IMG/VR virus record: IMGVR_UViG_3300046002_005108
Span: 1 to 34,354 of that record
Source: a virus
Length of the DNA: 34,354 nucleotides
Strand: one strand, 5' to 3'
Translations under genes and position numbers: made by a program
Shown: one piece after another, positions 1 to 34,354 of the stretch
Layout of the letters: each line of letters opens with the position of its first letter
How positions within the stretch are numbered: position 1 is the stretch's first letter
Notes under the pieces: model-generated
The model's input: only the letters and a program-made list of their open reading frames with translations
The model's database searches: none
What the model was told of the DNA's origin: nothing

Positions 1-22
1 GAACCAACACTGGTGACTGACT

Positions 23-208
23 ATGTGCGCTGGTCTGATCAGAATTAAGTACCGCGTCAAAGAAACCGCCACCGTTGAGTGCGACACGCCGGAAGCGTTG
101 CAAGAACGCATCGCGGCACTGGAAGCCAACGACGAAGTGCTGGAGTACCGCGTGTTTCTCAACCAGGGTAAGCGCGTGCGCGTGTCGGGGTGGGAGGATC
201 GGGCGTGA
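23..208 (+). CDS. hypothetical 61-aa protein
   Basis: Small acidic/basic mixed protein with no family I recognise. It has no signal peptide or membrane segment. It is the first complete gene of the left end and belongs to the rightward operon that enters across the window junction. Its stop overlaps the GTG of the next gene (GTGA), so the two are probably translationally coupled. No strong ribosome-binding site is visible, which fits coupling to the preceding gene that ends a few bases upstream if the ends are joined. Confidence 0.6.
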   Translation: MCAGLIRIKYRVKETATVECDTPEALQERIAALEANDEVLEYRVFLNQGKRVRVSGWEDRA

Positions 209-354
209 GTGGCCCGTACACCATCCCCGGACTGGACGACTACCTGACGCCGGATGATCCCGAGTCCGACGACGAGTTCCAACTGTCCGCCGAGGACGCT
301 GCTGACATTGCGGCGGATCGGCGGGCTGATGACCTGGAGTATTACCATGACTGA
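205..354 (+). CDS. hypothetical 49-aa acidic protein (GTG start)
   Basis: A short ORF starting at GTG 205 inside the stop of the previous gene (GTGA overlap) and ending 8 bases into the next gene. The product is very acidic, with many Asp/Glu and the string YLTPDDPESDDE. It resembles the small acidic proteins common in phage accessory operons. No function can be assigned. The support is the tight overlap at both ends, which continues the coupling pattern of this operon. Confidence 0.55.
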   Translation: MSGPYTIPGLDDYLTPDDPESDDEFQLSAEDAADIAADRRADDLEYYHD

Positions 355-940
355 CCTTACCGGATGGGTGCTGGTGCCGGTGGTGGCGACGGATGAGCAG
401 TTGGATTGCGCGCTGCGATTCCTGCCGAACCTTCCGCGGGTGTGCATGGCCGTTGCCGTCGAGGACGCCATCGCCGCCTCCCCCTCGCCGCCCGTGGATG
501 TGGCGGGGTTGGTGGGGGAGCGTGACCGGCTGGCCGAGGAACACGCATGGCTGTCCGAGAAGCTGCGCGACAGCGAGCGCGACAACAAAGAACGCATCCG
601 GCACTACACAGACAACCTCAAGGCCGAAGTTCGCATGTGGCGCGAGCAGTACGACGCGCTTATGAAGGCGGTGGCCAAGGGCGTTGCGTTGCTGCCGCCC
701 GCGCCTATCTCGTTTGACCCCACGCTGCGCGCCCGCGCCGAAGCCGCCGAGGCCGAGGTTGCGCGGCTGAGGGAGGCGTTGCAGGCCGTGGCATCGCTCA
801 TTGACGAGTCCGACGGCGTGGCCGGCCTGCACAGGAACGGTGACATTGCCCCGTGGAGCGAACTTCGCACCGGGGGCCGATTTGAAGAATGGCTGGCACC
901 GTTCGACGCCGCCCTCACCCACCAGGAGCCCACGAAATGA
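347..940 (+). CDS. coiled-coil accessory protein, Ea22/Ead-like style
   Basis: 197 aa from ATG 347. The reading frame is open upstream, but ATG 347 overlaps the preceding stop by 8 nt and gives the sequence MTDLTGWVLVP. The middle (about residues 70-165) is a charged, heptad-like stretch containing ARAEAAEAEVARLREAL. The C-terminal part has a Gly/Trp-containing tail ending in a region predicted to be globular. Such mosaic proteins with an AEAEVARLREAL coiled coil are widespread in the accessory operons of lambdoid phages (Ea22/Ead type). Their function is generally unknown. The assignment is by pattern only. Confidence 0.65.
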   Translation: MTDLTGWVLVPVVATDEQLDCALRFLPNLPRVCMAVAVEDAIAASPSPPVDVAGLVGERDRLAEEHAWLSEKLRDSERDNKERIRHYTDNLKAEVRMWREQYDALMKAVAKGVALLPPAPISFDPTLRARAEAAEAEVARLREALQAVASLIDESDGVAGLHRNGDIAPWSELRTGGRFEEWLAPFDAALTHQEPTK

Positions 941-1257
941 CCATCACGAGAGAGGAAGCGCGGGACTACCTCAAGTTTATCCGCAATGAATATGCGGACA
1001 AACGGACAGCAACTGCCGCCCTCGACCTCGCCATCGCGGCGCTGGGCGGTGGGTGGAGGCCGATTGAGGAAGCGCCGAGGGATGGCCGGATTATCGGGTG
1101 GAACAAGTTGGACGGTGTGCTGGTTTTTGAGCCGTACAACTACGGAAGCAACGGGCAGTTTGAAGGCTGGGTAGTGCCGGGGGATAGCGACGATATGTTC
1201 GACTTCCCCACCCACTTCCACCCCCTTCCCCCTTCGCCGCAAGGAGAAACGAAATGA
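937..1257 (+). CDS. DUF551 domain protein
   Basis: 106 aa from ATG 937, which overlaps the previous stop (ATGA) and has an AGGAG at 924-928. The C-terminal two thirds show the DUF551 pattern: WRPIEEAPRDGRIIGW early, then a Trp-rich middle, ending with PTHFHPLP in place of the usual THWMPLP. DUF551 is a short beta-rich phage domain of unknown function. A second DUF551 protein is encoded on the opposite strand at 29088-29330. Confidence 0.75.
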   Translation: MTITREEARDYLKFIRNEYADKRTATAALDLAIAALGGGWRPIEEAPRDGRIIGWNKLDGVLVFEPYNYGSNGQFEGWVVPGDSDDMFDFPTHFHPLPPSPQGETK

Positions 1258-1445
1258 GCAAGCGTGGTGATGAGCCGGCCGACGAGAACGACATCGCGGC
1301 CCTGATTCTTAGCGCCGAGGTTGGCGACGGAATCACGGTTACCGACCTGTTGCAGGCCGCGAACTTCGACATTGGCGAGCGCCTGAACTTTGGGCTGCGC
1401 GTTGGTCAGAGCATCATGGCCGCCCTGCCAAAGGCCCAGCCGTGA
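1254..1445 (+). CDS. hypothetical 63-aa protein
   Basis: Starts with ATG overlapping the previous stop (ATGA). A purine-rich AAGGAG lies a few bases upstream, so initiation is well supported. The product is a small, mildly acidic soluble protein (SAEVGDGITVTDLLQAANF and so on) with no recognisable family, signal or membrane segment. It overlaps the next gene by 4 bases. Confidence 0.65.
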   Translation: MSKRGDEPADENDIAALILSAEVGDGITVTDLLQAANFDIGERLNFGLRVGQSIMAALPKAQP

Positions 1446-1696
1446 GCGGGGGTGTGGTGGCTGTGATTAACGCGCTGTACGCGGGTCGCGGGTATGCGCT
1501 GAATGTGCTTCACACGGAACTGCAAAGAATCACCACACCCGGCCACACGTCGAGTTCCGTTGTCGAGTGTGAGCGCGACCTGGACCTAATCGAATCCGTG
1601 CTTATCCCGATGCAGCAGGCAGAGGGCGAAGCGTTCTGGCGCTGGCGTGAACTTACCCGCCGCCCCACCCCCAACCCCGGAGAAACCCATGATTGA
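1442..1696 (+). CDS. hypothetical 84-aa protein (GTG start)
   Basis: Starts at GTG 1442 in a GTGA overlap with the previous stop. Predicted soluble and mostly helical (VINALYAGRGYALNVLHTEL; ECERDLDLIESVLIPMQQAEG). No family recognised. It ends 8 bases inside the next gene, in keeping with the coupled operon. Confidence 0.6.
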   Translation: MSGGVVAVINALYAGRGYALNVLHTELQRITTPGHTSSSVVECERDLDLIESVLIPMQQAEGEAFWRWRELTRRPTPNPGETHD

Positions 1697-2156
1697 CAAG
1701 TTGAAGGCGTTGGCGCAGAAGTGGCATCAGCGCGAGGTTGAGGAAGGACAGGCCGGCCAGGAATGGGATGCCGCCATTTACCGCGAGTGCGCCGACGAAC
1801 TAGACGCCCTCGCCGCCCTCGCCTCCGATACGGGCGAGCGTGGGGTGGTTAGTGATGCAATGGTAGATGCGGCATTGGGCGCTGCTTACGGGTACGGCCG
1901 GAGGGAGAACATGCGGCTCGCGCTCATCGCCGCCCTCCGCGCCCAGCCTGCGGGCGGTGGGTCTTGCACCTGCCCAAGTGGCGACGGTTCGCTGCGCTGG
2001 CCGTGTCCGCAGCATCCACCCGCCCCGAGCGCCGGGGTGTCGGAGGCGCACCACTACGTCATGGACGAGGAAGCCCGTGACTATGAGTGCTGCCAGAAGT
2101 GTGGCCACGTCCGGGAGCGTGTAGTTTGCGCCGCGCTCGCTGCCGCCGAGGGGTGA
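1689..2156 (+). CDS. hypothetical 155-aa protein with two Cys clusters
   Basis: ATG 1689 is chosen because a GGAGA lies 8 bases upstream and it overlaps the preceding stop; the frame is open further upstream without a better start. The N-terminal half is helical. There are two cysteine clusters: CTCPSGDGSLRWPCPQH (about residues 97-113) and ECCQKCGH (about 137-144). These may bind zinc. This modular architecture is typical of poorly conserved early phage proteins. No specific function can be assigned. Confidence 0.6.
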   Translation: MIDKLKALAQKWHQREVEEGQAGQEWDAAIYRECADELDALAALASDTGERGVVSDAMVDAALGAAYGYGRRENMRLALIAALRAQPAGGGSCTCPSGDGSLRWPCPQHPPAPSAGVSEAHHYVMDEEARDYECCQKCGHVRERVVCAALAAAEG

Positions 2157-2159
2157 AAA

Positions 2160-2474
2160 ATGGCTGACCTCATGTTCTGGACTGGCGTTGTGGCGTGGGC
2201 GGTTATCGCAGCCGGCGTTCTTTGGCTACTGGCTGAAATCGCATGGGGCGCGGTGTGCGCTGCTAGCCATGTGCGCTGGGTTATCCGCATCGCCCACAAA
2301 AGCGGAAAGCTGGGCGCGTTGAAGTGGTCGAAGTTGCCACAGTCGTTCCTGTCCTACTGGTGGGATTACATCGGCTACCGGAACGACGGCTCGACCACCA
2401 TCACGCGGCAAGGCTGCGGCAGCGTTTGGCGCGGCGTTGGCGACTACACCATCAATAAGGACAACACCCCATGA
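2160..2474 (+). CDS. small inner-membrane protein, unknown function
   Basis: 104 aa with a strong hydrophobic segment at about residues 4-35 (FWTGVVAWAVIAAGVLWLLA), followed by a basic, cytoplasm-favouring tail. This suggests one or two membrane passes near the N-terminus. A GAGGGG 6-11 bases upstream serves as ribosome-binding site. The stop overlaps the next ATG (ATGA). Membrane proteins in early accessory operons are often exclusion or host-takeover factors, but nothing specific shows that here. Confidence 0.65.
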   Translation: MADLMFWTGVVAWAVIAAGVLWLLAEIAWGAVCAASHVRWVIRIAHKSGKLGALKWSKLPQSFLSYWWDYIGYRNDGSTTITRQGCGSVWRGVGDYTINKDNTP

Positions 2475-2824
2475 CTGACCCGAAGTTGCCGCCCGACCTG
2501 ATGGCCGACATTGACGCCATGCGCGATGTCTACATGAGCAGCGCCCAGCGTGGCGCATACGAGCGAATCCTCGCGCGGGCCGCCACCTATCACGCCCGCG
2601 CCGCCGTCGAGCTGGCTGGCGGGGGGAGGGATGGGGAGAGGTTGGATTGGCTGGACAAGGTTTCGGCGGGCACCATTCGCATGGACCGCTACGACTTGCC
2701 CGGCGATCACTCCGTGCTTGGAGTCTGCCCCACCTACACGCGCTGGGGGCCAACCGATCACTACACGCACAAGACCGCACGCGCCGCCATCGACGCCGCC
2801 ATGACCGGAGGCGAGCATGGGTAG
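2471..2824 (+). CDS. hypothetical 117-aa protein
   Basis: Starts with an ATGA overlap. The N-terminal half is helical (MTDPKLPPDLMADIDAMRDV). The second half contains RLDWLDKVSAGTIRMDRYDL, and the last 15 residues (ARAAIDAAMTGGEHG) resemble the ends of other small phage early proteins that contain a dwell 'DAAM' helix. No function recognised. It ends 8 bases into the excisionase-like gene, so it is probably co-translated with the recombination genes. Confidence 0.6.
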   Translation: MTDPKLPPDLMADIDAMRDVYMSSAQRGAYERILARAATYHARAAVELAGGGRDGERLDWLDKVSAGTIRMDRYDLPGDHSVLGVCPTYTRWGPTDHYTHKTARAAIDAAMTGGEHG

Positions 2825-3119
2825 CCAGCAAGAATGGTTCACCGAGCCAGAGGCGGCCGAATACTGCCGATGCTCCTTCCGGGCCTTCCGAGAGATGCGC
2901 CTGCCCGCCAGGAACTCGGGCGGCCGAAAGGTCTACAATCGGGCCACCCTTGATGCCGAGCTGAACTCCCGCCCGTGGCAACCCTCTACAAGCGCGGCCC
3001 GTCCTACTATCTCAACTGGCGTCGGGACGGTAAGCAGTATCGCCGGACTCTCGGCCCGATTGACCGAAAAGCCGCTGAGGCCGTTCGCGCCGAGAAAGAA
3101 GCGGAACTCGCAGGGCTAA
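2817..3119 (+). CDS. xis: excisionase-like winged-helix DNA-binding protein
   Basis: The first ~54 residues form an excisionase/MerR-type helix-turn-helix: FTEPEAAEYCRCSFRAFREM (helix 1-turn-helix 2), then LPARNSGGRKVYNRATLDAE, as in the HTH_17 family. Small proteins of this type bind arm sites and direct the integrase towards excision. The gene lies directly upstream of int. The recognisable fold ends near position 2980; the last ~48 residues (to 3119) overlap int by 145 bases in another frame and look low-complexity (Pro/Ser/Arg). The tail may be an unselected extension or a real DNA-binding tail. ATG 2817 overlaps the previous stop by 8 bases. The excisionase role is inferred from fold and position. 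Confidence 0.7.
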   Translation: MGSQQEWFTEPEAAEYCRCSFRAFREMRLPARNSGGRKVYNRATLDAELNSRPWQPSTSAARPTISTGVGTVSSIAGLSARLTEKPLRPFAPRKKRNSQG

Positions 3120-4003
3120 TTACCTCCACCCGTGGAGTGACCGTGGAGCATGTGCTGGCCGACTATTTGAGCTGGTACGAAACCGAGAGGCCCGCGACCT
3201 TTGGCCGGGCAAGGTCCGCGCTCAAGCCCCTGCGCGAGTCGCTGGGCGCATATGGCGCTGAGGCGGCCACGGCTAGGGCCTTTGAGCGTTGGGCCGCTGG
3301 GAGGCCGCAGGCGACGGCAGAAAAGGCCCTCAAGCTGGCCCGGGCTGCGTTTCGCCGGGCGGTCAACCAGCGGGTTATCAGCCGGTCCCCGATGGACGGC
3401 GTGAGCATCCCCAAGACGCTGCTTAGCCGCCCGCCCGACTACTACCGCCCCGCGCAGCTTGCGAAGCTCTACAAGACCGCCAGGGGCGACCTGTGGGCCT
3501 TCATGGCCTCCACGGGGCTACGGCGAGGCGAAATGGTCAAGGCCCGGCGCACGGACGTACAGGGCGGCTTGCTGGTGATCGAATCGACGACAGAGGGGCG
3601 CACGAAGTCCGGCAAGTGGCGGGCCGTCCCGCTGAACCCGCAGGCCAAGGCGGCGCTCAAGGGGCTGGGGGCCGACCGGCTGGCCGACTGTCACGCGGAT
3701 ACGCTGGGGGATTGGTTCAAGGTGGACGCAGCAGAGGCCGGATTGCCCGGCACCCTTCATTGGCTGCGTCACACATTTTGCACGGCGCTGGTTCAGTCCG
3801 GCGTGAGCCTTCACGAAGTCCAGAGGCTCGCCGGCCATAGCTCGGTGGCGGTGACCGAACGGTACGCCCACCATGCCCCCGACTTTGGCCGGGCGGCGGT
3901 GGCTACAATGGCCGGGTGGATGCGGAAAGGACTTGCAAAAAAGCACACAGGCAAGCACACTAAACCCACGAAACACCGCAGGCCCCGTAGCTCAGCTGGA
4001 TAG
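2975..4003 (+). CDS. int: tyrosine recombinase integrase
   Basis: 342 aa from GTG 2975. The N-terminus (MATLYKRGPSYYLNWRRDGK) is the short arm-binding domain of phage integrases, followed by a SAM-like core-binding domain (about 52-150) and the catalytic domain. Active-site residues are all present: Arg183 (STGLRRGE), Lys211 (TKSGK), His262 and Arg265 (LHWLRHTF), His288 (LAGHSS) and nucleophile Tyr297 (TERYAHH). It should integrate the phage at a host tRNA-Arg(CCU) gene. The last codons are unusual: residues 323-330 (KHTGKHTK) are encoded by a direct repeat that looks like an arm-type site, and the final seven codons plus the stop lie inside the tRNA-derived attP core. The 5' end overlaps the excisionase-like gene by 145 nt. 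Confidence 0.96.
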   Translation: MATLYKRGPSYYLNWRRDGKQYRRTLGPIDRKAAEAVRAEKEAELAGLITSTRGVTVEHVLADYLSWYETERPATFGRARSALKPLRESLGAYGAEAATARAFERWAAGRPQATAEKALKLARAAFRRAVNQRVISRSPMDGVSIPKTLLSRPPDYYRPAQLAKLYKTARGDLWAFMASTGLRRGEMVKARRTDVQGGLLVIESTTEGRTKSGKWRAVPLNPQAKAALKGLGADRLADCHADTLGDWFKVDAAEAGLPGTLHWLRHTFCTALVQSGVSLHEVQRLAGHSSVAVTERYAHHAPDFGRAAVATMAGWMRKGLAKKHTGKHTKPTKHRRPRSSAG

Positions 4004-4120
4004 AGCGTCCCCCTCCTAAGGCCCACCCGGCATTCTAGGAGGCTTAAAACAAGGGCTTTCCGTGTTGCGCGTGGCACCTAATGGCACCCTTTGCGGGTGA
4101 CGGTAAGCACAGTTAGCACA
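3941..4120 (+). other. attP: attP: core with candidate integrase arm-type sites
   Basis: The core is the tRNA-derived block (3981-4021). It is flanked by four direct copies of (A/T)AGCACA: 3942-3948 and 3954-3960 (as AAGCACAC, 12-base period) on the left, and 4105-4111 and 4114-4120 (9-base period) on the right. Such paired, outward-placed direct repeats are what arm-type integrase sites look like. A 7-bp inverted repeat, CCTCCTA at 4012-4018 and TAGGAGG at 4036-4042, straddles the point where similarity to tRNA stops. The pattern is seen directly; the function is inferred from position beside int. Confidence 0.75.
3981..4021 (+). tRNA. 5' half of tRNA-Arg(CCU), attP core (partial, not a complete tRNA)
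   Basis: The stretch starts with acceptor strand GGCCCCG, then TA, a D-arm (GCTC-loop-GAGC with AGCTGGATA), G, the anticodon-stem strand TCCCC and loop CTCCTAA with anticodon CCT. After the loop the sequence leaves the tRNA pattern, with no matching anticodon-stem 3' strand, T-arm or CCA. This is therefore a half-gene that marks the att core. Recombination in the anticodon loop would rebuild the host tRNA using this phage-supplied 5' half. The int stop codon lies within it. Confidence 0.85.
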
Positions 4121-4129
4121 GGAGGCCGC

Positions 4130-4348
4130 ATGGCTTGGAAAATAGGCATCTGCGAGGCGTGCAGCTACTCCGCGCCGGATCACTCCGGCGGCACCCACTA
4201 CTCCGTTTTTAAGGTCCGGCAGCACTACTTCAGCCTGCTGCGACTCAAGCGCCTGCGCCGCTGGGCTTGGATTTGCGACGAGTGCCAGTCACAGACGGCC
4301 CAGCAGCGAAAGCGAAACTCTCCCAACCCGAAGGAAGCGACCGCATGA
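4130..4348 (+). CDS. 72-aa putative zinc-ribbon protein next to attP
   Basis: ATG 4130 is preceded by AGGAGG at 4120-4125; an upstream TTG in frame lacks this. The protein has two CxxC knuckles, ICEACS near residue 8 and CDECQ near residue 50, separated by a basic stretch (RLKRLRRWAWI). This suggests a zinc ribbon that could bind nucleic acid. It is the first gene beyond attP, so in a lysogen it would lie at the opposite prophage end from int, next to the host tRNA promoter. Its stop overlaps the next ATG. No family is identified. Confidence 0.7.
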   Translation: MAWKIGICEACSYSAPDHSGGTHYSVFKVRQHYFSLLRLKRLRRWAWICDECQSQTAQQRKRNSPNPKEATA

Positions 4349-4521
4349 ATATCAACGAAGCCTACCTTGCGCTTGCCAACGCGCAGAACGCGCTGACTGC
4401 CGCCGCCGAGGGAAAGCCTCTGACGCCCGAACAGTGCGCCAAGCTGGCCGCCGAAATCCGTAAGGCTGGTGCCGCCTACGCGGAACTAATCGGCGGTCTG
4501 CGGGAACTGCTGCGGGCCTAG
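4345..4521 (+). CDS. hypothetical 58-aa helical protein
   Basis: ATG 4345 overlaps the previous stop (ATGA). The product is almost entirely helical and Ala-rich (AYLALANAQNALTAAAEGK; EQCAKLAAEIRKAGAAYAEL). It is the last gene of the rightward unit. Its stop TAG shares the four bases CTAG (4518-4521) with the stop of the convergent Rz gene, so there is no intergenic space between the two opposing transcription units. Function unknown. Confidence 0.65.
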   Translation: MNINEAYLALANAQNALTAAAEGKPLTPEQCAKLAAEIRKAGAAYAELIGGLRELLRA

Positions 4522-5045
4522 CGCCCCGCCCGCACAGCTTCAATCAAGGCATTAAGCTGCCGGGCTACGGCGTCGGCTCGGGCGGCTTCACGCAGCAGAA
4601 ATTCAGCATCCGCTGGTAGAAGTCCACCGGGACCGGCTTCACCAGCTCCACCGGCAACGGCTGGGGCTTCGGCACTTCGGGCGGGACACGCGAAACGCTC
4701 TCGCACCCGGAGCTGGCCAGCACGAAGGCTAGCAAGGTCATTCTGGTACTTTTCATCGGCTACCTTCTGTTCTGCAAGGAATCGTTCGGCAATCGCCTGA
4801 TACTCGGCCCGCCAGCGGGCTTCGGTGTTCCGCGCGGCTATGGCGCTCTCTGCCCGCTGCTGGGCGTAGACGGCTTCCTGCGCCGCCCAATCGGCCCGCA
4901 CCGAGTCGGCCCCGGATGCGCGCCCGTGGAGCCACACGCCCGCGACCAGCACTAGCGCGGCCACAGTAGCCCACACCTTCCAAGACAGCCCGGAGAGCCA
5001 CCCCAGCGCGTCCTTGGCCCATCCCAGCAGCAGGGCGGCAATCAT
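4518..5045 (-). CDS. Rz: Rz-like i-spanin
   Basis: 175 aa with an N-terminal membrane anchor at about residues 22-39 (WKVWATVAALVLVAGVWL) and a long periplasmic Ala/Gln/Glu-rich coiled coil (ARNTEARWRAEYQAIAERFL). This is the inner-membrane spanin topology. It contains the Rz1 gene in another frame, which is the hallmark of Rz/Rz1 pairs. With holin and endolysin it completes lysis by fusing inner and outer membranes. It starts with an ATGA overlap with the holin stop and is the last gene of the leftward unit. Confidence 0.88.
   Translation of the reverse strand: MIAALLLGWAKDALGWLSGLSWKVWATVAALVLVAGVWLHGRASGADSVRADWAAQEAVYAQQRAESAIAARNTEARWRAEYQAIAERFLAEQKVADEKYQNDLASLRAGQLRVRERFACPARSAEAPAVAGGAGEAGPGGLLPADAEFLLREAARADAVARQLNALIEAVRAGR
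4565..4756 (-). CDS. Rz1: Rz1-like o-spanin lipoprotein, nested in Rz
   Basis: 63 aa in a different frame wholly inside Rz. The N-terminus has a charged start, a hydrophobic run and a lipobox-like LASSGC with Cys18 as lipidation site. The mature part is proline-rich (VPPEVPKPQPLP, then KPPEPTP at the end), as in Rz1 proteins. It would sit in the outer membrane and bind the periplasmic end of Rz. Position -3 of the lipobox is Ser rather than Leu, slightly off the consensus. Confidence 0.85.
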   Translation of the reverse strand: MKSTRMTLLAFVLASSGCESVSRVPPEVPKPQPLPVELVKPVPVDFYQRMLNFCCVKPPEPTP

Positions 5046-5275
5046 TCCTTCACCGGCTGCTTAATCACCCGCGACACCGCAGCACCACCAGCGGAGATAA
5101 GCGCACCCACGCTGCACCACTGTTTGACGGCCAGGGGGATCACCGGGAGCCAGTCGCTAGGCAGGGTCGCGTAGGCCACCACGACGGCGCTAAAGAACGC
5201 GCTGGCGATAATCCAGCGCATAGACCACCACCGCTTCCACTCGGAGGCGTTTTCGACTAGTTCGAGCTTCTTCAT
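5042..5275 (-). CDS. holin-like protein
   Basis: 77 aa with two predicted membrane helices, WIIASAFFSAVVVAYATL (about 21-38) and a second at about 46-67, a charged N-terminus (KKLELVENASEWKRW) and a short basic/acidic tail. It lies between endolysin and Rz, with ATGA overlaps on both sides. Because the endolysin has no signal sequence, a pore-forming holin is expected here. The sequence resembles short phage holins annotated as DUF7940-type, but the call rests mainly on topology and context. Confidence 0.8.
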   Translation of the reverse strand: MKKLELVENASEWKRWWSMRWIIASAFFSAVVVAYATLPSDWLPVIPLAVKQWCSVGALISAGGAAVSRVIKQPVKE

Positions 5276-5703
5276 GCGTTGCCCTCAAAGAGTTTGCGTT
5301 CGGCTTCCCGGCGACGGACAAGGCCCGTTAGCACCTTGCCGCCCGCCTTGTTCCACCGGCTGAACTGCTTGGCGGCCCCTGCGGCGTCACCCGCGTTTAG
5401 CAGCTTGAGCAGCGTTGACTTGCGGAGCGCCTGCGCCCCGACGTTGTAGGCGAACGCGACCAACGCATCGAACTGGCCCTGCGTCAGGTTCACGGTCACA
5501 GCATCGTTTACGGCGTCCTCAAACTGGCGAACATCGGCAGCCAGCAGCTCGTCAGCCTTCGCAGCGGTGATGGCCTGCCCGGCCTTGACGCCCTTGGTAG
5601 TGCCGTAGCCAATCGTCCAGACATTTGCGGGGCAAAGGTAGGCGGTGAGCTTCAAGCCCTCAAAGGACTTGATTAGGTGGAGGCCGGTTTCAGATATTTT
5701 CAT
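5272..5703 (-). CDS. endolysin, T4/P22-type lysozyme (GH24)
   Basis: 143 aa; the start is taken at the ATG giving MKISETGLHLIKSFEG, since the upstream extension lacks family similarity. The catalytic pattern E-x8-C-x5-T is seen as Glu15, Cys24 and Thr30 (SFEGLKLTAYLCPANVWTIG), followed by GYGTT, QFDALVAFAYNVG and LVRRREAE, all typical of GH24 muramidases. It hydrolyses peptidoglycan between MurNAc and GlcNAc. There is no signal or SAR anchor, so release must depend on the holin. It overlaps the holin start by 4 bases. Confidence 0.95.
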   Translation of the reverse strand: MKISETGLHLIKSFEGLKLTAYLCPANVWTIGYGTTKGVKAGQAITAAKADELLAADVRQFEDAVNDAVTVNLTQGQFDALVAFAYNVGAQALRKSTLLKLLNAGDAAGAAKQFSRWNKAGGKVLTGLVRRREAERKLFEGNA

Positions 5704-5737
5704 GCGTTCACCTGTTCCAGCCCGTAGGCGGTGGGGG

Positions 5738-7498
5738 TCATATGCCGAGCACCGTTTCAACGTAGGCCGCATAGATGGCATGGCCCGCCGTGGTCGGATG
5801 CACGCCGTCCGCGAGGTCGCCCGTGGTCAGGATGGCGGTGCCGTCAACGAGGGTCGTGTAGGCGGTGCGAGTGCTGACGGCGTTGGAAATGGCTGTCCTG
5901 TACGCGCCCAGTGTGTCGCCCAGCGAGTTGGCCGTTTCCGTCGTGCGAACTAACGGCGTCTGCGCGTAGATAAGCGCCGAAGGCAGGGCCGCATGTAGAT
6001 CGTCCAAGAGAGCCGCATAGGCCGTCTGGAAGTTGGCCGCCGTCCACTTGTTTAGGCCGTAATCGTTTGTTCCAATCGCCAGCCAAATGCGGGCCGGCGA
6101 GTAAGCCGCCAGCGTGGACACCAGCGCTGCCCGTTTGGGTGCCGTGTCCGCATCCAGCGCCAGGGACCGGAAGCCAAATGCCTCAAACGCTACGGAATCG
6201 GGCGCGTAGGCATTTCGCACCAGCACACCCCAGCCAGCTTGCGGCGGCGTATCGGCGTTGGCACCCACCGCGATGGAGTCGCCATAAATCAGCAGGCGAT
6301 TGGTCGGGGTTGGCGTCAATACCGTCATCGCCGCATTGGCCGAAGCGCCCACAAAGTAAGTTCCTAGCGCCGGGACCGCCTGCGCGGGGGCCGTTTGCAA
6401 GCCACCGACAAAATCAACGGTTTTCGTGCCAGCCGGAAGGTTGACTATCTGCGACATAGCCGCCGTGCTGGTCGGCAAAATAGCTTCTTGGAAAACGCCG
6501 TCAACGTAGACGCCGAGCTGAATCATTGTGGACAGCGAAGTACGGGCCGGAGATTGCAGGGTGACAAGTATTTTTGTGGCGGCGGTCTGGTAAGACGCCC
6601 GCGAAAATGCCGAGCTGCGAACGTAGCCTGACTCTTGCACCACCGCCCCCGTGTCCAAGAAGCTGGGCGCGGGGGCCGATTCAAAAGGGACCGTAACCCC
6701 GGACTTAGACGCGCACCATCGCTCAAGGTCTTCAAGTTGGGTTTGCGTGGACGCCGTGTTGACTGCGCCGAAGGCGTAGATGCGCCCGGTAAACCAGGTG
6801 GTACTACCGCCAAGGCTAAGCAGTTGCGTCCCGAAGTTGCCGCCGCCCGTGTCCGCTGTGCCTGCGTTGGTTAGGGTGGGCTGTACGCCATCAACGCGCA
6901 GGAAAGGATTTTCCGTAGCCTGCGTTGCCCCCGACAGGTCGGCCACGCCCGAGATAACGGAGGTCGCCGTGCCGATACTGGCGGTGTATCGACCGCCGAA
7001 TGCTCCCGAACCACGGCGATACAGAAGAAGCCCGCCGATATTGGTTTCGACGGCCCAACTTGCCGTGACGAATGGGCCACCGAACCAACAGAAATGCTTA
7101 GAAAGCCCGCCCGTGTCGGCCTTGATTGCGCCGAAGAACGTCAGCTTGTCCGAGCCCCATGCAAACGCGGTGGCATCCAGCCGTACCGCGCCATCGGTTT
7201 GCAGGTAGTTGTTGACGCCGTCGTTTTGTAGGGTCCAGTTCGCGGCAGCGTTAGCCACATGATGCCCGCGCCCGGAACGGTCATTGATGCGCTTGACCGT
7301 CTGCCCCGTGGCCGTGACCGGCACGGTGCCTGCTGCGTCCTGAAACAGGGTGGACAGGTCGGAAGGGTCGAAAAGAACGCCTTCCTCGCCAGCCTCAAAC
7401 CGGCTAAGCGGGTCGAAAGTCGCCCCCCCACCCCCCGGCATCGTGAGGGCGCGGGTGAGCGCGGAGGTGAGGGGTGTGGTGATGGGGCGGGTAATCAC
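5738..7498 (-). CDS. tail fibre/spike protein with C-terminal SGNH esterase domain
   Basis: 586 aa. After a short N-terminal motif (MITRPITTPLTSALTRALT) come beta-rich regions with a LamG-like character (about 40-260). The C-terminal ~185 residues form an SGNH hydrolase: block I IYGDSIAVGAN with Ser408, GTND with Asn478 and DGVHPTTAGH with Asp564 and His567. SGNH domains on phage tails usually remove O-acetyl groups from surface polysaccharide, making this a likely receptor-modifying adhesin. It is the most distal tail gene before the lysis genes. The start overlaps the previous stop (ATGA). Substrate is unknown. Confidence 0.88.
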   Translation of the reverse strand: MITRPITTPLTSALTRALTMPGGGGATFDPLSRFEAGEEGVLFDPSDLSTLFQDAAGTVPVTATGQTVKRINDRSGRGHHVANAAANWTLQNDGVNNYLQTDGAVRLDATAFAWGSDKLTFFGAIKADTGGLSKHFCWFGGPFVTASWAVETNIGGLLLYRRGSGAFGGRYTASIGTATSVISGVADLSGATQATENPFLRVDGVQPTLTNAGTADTGGGNFGTQLLSLGGSTTWFTGRIYAFGAVNTASTQTQLEDLERWCASKSGVTVPFESAPAPSFLDTGAVVQESGYVRSSAFSRASYQTAATKILVTLQSPARTSLSTMIQLGVYVDGVFQEAILPTSTAAMSQIVNLPAGTKTVDFVGGLQTAPAQAVPALGTYFVGASANAAMTVLTPTPTNRLLIYGDSIAVGANADTPPQAGWGVLVRNAYAPDSVAFEAFGFRSLALDADTAPKRAALVSTLAAYSPARIWLAIGTNDYGLNKWTAANFQTAYAALLDDLHAALPSALIYAQTPLVRTTETANSLGDTLGAYRTAISNAVSTRTAYTTLVDGTAILTTGDLADGVHPTTAGHAIYAAYVETVLGI

Positions 7499-8340
7499 AG
7501 GGCGAGGTACTCCACGAAGCTGCCGCGCTTTGCGACGATTGCGGAAGAGAGGACTTCGGAGGCAAAGCGAAGGATTACGTTGCCGTCTGCGCTCGGGGTA
7601 ATGAACCCGTAAACAATCGCGTGATTTGAGCCGGTGGACGCGCTGCTGGCGTTGGAGGCGGCGGGGAGGTCGTAGGCGGCCAACCCTTCGTTGATCGTCT
7701 GCGTGGTCGCGGTCAGCGAATACTCGGACTTGTAGCGAAGCTCACTGAACGCCGGGCCGCTGATGCTCCACCGGCTGCCAGTGGTCGTGGCCGCCGAAGT
7801 GTAGTGAACGTAGAATTGGAACCAATACCGCTGGCCGGTCACCACCGGGAAAGACAGGCCGGTAACGTCGGCAATGGTGTTTGCCACGCCGTTGTTGTTG
7901 GTCACGTCCGCACCCAGAAGCGCCACAGAGCGCCCGGCGCTCACCACGTTCTGCGTACCCGTGGCGATGGACTTAGCCGCGCCTGCCGCGTTGTAGGCCC
8001 GCCACTCGCCATCCCGGCCATAGGCCAGTCGCTCGCCCGGGCCAAGCGTGACCACTGTCAGCGGGTAGTCCACACCAGAAGCGCGGTAAGCGACGGTGAC
8101 CGTCTGGTTTACCGTGTCCGAGTTAAGCAAGTTCACCGCGTCAAGGAACCGCTGTACGCCAGAGGCCGGCGAGGCCACCACGTCCACCGGGGTCGTGCCG
8201 CTGGAATTGGCCAGCGCGCGACCAGGGGCGAACGAGGCCGCACCAATGTCCCGATAAGCCACGACGCAGCGGACCGGGGCGCTGGTCTGCGCCGCGCCCA
8301 AGGTAATACGCAGCGTGTCGGCGCTGGTCAGGATAATCAA
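7495..8340 (-). CDS. putative tail/virion structural protein
   Basis: 281 aa, beta-rich, Gly/Ala/Thr/Ser-rich with low Cys, typical of phage tail fibre modules (for example VTVAYRASGVDYPLTVVTLG and SRWSISGPAFSELRYKSEYS). No catalytic motif visible. It is coupled by ATGA overlaps to genes on both sides within the tail cluster. It may be part of the adhesin complex with the SGNH protein. Specific function unknown. Confidence 0.65.
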   Translation of the reverse strand: MIILTSADTLRITLGAAQTSAPVRCVVAYRDIGAASFAPGRALANSSGTTPVDVVASPASGVQRFLDAVNLLNSDTVNQTVTVAYRASGVDYPLTVVTLGPGERLAYGRDGEWRAYNAAGAAKSIATGTQNVVSAGRSVALLGADVTNNNGVANTIADVTGLSFPVVTGQRYWFQFYVHYTSAATTTGSRWSISGPAFSELRYKSEYSLTATTQTINEGLAAYDLPAASNASSASTGSNHAIVYGFITPSADGNVILRFASEVLSSAIVAKRGSFVEYLAL

Positions 8341-8549
8341 GTTTCTTCCCCGTAAAGTTCCCAGCCGTATTGGTTGGGGTTGAATGGATTGGCGGGCAGC
8401 GTGGACATATAGAGCTGTCCGTCCTGCGTCACGACGGAGCCGATCTCAGGCACAGCGGGAGATTCGGCTACGGGCGCGGACGCGATGCCCGCCGTTATCG
8501 CGGACGCAATGCGGCTGGTAATCGCCCTGCTTATCGGAAGAGTAAGCAT
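8337..8549 (-). CDS. small tail-cluster protein (70 aa)
   Basis: The N-terminus (MLTLPISRAITSRIASAITA) resembles that of the SGNH tail protein (MITRPITTPLTSALTRALT): an aliphatic residue, then P-I-T/S-x-x-I/L-T repeats. The rest has QDGQLYMSTLPANPFNPNQYGW, a pattern like collar or adaptor pieces of fibres. It overlaps the next gene by ATGA. I suggest a short adaptor that docks fibre parts, as an inference only. Confidence 0.55.
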   Translation of the reverse strand: MLTLPISRAITSRIASAITAGIASAPVAESPAVPEIGSVVTQDGQLYMSTLPANPFNPNQYGWELYGEET

Positions 8550-8558
8550 GGGCCGGGG

Positions 8559-8927
8559 TCAGTTGACGCCGCCGCCCACTTGCATTTCGATAGGGACAAT
8601 CTTTGTAATCGTGGCCCCCAGCGAGTCAGTGATGACGCATTGCCACACCGCCTCGCGCAGCACGGAGATAAACCGCGTGCCGGTGGTGCTGAACGTGCCA
8701 ACCGCCGTGCCGTTCACCGCAAGGGTAATCATCGGGCTACCCGACACGCGCGACCACAGGTAGGTATACGGCGCGGTTCCGCCCGAAGGGGTCAGGACGA
8801 TAGCGCCGGTTACCGTGTCGCCGTTGAAGTCCGAGTAGACGTACACGCCGTCCACGTCTGGCGTGACAACGAAGCCCGTGCCGCCGCCGCCTGCCCCAAA
8901 CTTGAAGGAGTTGATTAGGCCGGGCAT
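8559..8927 (-). CDS. Ig-like tail protein
   Basis: 122 aa. From about residue 35 it reads as one immunoglobulin-like (PKD/Ig) domain: TPSGGTAPYTYLWSRVSGSP, FSTTGTRFISVLREAVWQCV and VITDSLGATIT. The N-terminus LINSFKFGAGGGG is a typical start of small tail proteins. Ig-like domains on phage tails usually give weak surface binding. Its start overlaps the stop of the preceding gene by one base. Confidence 0.65.
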   Translation of the reverse strand: MPGLINSFKFGAGGGGTGFVVTPDVDGVYVYSDFNGDTVTGAIVLTPSGGTAPYTYLWSRVSGSPMITLAVNGTAVGTFSTTGTRFISVLREAVWQCVITDSLGATITKIVPIEMQVGGGVN

Positions 8928-9685
8928 TAGGCGGCAACCGTGCCGATCAAGTAGACCTTCAGGCCCTTGGCGCCCGTGCCGTCCACGTCAATATCCACGC
9001 CGATAATGTCGCCCTCGGCAAAGTCGAGGATGCCGGAGATTACCGGGGGAACGGTCGCCGTGAGGCTGCTAGATTCCGTGTCATCAATGGTGATGACCGT
9101 CGAGAACACCGACGAACCGTTTTTGCTCACGTCCACAGTAACAGGGCCACCGGAGGCCGATGCGGTATTGAGCGAGGCCCAAATCTTTGAGCAGGCGAAG
9201 GCGCGGGGCGCACGCATACGGACCACGTTAGCGCCGGCCACAATGTCGGTCGTTTCGTCCGAGCAGGCAATGGCCAGGTCATACGGGTACGCGATGCCGA
9301 GCGCCGTGCGGGCAGCCCCCACGGTCGTGGCCCCGGTGCCGCCAAGGGTAACCGGGACAACGTAGGTCGCCAGCCGGGTATCAATGGCGTCGATCAGGCC
9401 GTTATCGTCGTAGCCGATAATCCCGTCAACGGTGTCAATCGTGGCGTCATCGGCGTCCGTGATGACAAACCGGAAGGCCGAGCCAGCAGGGAGGTACACG
9501 GTTGCAGCGCCCGCCGCGTCCAGTATGATGGGGTTGGCGTGGGCGATGGACCCGCCCGAGTTCGTGTAGGTGGTCGCCGGGGTCGAAGTGCCGGTAACGT
9601 AGGTGTAGACCTTGCCCCCGGCCAGAAAGTCCCCATTGGTAGGGTCGAAGAACTGCAAGAACGGGGCCGGGCTGATGATTGCCAT
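8927..9685 (-). CDS. tail fibre/spike with head-binding-type N-terminus
   Basis: 252 aa. The first ~60 residues (FFDPTNGDFLAGGKVYTYV and then HANPIILDAAGAATVYL) match the N-terminal module of many podovirus tail fibres, comparable in role to the P22 tailspike head-binding domain. The C-terminal 130 residues are beta-rich with no enzyme motif. Probably the particle-proximal adaptor of the receptor-binding apparatus. It is the first tail gene after the terminator at 9696-9720, so a separate promoter or readthrough must drive it. Confidence 0.75.
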   Translation of the reverse strand: MAIISPAPFLQFFDPTNGDFLAGGKVYTYVTGTSTPATTYTNSGGSIAHANPIILDAAGAATVYLPAGSAFRFVITDADDATIDTVDGIIGYDDNGLIDAIDTRLATYVVPVTLGGTGATTVGAARTALGIAYPYDLAIACSDETTDIVAGANVVRMRAPRAFACSKIWASLNTASASGGPVTVDVSKNGSSVFSTVITIDDTESSSLTATVPPVISGILDFAEGDIIGVDIDVDGTGAKGLKVYLIGTVAA

Positions 9686-9695
9686 TGGGACTCCA

Positions 9696-9720
9696 AAACA
9701 GAAAGCCCGCTAGGCGGGCT
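9696..9720 (-). terminator. probable rho-independent terminator after the ejection-protein gene
   Basis: On the minus strand the stem AGCCCGC / GCGGGCT (9704-9720, loop CTA) is followed by TTTCTGTTTT. It lies between the large ejection protein gene and the tail genes. Its U-tract is interrupted, so it is probably partial or subject to antitermination. Confidence 0.65.
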
Positions 9721-9732
9721 GGGGGATGCGGG

Positions 9733-9909
9733 ATGGATGGCGTAGTTATTGGATTGCTGGTCAAGGGCTTTGCCGTTGTCGCAATCGTTGGCGGGGTCTA
9801 TTTCCTTGGCGATGTTTTCGTGCCGTGGCTGTCTCGCTACTGGCCTAATTGGCTGTTCAAGAAAGCCCTATTCACCCGCCACGGTGAAGGCCCTCAGTCG
9901 CCCCGATAA
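9733..9909 (+). CDS. opposite-strand small membrane protein, moron candidate
   Basis: 58 aa from ATG 9733 on the + strand, inside an otherwise minus-strand late region. It has a hydrophobic segment at about residues 3-25 (VVIGLLVKGFAVVAIVGGVYF), then a second amphipathic stretch rich in Trp (VPWLSRYWPNWLFKK) and a charged tail. It fills the gap between ejection and tail genes; its last 16 bases overlap the convergent ejection gene. In P22 this same slot between gene 16 and gene 9 holds the immI/sieA exclusion genes. A superinfection-exclusion or lysogenic-conversion role is an inference. The start has only a weak G-rich ribosome-binding site, and no clear promoter is seen. Confidence 0.55.
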   Translation: MDGVVIGLLVKGFAVVAIVGGVYFLGDVFVPWLSRYWPNWLFKKALFTRHGEGPQSPR

Positions 9910-11873
9910 CGCGGGTCGTTCCGGTCATAGCCGGACACGGTGCCAATATCCAAGGGCTCCGCAGCCGCCGCACTCGCCGCCGCGCTCGCGCCGGGAAGCG
10001 CCTTGGCCATCATGGGCGCGATCTCGCGCACGATAGACCGCCGCTGGTTAGCCGGCAGGCGCGACAGGATTTCAGCCGCCCGCACCGGGTCGGCCATCGC
10101 CTCTTCAACAATGGCCATCGTTTCCTGGCCGTACTTCCGGCGAAGCATGTTCAGGCCCGAAACCGCCAGCGCGGAAGTCGGGTCGCCGGTCAACGCGCCC
10201 GCCGCAATCGGCCCGGTCACGTCCTGAATCCGGCCAGCGCCCACCACGTTCTGCACGGTGTTGCTGCCAATCGCCTTGCCCTCGCGCTGCACGTTCGCGT
10301 AACGCTCAAGGTCGCGGCGCACTTCGGTCACGGCAAGGCGCTGTTGCGGGGTCAGGATGTTGTCGGCCTTGGCCTTGCGGAACCCGGTGACGCTCTTAGC
10401 CACGGAATCGAGGTCATTGGCCGCCCGGGCGAACTTGTCCGGGGACAGGTTGGCGTCACCGAGCGAGTTAGCAATCGCGCCCGCCTTCGTGGTCAGGGCC
10501 TCACCGATGCGGATGCGGTCGGCTTCGCGGCTACCTTCGCGGAACGTCTTGAGCCACTGGGCGTACTCGGGGGACGCCTTGCGAATCTGGCCGTCCAACG
10601 CCTCGCGGATAGTCAGCAGCTCGCGGCTAGCGGCCTTGGCCGCATCAGCCTCACCGCCCGCCGAGCCGCTGAGCATATCGCCGATGGTCTGTCGGGCGTT
10701 GATAAGGCGGGCCACATCGTCCACCGGGGTTTCCGTGGTCGCGCCACCAACGGTTTCAACGTCCACCAGCAAATCACGGATTTTCTGCACCGCCGCCTGG
10801 ACCGCAGGGCGTTTGTCGCGCTTAACAATGATGCTATCGGCAAGGCTAATCACGCGGTCAGTGGCAACGCCAACCTTGCTCTTTGCCGACTTGAGCAGCG
10901 GGGCTGCGGCCACATCGCGGGCCTGTTCTGCCGCCTGCGCCGCCGTTTCATCCGCGCCGCCGAAGGTGGACCGCAAGTAATCCAGCCGTGAACGGTTATT
11001 GCGGAGCCCCTGCGTGGTCACCTGATTATTGAACTCGGGCGACACGCTTTGCATGGTGCGCTGCAAGCCCGCCAAGCCAACGTCGCCCGTCGCCTCGGCC
11101 AAGGTCGGGCGGGAGCCGGGGACGATCATCCCGGCGTTGGGCGCGTTCGCTAGCGTCTGCTGAACGGCGGCGGGATTCTCGGCAAACTGCGTCAGGGCCT
11201 CGGCGGCCTGCCTTTCCTGGCGGCCCCGGGTGAAGTTCGGGATGACGCGCCGACCCACAGCGCCAAGGACGCGGGGGATAGCCACGCCAGCAGCGCCCGC
11301 CACGGCACCAACGGCAGCGTTCTGCGCCCGGCTCTCTCCCGTAGCGACCGGCTGAATGGCCGACTGGCCAGCACCAGCCACCGCGCCGCCTGCAATGGTG
11401 GTCGGGGCCAGCACCGCACGGCCAGCCGCAGCGATACGCGGAGCTGCCGAGCCCGCCCGCATCGCCGCCGTGCCGGGAATCACCACCTGTCCGATATGGC
11501 CCAGCACGTTGCCGGCGATGCCGTAGCCGTCGCTCATCAGCGCCGCTTCATCGCGGGCCGCCGCGTCAACCTCTTCCTGAGACACAAGGCCGGTCAGCTG
11601 GCCAATGCCTCGGGCGGTCTGCGCCAAGGACGAACCCACGCCAGCGCCCAGTCGGGCCATGCGGCTCATGCCATCGGTGGGGTCGAGTTCTTCAGCCGTG
11701 CCGGTCAGGCGGGCATTGTTGGCGTTCAGCTCTTCCGGCGTCATTTCAGCCGCCGTCTTGGCACCGCCTGGAATCAGCCCGCGCCGACGGGCTTCGGCCA
11801 ACAGCGGGGCCTTATCGGGCGGCAGGATGCCCCGGCGCTCAGCCTCTAGCAGTAGTTCCAGCTTGTCGGCCAT
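9894..11873 (-). CDS. large internal/ejection protein (P22 gp16 position)
   Basis: 659 aa, Ala-, Arg- and Gly-rich. Starts with repeated helix motifs (LELLLEAERRGILPPDKA; LLAEARRRGLIP) of the 'A-x-x-RG-x-L/I-P' type seen in phage virion proteins. A Gly/Ala-rich, membrane-compatible zone lies at about 130-210 (IAAAGRAVLAPTTIAGGAVAG), and long helices fill the rest. This composition and position (third and last of three ejection genes, before the tail) match podovirus DNA-ejection proteins that enter the cell envelope with the DNA. No lytic transglycosylase motif seen. The start overlaps the previous stop by one base. Confidence 0.75.
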   Translation of the reverse strand: MADKLELLLEAERRGILPPDKAPLLAEARRRGLIPGGAKTAAEMTPEELNANNARLTGTAEELDPTDGMSRMARLGAGVGSSLAQTARGIGQLTGLVSQEEVDAAARDEAALMSDGYGIAGNVLGHIGQVVIPGTAAMRAGSAAPRIAAAGRAVLAPTTIAGGAVAGAGQSAIQPVATGESRAQNAAVGAVAGAAGVAIPRVLGAVGRRVIPNFTRGRQERQAAEALTQFAENPAAVQQTLANAPNAGMIVPGSRPTLAEATGDVGLAGLQRTMQSVSPEFNNQVTTQGLRNNRSRLDYLRSTFGGADETAAQAAEQARDVAAAPLLKSAKSKVGVATDRVISLADSIIVKRDKRPAVQAAVQKIRDLLVDVETVGGATTETPVDDVARLINARQTIGDMLSGSAGGEADAAKAASRELLTIREALDGQIRKASPEYAQWLKTFREGSREADRIRIGEALTTKAGAIANSLGDANLSPDKFARAANDLDSVAKSVTGFRKAKADNILTPQQRLAVTEVRRDLERYANVQREGKAIGSNTVQNVVGAGRIQDVTGPIAAGALTGDPTSALAVSGLNMLRRKYGQETMAIVEEAMADPVRAAEILSRLPANQRRSIVREIAPMMAKALPGASAAASAAAAEPLDIGTVSGYDRNDPRYRGD

Positions 11874-13027
11874 TATCGGTTCAGCGCCTCAAGGAGTGCA
11901 TCATCGGAAAGGTCGGCAGCGGACGGTGCGCCGTTGCTCTGAACGCGCTGGTTCGGCATCGGCGTATTGGGCGCATCCTGCACCGAGCCGCCAAGCCGCT
12001 GAACGTCCGCACGCAGGCCGCCTTCAATCTGGGCGATAAGCGCGTTATAGCGGGCCTTGAACTCACGCGGACCAAGGTCACTGTTGATGACGGCCTTTTT
12101 CAGCGCATCAAGTTCCTGCGCCGCCGCCGCCGCGCCCGTGATTTCCTTACGGTACTGGTTGAAGAACTGCTCAACGCCCTGCAAGGCCGCGCCGCGCTCG
12201 GCGTTGTAGTTGGCCATTTCCGAATCCATACCCAACTTGTCCTGCACGCCGCCCAAGGCCCCTTCCACGCGGCCCTGGTAGGTCAGGTACTTGTCGGCCA
12301 CCTGTTCGCCCACCGTCCGCAGCGAGCGAAGCTGATTCTGCGCCGCAACAATGCTGGCCTCGGTCTTGGTCACGTTCGGCTTGGTCATGCCGCCGCCGAA
12401 GTTCACCACCGGGCGGCCCTCTTCGTCGTAGCTCAGGGCAAGGCCGGGGTTCTGTACGGTGACGTTGGTGCCGCCAGCGCGGCGCTTGGCCTCAAGGAAC
12501 GCCGCGTATTCCGGGTTCTGCTGAGCAAACTCAAACTCTTCCACCGACGTGGGACGCCTCGGGGCTGCGTTGGCCTTGAAAGCATCGGCAGGCAGCGCAC
12601 CCGAGTTCATGGCAAGAATCTGCGAGGCGTAGCCGGCGACGGATTCATCGTATTGTTCGGGCAACTCGGCGGCCATTTCCGGGTACTGTTGCGCCCACCG
12701 GGAACGAAGCGCCGTATAGATGGCCGCCTGCTGCTGCGGAGGCGCACGGGTCAGCAGCAGCGCACCGTTGACCAACTCTTTCTTCTGCGCTTCCTGCTGG
12801 TCGGCAACCGCCTTCTGCTGGGCCTGCTGGCGCTCCATGACCATGCCCTCGGCCTCAAAGCCAAGGCGCGGGTCGGCGGCATAAAGCGCCTGGGCCTCGG
12901 GCGCAGCGTCCTTGCCGAGATAGGAGCCCAGCGCGTCCATCGCCCGGCGTTCCTGCTTGTATTCGGCCACCCGCTGAGCCTCGGGGCCGCCCAGCGCGAC
13001 CAATGCACCTTTCCAGTCCATAGCCAT
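11873..13027 (-). CDS. internal/ejection protein (P22 gp20 position)
   Basis: 384 aa, very Gln- and Ala-rich and mostly helical (MVMERQQAQQKAVADQQEAQ; ARYNALIAQIEGGL). The layout is a helical N-terminal half, a middle loop (ALSYDEEGRPVVNFGGGMTK) and a helical C-terminal coil. It sits between the gp7-like and gp16-position genes. It probably is packaged in the head and ejected with the genome. Assignment by synteny and composition. Confidence 0.7.
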   Translation of the reverse strand: MAMDWKGALVALGGPEAQRVAEYKQERRAMDALGSYLGKDAAPEAQALYAADPRLGFEAEGMVMERQQAQQKAVADQQEAQKKELVNGALLLTRAPPQQQAAIYTALRSRWAQQYPEMAAELPEQYDESVAGYASQILAMNSGALPADAFKANAAPRRPTSVEEFEFAQQNPEYAAFLEAKRRAGGTNVTVQNPGLALSYDEEGRPVVNFGGGMTKPNVTKTEASIVAAQNQLRSLRTVGEQVADKYLTYQGRVEGALGGVQDKLGMDSEMANYNAERGAALQGVEQFFNQYRKEITGAAAAAQELDALKKAVINSDLGPREFKARYNALIAQIEGGLRADVQRLGGSVQDAPNTPMPNQRVQSNGAPSAADLSDDALLEALNR

Positions 13028-13029
13028 GC

Positions 13030-13596
13030 TCAGCCCCCCAGCCAGCCGGCGAGGCCGCCGAGTAGGTTACCGCCCGCCTGTCCAATCTGGCCGTAGGCCG
13101 AAGCGCGAGCGTTACCCGCCGCCATCTGGTTGGAGCTGATGTTATTGGCGGCGTTCATGCCAGCGGTGGCGTTCTGCGAAAGCGCCTGCTGGCCCGGGGC
13201 AATGACGCCCTGTAGCTGATTCAGGTAGTTGCCGAACTCCGCGCTGCCGATGTTCTGGCCGTACTGCGACAGTGCCTTGAGGGTCGCGCCAGAGTTCAGG
13301 CCGCCACGCGCTGCGGCGCTTCGGTCAATCGCCTGCGTCCCCTGCCCCAGCCGGAACTGATAGCCGGTGGAGTTCTGGTACTGATCGAACGCGGCCTTAT
13401 TGGCATCGGTGGTCGGGCCAAGGCCAAGAAGCCCCTGCATGGCCGAATACGCGCCATAGCCGCCAGTCCGATACGGGGCGTTATCGTCCCGAATCTGGTT
13501 GAACATCTTGAGCTGCGTTTGGCTGGCAATCTTCGCAGCGTCTTTCGTCGCGTCCGCAGCCTTGTTCGCGCCCCAAATCTGACCGATTGCACTCAT
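13030..13596 (-). CDS. DNA-ejection protein, gp7/'DNA transfer protein p32'-like
   Basis: 188 aa. The N-terminus (MSAIGQIWGANKAADATKDA), the PYRTGGYGAYSAMQGLLGL stretch and the C-terminal Gly-rich end (GQAGGNLLGGLAGWLGG) fit the small ejection proteins of podoviruses annotated as DNA transfer protein p32. P22 gp7 has the same role. It would be expelled early during infection to help build the channel through the envelope. It overlaps the gp14-like gene by ATGA. Confidence 0.78.
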   Translation of the reverse strand: MSAIGQIWGANKAADATKDAAKIASQTQLKMFNQIRDDNAPYRTGGYGAYSAMQGLLGLGPTTDANKAAFDQYQNSTGYQFRLGQGTQAIDRSAAARGGLNSGATLKALSQYGQNIGSAEFGNYLNQLQGVIAPGQQALSQNATAGMNAANNISSNQMAAGNARASAYGQIGQAGGNLLGGLAGWLGG

Positions 13597-14033
13597 GGTC
13601 TGCGTAGCTCCATCTCAATAAAGTCAACCAACTTGCCGTCCCGGCGCACCGCGCCAGGAATCCGGCCCACTTCCACAAAGCCCGAGCGCACCGCAGCGGC
13701 GCGAGCTTTCTTGTTCCATTCCTCAAAGCGCACTAGGACGCGCTGTGCGGGCGTCTGCGCCCATATCAGGGCCAGCGCCGCCATGCCTGCCTCCAACGTC
13801 CCCACACCCCGGTAGGGCCTCAGAATCGCCACATGCAGGCCGATGCTTTCGCCGTCTATTTCGTGCAGGGCGAACACGCCGCACGGCTCGGGGGCCAGCG
13901 CCACCAAATACAGCCAGTCGGCGGGCATTTCCCATTCGTCCGGCACATCGTCGTTACCGAGCGAGGGCCAGTTATCGGGGTGGGTCAGTAGCGCCTTGAC
14001 TAGCGTTAGGTCATCCGTGACCTGTACCCGCAT
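13593..14033 (-). CDS. GNAT-fold head/tail assembly protein, P22 gp14-like
   Basis: 146 aa starting at ATG 14033 (TGATG overlap with the previous gene). It shows a GNAT acetyltransferase pattern: GVFALHEIDGESIGLHVAIL (beta strands), PYRGVGTLEAGMAALALIW (the Q/RxxGxG/A-like acetyl-CoA loop) and then ARAAAVRSGFVEVGRI. P22 gp14 is a virion-associated protein of the same fold in the same gene position. Whether it acetylates anything is unknown. Confidence 0.78.
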   Translation of the reverse strand: MRVQVTDDLTLVKALLTHPDNWPSLGNDDVPDEWEMPADWLYLVALAPEPCGVFALHEIDGESIGLHVAILRPYRGVGTLEAGMAALALIWAQTPAQRVLVRFEEWNKKARAAAVRSGFVEVGRIPGAVRRDGKLVDFIEMELRRP

Positions 14034-14482
14034 CAGGTGACGCCCGTGCCGTACACGAAGGCCCGCGAGCTGGAATACAGGTAGATAAAGGCCATGCCGC
14101 CAGGAACGATCGTCCGGCTGCCCGTGCTGGTGCCGCCTGCAAGCTGCAAGGTCACCGTGCCCGACAGGGTGATATTCCCCGACGCGCCCGCATTGATCGC
14201 CAGAAGCTCCGTGCCGGGCGGGAACAGGTCTACGTTGACCGTCCACGCCGCCGCGCCGTCATCGGTCTTGATGGCCGCGCAGCTAATGTCACGCTCAAAG
14301 AACGTATGCGCCCCGGTGTAGAAGTTGGGCGGGATATTCCCCACCCGCGCCACGCCGGCAAGCTGGGCCTCGGCTATGCGGGAGCGAAACTCCAAGTCCT
14401 CAAAGAACCGCCGCCAGTCAGGCGCAGCCGCCCCGTTCGCGCTCGTTACCGGCACGTTGGTTGACGGGGGCCGGACGCTCAT
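14033..14482 (-). CDS. virion protein at the tail-needle (gp26) position
   Basis: 149 aa. A short helical N-terminal region (PDWRRFFEDLEFRSRIAEAQ) is followed by a beta-rich C-terminal domain (NITLSGTVTLQLAGG; IVPGGMAFIYLYSSSRAFVY). It lies between the gp10-like and gp14-like genes, exactly where the P22 tail needle is. It is too short for a P22-like long coiled needle but could be a short plug or knob. No clear homology seen, so the role is inference from synteny. Confidence 0.6.
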   Translation of the reverse strand: MSVRPPSTNVPVTSANGAAAPDWRRFFEDLEFRSRIAEAQLAGVARVGNIPPNFYTGAHTFFERDISCAAIKTDDGAAAWTVNVDLFPPGTELLAINAGASGNITLSGTVTLQLAGGTSTGSRTIVPGGMAFIYLYSSSRAFVYGTGVT

Positions 14483-15687
14483 CGGCCACCGCTGCTAACG
14501 TCAATGCTGCCGCCGAGAATGACGCGCTTAACCGGGTCGCTGATGGTGATGCGGTAATTGCGGACGATGGACGTGCCAAGGCGGTTCCACACCAGCCGGG
14601 TCAGGTAGCGGCCAATCGCGCCCATGCTGCGGGAGAGTTGGTTAGACCAAGTGCGCCCGCCGTCATCGCTCCAATCAAGGATGACCACCGGCTCGCGCTC
14701 GCCCTGCTCACCCACGCCCGCCTCAATGTCCAACTCAAAGCGGTTATGCGACAGCCGCTTGAGGTCATCCCACGCCACCGGGGCCGTATGCTGGGCCACC
14801 AAGTCCGTGCCGTCCTCGGAATACAGGTCCGTGCGAAGCTCAAGAAGCTGCTCGCCCGCGCCGATCAGGTGGCGGTTCCCCAGCAGCATGTACGCCCGGG
14901 CCAGCCACGCCCCGCCGCCGCTGCTGCGTTCGTGCCAGAGCTGCGTGGCCACGTCATAGACCCACGTTTGGCCATCGGTCGGGAATATCAGGCAGTAGAA
15001 CTTGTGGCCTTCTTGGTCATAGGTGAACGCGATGGCATCGCTCGGGTCAGTCATGCGACCAAGGGCGAACTCGACCTGTTCGGTGCTGATACGCACCGGC
15101 TGGTAACCGTCCGCGCGGTAAACCACCAAGTCGTTACCCATCCAGAAAACGGAGTTGTCGCACTTGGCCACCGAGTAGATAGCGCCCAGCCCGCGCTCAA
15201 TGCGGGTCTGCCCGATGCGGCTAAACGGGAAGTCCGCGTTGCCCGAGTTGTACCAAGGCTCAATCGAATTAGCACCGAACAGCCACAGTTCGCCGTGGTC
15301 GGCAAACACGCGGATAAGGTCATCCGGGGACGATTCGGCGCTAGCGAAGTCAAGCGCGCCTACCGTGCTGAAATCCTGAAGGCCGGTGATATAGAACGTG
15401 CCGGCGTCCACCTGGTTAAAGATGCCATAGCCGTCCATATAGGTGACCGTGGCCGCGCTCGGAGCGTCCACCACCGCGCCAAAGGTTTCGGCAGCAATGT
15501 CGTAGACGTACAGCGTTCCATCGGCCACCGCGACCTGTAGGCCGTTGGATTCCATCGTCAGCGGGCCTTCGTCGGTCCCCAGCGTCCCGCGCTCGGTCAC
15601 CACGCCCGCAGCGGTCACGGTATAGAACTTGTCCCCGGCCACCGCGTAGCCCACGCCATTGGATTCCAGCAGCGCACGAACAGCCAT
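14479..15687 (-). CDS. gp10-like tail accessory protein, main part
   Basis: 402 aa, all beta, with repeated blades such as FYTVTAAGVVTERGTLGT, GLQVAVADGTLYVYD, FADHGELWLFGANSIEPWYN, YSVAKCDNSVFWMGND and IAFTYDQEGHKFYCLIFPT, the features of the P22 gp10 (packaged-DNA stabilisation) family. The family's N-terminus, with its NLYP and LYGTPG motifs, is missing here and is encoded in the upstream gene; this ORF starts at MAVRALLESNG, which matches the point right after TPG in intact relatives. Role: closes the portal and links to the tail. Start in a TGATG overlap. Confidence 0.83.
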   Translation of the reverse strand: MAVRALLESNGVGYAVAGDKFYTVTAAGVVTERGTLGTDEGPLTMESNGLQVAVADGTLYVYDIAAETFGAVVDAPSAATVTYMDGYGIFNQVDAGTFYITGLQDFSTVGALDFASAESSPDDLIRVFADHGELWLFGANSIEPWYNSGNADFPFSRIGQTRIERGLGAIYSVAKCDNSVFWMGNDLVVYRADGYQPVRISTEQVEFALGRMTDPSDAIAFTYDQEGHKFYCLIFPTDGQTWVYDVATQLWHERSSGGGAWLARAYMLLGNRHLIGAGEQLLELRTDLYSEDGTDLVAQHTAPVAWDDLKRLSHNRFELDIEAGVGEQGEREPVVILDWSDDGGRTWSNQLSRSMGAIGRYLTRLVWNRLGTSIVRNYRITISDPVKRVILGGSIDVSSGGR

Positions 15688-16301
15688 CAGGCAAACTCCG
15701 GTGGGACGCCCGGCTCATCGCCGCACATATAGACAGAGATGTTCCAGACCGAAGTGCCGACGTAGTTCTCGCCCGGGGAGAATTGCAGGCCGTTTTCGCC
15801 CGGGGCGGCGGTCAGGTCGCAATCAATGGGCGTCGGCTCAAAGGCGGACTCGGGGTTGCCGGCGATGTTCGGCTCGTCGCCAACGTCACTGAACCCCGAA
15901 GACTCGGAGCCCCAGGTGACGTGCGGGATATTGGACGGACCCACCGGGCCGGTGTTGGTGAAGCTCACCGACTCAATCCGCATATACACGCCGATGGCCG
16001 GTTTGAGCGTCCAGCTAGCGGAGATAAGCTCGGCCTGCGTGGCGGTGATGGTGTTGCCCGACAGCGCGGCGTCCACCGCGTCAAAGACGTACTCAATGCC
16101 CGACTCATCCAGAGGCACCCACGCGCACACGGCGCCCGGGGTTTCCCCGAACTGCACCCACGCGGCGCAGCCAGGGGTTCCGTACAGCGCCACAGGGCGC
16201 TTGCCGCCCTTATCGGTCACCGGGTACAGGTTCACCGTGCGCGTGGCGTTGTAGGGCGTGGAATAGCCCTTGCCTTGCGGGGATATGAGGGGGAAGTCCA
16301 T
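15687..16301 (-). CDS. gp10 N-terminal segment fused to an extra beta domain
   Basis: 204 aa. Residues 1-57 carry the gp10-family N-terminus (YSTPYNATRTVNLYPV, then VALYGTPGCAAWVQFGETPG). From about residue 58 onward the sequence departs into a beta-rich, acidic domain of ~145 residues (AELISASWTLKPAIGVYM; DVGDEPNIAGNPESAFEPTP) with no known family. It ends at TGA overlapping the ATG of the gp10-like gene. The two genes together look like one gp10 that was split with an added domain; they may form one functional unit in trans. Confidence 0.72.
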   Translation of the reverse strand: MDFPLISPQGKGYSTPYNATRTVNLYPVTDKGGKRPVALYGTPGCAAWVQFGETPGAVCAWVPLDESGIEYVFDAVDAALSGNTITATQAELISASWTLKPAIGVYMRIESVSFTNTGPVGPSNIPHVTWGSESSGFSDVGDEPNIAGNPESAFEPTPIDCDLTAAPGENGLQFSPGENYVGTSVWNISVYMCGDEPGVPPEFA

Positions 16302-16654
16302 CAGAAGTAGTCAACCCGCACGGTGCTGGGGACATACGGCAGCTCTTTCTGCCGGCGAAGCTGCGTGACGGCCTGCGAGGCCATCGCGTCGTAATACTGG
16401 GCCTCGGCCTGCTTGCCGAAGTCGCCCACCAGCGTATTGGCCACGATGCGGACCAGCGGGCGGTAGGCCGGGCGCGGGATGCCAAGCTCGGCGTCCCACG
16501 GGGTCAGGCCCTCATCATCCAGCATGGCCAGCACGTCGGTAATGGCGTCATCCACCAACTGCGCGTCCTCGGCGCTGGCGGTCTGCCCCGCCGCCAGGAC
16601 GTTCAAGTACCGCAGTACGTCCGTGCGAAGCTCGGTGACGGGGCGAAGGCTCAT
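16301..16654 (-). CDS. gp4-like head-tail adaptor
   Basis: 117 aa, mainly helical: LRTDVLRYLNVLAAGQTASA, EDAQLVDDAITDVLAMLDDE, then YRPLVRIVANTLVGDFGKQA and ending VPSTVRVDYF. This is the pattern of gp4-type tail accessory factors and ring adaptors that bind below the portal. It follows coat and precedes gp10 as in P22. The start overlaps none; the stop overlaps the next ATG by one base. Confidence 0.75.
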   Translation of the reverse strand: MSLRPVTELRTDVLRYLNVLAAGQTASAEDAQLVDDAITDVLAMLDDEGLTPWDAELGIPRPAYRPLVRIVANTLVGDFGKQAEAQYYDAMASQAVTQLRRQKELPYVPSTVRVDYF

Positions 16655-16891
16655 TTAAACGACCTTGAAGACGGCGCGGTTGGACAGCGCGGCAAAGATT
16701 TCCGGCGAAACTTCGCGCGGGATGCCCTGCACGAACTCCACCGCCATGTACTGCACGCAGCCTTCCGGGCCGACGTACTCAATCAGGCCGATGCAATCAG
16801 CCATCGGGGGAGCCTGCGGCCCAACCCCTGAATCCTCCGGCACGGCGACTTCCGTGCTAATGCGGTTCTTGCTTCCCTTCGGTCGTGCCAT
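16655..16891 (-). CDS. hypothetical 78-aa virion-region protein
   Basis: The N-terminus is basic (MARPKGSKNRIS), then a Pro-rich linker and a compact C-terminal half (IGLIEYVGPEGCVQYMAVEF). AGGAGG lies 4 bases before the ATG, but that site can pair with an upstream CCTCCT, so translation may be switchable. Between coat and gp4-like genes, so probably a minor head or joining protein. Family unknown. Confidence 0.65.
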   Translation of the reverse strand: MARPKGSKNRISTEVAVPEDSGVGPQAPPMADCIGLIEYVGPEGCVQYMAVEFVQGIPREVSPEIFAALSNRAVFKVV

Positions 16892-16895
16892 GAAT

Positions 16896-16931
16896 CCTCC
16901 TAAAAGGAGGGGCCGGTTTCCCAGCCCCTCC
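16896..16931 (-). promoter_or_regulatory. two mutually exclusive hairpins over the ribosome-binding site
   Basis: On the minus strand the order is GGAGGGGC (16931-16924 to the complementary arm), loop of 10, GCCCCTCC (ending 16906), TTTT and AGGAGG (16901-16896). Hairpin A pairs GGAGGGGC with GCCCCTCC (8 bp) and is followed by TTTT. Hairpin B pairs CCTCCT with AGGAGG (6 bp, loop TTT), burying the ribosome-binding site of the 78-aa gene. CCTCC is shared, so A and B exclude each other. It could act as a translational switch or second terminator. Confidence 0.6.
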
Positions 16932-16944
16932 GAATGACAGGCGT

Positions 16945-16965
16945 AAAAAAAGCCCCTTTCGGGGC
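16945..16965 (-). terminator. rho-independent terminator after coat gene
   Basis: Minus strand GCCCC-GAAA-GGGGC followed by seven T. The GAAA tetraloop and uninterrupted U-tract make this a strong terminator. It lies 22 bases downstream of the coat stop and should reduce expression of the head-tail genes relative to coat. Confidence 0.88.
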
Positions 16966-16986
16966 CGGCCTGCCGGTAGCTACTGC

Positions 16987-18072
16987 TTAGGCGTCCGCAG
17001 CCGCAGCGACATAGATGGAAACCATGCCGTGCTGCTTGTTGTTGAAGAAGTTCTTGCGGGTGCCGGTCACGTCATGGATGGCAACGCCATGCACGAAGTC
17101 GTAATCGCGGTCCTCGGTACGGCTCTGCCAACGCTGGGCGATGGCATGGCCAATCGCCTGCGCGCCGCAGAAGTAGACCGGGTAGACCGGGGTGGTGCCG
17201 CCCGAGCCAAGGTTGCCGAGCGAGGCAATCTCCGGCACTTCGCGGATAACCACGCCGTCCCACATCAGGTCGCCGTCACGGAACAGCGGGTTGTTCTTGC
17301 CGCGCTCACGGGCATCCGCGTGGACGGTAGCCAGCGAAGCCTTGAGGTCACGGAAGGCCAGCGACGGGGCGAAGCAGACGAAGGTCTCTTCGTCATCCGT
17401 CACGGACACCGGGCGAATCAGCGGGGACGCCACCTTGGCCATACGCTTGGCCAGGGAAATCACTTCCTTGGTCAGCTTATCGTCGGTGGTGTCGAGGGTC
17501 AGCAGCGAGTCGCTGAAGTCAGCCGCCACGGTGCCGCCCGTCAGGTCCGTGTTGGACTTGAGCGAACCGAACAGCACGCGGTCGAGGTTGTTGTCGAGGA
17601 AGACGTCACGCTGGGCCTGCGTGGCCGAAGCAAAGGCCGCGTAGGTGGTGCCGTCGTAAATCGCGCCCATCGCGGTCAGAATGTCATCGCGGACCTTTTC
17701 CATGGCCCACATCTTGAGCATGGACTTGCCGGCGTTGCGAAGGTCAATGACGGTCTTCTGCTCTTCCCAGTCCGAAACGGCCACGCCGTTGCGTCGGGTG
17801 TCCACCGGAATGGCCCAGCCGTAGTTGTTCAGCGCCTCTTCGGCACCTTCCAGCAGGGTATTGCCAGTGACGCCAGCGCCGGACAGCTTGGCCACAAGCG
17901 AAATGGTGATCTGGTCACCCTGCTTCTTGGTCAGCTGCTCCTTAAGCTGGATGATGCTGTTTTCGTCGGTGCCGAAGTAGCGGGCAAAGCGGTTTTCGCG
18001 AATGTACGCCTTGAAGAAATCGGCGTCCCACTGCTTGACCACGTTAGCGGTCGAAACGGTCGAGAGGGTCAT
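16987..18072 (-). CDS. major capsid protein, N4-gp56 family
   Basis: 361 aa. The N-terminus (TLSTVSTANVVKQWDADFFK), ITISLVAKLSGAGVTGNTLLEG, the GWAIPVDTRRNGVAVSDWEEQK strand region split here as RNGVAVSDWEEQK, and the C-terminal HGVAIHDVTGTRKNFFNNKQ are typical of the N4-gp56 family coat proteins with HK97 fold. It forms the head shell with scaffold and portal. It is followed by a strong terminator, and preceded by scaffold at a 6-base gap. Confidence 0.92.
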   Translation of the reverse strand: MTLSTVSTANVVKQWDADFFKAYIRENRFARYFGTDENSIIQLKEQLTKKQGDQITISLVAKLSGAGVTGNTLLEGAEEALNNYGWAIPVDTRRNGVAVSDWEEQKTVIDLRNAGKSMLKMWAMEKVRDDILTAMGAIYDGTTYAAFASATQAQRDVFLDNNLDRVLFGSLKSNTDLTGGTVAADFSDSLLTLDTTDDKLTKEVISLAKRMAKVASPLIRPVSVTDDEETFVCFAPSLAFRDLKASLATVHADARERGKNNPLFRDGDLMWDGVVIREVPEIASLGNLGSGGTTPVYPVYFCGAQAIGHAIAQRWQSRTEDRDYDFVHGVAIHDVTGTRKNFFNNKQHGMVSIYVAAAADA

Positions 18073-18078
18073 GCGTTA

Positions 18079-18777
18079 TTACCTTTTCTTGAGGATGGAG
18101 TCGAGCGAGTCATGCACGACGGGTTCAACCGTTCGTGTTGCACGGCTCGCCGTGAGGTCGGGCGGGATTGCGGCAGCGGCAGCCTTCTTAAGACCGGCCT
18201 TGGCCTCGTACTCGGCGCGCACCTGGGCCTCAATCTCGGCCCGGAGGTTGGCTTTGTAGGTCGGCAAGTCCTTGAGCTGGCGGTATTCCGCGATGCGCTC
18301 TGCCTGCTGGTAGGCGTACAGCGCGGGGTGCGGGTGCTGCTCAAGTTCAGCCGCCAGTAGCGGGTTGTTATTGGCCTCTTCCATGAACACCGCGAGCTTT
18401 TCCCGGAAGTCCGGGTACTGCGCCTCCACCATCGCCGCAGACATTTGGAGCGCCTGCTGCTTGACGGTGGTCTGCACATAGCTTTCGGGGTCCGCGAAGA
18501 AGTCAGGCTTTTCAACCGGCTTCTGTGCGAGCTGGGCCTCAAGGCGCTGGCGCTTTTCGCGCTCTGCCATAAGGGCGGCAAGCGGAACGTGTGATTCTTT
18601 CGGCTCTACGGCTGGCGTCACCGCAGCGGCGGGAGGCGTTTCGGCCACCACCTGTTCGTTCTCGCCCACTTCTTCCACCACCGGAGCCGCTTCAACCACG
18701 GGCGTTTCAATCGCCGGGGCTTCCACCACTTCGGGGGTATCGTTGCCGTCCAAAACGTCCTGCAAATTGCCGTTCAT
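18079..18777 (-). CDS. scaffolding protein
   Basis: 232 aa from ATG 18777, chosen because AGGAAGC lies just upstream; an in-frame start 33 bases earlier lacks this. Highly charged and low in aromatic residues. The N-terminal third is Val/Glu/Pro/Ala-rich (ETPVVEAAPVVEEVGENEQV); then come helical coils (LMAEREKRQRLEAQLAQKPV) and a basic C-terminus (HDSLDSILKKR) as scaffold proteins use to touch coat. It sits between the small decoration-like gene and coat. Confidence 0.85.
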   Translation of the reverse strand: MNGNLQDVLDGNDTPEVVEAPAIETPVVEAAPVVEEVGENEQVVAETPPAAAVTPAVEPKESHVPLAALMAEREKRQRLEAQLAQKPVEKPDFFADPESYVQTTVKQQALQMSAAMVEAQYPDFREKLAVFMEEANNNPLLAAELEQHPHPALYAYQQAERIAEYRQLKDLPTYKANLRAEIEAQVRAEYEAKAGLKKAAAAAIPPDLTASRATRTVEPVVHDSLDSILKKR

Positions 18778-18863
18778 ACGCTTCCTTATTCGACCGTTCG
18801 CCGTCGTCACGAATCGCGGTAACCCCCGCGAAGGGATGCTTTAGGCCGCATCACGGCCAATAA

Positions 18864-18885
18864 AAAAGGCCCCGTAGGGCCTTGT
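18864..18885 (-). terminator. rho-independent terminator upstream of scaffold
   Basis: Minus strand AAGGCCC-TACG-GGGCCTTTTTT: a 7-bp stem (18868-18885) with U-tract. It follows the 141-aa gene and precedes scaffold and coat, so scaffold/coat either have their own promoter in the 86 bases up to 18777 or depend on antitermination. Confidence 0.85.
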
Positions 18886-18906
18886 GGTGTTCGGTGCTGC
18901 GTTCGA

Positions 18907-19332
18907 TTAGGTCGTGATGGTCACGGCCACGTTGGAGACGACGTACCACTTGCCCGAGTAGCCCAGCAGGGTCAGGCCAGCGCCCGGGAACGCGGCGAAG
19001 GTGGCCAAGTCATGCGTGCCGGTCGTGCCGTCGTGGATCAGGTCAACCGTGGTGACCGTGTGGGCGAACGCCGTCGAGCTGGTGATGGTCAGCTGCTGGT
19101 AGTCCGCAGCCGGGGCCGCCAGGGTCAGGGCGCAGGCCGAGCCCTTGGTGATGACGATGCGCTTGCTGGCGCTGTCAGAGACAGTGATGGCGCCGTCAGC
19201 GGAGGCAAGCACGTTGATGCCAAGCTGCTTCTGGATGGCCAGCACGCCGGCATCCGAACGGTCAGGGATAGACGGGTCCGATTCGACCGCATCAAGCGCG
19301 GCGGGGTACGAGGTAGTCGAGCTGTTCGCCAT
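18907..19332 (-). CDS. putative head decoration or fibre protein
   Basis: 141 aa. The N-terminus (SSTTSYPAALDAVESDPSIP, DRSDAGVLAIQKQLG) is a motif common to small phage virion proteins. The C-terminal 90 residues are beta-rich (ASKRIVITKGSACALTLAAP; GLTLLGYSGKWYVVSNVAV), similar to trimeric surface proteins. Between portal and scaffold, followed by a terminator. A decoration role is an inference. Confidence 0.6.
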   Translation of the reverse strand: MANSSTTSYPAALDAVESDPSIPDRSDAGVLAIQKQLGINVLASADGAITVSDSASKRIVITKGSACALTLAAPAADYQQLTITSSTAFAHTVTTVDLIHDGTTGTHDLATFAAFPGAGLTLLGYSGKWYVVSNVAVTITT

Positions 19333-19341
19333 GTGGATTCC

Positions 19342-21177
19342 TTAGGGTATGTATTGGGTGGGCTGGATGCTGCCAAGCTCGGCGGCGATAGCGTCACCGA
19401 TCTGGGCCATTTCTTGCTGGTACTGCTTCGCTTGTGCATCCATGCCCGCGTTCATCGCGTCAGCGCCAGCCTTGGCGGCCTGCGCGTTGTTCTTGTTGAC
19501 CTTGCTTTCGACCTCGGCCAACTGCGCCTGTGCGCCCGCCTGCGCCATTTGCGCCTGCATCTGGCCCTGTGCCGGGTCGGGCTTCATGCCCTCTAGCAGC
19601 GCGTCCTTGTTGCGCAGGGTGGACGCCTTGATGATGGCCTCAGCCAGCATCGGGGACGGGTTAGCGGTATACATCTGCACCAGCAATTCAAACTGCTCGG
19701 CCTGAATGTTCACCGTGTCCGGCGACTCTTCAAGGATAATGTCTACGTCGAGCTGGCTAAGCTGGTTCTCGACGCCCACCTGCTGCGTCAAGCGCGGGTC
19801 GTTCGGGTCGAAGTCCACGCCCGGCTGCAAGCCCTCGGCCTGTGCCTTTTCCAGCAGCGTGACGGGCTTGTTCAGGCCCACCCACTTGGCGTTCTGTTCG
19901 TCATCGGTGATGCGGACCCAACGCTCTTCGGTCCAGTACTGCCTAATCCGGTTCCAAATGCTGCGGTACACGGTCAGCGACAGGTCGCGCATGGCGTCGA
20001 ACACCACCGCCAGCTCGTTTAGCCCGGCCTGCTGCAAGGCCATGATGGCGCGGCCCGACTTATTATTCCCTTCCTTGCCGCCAAGCTGCGGGGAAGCGCC
20101 AATGGCGTCAATCTCGCTCTTAGCTTCTTGCAACAGTTGGGCGTGGCCTGCGGTCATCTCACCGTTAGGCACGATCTCAAAGCGCATACCGGGATTGACC
20201 GTCACGAAGCCGTCAGGCTTGGCGACTTCCGCGCGGGCAGCGGCCACGTCCAGCACTGCGCCCTCTTCGGCAATGACCTGGCGCACGTTCAACAGGTGCA
20301 GGGCCTTGGACCGGCGCTTATTGATTTCGTCCTGCGGGCTGACCAACTGCCGCACCGTGCCATAACGCCGGTTCTCGCGGTCAATGTAGGCCGAGCCAAG
20401 GATAATCGGGCACTCGGGCTTGTCGTTCTCATCAAGGAACGGGCTGTCCTGCTCTTCCACAAGGAAGCCGGCGCGGGTGAACGTGGCGGTCAGCCACTTG
20501 CCCTTTTCCTGATAGTAAATCTGGCACACCCGGACGCGCTTTCGCTTGCTGTCAGCCCAGCTAAACTTGGGCCGGTCCTCAAAGGTATCGTCGTCGTAGT
20601 CGCCCGACAGCGTGGCTTCAATGACCGCATCGGACTCGCCGTAGGTGGCGAGGGCATCATCCTCATCCATCCACATGATGACGCCCTTGTACTTGGCGTC
20701 ACTGAAGTCCCTGCGGCGGCTGTGCGGGTCGTAAAACAGGCGGTCCCACGGGATATCCCGCAGCACCACGTCAAAGCCCTGCTTGCCCTCTTCCACCGTG
20801 ACCATGACGCCGGCCACGCCTTCGACAAACAGGTACTCCGCAGCGGCAGAGCGCACCGTGGCGTACCGCTGGTCATCGCACACATAGCGCAGCGCGTCGG
20901 TAATCGCGTCCGCGTCCTTTTCGTGCTGCGGGGTCCGGGCGTAGGCCCTCGGGTCCGAGCGCATGGAACGCTCAAAGCCCAGCAGGCTATCCACCTTGGG
21001 CTTGATGCGGTTGAACACCACGGGCGGCTGCTTACGGGCCGTCAGGACGGCGATTTCCTCCGACGTGAGCTGATAGCCGTCGTAATAGTCGCGGTCACGC
21101 TCAGACAGGCGTCGGGCTTCCTCGGTCATGTCGAGGTAGTCCTCGACGTACCGAATCAGGGTTTTCAGTTCAGCCAT
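19342..21177 (-). CDS. portal protein, P22-like
   Basis: 611 aa from ATG 21177 (MAELKTLIRYVEDYLDM); the frame is open upstream into the terminase gene, but the upstream reading has no portal features. Large helical protein with YYDGYQLTSEEIAVLTARKQ, VVFNRIKPKVDSLLGFERS, GVMVTVEEGKQGFDVVLRDI and RRYGTVRQLVSPQDEINKRR, characteristic of P22-type portals. The C-terminal ~90 residues are Gln/Ala-rich and may form a barrel. It forms the dodecameric DNA port that docks terminase and gp4-like adaptors. Confidence 0.93.
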   Translation of the reverse strand: MAELKTLIRYVEDYLDMTEEARRLSERDRDYYDGYQLTSEEIAVLTARKQPPVVFNRIKPKVDSLLGFERSMRSDPRAYARTPQHEKDADAITDALRYVCDDQRYATVRSAAAEYLFVEGVAGVMVTVEEGKQGFDVVLRDIPWDRLFYDPHSRRRDFSDAKYKGVIMWMDEDDALATYGESDAVIEATLSGDYDDDTFEDRPKFSWADSKRKRVRVCQIYYQEKGKWLTATFTRAGFLVEEQDSPFLDENDKPECPIILGSAYIDRENRRYGTVRQLVSPQDEINKRRSKALHLLNVRQVIAEEGAVLDVAAARAEVAKPDGFVTVNPGMRFEIVPNGEMTAGHAQLLQEAKSEIDAIGASPQLGGKEGNNKSGRAIMALQQAGLNELAVVFDAMRDLSLTVYRSIWNRIRQYWTEERWVRITDDEQNAKWVGLNKPVTLLEKAQAEGLQPGVDFDPNDPRLTQQVGVENQLSQLDVDIILEESPDTVNIQAEQFELLVQMYTANPSPMLAEAIIKASTLRNKDALLEGMKPDPAQGQMQAQMAQAGAQAQLAEVESKVNKNNAQAAKAGADAMNAGMDAQAKQYQQEMAQIGDAIAAELGSIQPTQYIP

Positions 21178-21181
21178 TGGG

Positions 21182-22450
21182 CTAGGCAACCTTCCAAGAA
21201 TTATCGGTTCCAGCGTTGCCGCCGTAGTCCCTCGGCTTGCGTGGCGGGCGGGGCGTAGCGTCGGCGGGCTTGTAGCCGCTTCGGCGTAGCTCTTCCAGGG
21301 CGTAGCGCAAGGCGTCAATCGTGTGGTTGTTCTTGTCTTCCAGCACCGGCAAGATTTCCTCCGTGTGCGGGTCGATCTTGAAGCTGTAGGTGGCCAGTTC
21401 TTGCGCCACATGCTTGCAGCGCGGATGCACCACAATGTCGAAGCAGCGCAGGAACTCGATGCCGTCCTCGACGCTGCCCGGCCCCTTGATGGCTTCGGTA
21501 ATCTTGAACTTCTGCCGGCGCATGTAGCTCACCGTTTCCGGTCGGGCGCTGTCTGCCCGAATCAGCCACTTGCGCGACCCCTCCACCGTGTCGAACAGGG
21601 CGGGCGTCTTGTCTATCTCGCACCCGACTTCCCACGCCTCGGCGTCCACATAGAGCTTGCGCCCGTCAACGTGGCACCTAATCAGCACGGTCGGGTCTAC
21701 GGCAAAGCCCCAGTCAGCGCCAAAGCGGTGAATGGCGCCCTCGGGCGTTTCAAACTCGGCCACTTCCCAGTTGCGGAACACCCGGGCAATAGAGGAGGTC
21801 GCGTACTCGCCCCGCCAGACCGTTGCAAACTTGTCCGGGTCGCGGCGCTGGTCATCCTCTAGGTCGGCCCTGAGTTCATCAGGCAGCCAGGGGTTATCGG
21901 AGTAGTTAGCCTCCACCACCACCGAGTCAGCGGGCGGGTGCTCTCCCCGCAGGAACATATCAACCGGGTCGGTTGGCTTGTTCGGGTTCCATGTGAACCA
22001 AATCTGCGACCCCGGCTTGCGGATGGTCGGCCTAAGTAGGTCCAGGCTGCGTTGGGATAGGGATTGAGACTCCTCAACCCACGCAATATCGAATCCTTCC
22101 AGCGATTTTATGCTGTCTGCCGTGTGGTTCTGCATGCCCTGGAAGATGATGACGCCGCCGCCGGGCGTCCTAATCTCAGCTTCCAGCACCTCAAAGCCCG
22201 TCAGGCCCAGCGCCTTGATCTTGTCCTCTACCAGCAGCTTGACCGAGTTCTTTAGGCTCTTCTGTACCTCACGGACGCAGGCGGCGCGGGTGCCGGGGTT
22301 CAGCACACAATGCTCGACCAGCAGTTCAGCGAAGAAGTGGGACTTGCCCGACCCTCGGCCCCCGTGTGCGCCCTTGTAACGGGCTGGCTTGAGTAGGGGC
22401 TTGAAGACCTTAGCCGTGGGTATCGGCAGGGTCGATAATGACACGCTCAA
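21182..22450 (-). CDS. terL: large terminase subunit
   Basis: 422 aa. ATPase: Walker A GGRGSGKS with Lys36, Walker B GFDIAWVEES with Asp121 and Glu126/127, and a WFTWNP coupling motif (151-156). Nuclease: acidic residues Asp246 (FGADWGF), Asp300 (IRADSARPE) and Asp379 (NHTIDALRYAL) form the expected metal triad. This is the Terminase_3/PBSX-type family. It cuts concatemers and drives DNA through the portal. It overlaps the small subunit by 41 bases. Confidence 0.96.
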   Translation of the reverse strand: MSVSLSTLPIPTAKVFKPLLKPARYKGAHGGRGSGKSHFFAELLVEHCVLNPGTRAACVREVQKSLKNSVKLLVEDKIKALGLTGFEVLEAEIRTPGGGVIIFQGMQNHTADSIKSLEGFDIAWVEESQSLSQRSLDLLRPTIRKPGSQIWFTWNPNKPTDPVDMFLRGEHPPADSVVVEANYSDNPWLPDELRADLEDDQRRDPDKFATVWRGEYATSSIARVFRNWEVAEFETPEGAIHRFGADWGFAVDPTVLIRCHVDGRKLYVDAEAWEVGCEIDKTPALFDTVEGSRKWLIRADSARPETVSYMRRQKFKITEAIKGPGSVEDGIEFLRCFDIVVHPRCKHVAQELATYSFKIDPHTEEILPVLEDKNNHTIDALRYALEELRRSGYKPADATPRPPRKPRDYGGNAGTDNSWKVA

Positions 22451-22718
22451 TCCTTTGAACGACTCGCAACGGGTCGCCCGAATCGTCGCCAGACAGCTTT
22501 AGCGGCAGCAGCTTCGGGTAAATGGTCGTCCAAAAAGCGTGTTCGTTCTTGGCGTCTTCCTTAGCCCACGCGATCAGGCGGTCAGGGCCGCCCAATCCCT
22601 CGGCGGCAAGCTGAATCGCGTCCTTTACCGCAACCGTGATCTTGTTGGGCTTACCCTTGCGACTACCGCCAGGAGGCTGGGGCCGTTTACCGGCACCCGC
22701 TGGCACTTTGCCGTCCAT
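22410..22718 (-). CDS. terS: small terminase subunit
   Basis: 102 aa from ATG 22718 (TGATG overlap); a GTG one codon earlier is possible. The basic N-terminal tail (GKRPQPPGGSRKGKPNK) precedes helices (ITVAVKDAIQLAAEGLGG, RLIAWAKEDAKNEHAFWTTI, YPKLLPLKL), a pattern very common in small terminases. It recognises phage DNA for packaging. Its 3' end overlaps terL by 41 bases. Confidence 0.87.
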   Translation of the reverse strand: MDGKVPAGAGKRPQPPGGSRKGKPNKITVAVKDAIQLAAEGLGGPDRLIAWAKEDAKNEHAFWTTIYPKLLPLKLSGDDSGDPLRVVQRIERVIIDPADTHG

Positions 22719-23071
22719 CACACATTCCCGCCCAGCAGTTCCAGCGTGCCAGCCTCGGCCACTCGGGTCACGCCACTCTGCGTAACCTTGACCTGATAGC
22801 GATACAAGCCCGGGCGCATGGCGTCATTGATGGCCGACGCGGCAATGGTCGCGGTCAGGCCGCCCGGGTAGGTCGAGCCCGGCCCCTCGACGCGCGTCAG
22901 GTTGGCCGTCAGTACGTCGGCGGCTTCCCCATACGGGTAAAAGGTGATGGTGGCCGTAGCGTTGGCCAGAGTGACCGGCTCGCCCGTCGTGTCCTTCGGG
23001 GTGGACAGATAAACCAAGTCCTCGCCAATGAAGGCGCGAAGCTGGCCGGCTGGGGATTGACGGTAGGCCAT
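22718..23071 (-). CDS. hypothetical structural-type protein (117 aa)
   Basis: Beta-rich protein with EDLVYLSTPKDTTGEPVTLA, ATATITFYPYGEAADVLTAN and YRYQVKVTQSGVTRVAEAGT, the layout of an Ig-like or baseplate-type strand sandwich. Such proteins often precede terminase in this phage type. Likely a minor virion component. TGATG overlap with terS and a one-base overlap with the gene upstream. Confidence 0.6.
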   Translation of the reverse strand: MAYRQSPAGQLRAFIGEDLVYLSTPKDTTGEPVTLANATATITFYPYGEAADVLTANLTRVEGPGSTYPGGLTATIAASAINDAMRPGLYRYQVKVTQSGVTRVAEAGTLELLGGNV

Positions 23072-23367
23072 TAGGCTTCGCTGTACGCGCCCACGCTAAC
23101 GCCACACTTGGGGCGCACGACGTTGAACGTGCCCGGCCCCTGTACCGTGCGGCCTGCCGTGTCCGGGTCGCTGGCGTCAAGCCAGCCGATCACCGTGTCC
23201 GGGTTGGTGCTGGGGCTGTCCATCGTGATTTGCAGCTTGAGGCCCTGCGGCCAAACGCCACCGGTCGCCACATAGGCCACAAGGTTCACCGATGCGCCAG
23301 CGGCCACGGTCACGGCGCTAGAGGTCGCCGCCGTAGTGTTCGCCGGGAGAATGTCAGTCTGTGCCAT
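23071..23367 (-). CDS. hypothetical structural-type protein (98 aa)
   Basis: Beta-rich: TSSAVTVAAGASVNLVAYVA, GLKLQITMDSPSTNPDTVIG, ending VRPKCGVSVGAYSEA. This is the style of small decoration or tail-tip proteins (Thr/Ala/Val-rich, N-terminal AQTDILPANTTAAT). No specific function. One-base overlap with the following gene. Confidence 0.6.
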   Translation of the reverse strand: MAQTDILPANTTAATSSAVTVAAGASVNLVAYVATGGVWPQGLKLQITMDSPSTNPDTVIGWLDASDPDTAGRTVQGPGTFNVVRPKCGVSVGAYSEA

Positions 23368-23388
23368 TAGGAATCCTGTTGGGTTGTC

Positions 23389-23466
23389 TTACAGCAGCCG
23401 CCAAATGCAATAGGCGCAGCCGGCCACGCCAGCGATGACGCCGGCAATGAAGGCGAGTATCAGCAT
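23389..23466 (-). CDS. 25-aa membrane peptide
   Basis: ATG 23466 has an AGAGGA 7-12 bases upstream. The product (MLILAFIAGVIAGVAGCAYC then IWRLL) is a single hydrophobic helix with a Gly zipper pattern (G9, G13, G16), two Cys and one Arg at the end. It fills the space between the 98-aa and the Pro-rich genes. Too short for family assignment; could be an accessory holin-like or modulatory membrane peptide. Confidence 0.5.
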   Translation of the reverse strand: MLILAFIAGVIAGVAGCAYCIWRLL

Positions 23467-23468
23467 GG

Positions 23469-23582
23469 TCAATCCTCTACCGGCGGCGTTTCTTCTTCCG
23501 GCGGCGGCGGGGTTGGGTTGGTCGGCGGGGTCGGCTGCTGCGGGTTAGGCGGCGGCGGGGTGATGATGATGATTGTGCTCAC
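23469..23582 (-). CDS. 37-aa proline-rich protein
   Basis: Starts at GTG 23582, 2 bases after the previous stop. STIIIIT is followed by an almost pure Pro/Thr/Gln/Asn/Glu tail (TPPPPNPQQPTPPTNPTPPP). The extended proline region resembles the periplasmic spacer of lipoproteins such as Rz1, but there is no signal peptide or Cys. The stop lies just before the 25-aa peptide's ribosome-binding site. Function unknown. Confidence 0.5.
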   Translation of the reverse strand: MSTIIIITPPPPNPQQPTPPTNPTPPPPEEETPPVED

Positions 23583-23584
23583 GG

Positions 23585-23872
23585 CTAATCCTTGGGCCTT
23601 AGATGCGGCGCTTGTGCGTATATCGCTTGGAGGTAGTCTTCCAGGCGCTCGATCTTTCGGCTGTGGTCGGTGAGCGCGAACAGTAGGCAAAGGTTCACGG
23701 CCAGCATGACCGCGCAACAGGTCGTGGATACCCAAAGGCCGAAGCCCCCGGCATTAACGTTGACCGTCGCAATGTTATTTGCGCTGTCCCTGTTAGCTCC
23801 TATTTCTTGGCCCAGTCTTTCCACCCGGGCGGTAGCCTCCGCAAAGCGGCGCACGTCCTCGGGGTCGAGCAT
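23585..23872 (-). CDS. small membrane protein, one helix between coils
   Basis: 95 aa: an N-terminal coil (VRRFAEATARVERLGQEIGA), one membrane segment around residues 43-68 (GFGLWVSTTCCAVMLAVNLC) and a charged C-terminal helix (DHSRKIERLEDYLQAIYAQ). Together with the next two genes it forms a group of small envelope-associated proteins in the early late-region. Unknown function. Confidence 0.6.
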   Translation of the reverse strand: MLDPEDVRRFAEATARVERLGQEIGANRDSANNIATVNVNAGGFGLWVSTTCCAVMLAVNLCLLFALTDHSRKIERLEDYLQAIYAQAPHLRPKD

Positions 23873-23875
23873 GGG

Positions 23876-24115
23876 TTACTCCAAGTGAACGGGCACGCCC
23901 AGCTTGGCGGCAATCTCAATGGTCAGGGTGCGGAGGCTGCGAACCTCACGCCTAAACTCGTCCATCGCGTCACGCTTGACGTAGGCGTTAGCCATACGCA
24001 TTTCCAGCTCGTGCAGCTCGTTACGCAGCTTGAACACGGACGCGATAGACCAGCCCACGAAGCCAGCCACGCCGATGGAGGCTAGGCCGAGTACGAAGGT
24101 CTGGAAGGAATCCAT
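23876..24115 (-). CDS. small membrane protein with coiled-coil tail
   Basis: 79 aa: membrane helix at about residues 5-28 (QTFVLGLASIGVAGFVGWSI), then a heptad-type coil (LRNELHELEMRMANAYVKRD; FRREVRSLRTLTIEIAAKL). This N-in or N-out anchor plus coil is seen in many phage proteins of unknown role. It lies 3 bases upstream of the 95-aa membrane protein gene. Confidence 0.6.
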   Translation of the reverse strand: MDSFQTFVLGLASIGVAGFVGWSIASVFKLRNELHELEMRMANAYVKRDAMDEFRREVRSLRTLTIEIAAKLGVPVHLE

Positions 24116-24116
24116 A

Positions 24117-24341
24117 TCAGTTGGCGCTCTTGGCGGTGTGTGCGTTTACGTTGGCCTTGGCCCACTCAAGCAGGCCGGCGCTAACGCTAGCCGCGTCCTT
24201 GGCATAGCCAACCGTCTGGTAACCGCGACCCACGACCACGACAATGGCAATCACGCCATCTAACGCGCGGTCCTGCACGAAGTCGGTCACCGCTGCGTCA
24301 AGCTCGCGGACTTCGGCCGGGGTCAGGTCTTTGCGGCTCAT
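24117..24341 (-). CDS. hypothetical 74-aa protein
   Basis: Begins with an acidic helix (MSRKDLTPAEVRELDAAVTD), has a short hydrophobic strand (GVIAIVVVVGRGY) and ends in a helix (SAGLLEWAKANVNAHTAKSA). Possibly a peripheral membrane or small globular protein. ATGA overlap with the protease gene upstream suggests co-translation. Confidence 0.6.
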   Translation of the reverse strand: MSRKDLTPAEVRELDAAVTDFVQDRALDGVIAIVVVVGRGYQTVGYAKDAASVSAGLLEWAKANVNAHTAKSAN

Positions 24342-24904
24342 TCTTCAATCACCAAGGCCCACTCGCTCACCGGCTTGGTGAACGGCTGCACCAGGGCCAG
24401 CCTCATGCCGCTGCTGAACTGGCCGAAGCCGGTGATGACGCCCACCAGCTCGCCCTTGTCGTTGAACACCCCTGCCCCGCTATCCCCGTGGGATACGTTC
24501 AGGTCTAGCAGCGTGCGTTCGGCGTCACCGCCCACGACATAGCCACGGCGCAACAGGTCATTGATGCTGTTCGGGTTGCCGTACATGAACACGCTAGCGC
24601 CCTGCACCATGCCTGCGGTATTCAGCGGGCTATGGGCCGGGAAGTCCGTATCCAGCGTGAGCAGCGCGTGATCTAGGCCGTCGTGGCGGTACTCCACCAC
24701 GTTGACCGGAATCATGTTGACGGTCAGCAGGGCCGAGCCCTCAAAGCAATGGGCGGCGCTAAGAAGCGTCCTAGGCCCGATCATCGTTCCCGAGCAGCTA
24801 CCCTCACCGGTCAGGCCGAGAACGACCACTGACGGCTTCACGGACTGCTCTACAGGGATGACGCTGCACCCTGCCAGCATCAGGACTAGCAGGGCAGTTT
24901 TCAT
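24338..24904 (-). CDS. trypsin-like serine protease, predicted lipoprotein
   Basis: 188 aa. The N-terminus MKTALLVLMLAGCSVIP is a lipoprotein signal with lipobox LAGC and Cys13. The mature part is an S1-family chymotrypsin fold: His52 in LLSAAHCF, Asp78 in GLDHALLTLD and Ser142 in SHGDSGAGVF. All three catalytic residues are in place, with the oxyanion Gly-Asp-Ser-Gly. The enzyme would be anchored to the envelope with its active site in the periplasm. Position +2 is Ser, which does not signal inner-membrane retention. It starts one base into the HslV-like gene's stop. The substrate is unknown; roles in envelope remodelling or exclusion are guesses. Confidence 0.88.
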   Translation of the reverse strand: MKTALLVLMLAGCSVIPVEQSVKPSVVVLGLTGEGSCSGTMIGPRTLLSAAHCFEGSALLTVNMIPVNVVEYRHDGLDHALLTLDTDFPAHSPLNTAGMVQGASVFMYGNPNSINDLLRRGYVVGGDAERTLLDLNVSHGDSGAGVFNDKGELVGVITGFGQFSSGMRLALVQPFTKPVSEWALVIEE

Positions 24905-25395
24905 TAGCGGGCCTTCCTGCTGGCCGTCCGGCTAACCTTGTGAACGGTCAGCCCATGCGGCTCGGGTTCGGTGGGCGGGATAACGCTCATGCTCAATATC
25001 GGGCCGGAACTCATCGCGTCCAGCTCGCAGGCTTTGGCGACGGCTTCCACGGGGCCTAGCCCCTGGCTCATCAGCAGGCGCGCCAGGTCAGCGCCACACC
25101 CTGCCGCGTAGGTGGTGTCCAGAATCGGGTACGCGGGCCACTGGCCGTTAGCGACCCATATCGAACAGTCGGGCCGGACGATGTAAACGTCGGCATCCTC
25201 GATGCTCGGCGGGTCGCCAATCTCGCCCTTCACCAGCCAGCTAATGCCGGCATAGGCGGCGCACCATTGCCCCGCGCCAGTCGCCACGCCCCCGTCAGGG
25301 AGCCGGAACACCTTTTGGCAGCGGACGGCGTGATTGCCGCCGGTTAGCTGGGAGTCGGCAGCCACCAGCCCATCGGATATGGCGATGGTGGTTAT
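24904..25395 (-). CDS. HslV-like Ntn-hydrolase (proteasome-type peptidase), AUA start likely
   Basis: The frame reads TTIAISDGLVAADSQLTGG from 25392, then CQKVFRLPDGGVATGAGQWC and YAGISWLVKGEIGDP. This is the HslV/proteasome-beta pattern: N-terminal Thr1, Asp13 (AAD) and Lys27 (QKV), as in HslV Thr1/Asp17/Lys33. No ATG, GTG or TTG allows this N-terminus. The codon before Thr1 is ATA (25393-25395), with GGAG 9 bases upstream. An in-frame stop lies at about 25444-25446 (TAA). Starting at GTG 25365 would give 153 aa lacking Thr1. I favour initiation at AUA, giving 163 aa; alternative: a mutated start or an inactive protein. First gene of the late operon. Confidence 0.75.
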   Translation of the reverse strand: MTTIAISDGLVAADSQLTGGNHAVRCQKVFRLPDGGVATGAGQWCAAYAGISWLVKGEIGDPPSIEDADVYIVRPDCSIWVANGQWPAYPILDTTYAAGCGADLARLLMSQGLGPVEAVAKACELDAMSSGPILSMSVIPPTEPEPHGLTVHKVSRTASRKAR

Positions 25396-25817
25396 GGCGG
25401 CGCTCTCCGTTAATGGGTGAATCTGCGCGGGCTGGCCTCGTTATCACGCCGGGTGCGACCCAGTTATTCGTGTATCCAGCGAAGGTCTGTCCCCCAATCC
25501 GGGTCGGGGCCGCGCAAAACTGGTGCCGTCTTTCCGGCTGTCAGCCGCCCTCTATCCCGGTACGGACTCCCCTTTATCAGTGAGGGCCGGTCGGGCATGT
25601 GCAGGGTTGGCTCCCTGCGGGCTATGCCGCCTCTCGGCGGTTACTGCGTGCGCCGGCTTCGGTTTCCGGTCACCTTCCGGGGCGGCCAACTTCCCGTGCC
25701 CGGACCTCCCGCACGACTTTGGTAGGTCGCCGGGGGCTTATGCGGCTCCAACCCGGCTAGGGATTCTTTAACCCCATCAGCGTTCATAGTTTCATGCCGC
25801 CGATAGGTCGCTGCGGC
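25396..25817 (-). ncRNA. gene-free 422-nt hairpin-rich segment; candidate structured RNA or late leader
   Basis: No supported ORF on either strand. Read on the minus strand it contains successive perfect stems: 25796-25800/25813-25817, 25729-25734/25752-25757 (GCCGGG/CCCGGC), 25703-25707/25724-25728, 25676-25681/25699-25704 (TCCGGG/CCCGGA), 25653-25656/25666-25669 with GTG/CAC outside, 25627-25640 (CCGCC-GAGA-GGCGG, a GNRA loop), 25601-25618 (GCAGGG/CCCTGC), 25547-25552/25582-25587 (GCCCTC/GAGGGC), 25525-25538, and a long-range 25460-25465/25518-25523 pairing. Joining segments are A-rich on this strand (GATAAAGG, GGAAAGA, ACGAATAAC), as in folded RNAs. It lies between a Q-like gene and the late operon, where lambdoid phages keep the late promoter and leader RNA. 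Confidence 0.5.
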
Positions 25818-26327
25818 CTAAGCCCTGCGCTGTACAGCCACCGCCCAGCCTAGCGCATCCTCGTACTGCGCTATTTGCAGCAGCACCACGCCAGCGATCA
25901 GGTCGCGTACCCGCCTGTAAGCGTCCCGGTGGCATCCGAACTGTTCAGCGCGGCACACATGGCCCATAACCTTGGCGGGGCCGTACAGCGCCATAGCGAG
26001 GCCGTCCAGGGCCGCTTGTTCGCCCCAGTGGGACTCATAGCTAGCAACCAGCAGGCGGCGGCGCTTCCCCAGCAGCGGCTTAACCGTCGCCATGCACCGG
26101 GCAAGGTCTTTCACCCATTGCGCCAGCGCCTCGGCGTGGCAGTCCACGTCGGCCACAAAGGTAATCCACGCGGCATAGCCGATATGGCCGGGCGGCAGGG
26201 TGGACGTTGCCAGCGATAGGGACCAGATGGCCGTGTCGTTTAGCGGGATGCGTCCGAAGCCTGCGTAAAGCTGGCGAAGGTCGCGGCCTTTGATCTGGTA
26301 ATCGGCTTGAATCTGTAGCGCGTCCAT
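25818..26327 (-). CDS. candidate late-gene regulator (Q-type antiterminator)
   Basis: 169 aa from ATG 26327, chosen for the AGGGGAAAG 7 bases upstream; a GTG seven codons earlier also opens the frame. Basic helical protein. The end (FGCHRDAYRRVRDLIAGVVL) looks like a helix-turn-helix of the sort found in phage Q/DUF antitermination proteins, and SYESHWGEQAALDGLAMAL precedes it. The position is telling: last gene after the nin-like region and right before the gene-free stretch and late operon, as Q is in lambda. Function is inference from synteny with weak sequence support. Confidence 0.55.
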   Translation of the reverse strand: MDALQIQADYQIKGRDLRQLYAGFGRIPLNDTAIWSLSLATSTLPPGHIGYAAWITFVADVDCHAEALAQWVKDLARCMATVKPLLGKRRRLLVASYESHWGEQAALDGLAMALYGPAKVMGHVCRAEQFGCHRDAYRRVRDLIAGVVLLQIAQYEDALGWAVAVQRRA

Positions 26328-26337
26328 GCGCTTTCCC

Positions 26338-26583
26338 CTATCGGTCACTTCTGCAATAAGCGCACATCCTTGCGCCTCGGTGAATCATCGTTTCCCGGCT
26401 ACCGCAGCCGCCGCAGGGTTCGCCGCGCTCGACTTGTTGGGCGGGCAGCCATTGGATATCACTAGCTTCACGAACAAGAATCAGCGCGTTCCGCTGCTGC
26501 ATTGCTGCCGTCATTGCCTGCTGATACGCGGCACTGTGTTGCATCCCAGCCGCCGCAAACCCGTTCAATATCGCGCCAAACAC
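26338..26583 (-). CDS. 81-aa protein with C-terminal zinc ribbon
   Basis: An N-terminal Gln/Ala-rich helix (MQHSAAYQQAMTAAMQQRNA) is followed by four Cys in two pairs, CGGC and CAYC, near the C-terminus (about residues 57-77) with an intervening ETMIHRGAR. This matches the short zinc-ribbon pattern. It precedes the Q-like gene, whose ribosome-binding site overlaps this stop. Role unknown. Confidence 0.6.
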   Translation of the reverse strand: MFGAILNGFAAAGMQHSAAYQQAMTAAMQQRNALILVREASDIQWLPAQQVERGEPCGGCGSRETMIHRGARMCAYCRSDR

Positions 26584-26659
26584 GCCCTACTCCCAAGGCC
26601 CGAAATCGTCAAACCACACCAGCGCCAGCGCGACGATTAGGCCGGCTAGGAGGCGGTGG

Positions 26660-27472
26660 TCATGCGTTCGCCACCGAGAATCGTTCCTTCGCCCGGCGAT
26701 ACCGCCGCTGTAGGTAGCGGGCCAAGCTGGTGCCTTCGTACTTGCGGCACAGGTAATCCAGCGTCAGGGGCATTTCGCTAAACCGGCCATTCTTGACCTC
26801 GTTCAGCACCACGCAGCAGCGGTCATGCGCGTTGGCCTGACCCTTGTAGGGTTCGTCGTGGATGTAGCAGCTACCGGCCACGATGCCGCGAATGACGCGC
26901 CCGGTGGCGTACTGACGGGTGCCAATGTCGTAGCCCTGAACGTGGCCCTGCACAAACGGCATACCGATTGCGGCCAGCTTGTACGTTGCCGTGCCGCCGA
27001 TGGGCTTGCCGGTGTTGGGGTTGGCGAAGTAATGCGAGTAGGCCAGCCCGTCAATCACCGCCACGCCGGGAGCGCCATTCAAGAACGGCACAATCTCCCA
27101 CTCGCCATCGTTCAGCAGGTGGAGGCCGATGATGCCCTCTAGTACCGGGTTGGCCTGTAGGTAGCGGTCGAGTCGGTTCTCGTGGTTACCCCTTAGCCGC
27201 ACCATCCGCTTAGGCCGGAAGTCGCCCATGCTCTCAAACAGGATGCGGTCAGCCTCTTGTGCGGCCTCTATGTCCTTGGAAAGCCGCTGCCCTTCCTTGT
27301 CCATGCTGCCGGGCTGGCTGTGCGCGGACACGCTCGGGAAGTCGGCGTTATCGCCCAGGTCAATCAAAACGTCCGGGCGGTAGTCAGCGATGGCCTGCCC
27401 AAGCCAGCGGTTATGGTCTAGCGGAACGCCGGGCTTGGCTTGGCGATCTGGAATGATGAAATGTCGTTTCAT
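26660..27472 (-). CDS. calcineurin-like metallophosphoesterase
   Basis: 270 aa. Family motifs: IIPDRQAKPG with Asp9, LIDLGDNAD with Asp41, RLRGNHENRLDR with Asn96-His97, SHYF with His147, and QGHVQG with His177. Two canonical histidines are replaced (D-x-Q instead of D-x-H at the first motif and GHVQ instead of GHxH at the last), which occurs in this phage subgroup. Acts on phosphoesters, nucleic acid, nucleotide or protein unknown. Lambda also has a phosphatase in its nin region, so the position is analogous. Confidence 0.9.
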   Translation of the reverse strand: MKRHFIIPDRQAKPGVPLDHNRWLGQAIADYRPDVLIDLGDNADFPSVSAHSQPGSMDKEGQRLSKDIEAAQEADRILFESMGDFRPKRMVRLRGNHENRLDRYLQANPVLEGIIGLHLLNDGEWEIVPFLNGAPGVAVIDGLAYSHYFANPNTGKPIGGTATYKLAAIGMPFVQGHVQGYDIGTRQYATGRVIRGIVAGSCYIHDEPYKGQANAHDRCCVVLNEVKNGRFSEMPLTLDYLCRKYEGTSLARYLQRRYRRAKERFSVANA

Positions 27473-27505
27473 ATGGCCTTCCTTGGCTTCGTTGTCCTGA
27501 CCGTC

Positions 27506-27691
27506 TTACGCGGCCTTGGCCTTACTGCGGAACTCGCTCAATCGCGTTTTGCCGCCTGCGCTGTTGTAGCTATCCCACAGCACATATCCGCCGCGACCCT
27601 TCGCCTTGAAACCCGTCACCGTCACGTTCACGCCCTCAACGTCCCACCTGCTGCCGGTTTCCGGCACGCCGTCTAGATTTGCCTTTGCCAT
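27506..27691 (-). CDS. hypothetical 61-aa basic protein
   Basis: A compact beta-type sequence (GSRWDVEGVNVTVTGFKAKG; GYVLWDSYNSAGGKTRLSEF) with a basic tail. This WDVxGVxVTVTGF pattern recurs in small phage proteins of unknown function. It overlaps the previous stop by one base. Confidence 0.6.
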   Translation of the reverse strand: MAKANLDGVPETGSRWDVEGVNVTVTGFKAKGRGGYVLWDSYNSAGGKTRLSEFRSKAKAA

Positions 27692-28029
27692 CAGTCATTC
27701 GCTCCCTGTGTGATTGAACAGGCCACGGAATCGCAGCCCTCCCCGTCTAGCGCCTTCGCGTACTGCGCTTGTGCCAGCGCCTCGCCGTGGCTTACGAAGT
27801 CGCACGGCGGCGGCCCAGCCCACGTTGCCGTCTTGTCGCTCGGCCACGGTTCGGGCGGGTCGAATGGCTCGCCCTTGTCACCGAATGGCACGAACGCCTG
27901 CGCCACCACCACCCGCTGCACCGCCGCATCACCCGCCACTCGCTCGGCCGGGTTGGCGTAATGCACCGTGGACACATACACGCCGTCGCCGGCTGCGTTC
28001 ACGAACTCGCTGTGGGTGATGGTCCGCAT
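27691..28029 (-). CDS. hypothetical 112-aa protein
   Basis: ATG 28029 is preferred: GGAGGA lies 6 bases upstream; a longer frame starts 12 bases earlier. Contains EFVNAAGDGVYVSTVHYANP, a Pro-rich middle (GEPFDPPEPWPSDKTATWAG) and an Ala-rich end. No family, signal or membrane segment recognised. Within the nin-like region. Confidence 0.55.
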   Translation of the reverse strand: MRTITHSEFVNAAGDGVYVSTVHYANPAERVAGDAAVQRVVVAQAFVPFGDKGEPFDPPEPWPSDKTATWAGPPPCDFVSHGEALAQAQYAKALDGEGCDSVACSITQGAND

Positions 28030-28055
28030 GGATTCCTCCAATCCGTTAGCCTTTT

Positions 28056-28352
28056 TTAGCCCTTCGCAATGGCCGTGTCAACGGCCGAAAAAGCCGCCTC
28101 AACGCTGTTCACCACGAACAAGGGAAGCCCCGCCCATTCCGCGTGGAACTTCACCTGATCGGGCGTTAGCCGCTGGGCGCTGGGCGGCTTGTCCCCGTCT
28201 TTGACTTCCAGCAGAAACACGCGCCCGCGATAACCCACCACAAGGTCGGGGAACCCTTGGCCGAAGCCGCTGGATACATAGACCTTGCAGCCTATCGCTC
28301 GCAGCGCCTCGACAATCTCTGCCTGATTCGCGTCTACCCGGGCCGCCCTCAA
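28056..28352 (-). CDS. VRR-NUC domain nuclease
   Basis: 98 aa. The PD-(D/E)xK VRR-NUC pattern is clear: GQGFPDLVVG with Asp36, FLLEVKDG with Glu49 and Lys51, then PPSAQRLTPDQVKFHAEW with the conserved Gln. It begins at TTG 28352 in a TTGA overlap with the previous stop. VRR-NUC enzymes of phages act on branched or flap DNA in recombination and replication, and may replace RusA-type resolvases of lambdoid nin regions. Confidence 0.92.
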   Translation of the reverse strand: MRAARVDANQAEIVEALRAIGCKVYVSSGFGQGFPDLVVGYRGRVFLLEVKDGDKPPSAQRLTPDQVKFHAEWAGLPLFVVNSVEAAFSAVDTAIAKG

Positions 28353-28759
28353 GCCTCCAGGCTCCCGCGCAAGTCCCGGTAGTCCGCGCCGATGTTGAAC
28401 ACACCTATCAGCTCGCCCCCCTTCGGCGGATGGCCGCCCTGTGGACGCCAGCGAATCATCCCCGCCGCGCGATAGACCGTCTGCGGGCCTCCCCAGCAGG
28501 CTTCAACGATAGCCTCGGCTATTTCGTCAAGGCTCATCAGTTCGTGCGGCTTATTGTTTGCCGGCGTTCGCTCGCCCGTTGTCCCGCGTGCCTTCTGATT
28601 CGACTTGTGCCACGCCTGCCGCTTACACTCCTTGCAGCGCGATTCCAGCTTGCGGACCCCGCGCTTGGTAATGACGTGGAACCCGGTTTCTTTCGGGAAC
28701 ACGCCGCCGCAGCACGGGCAGAATTTGTGTCCATCGGGGACTTCAACGGTTACGGTCAC
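28349..28759 (-). CDS. zinc-ribbon protein of the nin-like region
   Basis: 136 aa with CPCCGG (Cys14/16/17) and RCKECKRQAW (Cys42/45), a two-knuckle zinc ribbon of the kind seen at the front of HNH and recombination accessory proteins; no HNH catalytic residues are visible. The C-terminal half (LDEIAEAIVEACWGG; PQTVYRAAGMIRW) is globular and unknown. Neighbours are nucleases, so a nucleic-acid role is likely. Confidence 0.6.
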   Translation of the reverse strand: MTVTVEVPDGHKFCPCCGGVFPKETGFHVITKRGVRKLESRCKECKRQAWHKSNQKARGTTGERTPANNKPHELMSLDEIAEAIVEACWGGPQTVYRAAGMIRWRPQGGHPPKGGELIGVFNIGADYRDLRGSLEA

Positions 28760-29091
28760 TTGCCCTTCCCCTCGGTCAGAAATCCATGTTCCAGCCAGAA
28801 TCGCGTGGTCCGCGCCATGCCGCGCAGGGCGTAGAAAAGCCAGTCCTGTTCGCTAAGGCACTTCACGCCGTTGCCGTCGAACGCCGTGTGGCAGGGGCCG
28901 CAGCCGAACGTGGCGAAATTGTCATCGGGCTTTTGCCCGCCGCCGCACTCGCCCGCCATGCGGATATGGCAAAGCATGTTCCCGGCCGTCTTGGACTCGG
29001 TTTCATCCGGGCAGACCCCGGCAATGTTCAACATGCACCGGGCTTCGGTGTGGCCGGCAGACTGGCGCAGCTTTTTGGATATGAAGCTCAT
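28756..29091 (-). CDS. YbcO-like (DUF1364) putative nuclease
   Basis: 111 aa from ATG 29091 (ATGA overlap with the DUF551 gene). Family pattern: KKLRQSAGHTEARCMLNIAG, then VC (Cys27), LCHIRMAGECGGGQK and FGCGPCHTAFDG, giving Cys19, Cys27, Cys41/His42, Cys64, Cys67 and His68, as in YbcO-type endonucleases of lambdoid phages. These have a treble-clef HNH-like fold and lie in nin regions. The longer open frame upstream is not family-like. Confidence 0.88.
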   Translation of the reverse strand: MSFISKKLRQSAGHTEARCMLNIAGVCPDETESKTAGNMLCHIRMAGECGGGQKPDDNFATFGCGPCHTAFDGNGVKCLSEQDWLFYALRGMARTTRFWLEHGFLTEGKGK

Positions 29092-29330
29092 TTGCCCTCC
29101 AATGCCTTGCGGCCTTCGGGGGTAATTTCGTAGCGCGGGGACTCGGCCGGCGGGGGAAGGGGCATCCAGTGGGTCACGCCGTCGAAGCCGCACCCGAACT
29201 TGCAAAATGCCTCCCATTCATGGGACCAGTAGGCAATGTCGAAGCGGCTGGCGTCTTCATCGCCCGGGGTGTAAGTGACGAAGGCGCTCCCATCCCTCGG
29301 CGCACTCTCAATCGGCATCCAGGCGCTCAC
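29088..29330 (-). CDS. DUF551 domain protein (minus-strand copy)
   Basis: 80 aa from GTG 29330, which forms GTGA with the upstream stop and has GGGAGG 8 bases upstream; a GTG two codons earlier is less well placed. Pattern: SAWMPIESAPRDGSAFVTY, then GFDGVTHWMPLPPPAE, the classic DUF551 THWMPLP end. The other copy is at 937-1257 on the plus strand. Confidence 0.8.
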   Translation of the reverse strand: MSAWMPIESAPRDGSAFVTYTPGDEDASRFDIAYWSHEWEAFCKFGCGFDGVTHWMPLPPPAESPRYEITPEGRKALEGK

Positions 29331-29506
29331 TTGCACTCCCTCCCCTGCGCGGCCCGGCTAAGGGCTTCGGCCTCACGGGCTGCACGGTTGCGCTCGGCGG
29401 CGTCCTGCTGGCGGGCTTCACGCAGCATCCGGTCCAGCACGCCACAGGTCATGGCGCGGCGCTGTTCATCGGTCAGGGGTTCGGGGGTGTAGTCAATGGT
29501 GGTCAT
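29327..29506 (-). CDS. hypothetical 59-aa helical protein
   Basis: ATG 29506 overlaps the stop of the RNA ligase-like gene (ATGA), and the stop overlaps the DUF551 GTG. The product is an almost continuous charged helix (TDEQRRAMTCGVLDRMLREA; RQQDAAERNRAAREAEALSR), likely a coiled coil. No family recognised. Confidence 0.6.
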   Translation of the reverse strand: MTTIDYTPEPLTDEQRRAMTCGVLDRMLREARQQDAAERNRAAREAEALSRAAQGRECK

Positions 29507-30036
29507 ACAGCCCCCTTCGGCACTTCGTCCTTTTCAATCGTTTTCTTGAAGCCGACGCGGCCCGCGATGTGATAGACCACAACGCCTTCCGGCTTCATAA
29601 AGCCAGGGGCGGCGGCGCTGCCCTCAAAGGCCAGCCGCTGCAATGCGGTTTCAATCTCGAAGGTGTCGAACAGGCCCCGGTAAAGCACCGGGACCACATG
29701 GCAGCAGGCCGGGCGCGACTCGCCCCAGCGGTCCACGTTGAACAGCGAGAATCGCTTGTGGTCAATGCCGTACTTGCGCTGGATGCCGCAGCCCCACCAT
29801 TCGCCAAAGTGGCTGCCGGGGCCAAGCTGCATCAGCTCATCGCGGTTGGCGTAGGCCCACGCAGCGAAGCCGAAGTTATCGGCGTCCGGTGTAATCCAGC
29901 GGGTGCGGCTGCCGACGTAGAAGCCGCCGTCATCGGTAATGCAAATCTGCGCGTTGGTGCCGTCGATCTTTTCCGTGACCACAATTTCACGGGAAAGGCG
30001 GGGCATCTTCGGAAACTCTACAAATTCAATAGCCAT
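29503..30036 (-). CDS. RNA ligase-family nucleotidyltransferase, short form
   Basis: 177 aa from ATG 30036. Covalent nucleotidyltransferase motifs in order: motif I EKIDGTNAQI with Lys23 as adenylation site, Ser-Arg at VGSRTR (43-46), motif III-like FGEWWG (77-82), FSLFNV, motif IV PEGVVVY (149-155) and motif V FKKTIEK (163-169). This is the RNA_ligase (PF09414) core. There is nothing after motif V, so the C-terminal domain found in full-length Rnl2 enzymes is absent. Role probably in RNA repair against host tRNA-cleaving defence, inferred from the family. Confidence 0.88.
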   Translation of the reverse strand: MAIEFVEFPKMPRLSREIVVTEKIDGTNAQICITDDGGFYVGSRTRWITPDADNFGFAAWAYANRDELMQLGPGSHFGEWWGCGIQRKYGIDHKRFSLFNVDRWGESRPACCHVVPVLYRGLFDTFEIETALQRLAFEGSAAAPGFMKPEGVVVYHIAGRVGFKKTIEKDEVPKGAV

Positions 30037-30215
30037 CACTTCGCTCCCTTGTTGTCCGCAGCGCAGGCGGCTTTCGCCTCGGCTGCCGTGGTGTAAATGC
30101 CAATGGTTTCGCGGCCCTTGACCGCCTTGAACAAATCGCCAGCGCCGGTCACGTTGCGGCTGATGACGTAAGCGCCGCAGCGGATGGCGTGGGTGCCGTC
30201 CTTTTCCCATTTCAC
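30036..30215 (-). CDS. hypothetical 59-aa basic protein
   Basis: Starts at GTG 30215 (GTGA with the helicase stop) and ends in TGATG with the ligase start. Sequence MKWEKDGTHAIRCGAYVIS, then GAGDLFKAVKGRETIGIYTT, an alpha/beta pattern found in small phage proteins of unknown function. The start and end couplings support translation. Confidence 0.6.
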   Translation of the reverse strand: MKWEKDGTHAIRCGAYVISRNVTGAGDLFKAVKGRETIGIYTTAAEAKAACAADNKGAK

Positions 30216-31483
30216 AGGTCGTCATCTCTTTTGCTGCTCGGCCTCGGCTCTGACCACTCACGGTCGGACGGCAGGAAGCGGCAACGCTCTAGGTCGTCTT
30301 CCATGCGAATCAGCCCCGTTGGCCCGTTGCGCTGCAAAGCCACGTCCAGGCGCAGGCCCGGCGATTCTGTCTTGTCGTAGTAATTCGGGCGGTGCAGCAG
30401 GAACATCGCGTCACAGTCCTGCTCAATCGTTCCCGACCCGCGAGCATCGGACGGTCGCGGCGGGCGAATAGCCCCGGCCTCGTTGCCTCGGTTGACCTGA
30501 AAGACCTCGATCACCGGCACATCGCACTCTTTCGCCAGCTTCTTAATCCGGCGGGTCAGGAAGCCCAGCCGGGCGGCTTCGTTCTCAAGGCGCGGCTGCT
30601 CGATGAGCTGCAAGTAATCAATCACCACCAGCGCCGGCTTAGCCTGCCGGGCGTGGGCCTCGATCTGCTCGATGGTCAAGTCCATGCGCTCGGACAGCAG
30701 CAGCGGGGACGCTTTCAGGTCGGCCATCGCCACGGACAATTGCGACCATTCGTGGTCTTCCATCGCCTTCGGGCGCAAAAGGCCCACGCTGCGGACGCCA
30801 GCAAGCGCACAGGCCATGCGCTGCATCAGTTCGTCCATCGACATTTCCAGGCTGAACCCGGCGACACGCTGGCCAAGGTTCACGGCCACATGGGCGGCGA
30901 TCTGCCACGCCAGGATGGACTTACCCATCTTTGCCCGAGCGCCCAGCGCGTAAACCCGGCCCGGCTGCAATCCCCCGGTCATCGCGTCAAGCTGCGGGAT
31001 TCCCGTAAGAAGCCCGGACATTTCCTCCTTGGCTTCCCAGCGGGCCATGACGCCCTTCCACATCGCGCCCGCCGCTTCCTTCGCCGTGACCAATCGGCCC
31101 GGTTGGTCGTCGCTGATGCTGGCGATGAGGCTTTGTGCCTCCGTCAAGTCACCCTGCGCGGCTATGCGCTCACCGGCCAGCCTGACCCTGCGGGTGGTAG
31201 CGGAAAGGCGCACGGACTCGGCGTAGGCCCGCACGTTCGCCGCAGACGGCGTATCCGATGCGAGCTTGAAAATGTACGGGTCGTTATCAGCCCAATTCGT
31301 CGCCTCCATGACGGTGAAGGCGTCAATCGGGCGGCCCGCATCGTTCAGCGTGCCAAACGCTTTCCAAATCGCGGCGTGGCCGTCAATCGTGAAATGGTCG
31401 GCGGTCAGTAGGTCGGCAACCCGCCAGTACGCGGACGGGTCCAGCAGGACCGCGCCAAGGACGTTCTGTTCACTTGCGCTCAT
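30212..31483 (-). CDS. dnaB: replicative DNA helicase, DnaB-like
   Basis: 423 aa from ATG 31483 with GAGG upstream; a TTG 15 bases earlier is less likely. N-terminal DnaB domain (SASEQNVLGAVLLDPSAYW; DHFTIDGHAAIWKAF), linker, then RecA-like C-terminal domain: Walker A ALGARAKMGKS with Lys188, SLEMS with Glu213, Walker B VVIDYLQL with Asp289, and QVNRGNEAG. Hexameric 5'-3' helicase loaded by the upstream O-like initiator. Overlaps the initiator gene by 14 bases. Confidence 0.95.
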   Translation of the reverse strand: MSASEQNVLGAVLLDPSAYWRVADLLTADHFTIDGHAAIWKAFGTLNDAGRPIDAFTVMEATNWADNDPYIFKLASDTPSAANVRAYAESVRLSATTRRVRLAGERIAAQGDLTEAQSLIASISDDQPGRLVTAKEAAGAMWKGVMARWEAKEEMSGLLTGIPQLDAMTGGLQPGRVYALGARAKMGKSILAWQIAAHVAVNLGQRVAGFSLEMSMDELMQRMACALAGVRSVGLLRPKAMEDHEWSQLSVAMADLKASPLLLSERMDLTIEQIEAHARQAKPALVVIDYLQLIEQPRLENEAARLGFLTRRIKKLAKECDVPVIEVFQVNRGNEAGAIRPPRPSDARGSGTIEQDCDAMFLLHRPNYYDKTESPGLRLDVALQRNGPTGLIRMEDDLERCRFLPSDREWSEPRPSSKRDDDL

Positions 31484-32216
31484 GGTATCGGCCCTCAATG
31501 ACCTTGGCGAAATTCTCGGGAAGCACCAGCCAGTCCAGGCCTGGCAGGAAGGGGCGTCCGTTCGTGCCGGACACTTGGCCGGTCAGGAACGGCGATGCGG
31601 CAACGTGGGTGAAGAAGCGCCGCCAGTAATCGAGCGACTGGCGCTTGGCGTCTTCGCGCCAACGGGAGCGCAGCGAGTCCATGCGCTTACCGGCCCACAC
31701 TTTCATCCGGGGGTTGGCAGGCAGCAGTTCGTGGTACGCCTCAAGGATTTCGGCGTGGGGGCAGTCGCCGGCAGGCGACGAAAGCTTTTGATCTTTCTCT
31801 TCTCTTCTCTTCTCTTCTCTGGTAGACGCGGATGTAGACGCGGCAACGTCTACGGAATCATCTACATTTGCCCGCCACTTAGCCTGCCTCCGGTTCTTAA
31901 GTGCCCGTTTCTTGGCGGTTTCTCCGTTGTGGTTGTCAAAGTTGGGGAGGGTCACCCTCTCGGCCGCATCGTCCACCAGCAGCCACCCGACCAGCACGCA
32001 CGCAGCAGCGAAGCCATCGCAGCGACAAATGCGGTCTACGTCTGCGGCTACAACACCGTCTACCGAACCGTCTACAGAAACTCCATCAATCCAGCCCCAA
32101 AGACGGGCCAGCTTTCCGACGATAAGGTCCGCATCCACACCAAGGGCGCGGGCCATCCGCATCACTTCCGGCTTTTCCGGCAGGGTGTGTTCCATCTTTA
32201 TCCACTCACCGGCCAT
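31470..32216 (-). CDS. O-like replication initiator, contains origin repeats
   Basis: 248 aa. N-terminal half is a winged-helix-like domain (GEWIKMEHTLPEKPEVMRMA; LGVDADLIVGKLARLWGWID; VGWLLVDDAAERVTLPNFDN), as in phage replisome organisers. The middle (about 118-145) is low-complexity and includes SVDGSVDGVVAADVD further N-terminal and STREEKRREEKDQK. The C-terminal part (about 155-248) is a DnaB-loading type domain (YWRRFFTHVAASPFLTGQVS; LDWLVLPENFAKVIEGRY). GGAGG 8 bases before ATG. Directly upstream of helicase as in lambda O/P. Confidence 0.82.
   Translation of the reverse strand: MAGEWIKMEHTLPEKPEVMRMARALGVDADLIVGKLARLWGWIDGVSVDGSVDGVVAADVDRICRCDGFAAACVLVGWLLVDDAAERVTLPNFDNHNGETAKKRALKNRRQAKWRANVDDSVDVAASTSASTREEKRREEKDQKLSSPAGDCPHAEILEAYHELLPANPRMKVWAGKRMDSLRSRWREDAKRQSLDYWRRFFTHVAASPFLTGQVSGTNGRPFLPGLDWLVLPENFAKVIEGRYHERK
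31792..32075 (-). other. candidate replication origin: iterons and pyrimidine tract
   Basis: Inside the initiator gene, GTAGACG or its complement recurs at 31822-31828, 31834-31840, 31847-31853, 31860-31865 (variant ATCTAC), 32033-32039, 32057-32063 and 32069-32075, in two clusters. Beside the first cluster is a run of CTCTT repeats (31792-31820), a strand-biased tract that could ease unwinding. On the coding strand the repeats read GTA GAC (Val-Asp); GTA is a rare Val codon here, which argues for selection on the DNA. Lambda-type origins lie in the same place in gene O. Confidence 0.65.
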
Positions 32217-32376
32217 TATTTTCCTCCTTGATAAGCGACGGCTGCACCGGCTCGGCGAGCCACGATTCCAGCCCGAGCGCCTTGGCGGCCTCTAGCTGCT
32301 CGGCGTCGGTGATGGGCCGGTGTAGGAGGCGCAGGGCCTCTAGGCAGGCGGCGTAGTTGCGCTGGGTGGTGTTCAC
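32206..32376 (-). CDS. hypothetical 56-aa protein
   Basis: GTG 32376 forms GTGA with the upstream stop; the 3' end overlaps the initiator gene by 11 bases and contains its ribosome-binding site. Helical product (NYAACLEALRLLHRPITDAE; LEAAKALGLESWLAEPVQPS). The pattern 'R-P-I-T-D-A-E-x-L-E-A-A-K-A-L-G' looks like a small helical DNA- or protein-binding unit. No family recognised. Confidence 0.6.
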   Translation of the reverse strand: MNTTQRNYAACLEALRLLHRPITDAEQLEAAKALGLESWLAEPVQPSLIKEENNGR

Positions 32377-32573
32377 GCCCTCACCCCCTTAGCCGCCGGC
32401 GTATGCCCCACATGCCAGCAGCCGCACATGGCGCATTTGTAGGCAGCTACGCGCCCCTTGGCCCAGCCCATCGCGTGACGCTTGGACGCTTCGTGGCGCT
32501 TGCCCATGCTGGCGATGACGGCGTGCGCGGCTTGGGGCGAGGCGTATTCGATCTTTCCGGTGCGACAGGTCAT
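32373..32573 (-). CDS. 66-aa zinc-knuckle protein
   Basis: ATG 32573 makes ATGA with the previous stop. Sequence KIEYASPQAAHAVIASMGKR, then basic helix and YKCAMCGCWHVGHT. This matches a common phage small-protein type: a helix followed by one CxxC-x-C-W-H knuckle ending in WHVGH/WHLT. Likely nucleic-acid associated; function unknown. Confidence 0.65.
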   Translation of the reverse strand: MTCRTGKIEYASPQAAHAVIASMGKRHEASKRHAMGWAKGRVAAYKCAMCGCWHVGHTPAAKGVRA

Positions 32574-32644
32574 TTGCCTTGCTCCCAAGTCGTGAAGATG
32601 GGATGGCGGCGCTTGCGGAATAGGCGGCGCAGGAGGGCGATCAC
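32570..32644 (-). CDS. 24-aa basic peptide, coupled on both sides
   Basis: Starts at GTG 32644 inside the previous stop (GTGA) and ends at TGA overlapping the next ATG (ATGA). Product IALLRRLFRKRRHPIFTTWE is very basic with an amphipathic start. Its only support is the exact overlap at both ends, matching the neighbours. It could serve mainly to carry ribosomes across, or be a real peptide. Confidence 0.45.
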   Translation of the reverse strand: MIALLRRLFRKRRHPIFTTWEQGK

Positions 32645-32979
32645 GCGGACACCGCCAGCGCGTTTGCCAGTTCGGCGCGAAGGCTGGCGATTTCGTCCTG
32701 CAAGTTCTCTACCTGCTTGCGGGCATCGTCGCGTTCTTCCTCGGCCTCCTGCTTGTCGCTGCAAGCGTCCACCAGCGCATCGCGCAGCTTCTCCGTTCCT
32801 ACCGACTTGACCTTCTCGCAGCAGGCTTCAATGGCGCGCTCCGCATCGTCAATCAGTGCGGGCGGAACGTAGTCGCGGACCTGCTTTATAAGGGAGGCGA
32901 ACGCATCATCTACGTCAGGGCAGGTCGGCTTGCACAGGGCGTCAGCCTCGCGCGCGGCGCTCTTGTAGTTGCGGCCCAT
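32641..32979 (-). CDS. coiled-coil early protein (112 aa)
   Basis: N-terminal globular part (EADALCKPTCPDVDDAFASL; VPPALIDDAERAIEACCEKV) and a C-terminal coiled coil (KQEAEEERDDARKQVENLQD; EIASLRAELANALA) of about 40 residues. Good ribosome-binding site GGGGAGG upstream. Early leftward operon, so possibly a regulator or host-interacting factor; no family recognised. Confidence 0.65.
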   Translation of the reverse strand: MGRNYKSAAREADALCKPTCPDVDDAFASLIKQVRDYVPPALIDDAERAIEACCEKVKSVGTEKLRDALVDACSDKQEAEEERDDARKQVENLQDEIASLRAELANALAVSA

Positions 32980-33110
32980 TAACGAATCCTCCCCGCAGCC
33001 CGCACACGGCGCTTGGCGGCGCCCTCATCGAAGCGGCGCTCCGTGCCCGGCGCAGGCTTGGGCGGGACGCCTACGAAGCGGTTGAAGGGGTTGGGGGTCT
33101 TGGGCTTCAT
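32979..33110 (-). CDS. 43-aa basic protein
   Basis: ATG 33110 makes ATGA with the upstream stop, and TAATG joins it to the next gene. Lys/Arg/Pro-rich (MKPKTPNPFNRFVGVPPKPA; RRFDEGAAKRRVRAAGRIR). Likely a small nucleic-acid or host-protein binding factor. No family recognised. Confidence 0.55.
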   Translation of the reverse strand: MKPKTPNPFNRFVGVPPKPAPGTERRFDEGAAKRRVRAAGRIR

Positions 33111-33289
33111 GCGGCGTTCCTGTTGGTGACGGTCAGCCAGTAGTGTTGCGCTGGCTCAACCTTGAATGAGACGCCGGCTTTGGCGGCTTCGCTAATGGCG
33201 CGATCTAGCTGAGCCTGCGTGAGCCTGGCGCTTATGGTTTCCCCTACTTCAAGCAGAGGCCAATGGTCGGGGAGTAGGTTTGCGGACAT
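33107..33289 (-). CDS. first gene of leftward operon, 60 aa
   Basis: ATG 33289 starts MSANLLPDHWPLLEVGETIS, then helices (LTQAQLDRAISEAAKAGVSF) and a short strand end (WLTVTNRNAA). The frame is open further upstream, but that would run through the control region. Position as first leftward gene next to the divergent promoters is that of a Cro- or N-like regulator, yet no helix-turn-helix is clear. Function unknown. Confidence 0.6.
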   Translation of the reverse strand: MSANLLPDHWPLLEVGETISARLTQAQLDRAISEAAKAGVSFKVEPAQHYWLTVTNRNAA

Positions 33290-33335
33290 GGCTGAAGGAT
33301 AGCGCGATTCCGGGCCGGCACTACCCCCACAGATA

Positions 33336-33348
33336 GAACGCTGCGTTC
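33336..33348. promoter_or_regulatory. 13-bp perfect palindrome, candidate operator
   Basis: GAACGC-T-GCGTTC in the divergent gap between the leftward and rightward operons, 12 bases from the -35 of the rightward promoter. It has the size of half an operator for a dimeric phage repressor. No second copy was found nearby, and no repressor gene was recognised. Confidence 0.5.
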
Positions 33349-33359
33349 CGCACATGGCA

Positions 33360-33387
33360 TTGATGGGCGCGGGAATCGGCGTATATT
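33360..33387 (+). promoter_or_regulatory. rightward early promoter (sigma-70 type)
   Basis: TTGATG at 33360-33365 and TATATT at 33382-33387 with a 16-base spacer; transcription would start near 33394. The first rightward gene begins at 33427 with GGAGAT upstream. This is the clearest promoter in the window. In the leftward direction only a weak TATCCT (about 33296-33301) is visible. Confidence 0.7.
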
Positions 33388-33426
33388 CAACCCATCGCCG
33401 GACGCCCCGGCAGTTGGAGATCTGGC

Positions 33427-33630
33427 ATGACCACCTTCCGCAGCGCCCAGCGCGCCTATGACGCACAGACCCCGCCCGAGTATCCCGAAGCCGTGGAGCT
33501 GCCGGCTGGCCGTGGCGACCCGCTGACGGCGCTCAAGTGGTGCCGCGAGCGCCGCTACGTCATGGCCCGCTACCTCGCCACCCGTGCGCGTGCGATGCGG
33601 CCTGTTCGCCTGCCGGGGGTGTCGCTGTGA
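33427..33630 (+). CDS. first gene of rightward operon, 67 aa
   Basis: ATG 33427 with TTGGAGAT upstream. Basic helical protein (TTFRSAQRAYDAQTPPEYPE; LKWCRERRYVMARYLATRAR). Next to the divergent promoters, so a regulator role is possible, but no helix-turn-helix is clear. Stop overlaps the next GTG. Function unknown. Confidence 0.6.
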   Translation: MTTFRSAQRAYDAQTPPEYPEAVELPAGRGDPLTALKWCRERRYVMARYLATRARAMRPVRLPGVSL

Positions 33631-33896
33631 GCCGGGGCGTGGATGTGCTGGCGGTGATGGATAGCGCCACGCAGCACCTTGTCTACCCGGATTGCAAGGA
33701 GATGGCACACGCCCGCGCCGCCGTGGCCGAGCTGGTGGAGGCTGTCAAGGCGCTGGACGCCGCATACATCGCCCACGATGAGGTGCGCGATAACCGCACC
33801 CTTGCTGCATCGTTCCGGCACGCGGTGGGCCGTCAGTTGGTCGCCGCCATTGCGCGGAAAGATGCCGCCCTCGCCGCCTTCGAGGTGAGCAAGTGA
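33627..33896 (+). CDS. hypothetical 89-aa helical protein (GTG start)
   Basis: GTG 33627 in a GTGA overlap; an earlier open frame has no good start. Helical and Ala-rich (AHARAAVAELVEAVKALDAA; FRHAVGRQLVAAIARKDAAL). The pattern of two long helices is found in many small phage proteins of unknown function. Coupled to the next gene by GTGA. Confidence 0.6.
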   Translation: MSRGVDVLAVMDSATQHLVYPDCKEMAHARAAVAELVEAVKALDAAYIAHDEVRDNRTLAASFRHAVGRQLVAAIARKDAALAAFEVSK

Positions 33897-34114
33897 CCGC
33901 CGCCACCGACGCCCAGTGGGAGGCGTACTACGCGGCCAAGGGGCGGGTTCATCAGGCCCAAGCGGAAAGGCTTCGCGCAGAAGCCGCCGCCTGTCGCGTC
34001 CGACCGTTCCTGATTTCCAGTCGTGAGCGCGATGCAAACGACTACGAAGAAATGGCCGCCGAATGCGACCGAATGGCCGCCGCCATCGCCAAAGCCACCG
34101 GAGGCCAGCCGTGA
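33893..34114 (+). CDS. hypothetical 73-aa helical protein (GTG start)
   Basis: GTG 33893 in a GTGA overlap. Charged, Ala-rich helices (WEAYYAAKGRVHQAQAERLR; DYEEMAAECDRMAAAIAKAT). No family, membrane segment or Cys cluster. Part of the chain of coupled small genes. Confidence 0.6.
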   Translation: MTAATDAQWEAYYAAKGRVHQAQAERLRAEAAACRVRPFLISSRERDANDYEEMAAECDRMAAAIAKATGGQP

Positions 34115-34293
34115 TTTCTTACCTAACCGCCGACGTATCCGGCTGGGAGTCCGTCGCGTTCTGGCTGGGCGTTGGCCTGCTGGGCGTGGCGCTTGGCTGG
34201 GCTATCGCGCTGGCGATTGGCTGGGCCGTGGACAACTGGCCGGGCGACCTGGATTGCAACGACTACTGCGGTTCGCCGCGAGGGGATGAGTGA
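34111..34293 (+). CDS. 60-aa membrane protein (GTG start)
   Basis: GTG 34111 in a GTGA overlap. One hydrophobic segment, about residues 14-41 (VAFWLGVGLLGVALGWAIAL), with a Gly/Trp pattern and an acidic C-terminal tail with two Cys (LDCNDYCG). Probably an inner-membrane protein with its tail facing the periplasm or cytoplasm. Function unknown. Its stop overlaps the next ATG (TGATG). Confidence 0.6.
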   Translation: MISYLTADVSGWESVAFWLGVGLLGVALGWAIALAIGWAVDNWPGDLDCNDYCGSPRGDE

Positions 34294-34354
34294 TGGACCG
34301 CAGAAACTTCACCGCGCCGCCGTCCGACCTTCGTTGCGAGTGGGACATAACGCT
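34293..34354 (+). CDS. small ORF cut by the window end
   Basis: ATG 34293 overlaps the previous stop and reads MDRRNFTAPPSDLRCEWDIT up to the last bases. If the ends of the window are joined, it continues LNQHW and stops at positions 14-16, 6 nt before the ATG of the first gene. The 25-aa product has no family. Listed as partial because joining the ends is an inference. Confidence 0.5.
   Translation, partial: MDRRNFTAPPSDLRCEWDIT

Follow-up and report, generated by a model that had tools for sequence, protein, structure and literature searches.

The gap and its flanking genes

The window, by which we mean the whole stretch of 34,354 nucleotides that was analysed (IMG/VR virus record IMGVR_UViG_3300046002_005108), is tightly packed with genes, and codon-model gene calling places its longest gap at 25366-25817, the next longest being 332, 264 and 217 bp. 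Directly upstream on the minus strand lies a gene for a 176-aa protein (25818-26348, minus strand), a candidate Q/AlpA-like antiterminator by its homologues and by the model of a relative, and the first gene downstream encodes an HslV-family peptidase (24904-25395, minus strand; phrog_1040, E = 7e-18). Because homologues of the peptidase align from residue 1 at the AUA codon at 25393-25395, they indicate that the gap proper would be 25396-25817, a slot of 422 nt. This AUA is apparently the start codon: at the same codon the homologues in loci L180 and L181 read ATG ACC and TTG ACC, respectively, where the window has ATA, possibly through a sequencing error, and the start listed for the open reading frame (GTG, 25365) would drop the N-terminal Thr-Thr of the protein. 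A Shine-Dalgarno-like GGAG precedes the gene (25405-25408, minus strand), in a CAUUA(A)CGGAG context that resembles the leaders of L087 and L180.

The segment 25396-25817 is non-coding. All six frames gave negative coding scores, with 2-7 stops each, and the open reading frames tested inside it matched no Pfam or PHROG family; the claim of the original prediction that this stretch is free of genes was thus borne out. The minus (late-gene) strand of the segment has an AT skew of +0.31, the third highest of 679 windows.

Homologues of the 176-aa protein were found in L180 and L186 (51%), and also in L181, L182, L087 and L200-L205, the sources being Xanthomonadaceae-family genomes and IMG/VR. While Pfam and PHROG hold no family for it, and the AlphaFold model of the window's own protein reached a pLDDT of 42, a model of the L203 homologue built from a nine-sequence alignment reached a pLDDT of 75. 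The best meaningful match of the latter was to 7xya_G, a chain of the AlpA-loading complex (prob 0.96, TM 0.48, E = 0.45), and it also resembled a phage antitermination protein Q (prob 0.82, E = 0.13). The Q-like label given earlier to this gene, and with it the assignment as a Q/AlpA-type antiterminator, has weak but convergent support from these resemblances.

The terminase relatives of the window phage have P22-type portal and coat genes, and the window itself carries an integrase gene; it is a temperate P22-like podophage. Its late region includes a trypsin-like protease gene (PF13365, 24338-24904), which is kept together with the HslV-like peptidase in related phages, and an RNA ligase is encoded at 29503-30261 (PF09414, E = 1.7e-12).

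Folding of the segment

The minimum free energy of the minus-strand RNA was -182.6 kcal/mol (z = -2.75), with one of 100 shuffled sequences as low; z against shuffles ranged from about -2.3 to -3.2 on this strand and was 0.0 on the plus strand. The segment ranked second of 84 windows of the genome by its fold, yet four windows lay at or below z = -3.0. Equally low scores elsewhere in this GC-rich genome mean that the energy of the fold cannot by itself settle the matter.

The most strongly predicted feature is a long-range closing helix of about 23 bp, absent from the helices listed earlier, in which a 5' arm at 25738-25762 (RNA nt 56-80) pairs with a 3' arm at 25492-25517 (RNA nt 301-326), both on the minus strand; pair probabilities are 0.6-1.0, and the arms form an inverted repeat (I1, 81% over 21 nt). 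On its 5' side lies a hairpin, CCUAUCGGCG...CGCUGAUGGG (25773-25807, minus strand; pair probability 0.97), and within it a multibranched domain (25540-25690, minus strand) closed by an 11-bp helix (0.81), the inner branches of which are uncertain. Several stems have pair probabilities of 0.9-1.0, and the other most confident elements are hairpins at 25601-25618 and 25525-25538. Two pairings had been singled out beforehand. The GNRA hairpin CCGCC-GAGA-GGCGG (25627-25640, minus strand) is present in the minimum free energy structure with a helix probability of 0.84; the proposed CCAGTT/AACTGG pairing (25460-25465 with 25518-25523) is complementary in sequence but does not occur in that structure.

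The A-rich character of the minus strand had also been read as a sign of folding, with A-rich segments joining the helices. The skew itself stands, but 79% of the A residues are unpaired in the predicted fold against 76% (sd 3) in shuffled sequences, and we dropped A-rich loops as evidence. This result, together with the four of 84 control windows that fold as well or nearly as well, favours one alternative, namely that the segment is an ordinary untranslated spacer or leader, the hairpins and A skew of which arise from GC-rich composition and purine loading of mRNA, with no conserved fold. Against a mere spacer stand its 422 nt of non-coding sequence inside a packed genome and the confinement of the fold excess to the minus strand. 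The size of the gap, the lack of coding signal, the strand-specific fold and the A-rich composition mark the slot as a candidate structured leader RNA, and the segment probably makes a folded RNA.

Searches for known RNAs and for direct homologues

The Rfam search proposed with the original prediction (release 15) returned no family at its gathering score for the segment, and only chance-level matches at relaxed thresholds; the weak match to Scr2736, which scored 23.3 bits where the cut-off is 43, was taken as chance. ARAGORN found no tRNA or tmRNA in the segment, and no covariance model for group I or II introns, RNase P or other ribozymes matched it at gathering or relaxed thresholds, in agreement with the claim that it matches no known RNA.

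Direct homologues of the segment were likewise not found by blastn among 50,697 phage records, by blastn or nhmmer in 166 loci, by an exact pattern in IMG/VR, or with a covariance model built from the single sequence (R1), and blastn against 395 genomes of the Pseudoxanthomonas family gave just chance-like pieces of 20-40 nt. The absence of a homologue in these phages and loci speaks for a spacer. Two candidates were rejected: L114 1191-1617, an analogue in length and skew, reads as coding, and L189, which matches the 17-mer CCGCACAGCCTCTAGCC, reads as ParB-like coding sequence.

A structured RNA in the corresponding slot of related phages

A scan of IMG/VR for the HslV-like gene yielded six phages, L200-L205. 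In each of them 0.5-1 kb of non-coding DNA, containing strongly conserved blocks, comes after the Q-like gene; L201 and L205 have extra ORF-like sequence in between. Within the L200-L205 RNA, core A spans about 152 nt and seven helices, with changes on both sides in 12 of 39 pairs, and its covariation was 0.316 against 0.140 (sd 0.021) in shuffles, while slid controls did not exceed 0.085. Core B, of 60 nt, forms a three-way junction with a covariation of 0.246 against 0.135 in controls. Given that they come from six related sequences, these covariation figures are descriptive and carry no formal probabilities.

A shorter version of the RNA occurs in L087, a prophage of Pseudoxanthomonas koreensis KCTC 12208, and in L181 and L182. 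The core is ordered P2 - GCC-UCU - variable hairpin - GGCA..GCC-AGA - P2', and the L200-L205 RNA extends it by further covarying hairpins and the three-way-junction domain. Helix P2 varies in sequence between the groups but is complementary in nine of nine (with one G-U pair, in L205). In a scan of both strands of 4.5 Mb, a P2/GCCTCT/GCCAGA descriptor that requires at least six P2 pairs matched every one of the nine slots and just four sites elsewhere; its strict form occurred once in 198 genomes, at the known slot. The gene upstream belongs to a single family in all slot-bearing phages, and Rfam gave no match for the slot RNA of these relatives. On this comparative sequence evidence, nine related phages or prophages carry, behind the Q-like gene, a conserved structured RNA that is not catalogued in Rfam.

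Two insertions break up the slot RNA of L205 (2568-3613), a tRNA-Ser(tga) gene at 3033-3117 and an ORF that by eye resembles an HNH endonuclease; in L201 an ORF that by eye is GIY-YIG-like separates the RNA from the Q-like gene. L181 has a second non-coding gap of 485 nt before its trypsin-like gene (9288-9772 in reverse-complement coordinates), containing the 15-mer GGCGGGCCGTAATCC, which is common to L181 and L034.

Relationship of the window segment to the slot RNA

Like these relatives, the window has a non-coding gap behind a Q/AlpA-like gene of the shared family and ahead of the late-side genes, and it has motifs that partly resemble theirs and a match of 20/21 nt to L202. It differs in lacking the P2/GCCTCT/GCCAGA core: the descriptor for P2 - GCC-UCU - hairpin - GGCA..GCC-AGA - P2' found nothing in the window slot, and its strict form nothing in the whole window. 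The covariance models built from the relatives (R2 and R3) did not find it at a meaningful E, and the wide search gave nothing significant; the best score was 7.2 bits (R3, E = 0.07 for 601 nt), and an R2 match in L206 fell by chance within coding DNA.

This best R3 match in the slot consists of AGAGGCGGCAUAGCCCGC followed by a hairpin and GC (25601-25634, minus strand), where AUAGCCCGC plus the hairpin has a likeness to core B of the L200-L205 RNA. The stretch 25492-25508, within the 3' arm of the long-range helix, also resembles the core-B hairpin (loop CCCGGAU, 5.3 bits). Further, TGACAGCCGGAAAGACGGCAC at 25523-25543 (minus strand) is identical in 20/21 positions to L202 2887-2907 in the corresponding slot, a suggestive but weak link to the family. 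When 649 windows were aligned with the L202 slot under strict local scoring, the segment came first, a rank shared solely with windows overlapping it; over all slots the tests were mixed, with a summed rank of 14 of 649 and nothing remarkable for most slots taken singly.

The proposal of a new structured RNA is partly supported: the slot of the relatives carries a covarying RNA outside Rfam, while the window itself fails the motif test and matches the covariance models below threshold. The window copy is too divergent for its identity with the relatives' RNA to be proven; it may belong to that family in diverged form, have taken the place of the family RNA, or have no relation to it. L180 (identical to L186), the nearest relative by flanking genes, has 116 nt in its slot and no core domain, and this short and different spacer in the closest relative again favours the spacer explanation; a covarying RNA in the corresponding slot of the other relatives argues against it. 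Weighing these points, we consider an ordinary spacer a serious minority possibility. Slightly more probable, though still tentative, is the specific proposal that Q/AlpA-type genes of temperate phages are directly followed by a new family of long structured RNAs, absent from Rfam, which turn on the late operon in cis together with the protein; the window would carry a strongly diverged member.

Promoters, terminators and the proposed role

The window slot contains no convincing sigma-70 promoter and no terminator, and the L200-L205 slots no good promoter or terminator, although a phage-specific or host-specific type of promoter could escape such a search. Their absence suggests that, in phages of the window type, the RNA is read within a transcript arriving from upstream, and for the same reason a role in cis appears most likely; that this role would concern the late message is suggested by the position of the slot between the antiterminator and the late genes, ending in the next Shine-Dalgarno sequence.

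The broader reading that we favour, with confidence evenly balanced between acceptance and doubt, is that the window segment forms a structured leader RNA where the early and late regions meet, a diverged or replaced version of that of the relatives, and that this RNA probably works in cis together with the Q-like protein. We infer transcription of the segment, homology of the window copy, the role in cis and the coupling to the Q-like protein. The minus-strand RNA would be made as polymerase leaves the early/regulatory region, directly behind the Q/AlpA-type gene, and would in cis help to set up or hold a Q-like antitermination complex, or protect or process the late message; its target might accordingly be elongation, processing or stability of that message. 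The window version would be lineage-specific, strongly diverged or replaced, and built on the long-range helix of about 23 bp.

That an RNA of a phage can by itself act on transcription in cis is shown by the put RNA of HK022, which has about 70 nt in two stem-loops, lies just downstream of the early promoters PL and PR and needs no phage protein (PMC9378689). The RNA proposed here would likewise be a phage-encoded structured RNA acting in cis on transcription, but it has 422 nt and another fold, follows a Q-like gene where the early and late regions meet, and showed no sequence link to put; the earlier suggestion had invoked put for its mode of action, at a much larger size. Were the slot RNA to work with the antiterminator, it would add an RNA-based arm to late-gene switching, where known Q proteins use a late-promoter DNA site. 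Whatever its function, the covarying RNA of L200-L205 and their relatives is a structured family outside Rfam, and because it is tied to one gene family it is directly testable.

A classical lambdoid late leader, with pR', tR' and a Q-binding DNA site, would place the function in the DNA and not in the fold. The arrangement of antiterminator gene and late region is that of lambdoid Q and of the Pseudomonas aeruginosa AlpA region, the Q-like model resembles AlpA and Q, and the slot lies directly behind the Q-like gene. In the Q systems known, loading takes place at a DNA site within the late promoter (PMC6606751). No such promoter was found in the window or L200-L205 slots, nor a terminator, and the slot of the relatives holds a structure that has been kept by covariation, so that a classical leader is improbable here. 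In favour of such a leader, three more distant related phages, L034, L051 and L095, do have a strong sigma-70 promoter in a long gap before the terminase genes, with terminator-like hairpins by eye. The promoter-bearing stretches are L051 6812-7639 and L034 1294-2025, which are largely non-coding, and L095 4679-5461, which has two small ORFs; in L051 and L034 an apparent A-rich tail follows the terminator-like hairpin (by eye), and these may be long late leaders of another type.

A stand-alone RNA acting in trans, either an sRNA or a large ornate RNA like GOLLD or ROOL, processed from the late transcript, is in our estimate decidedly unlikely. The segment recalls these long, phage-linked non-coding RNAs in its length, its multibranched fold and the long-range helix that closes it, and the slot RNA of the relatives tolerates insertions, including the tRNA-Ser gene of L205; large phage RNAs near tRNAs tolerate such insertions. 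Rfam covariance models for GOLLD, ROOL or any other family gave no match, however, and the RNA here is smaller and in every case follows, in cis, a gene of one family, running into the Shine-Dalgarno sequence of the next gene. An intron or ribozyme, or a remnant of one, is very improbable even given the endonuclease-like ORFs in the slots of L205 (HNH-like) and L201 (GIY-YIG-like), both labelled by eye, as none of the intron or ribozyme families matched at either threshold and no exon is interrupted, since the genes on either side of the slot are both complete, with their stop and start codons.

Near the late genes of L200-L205 (at about 7.9-8.5 kb) and of L182 (6209-6298), ARAGORN also called tRNAs of the amber-suppressor type, with the anticodon CUA and the label Pyl.
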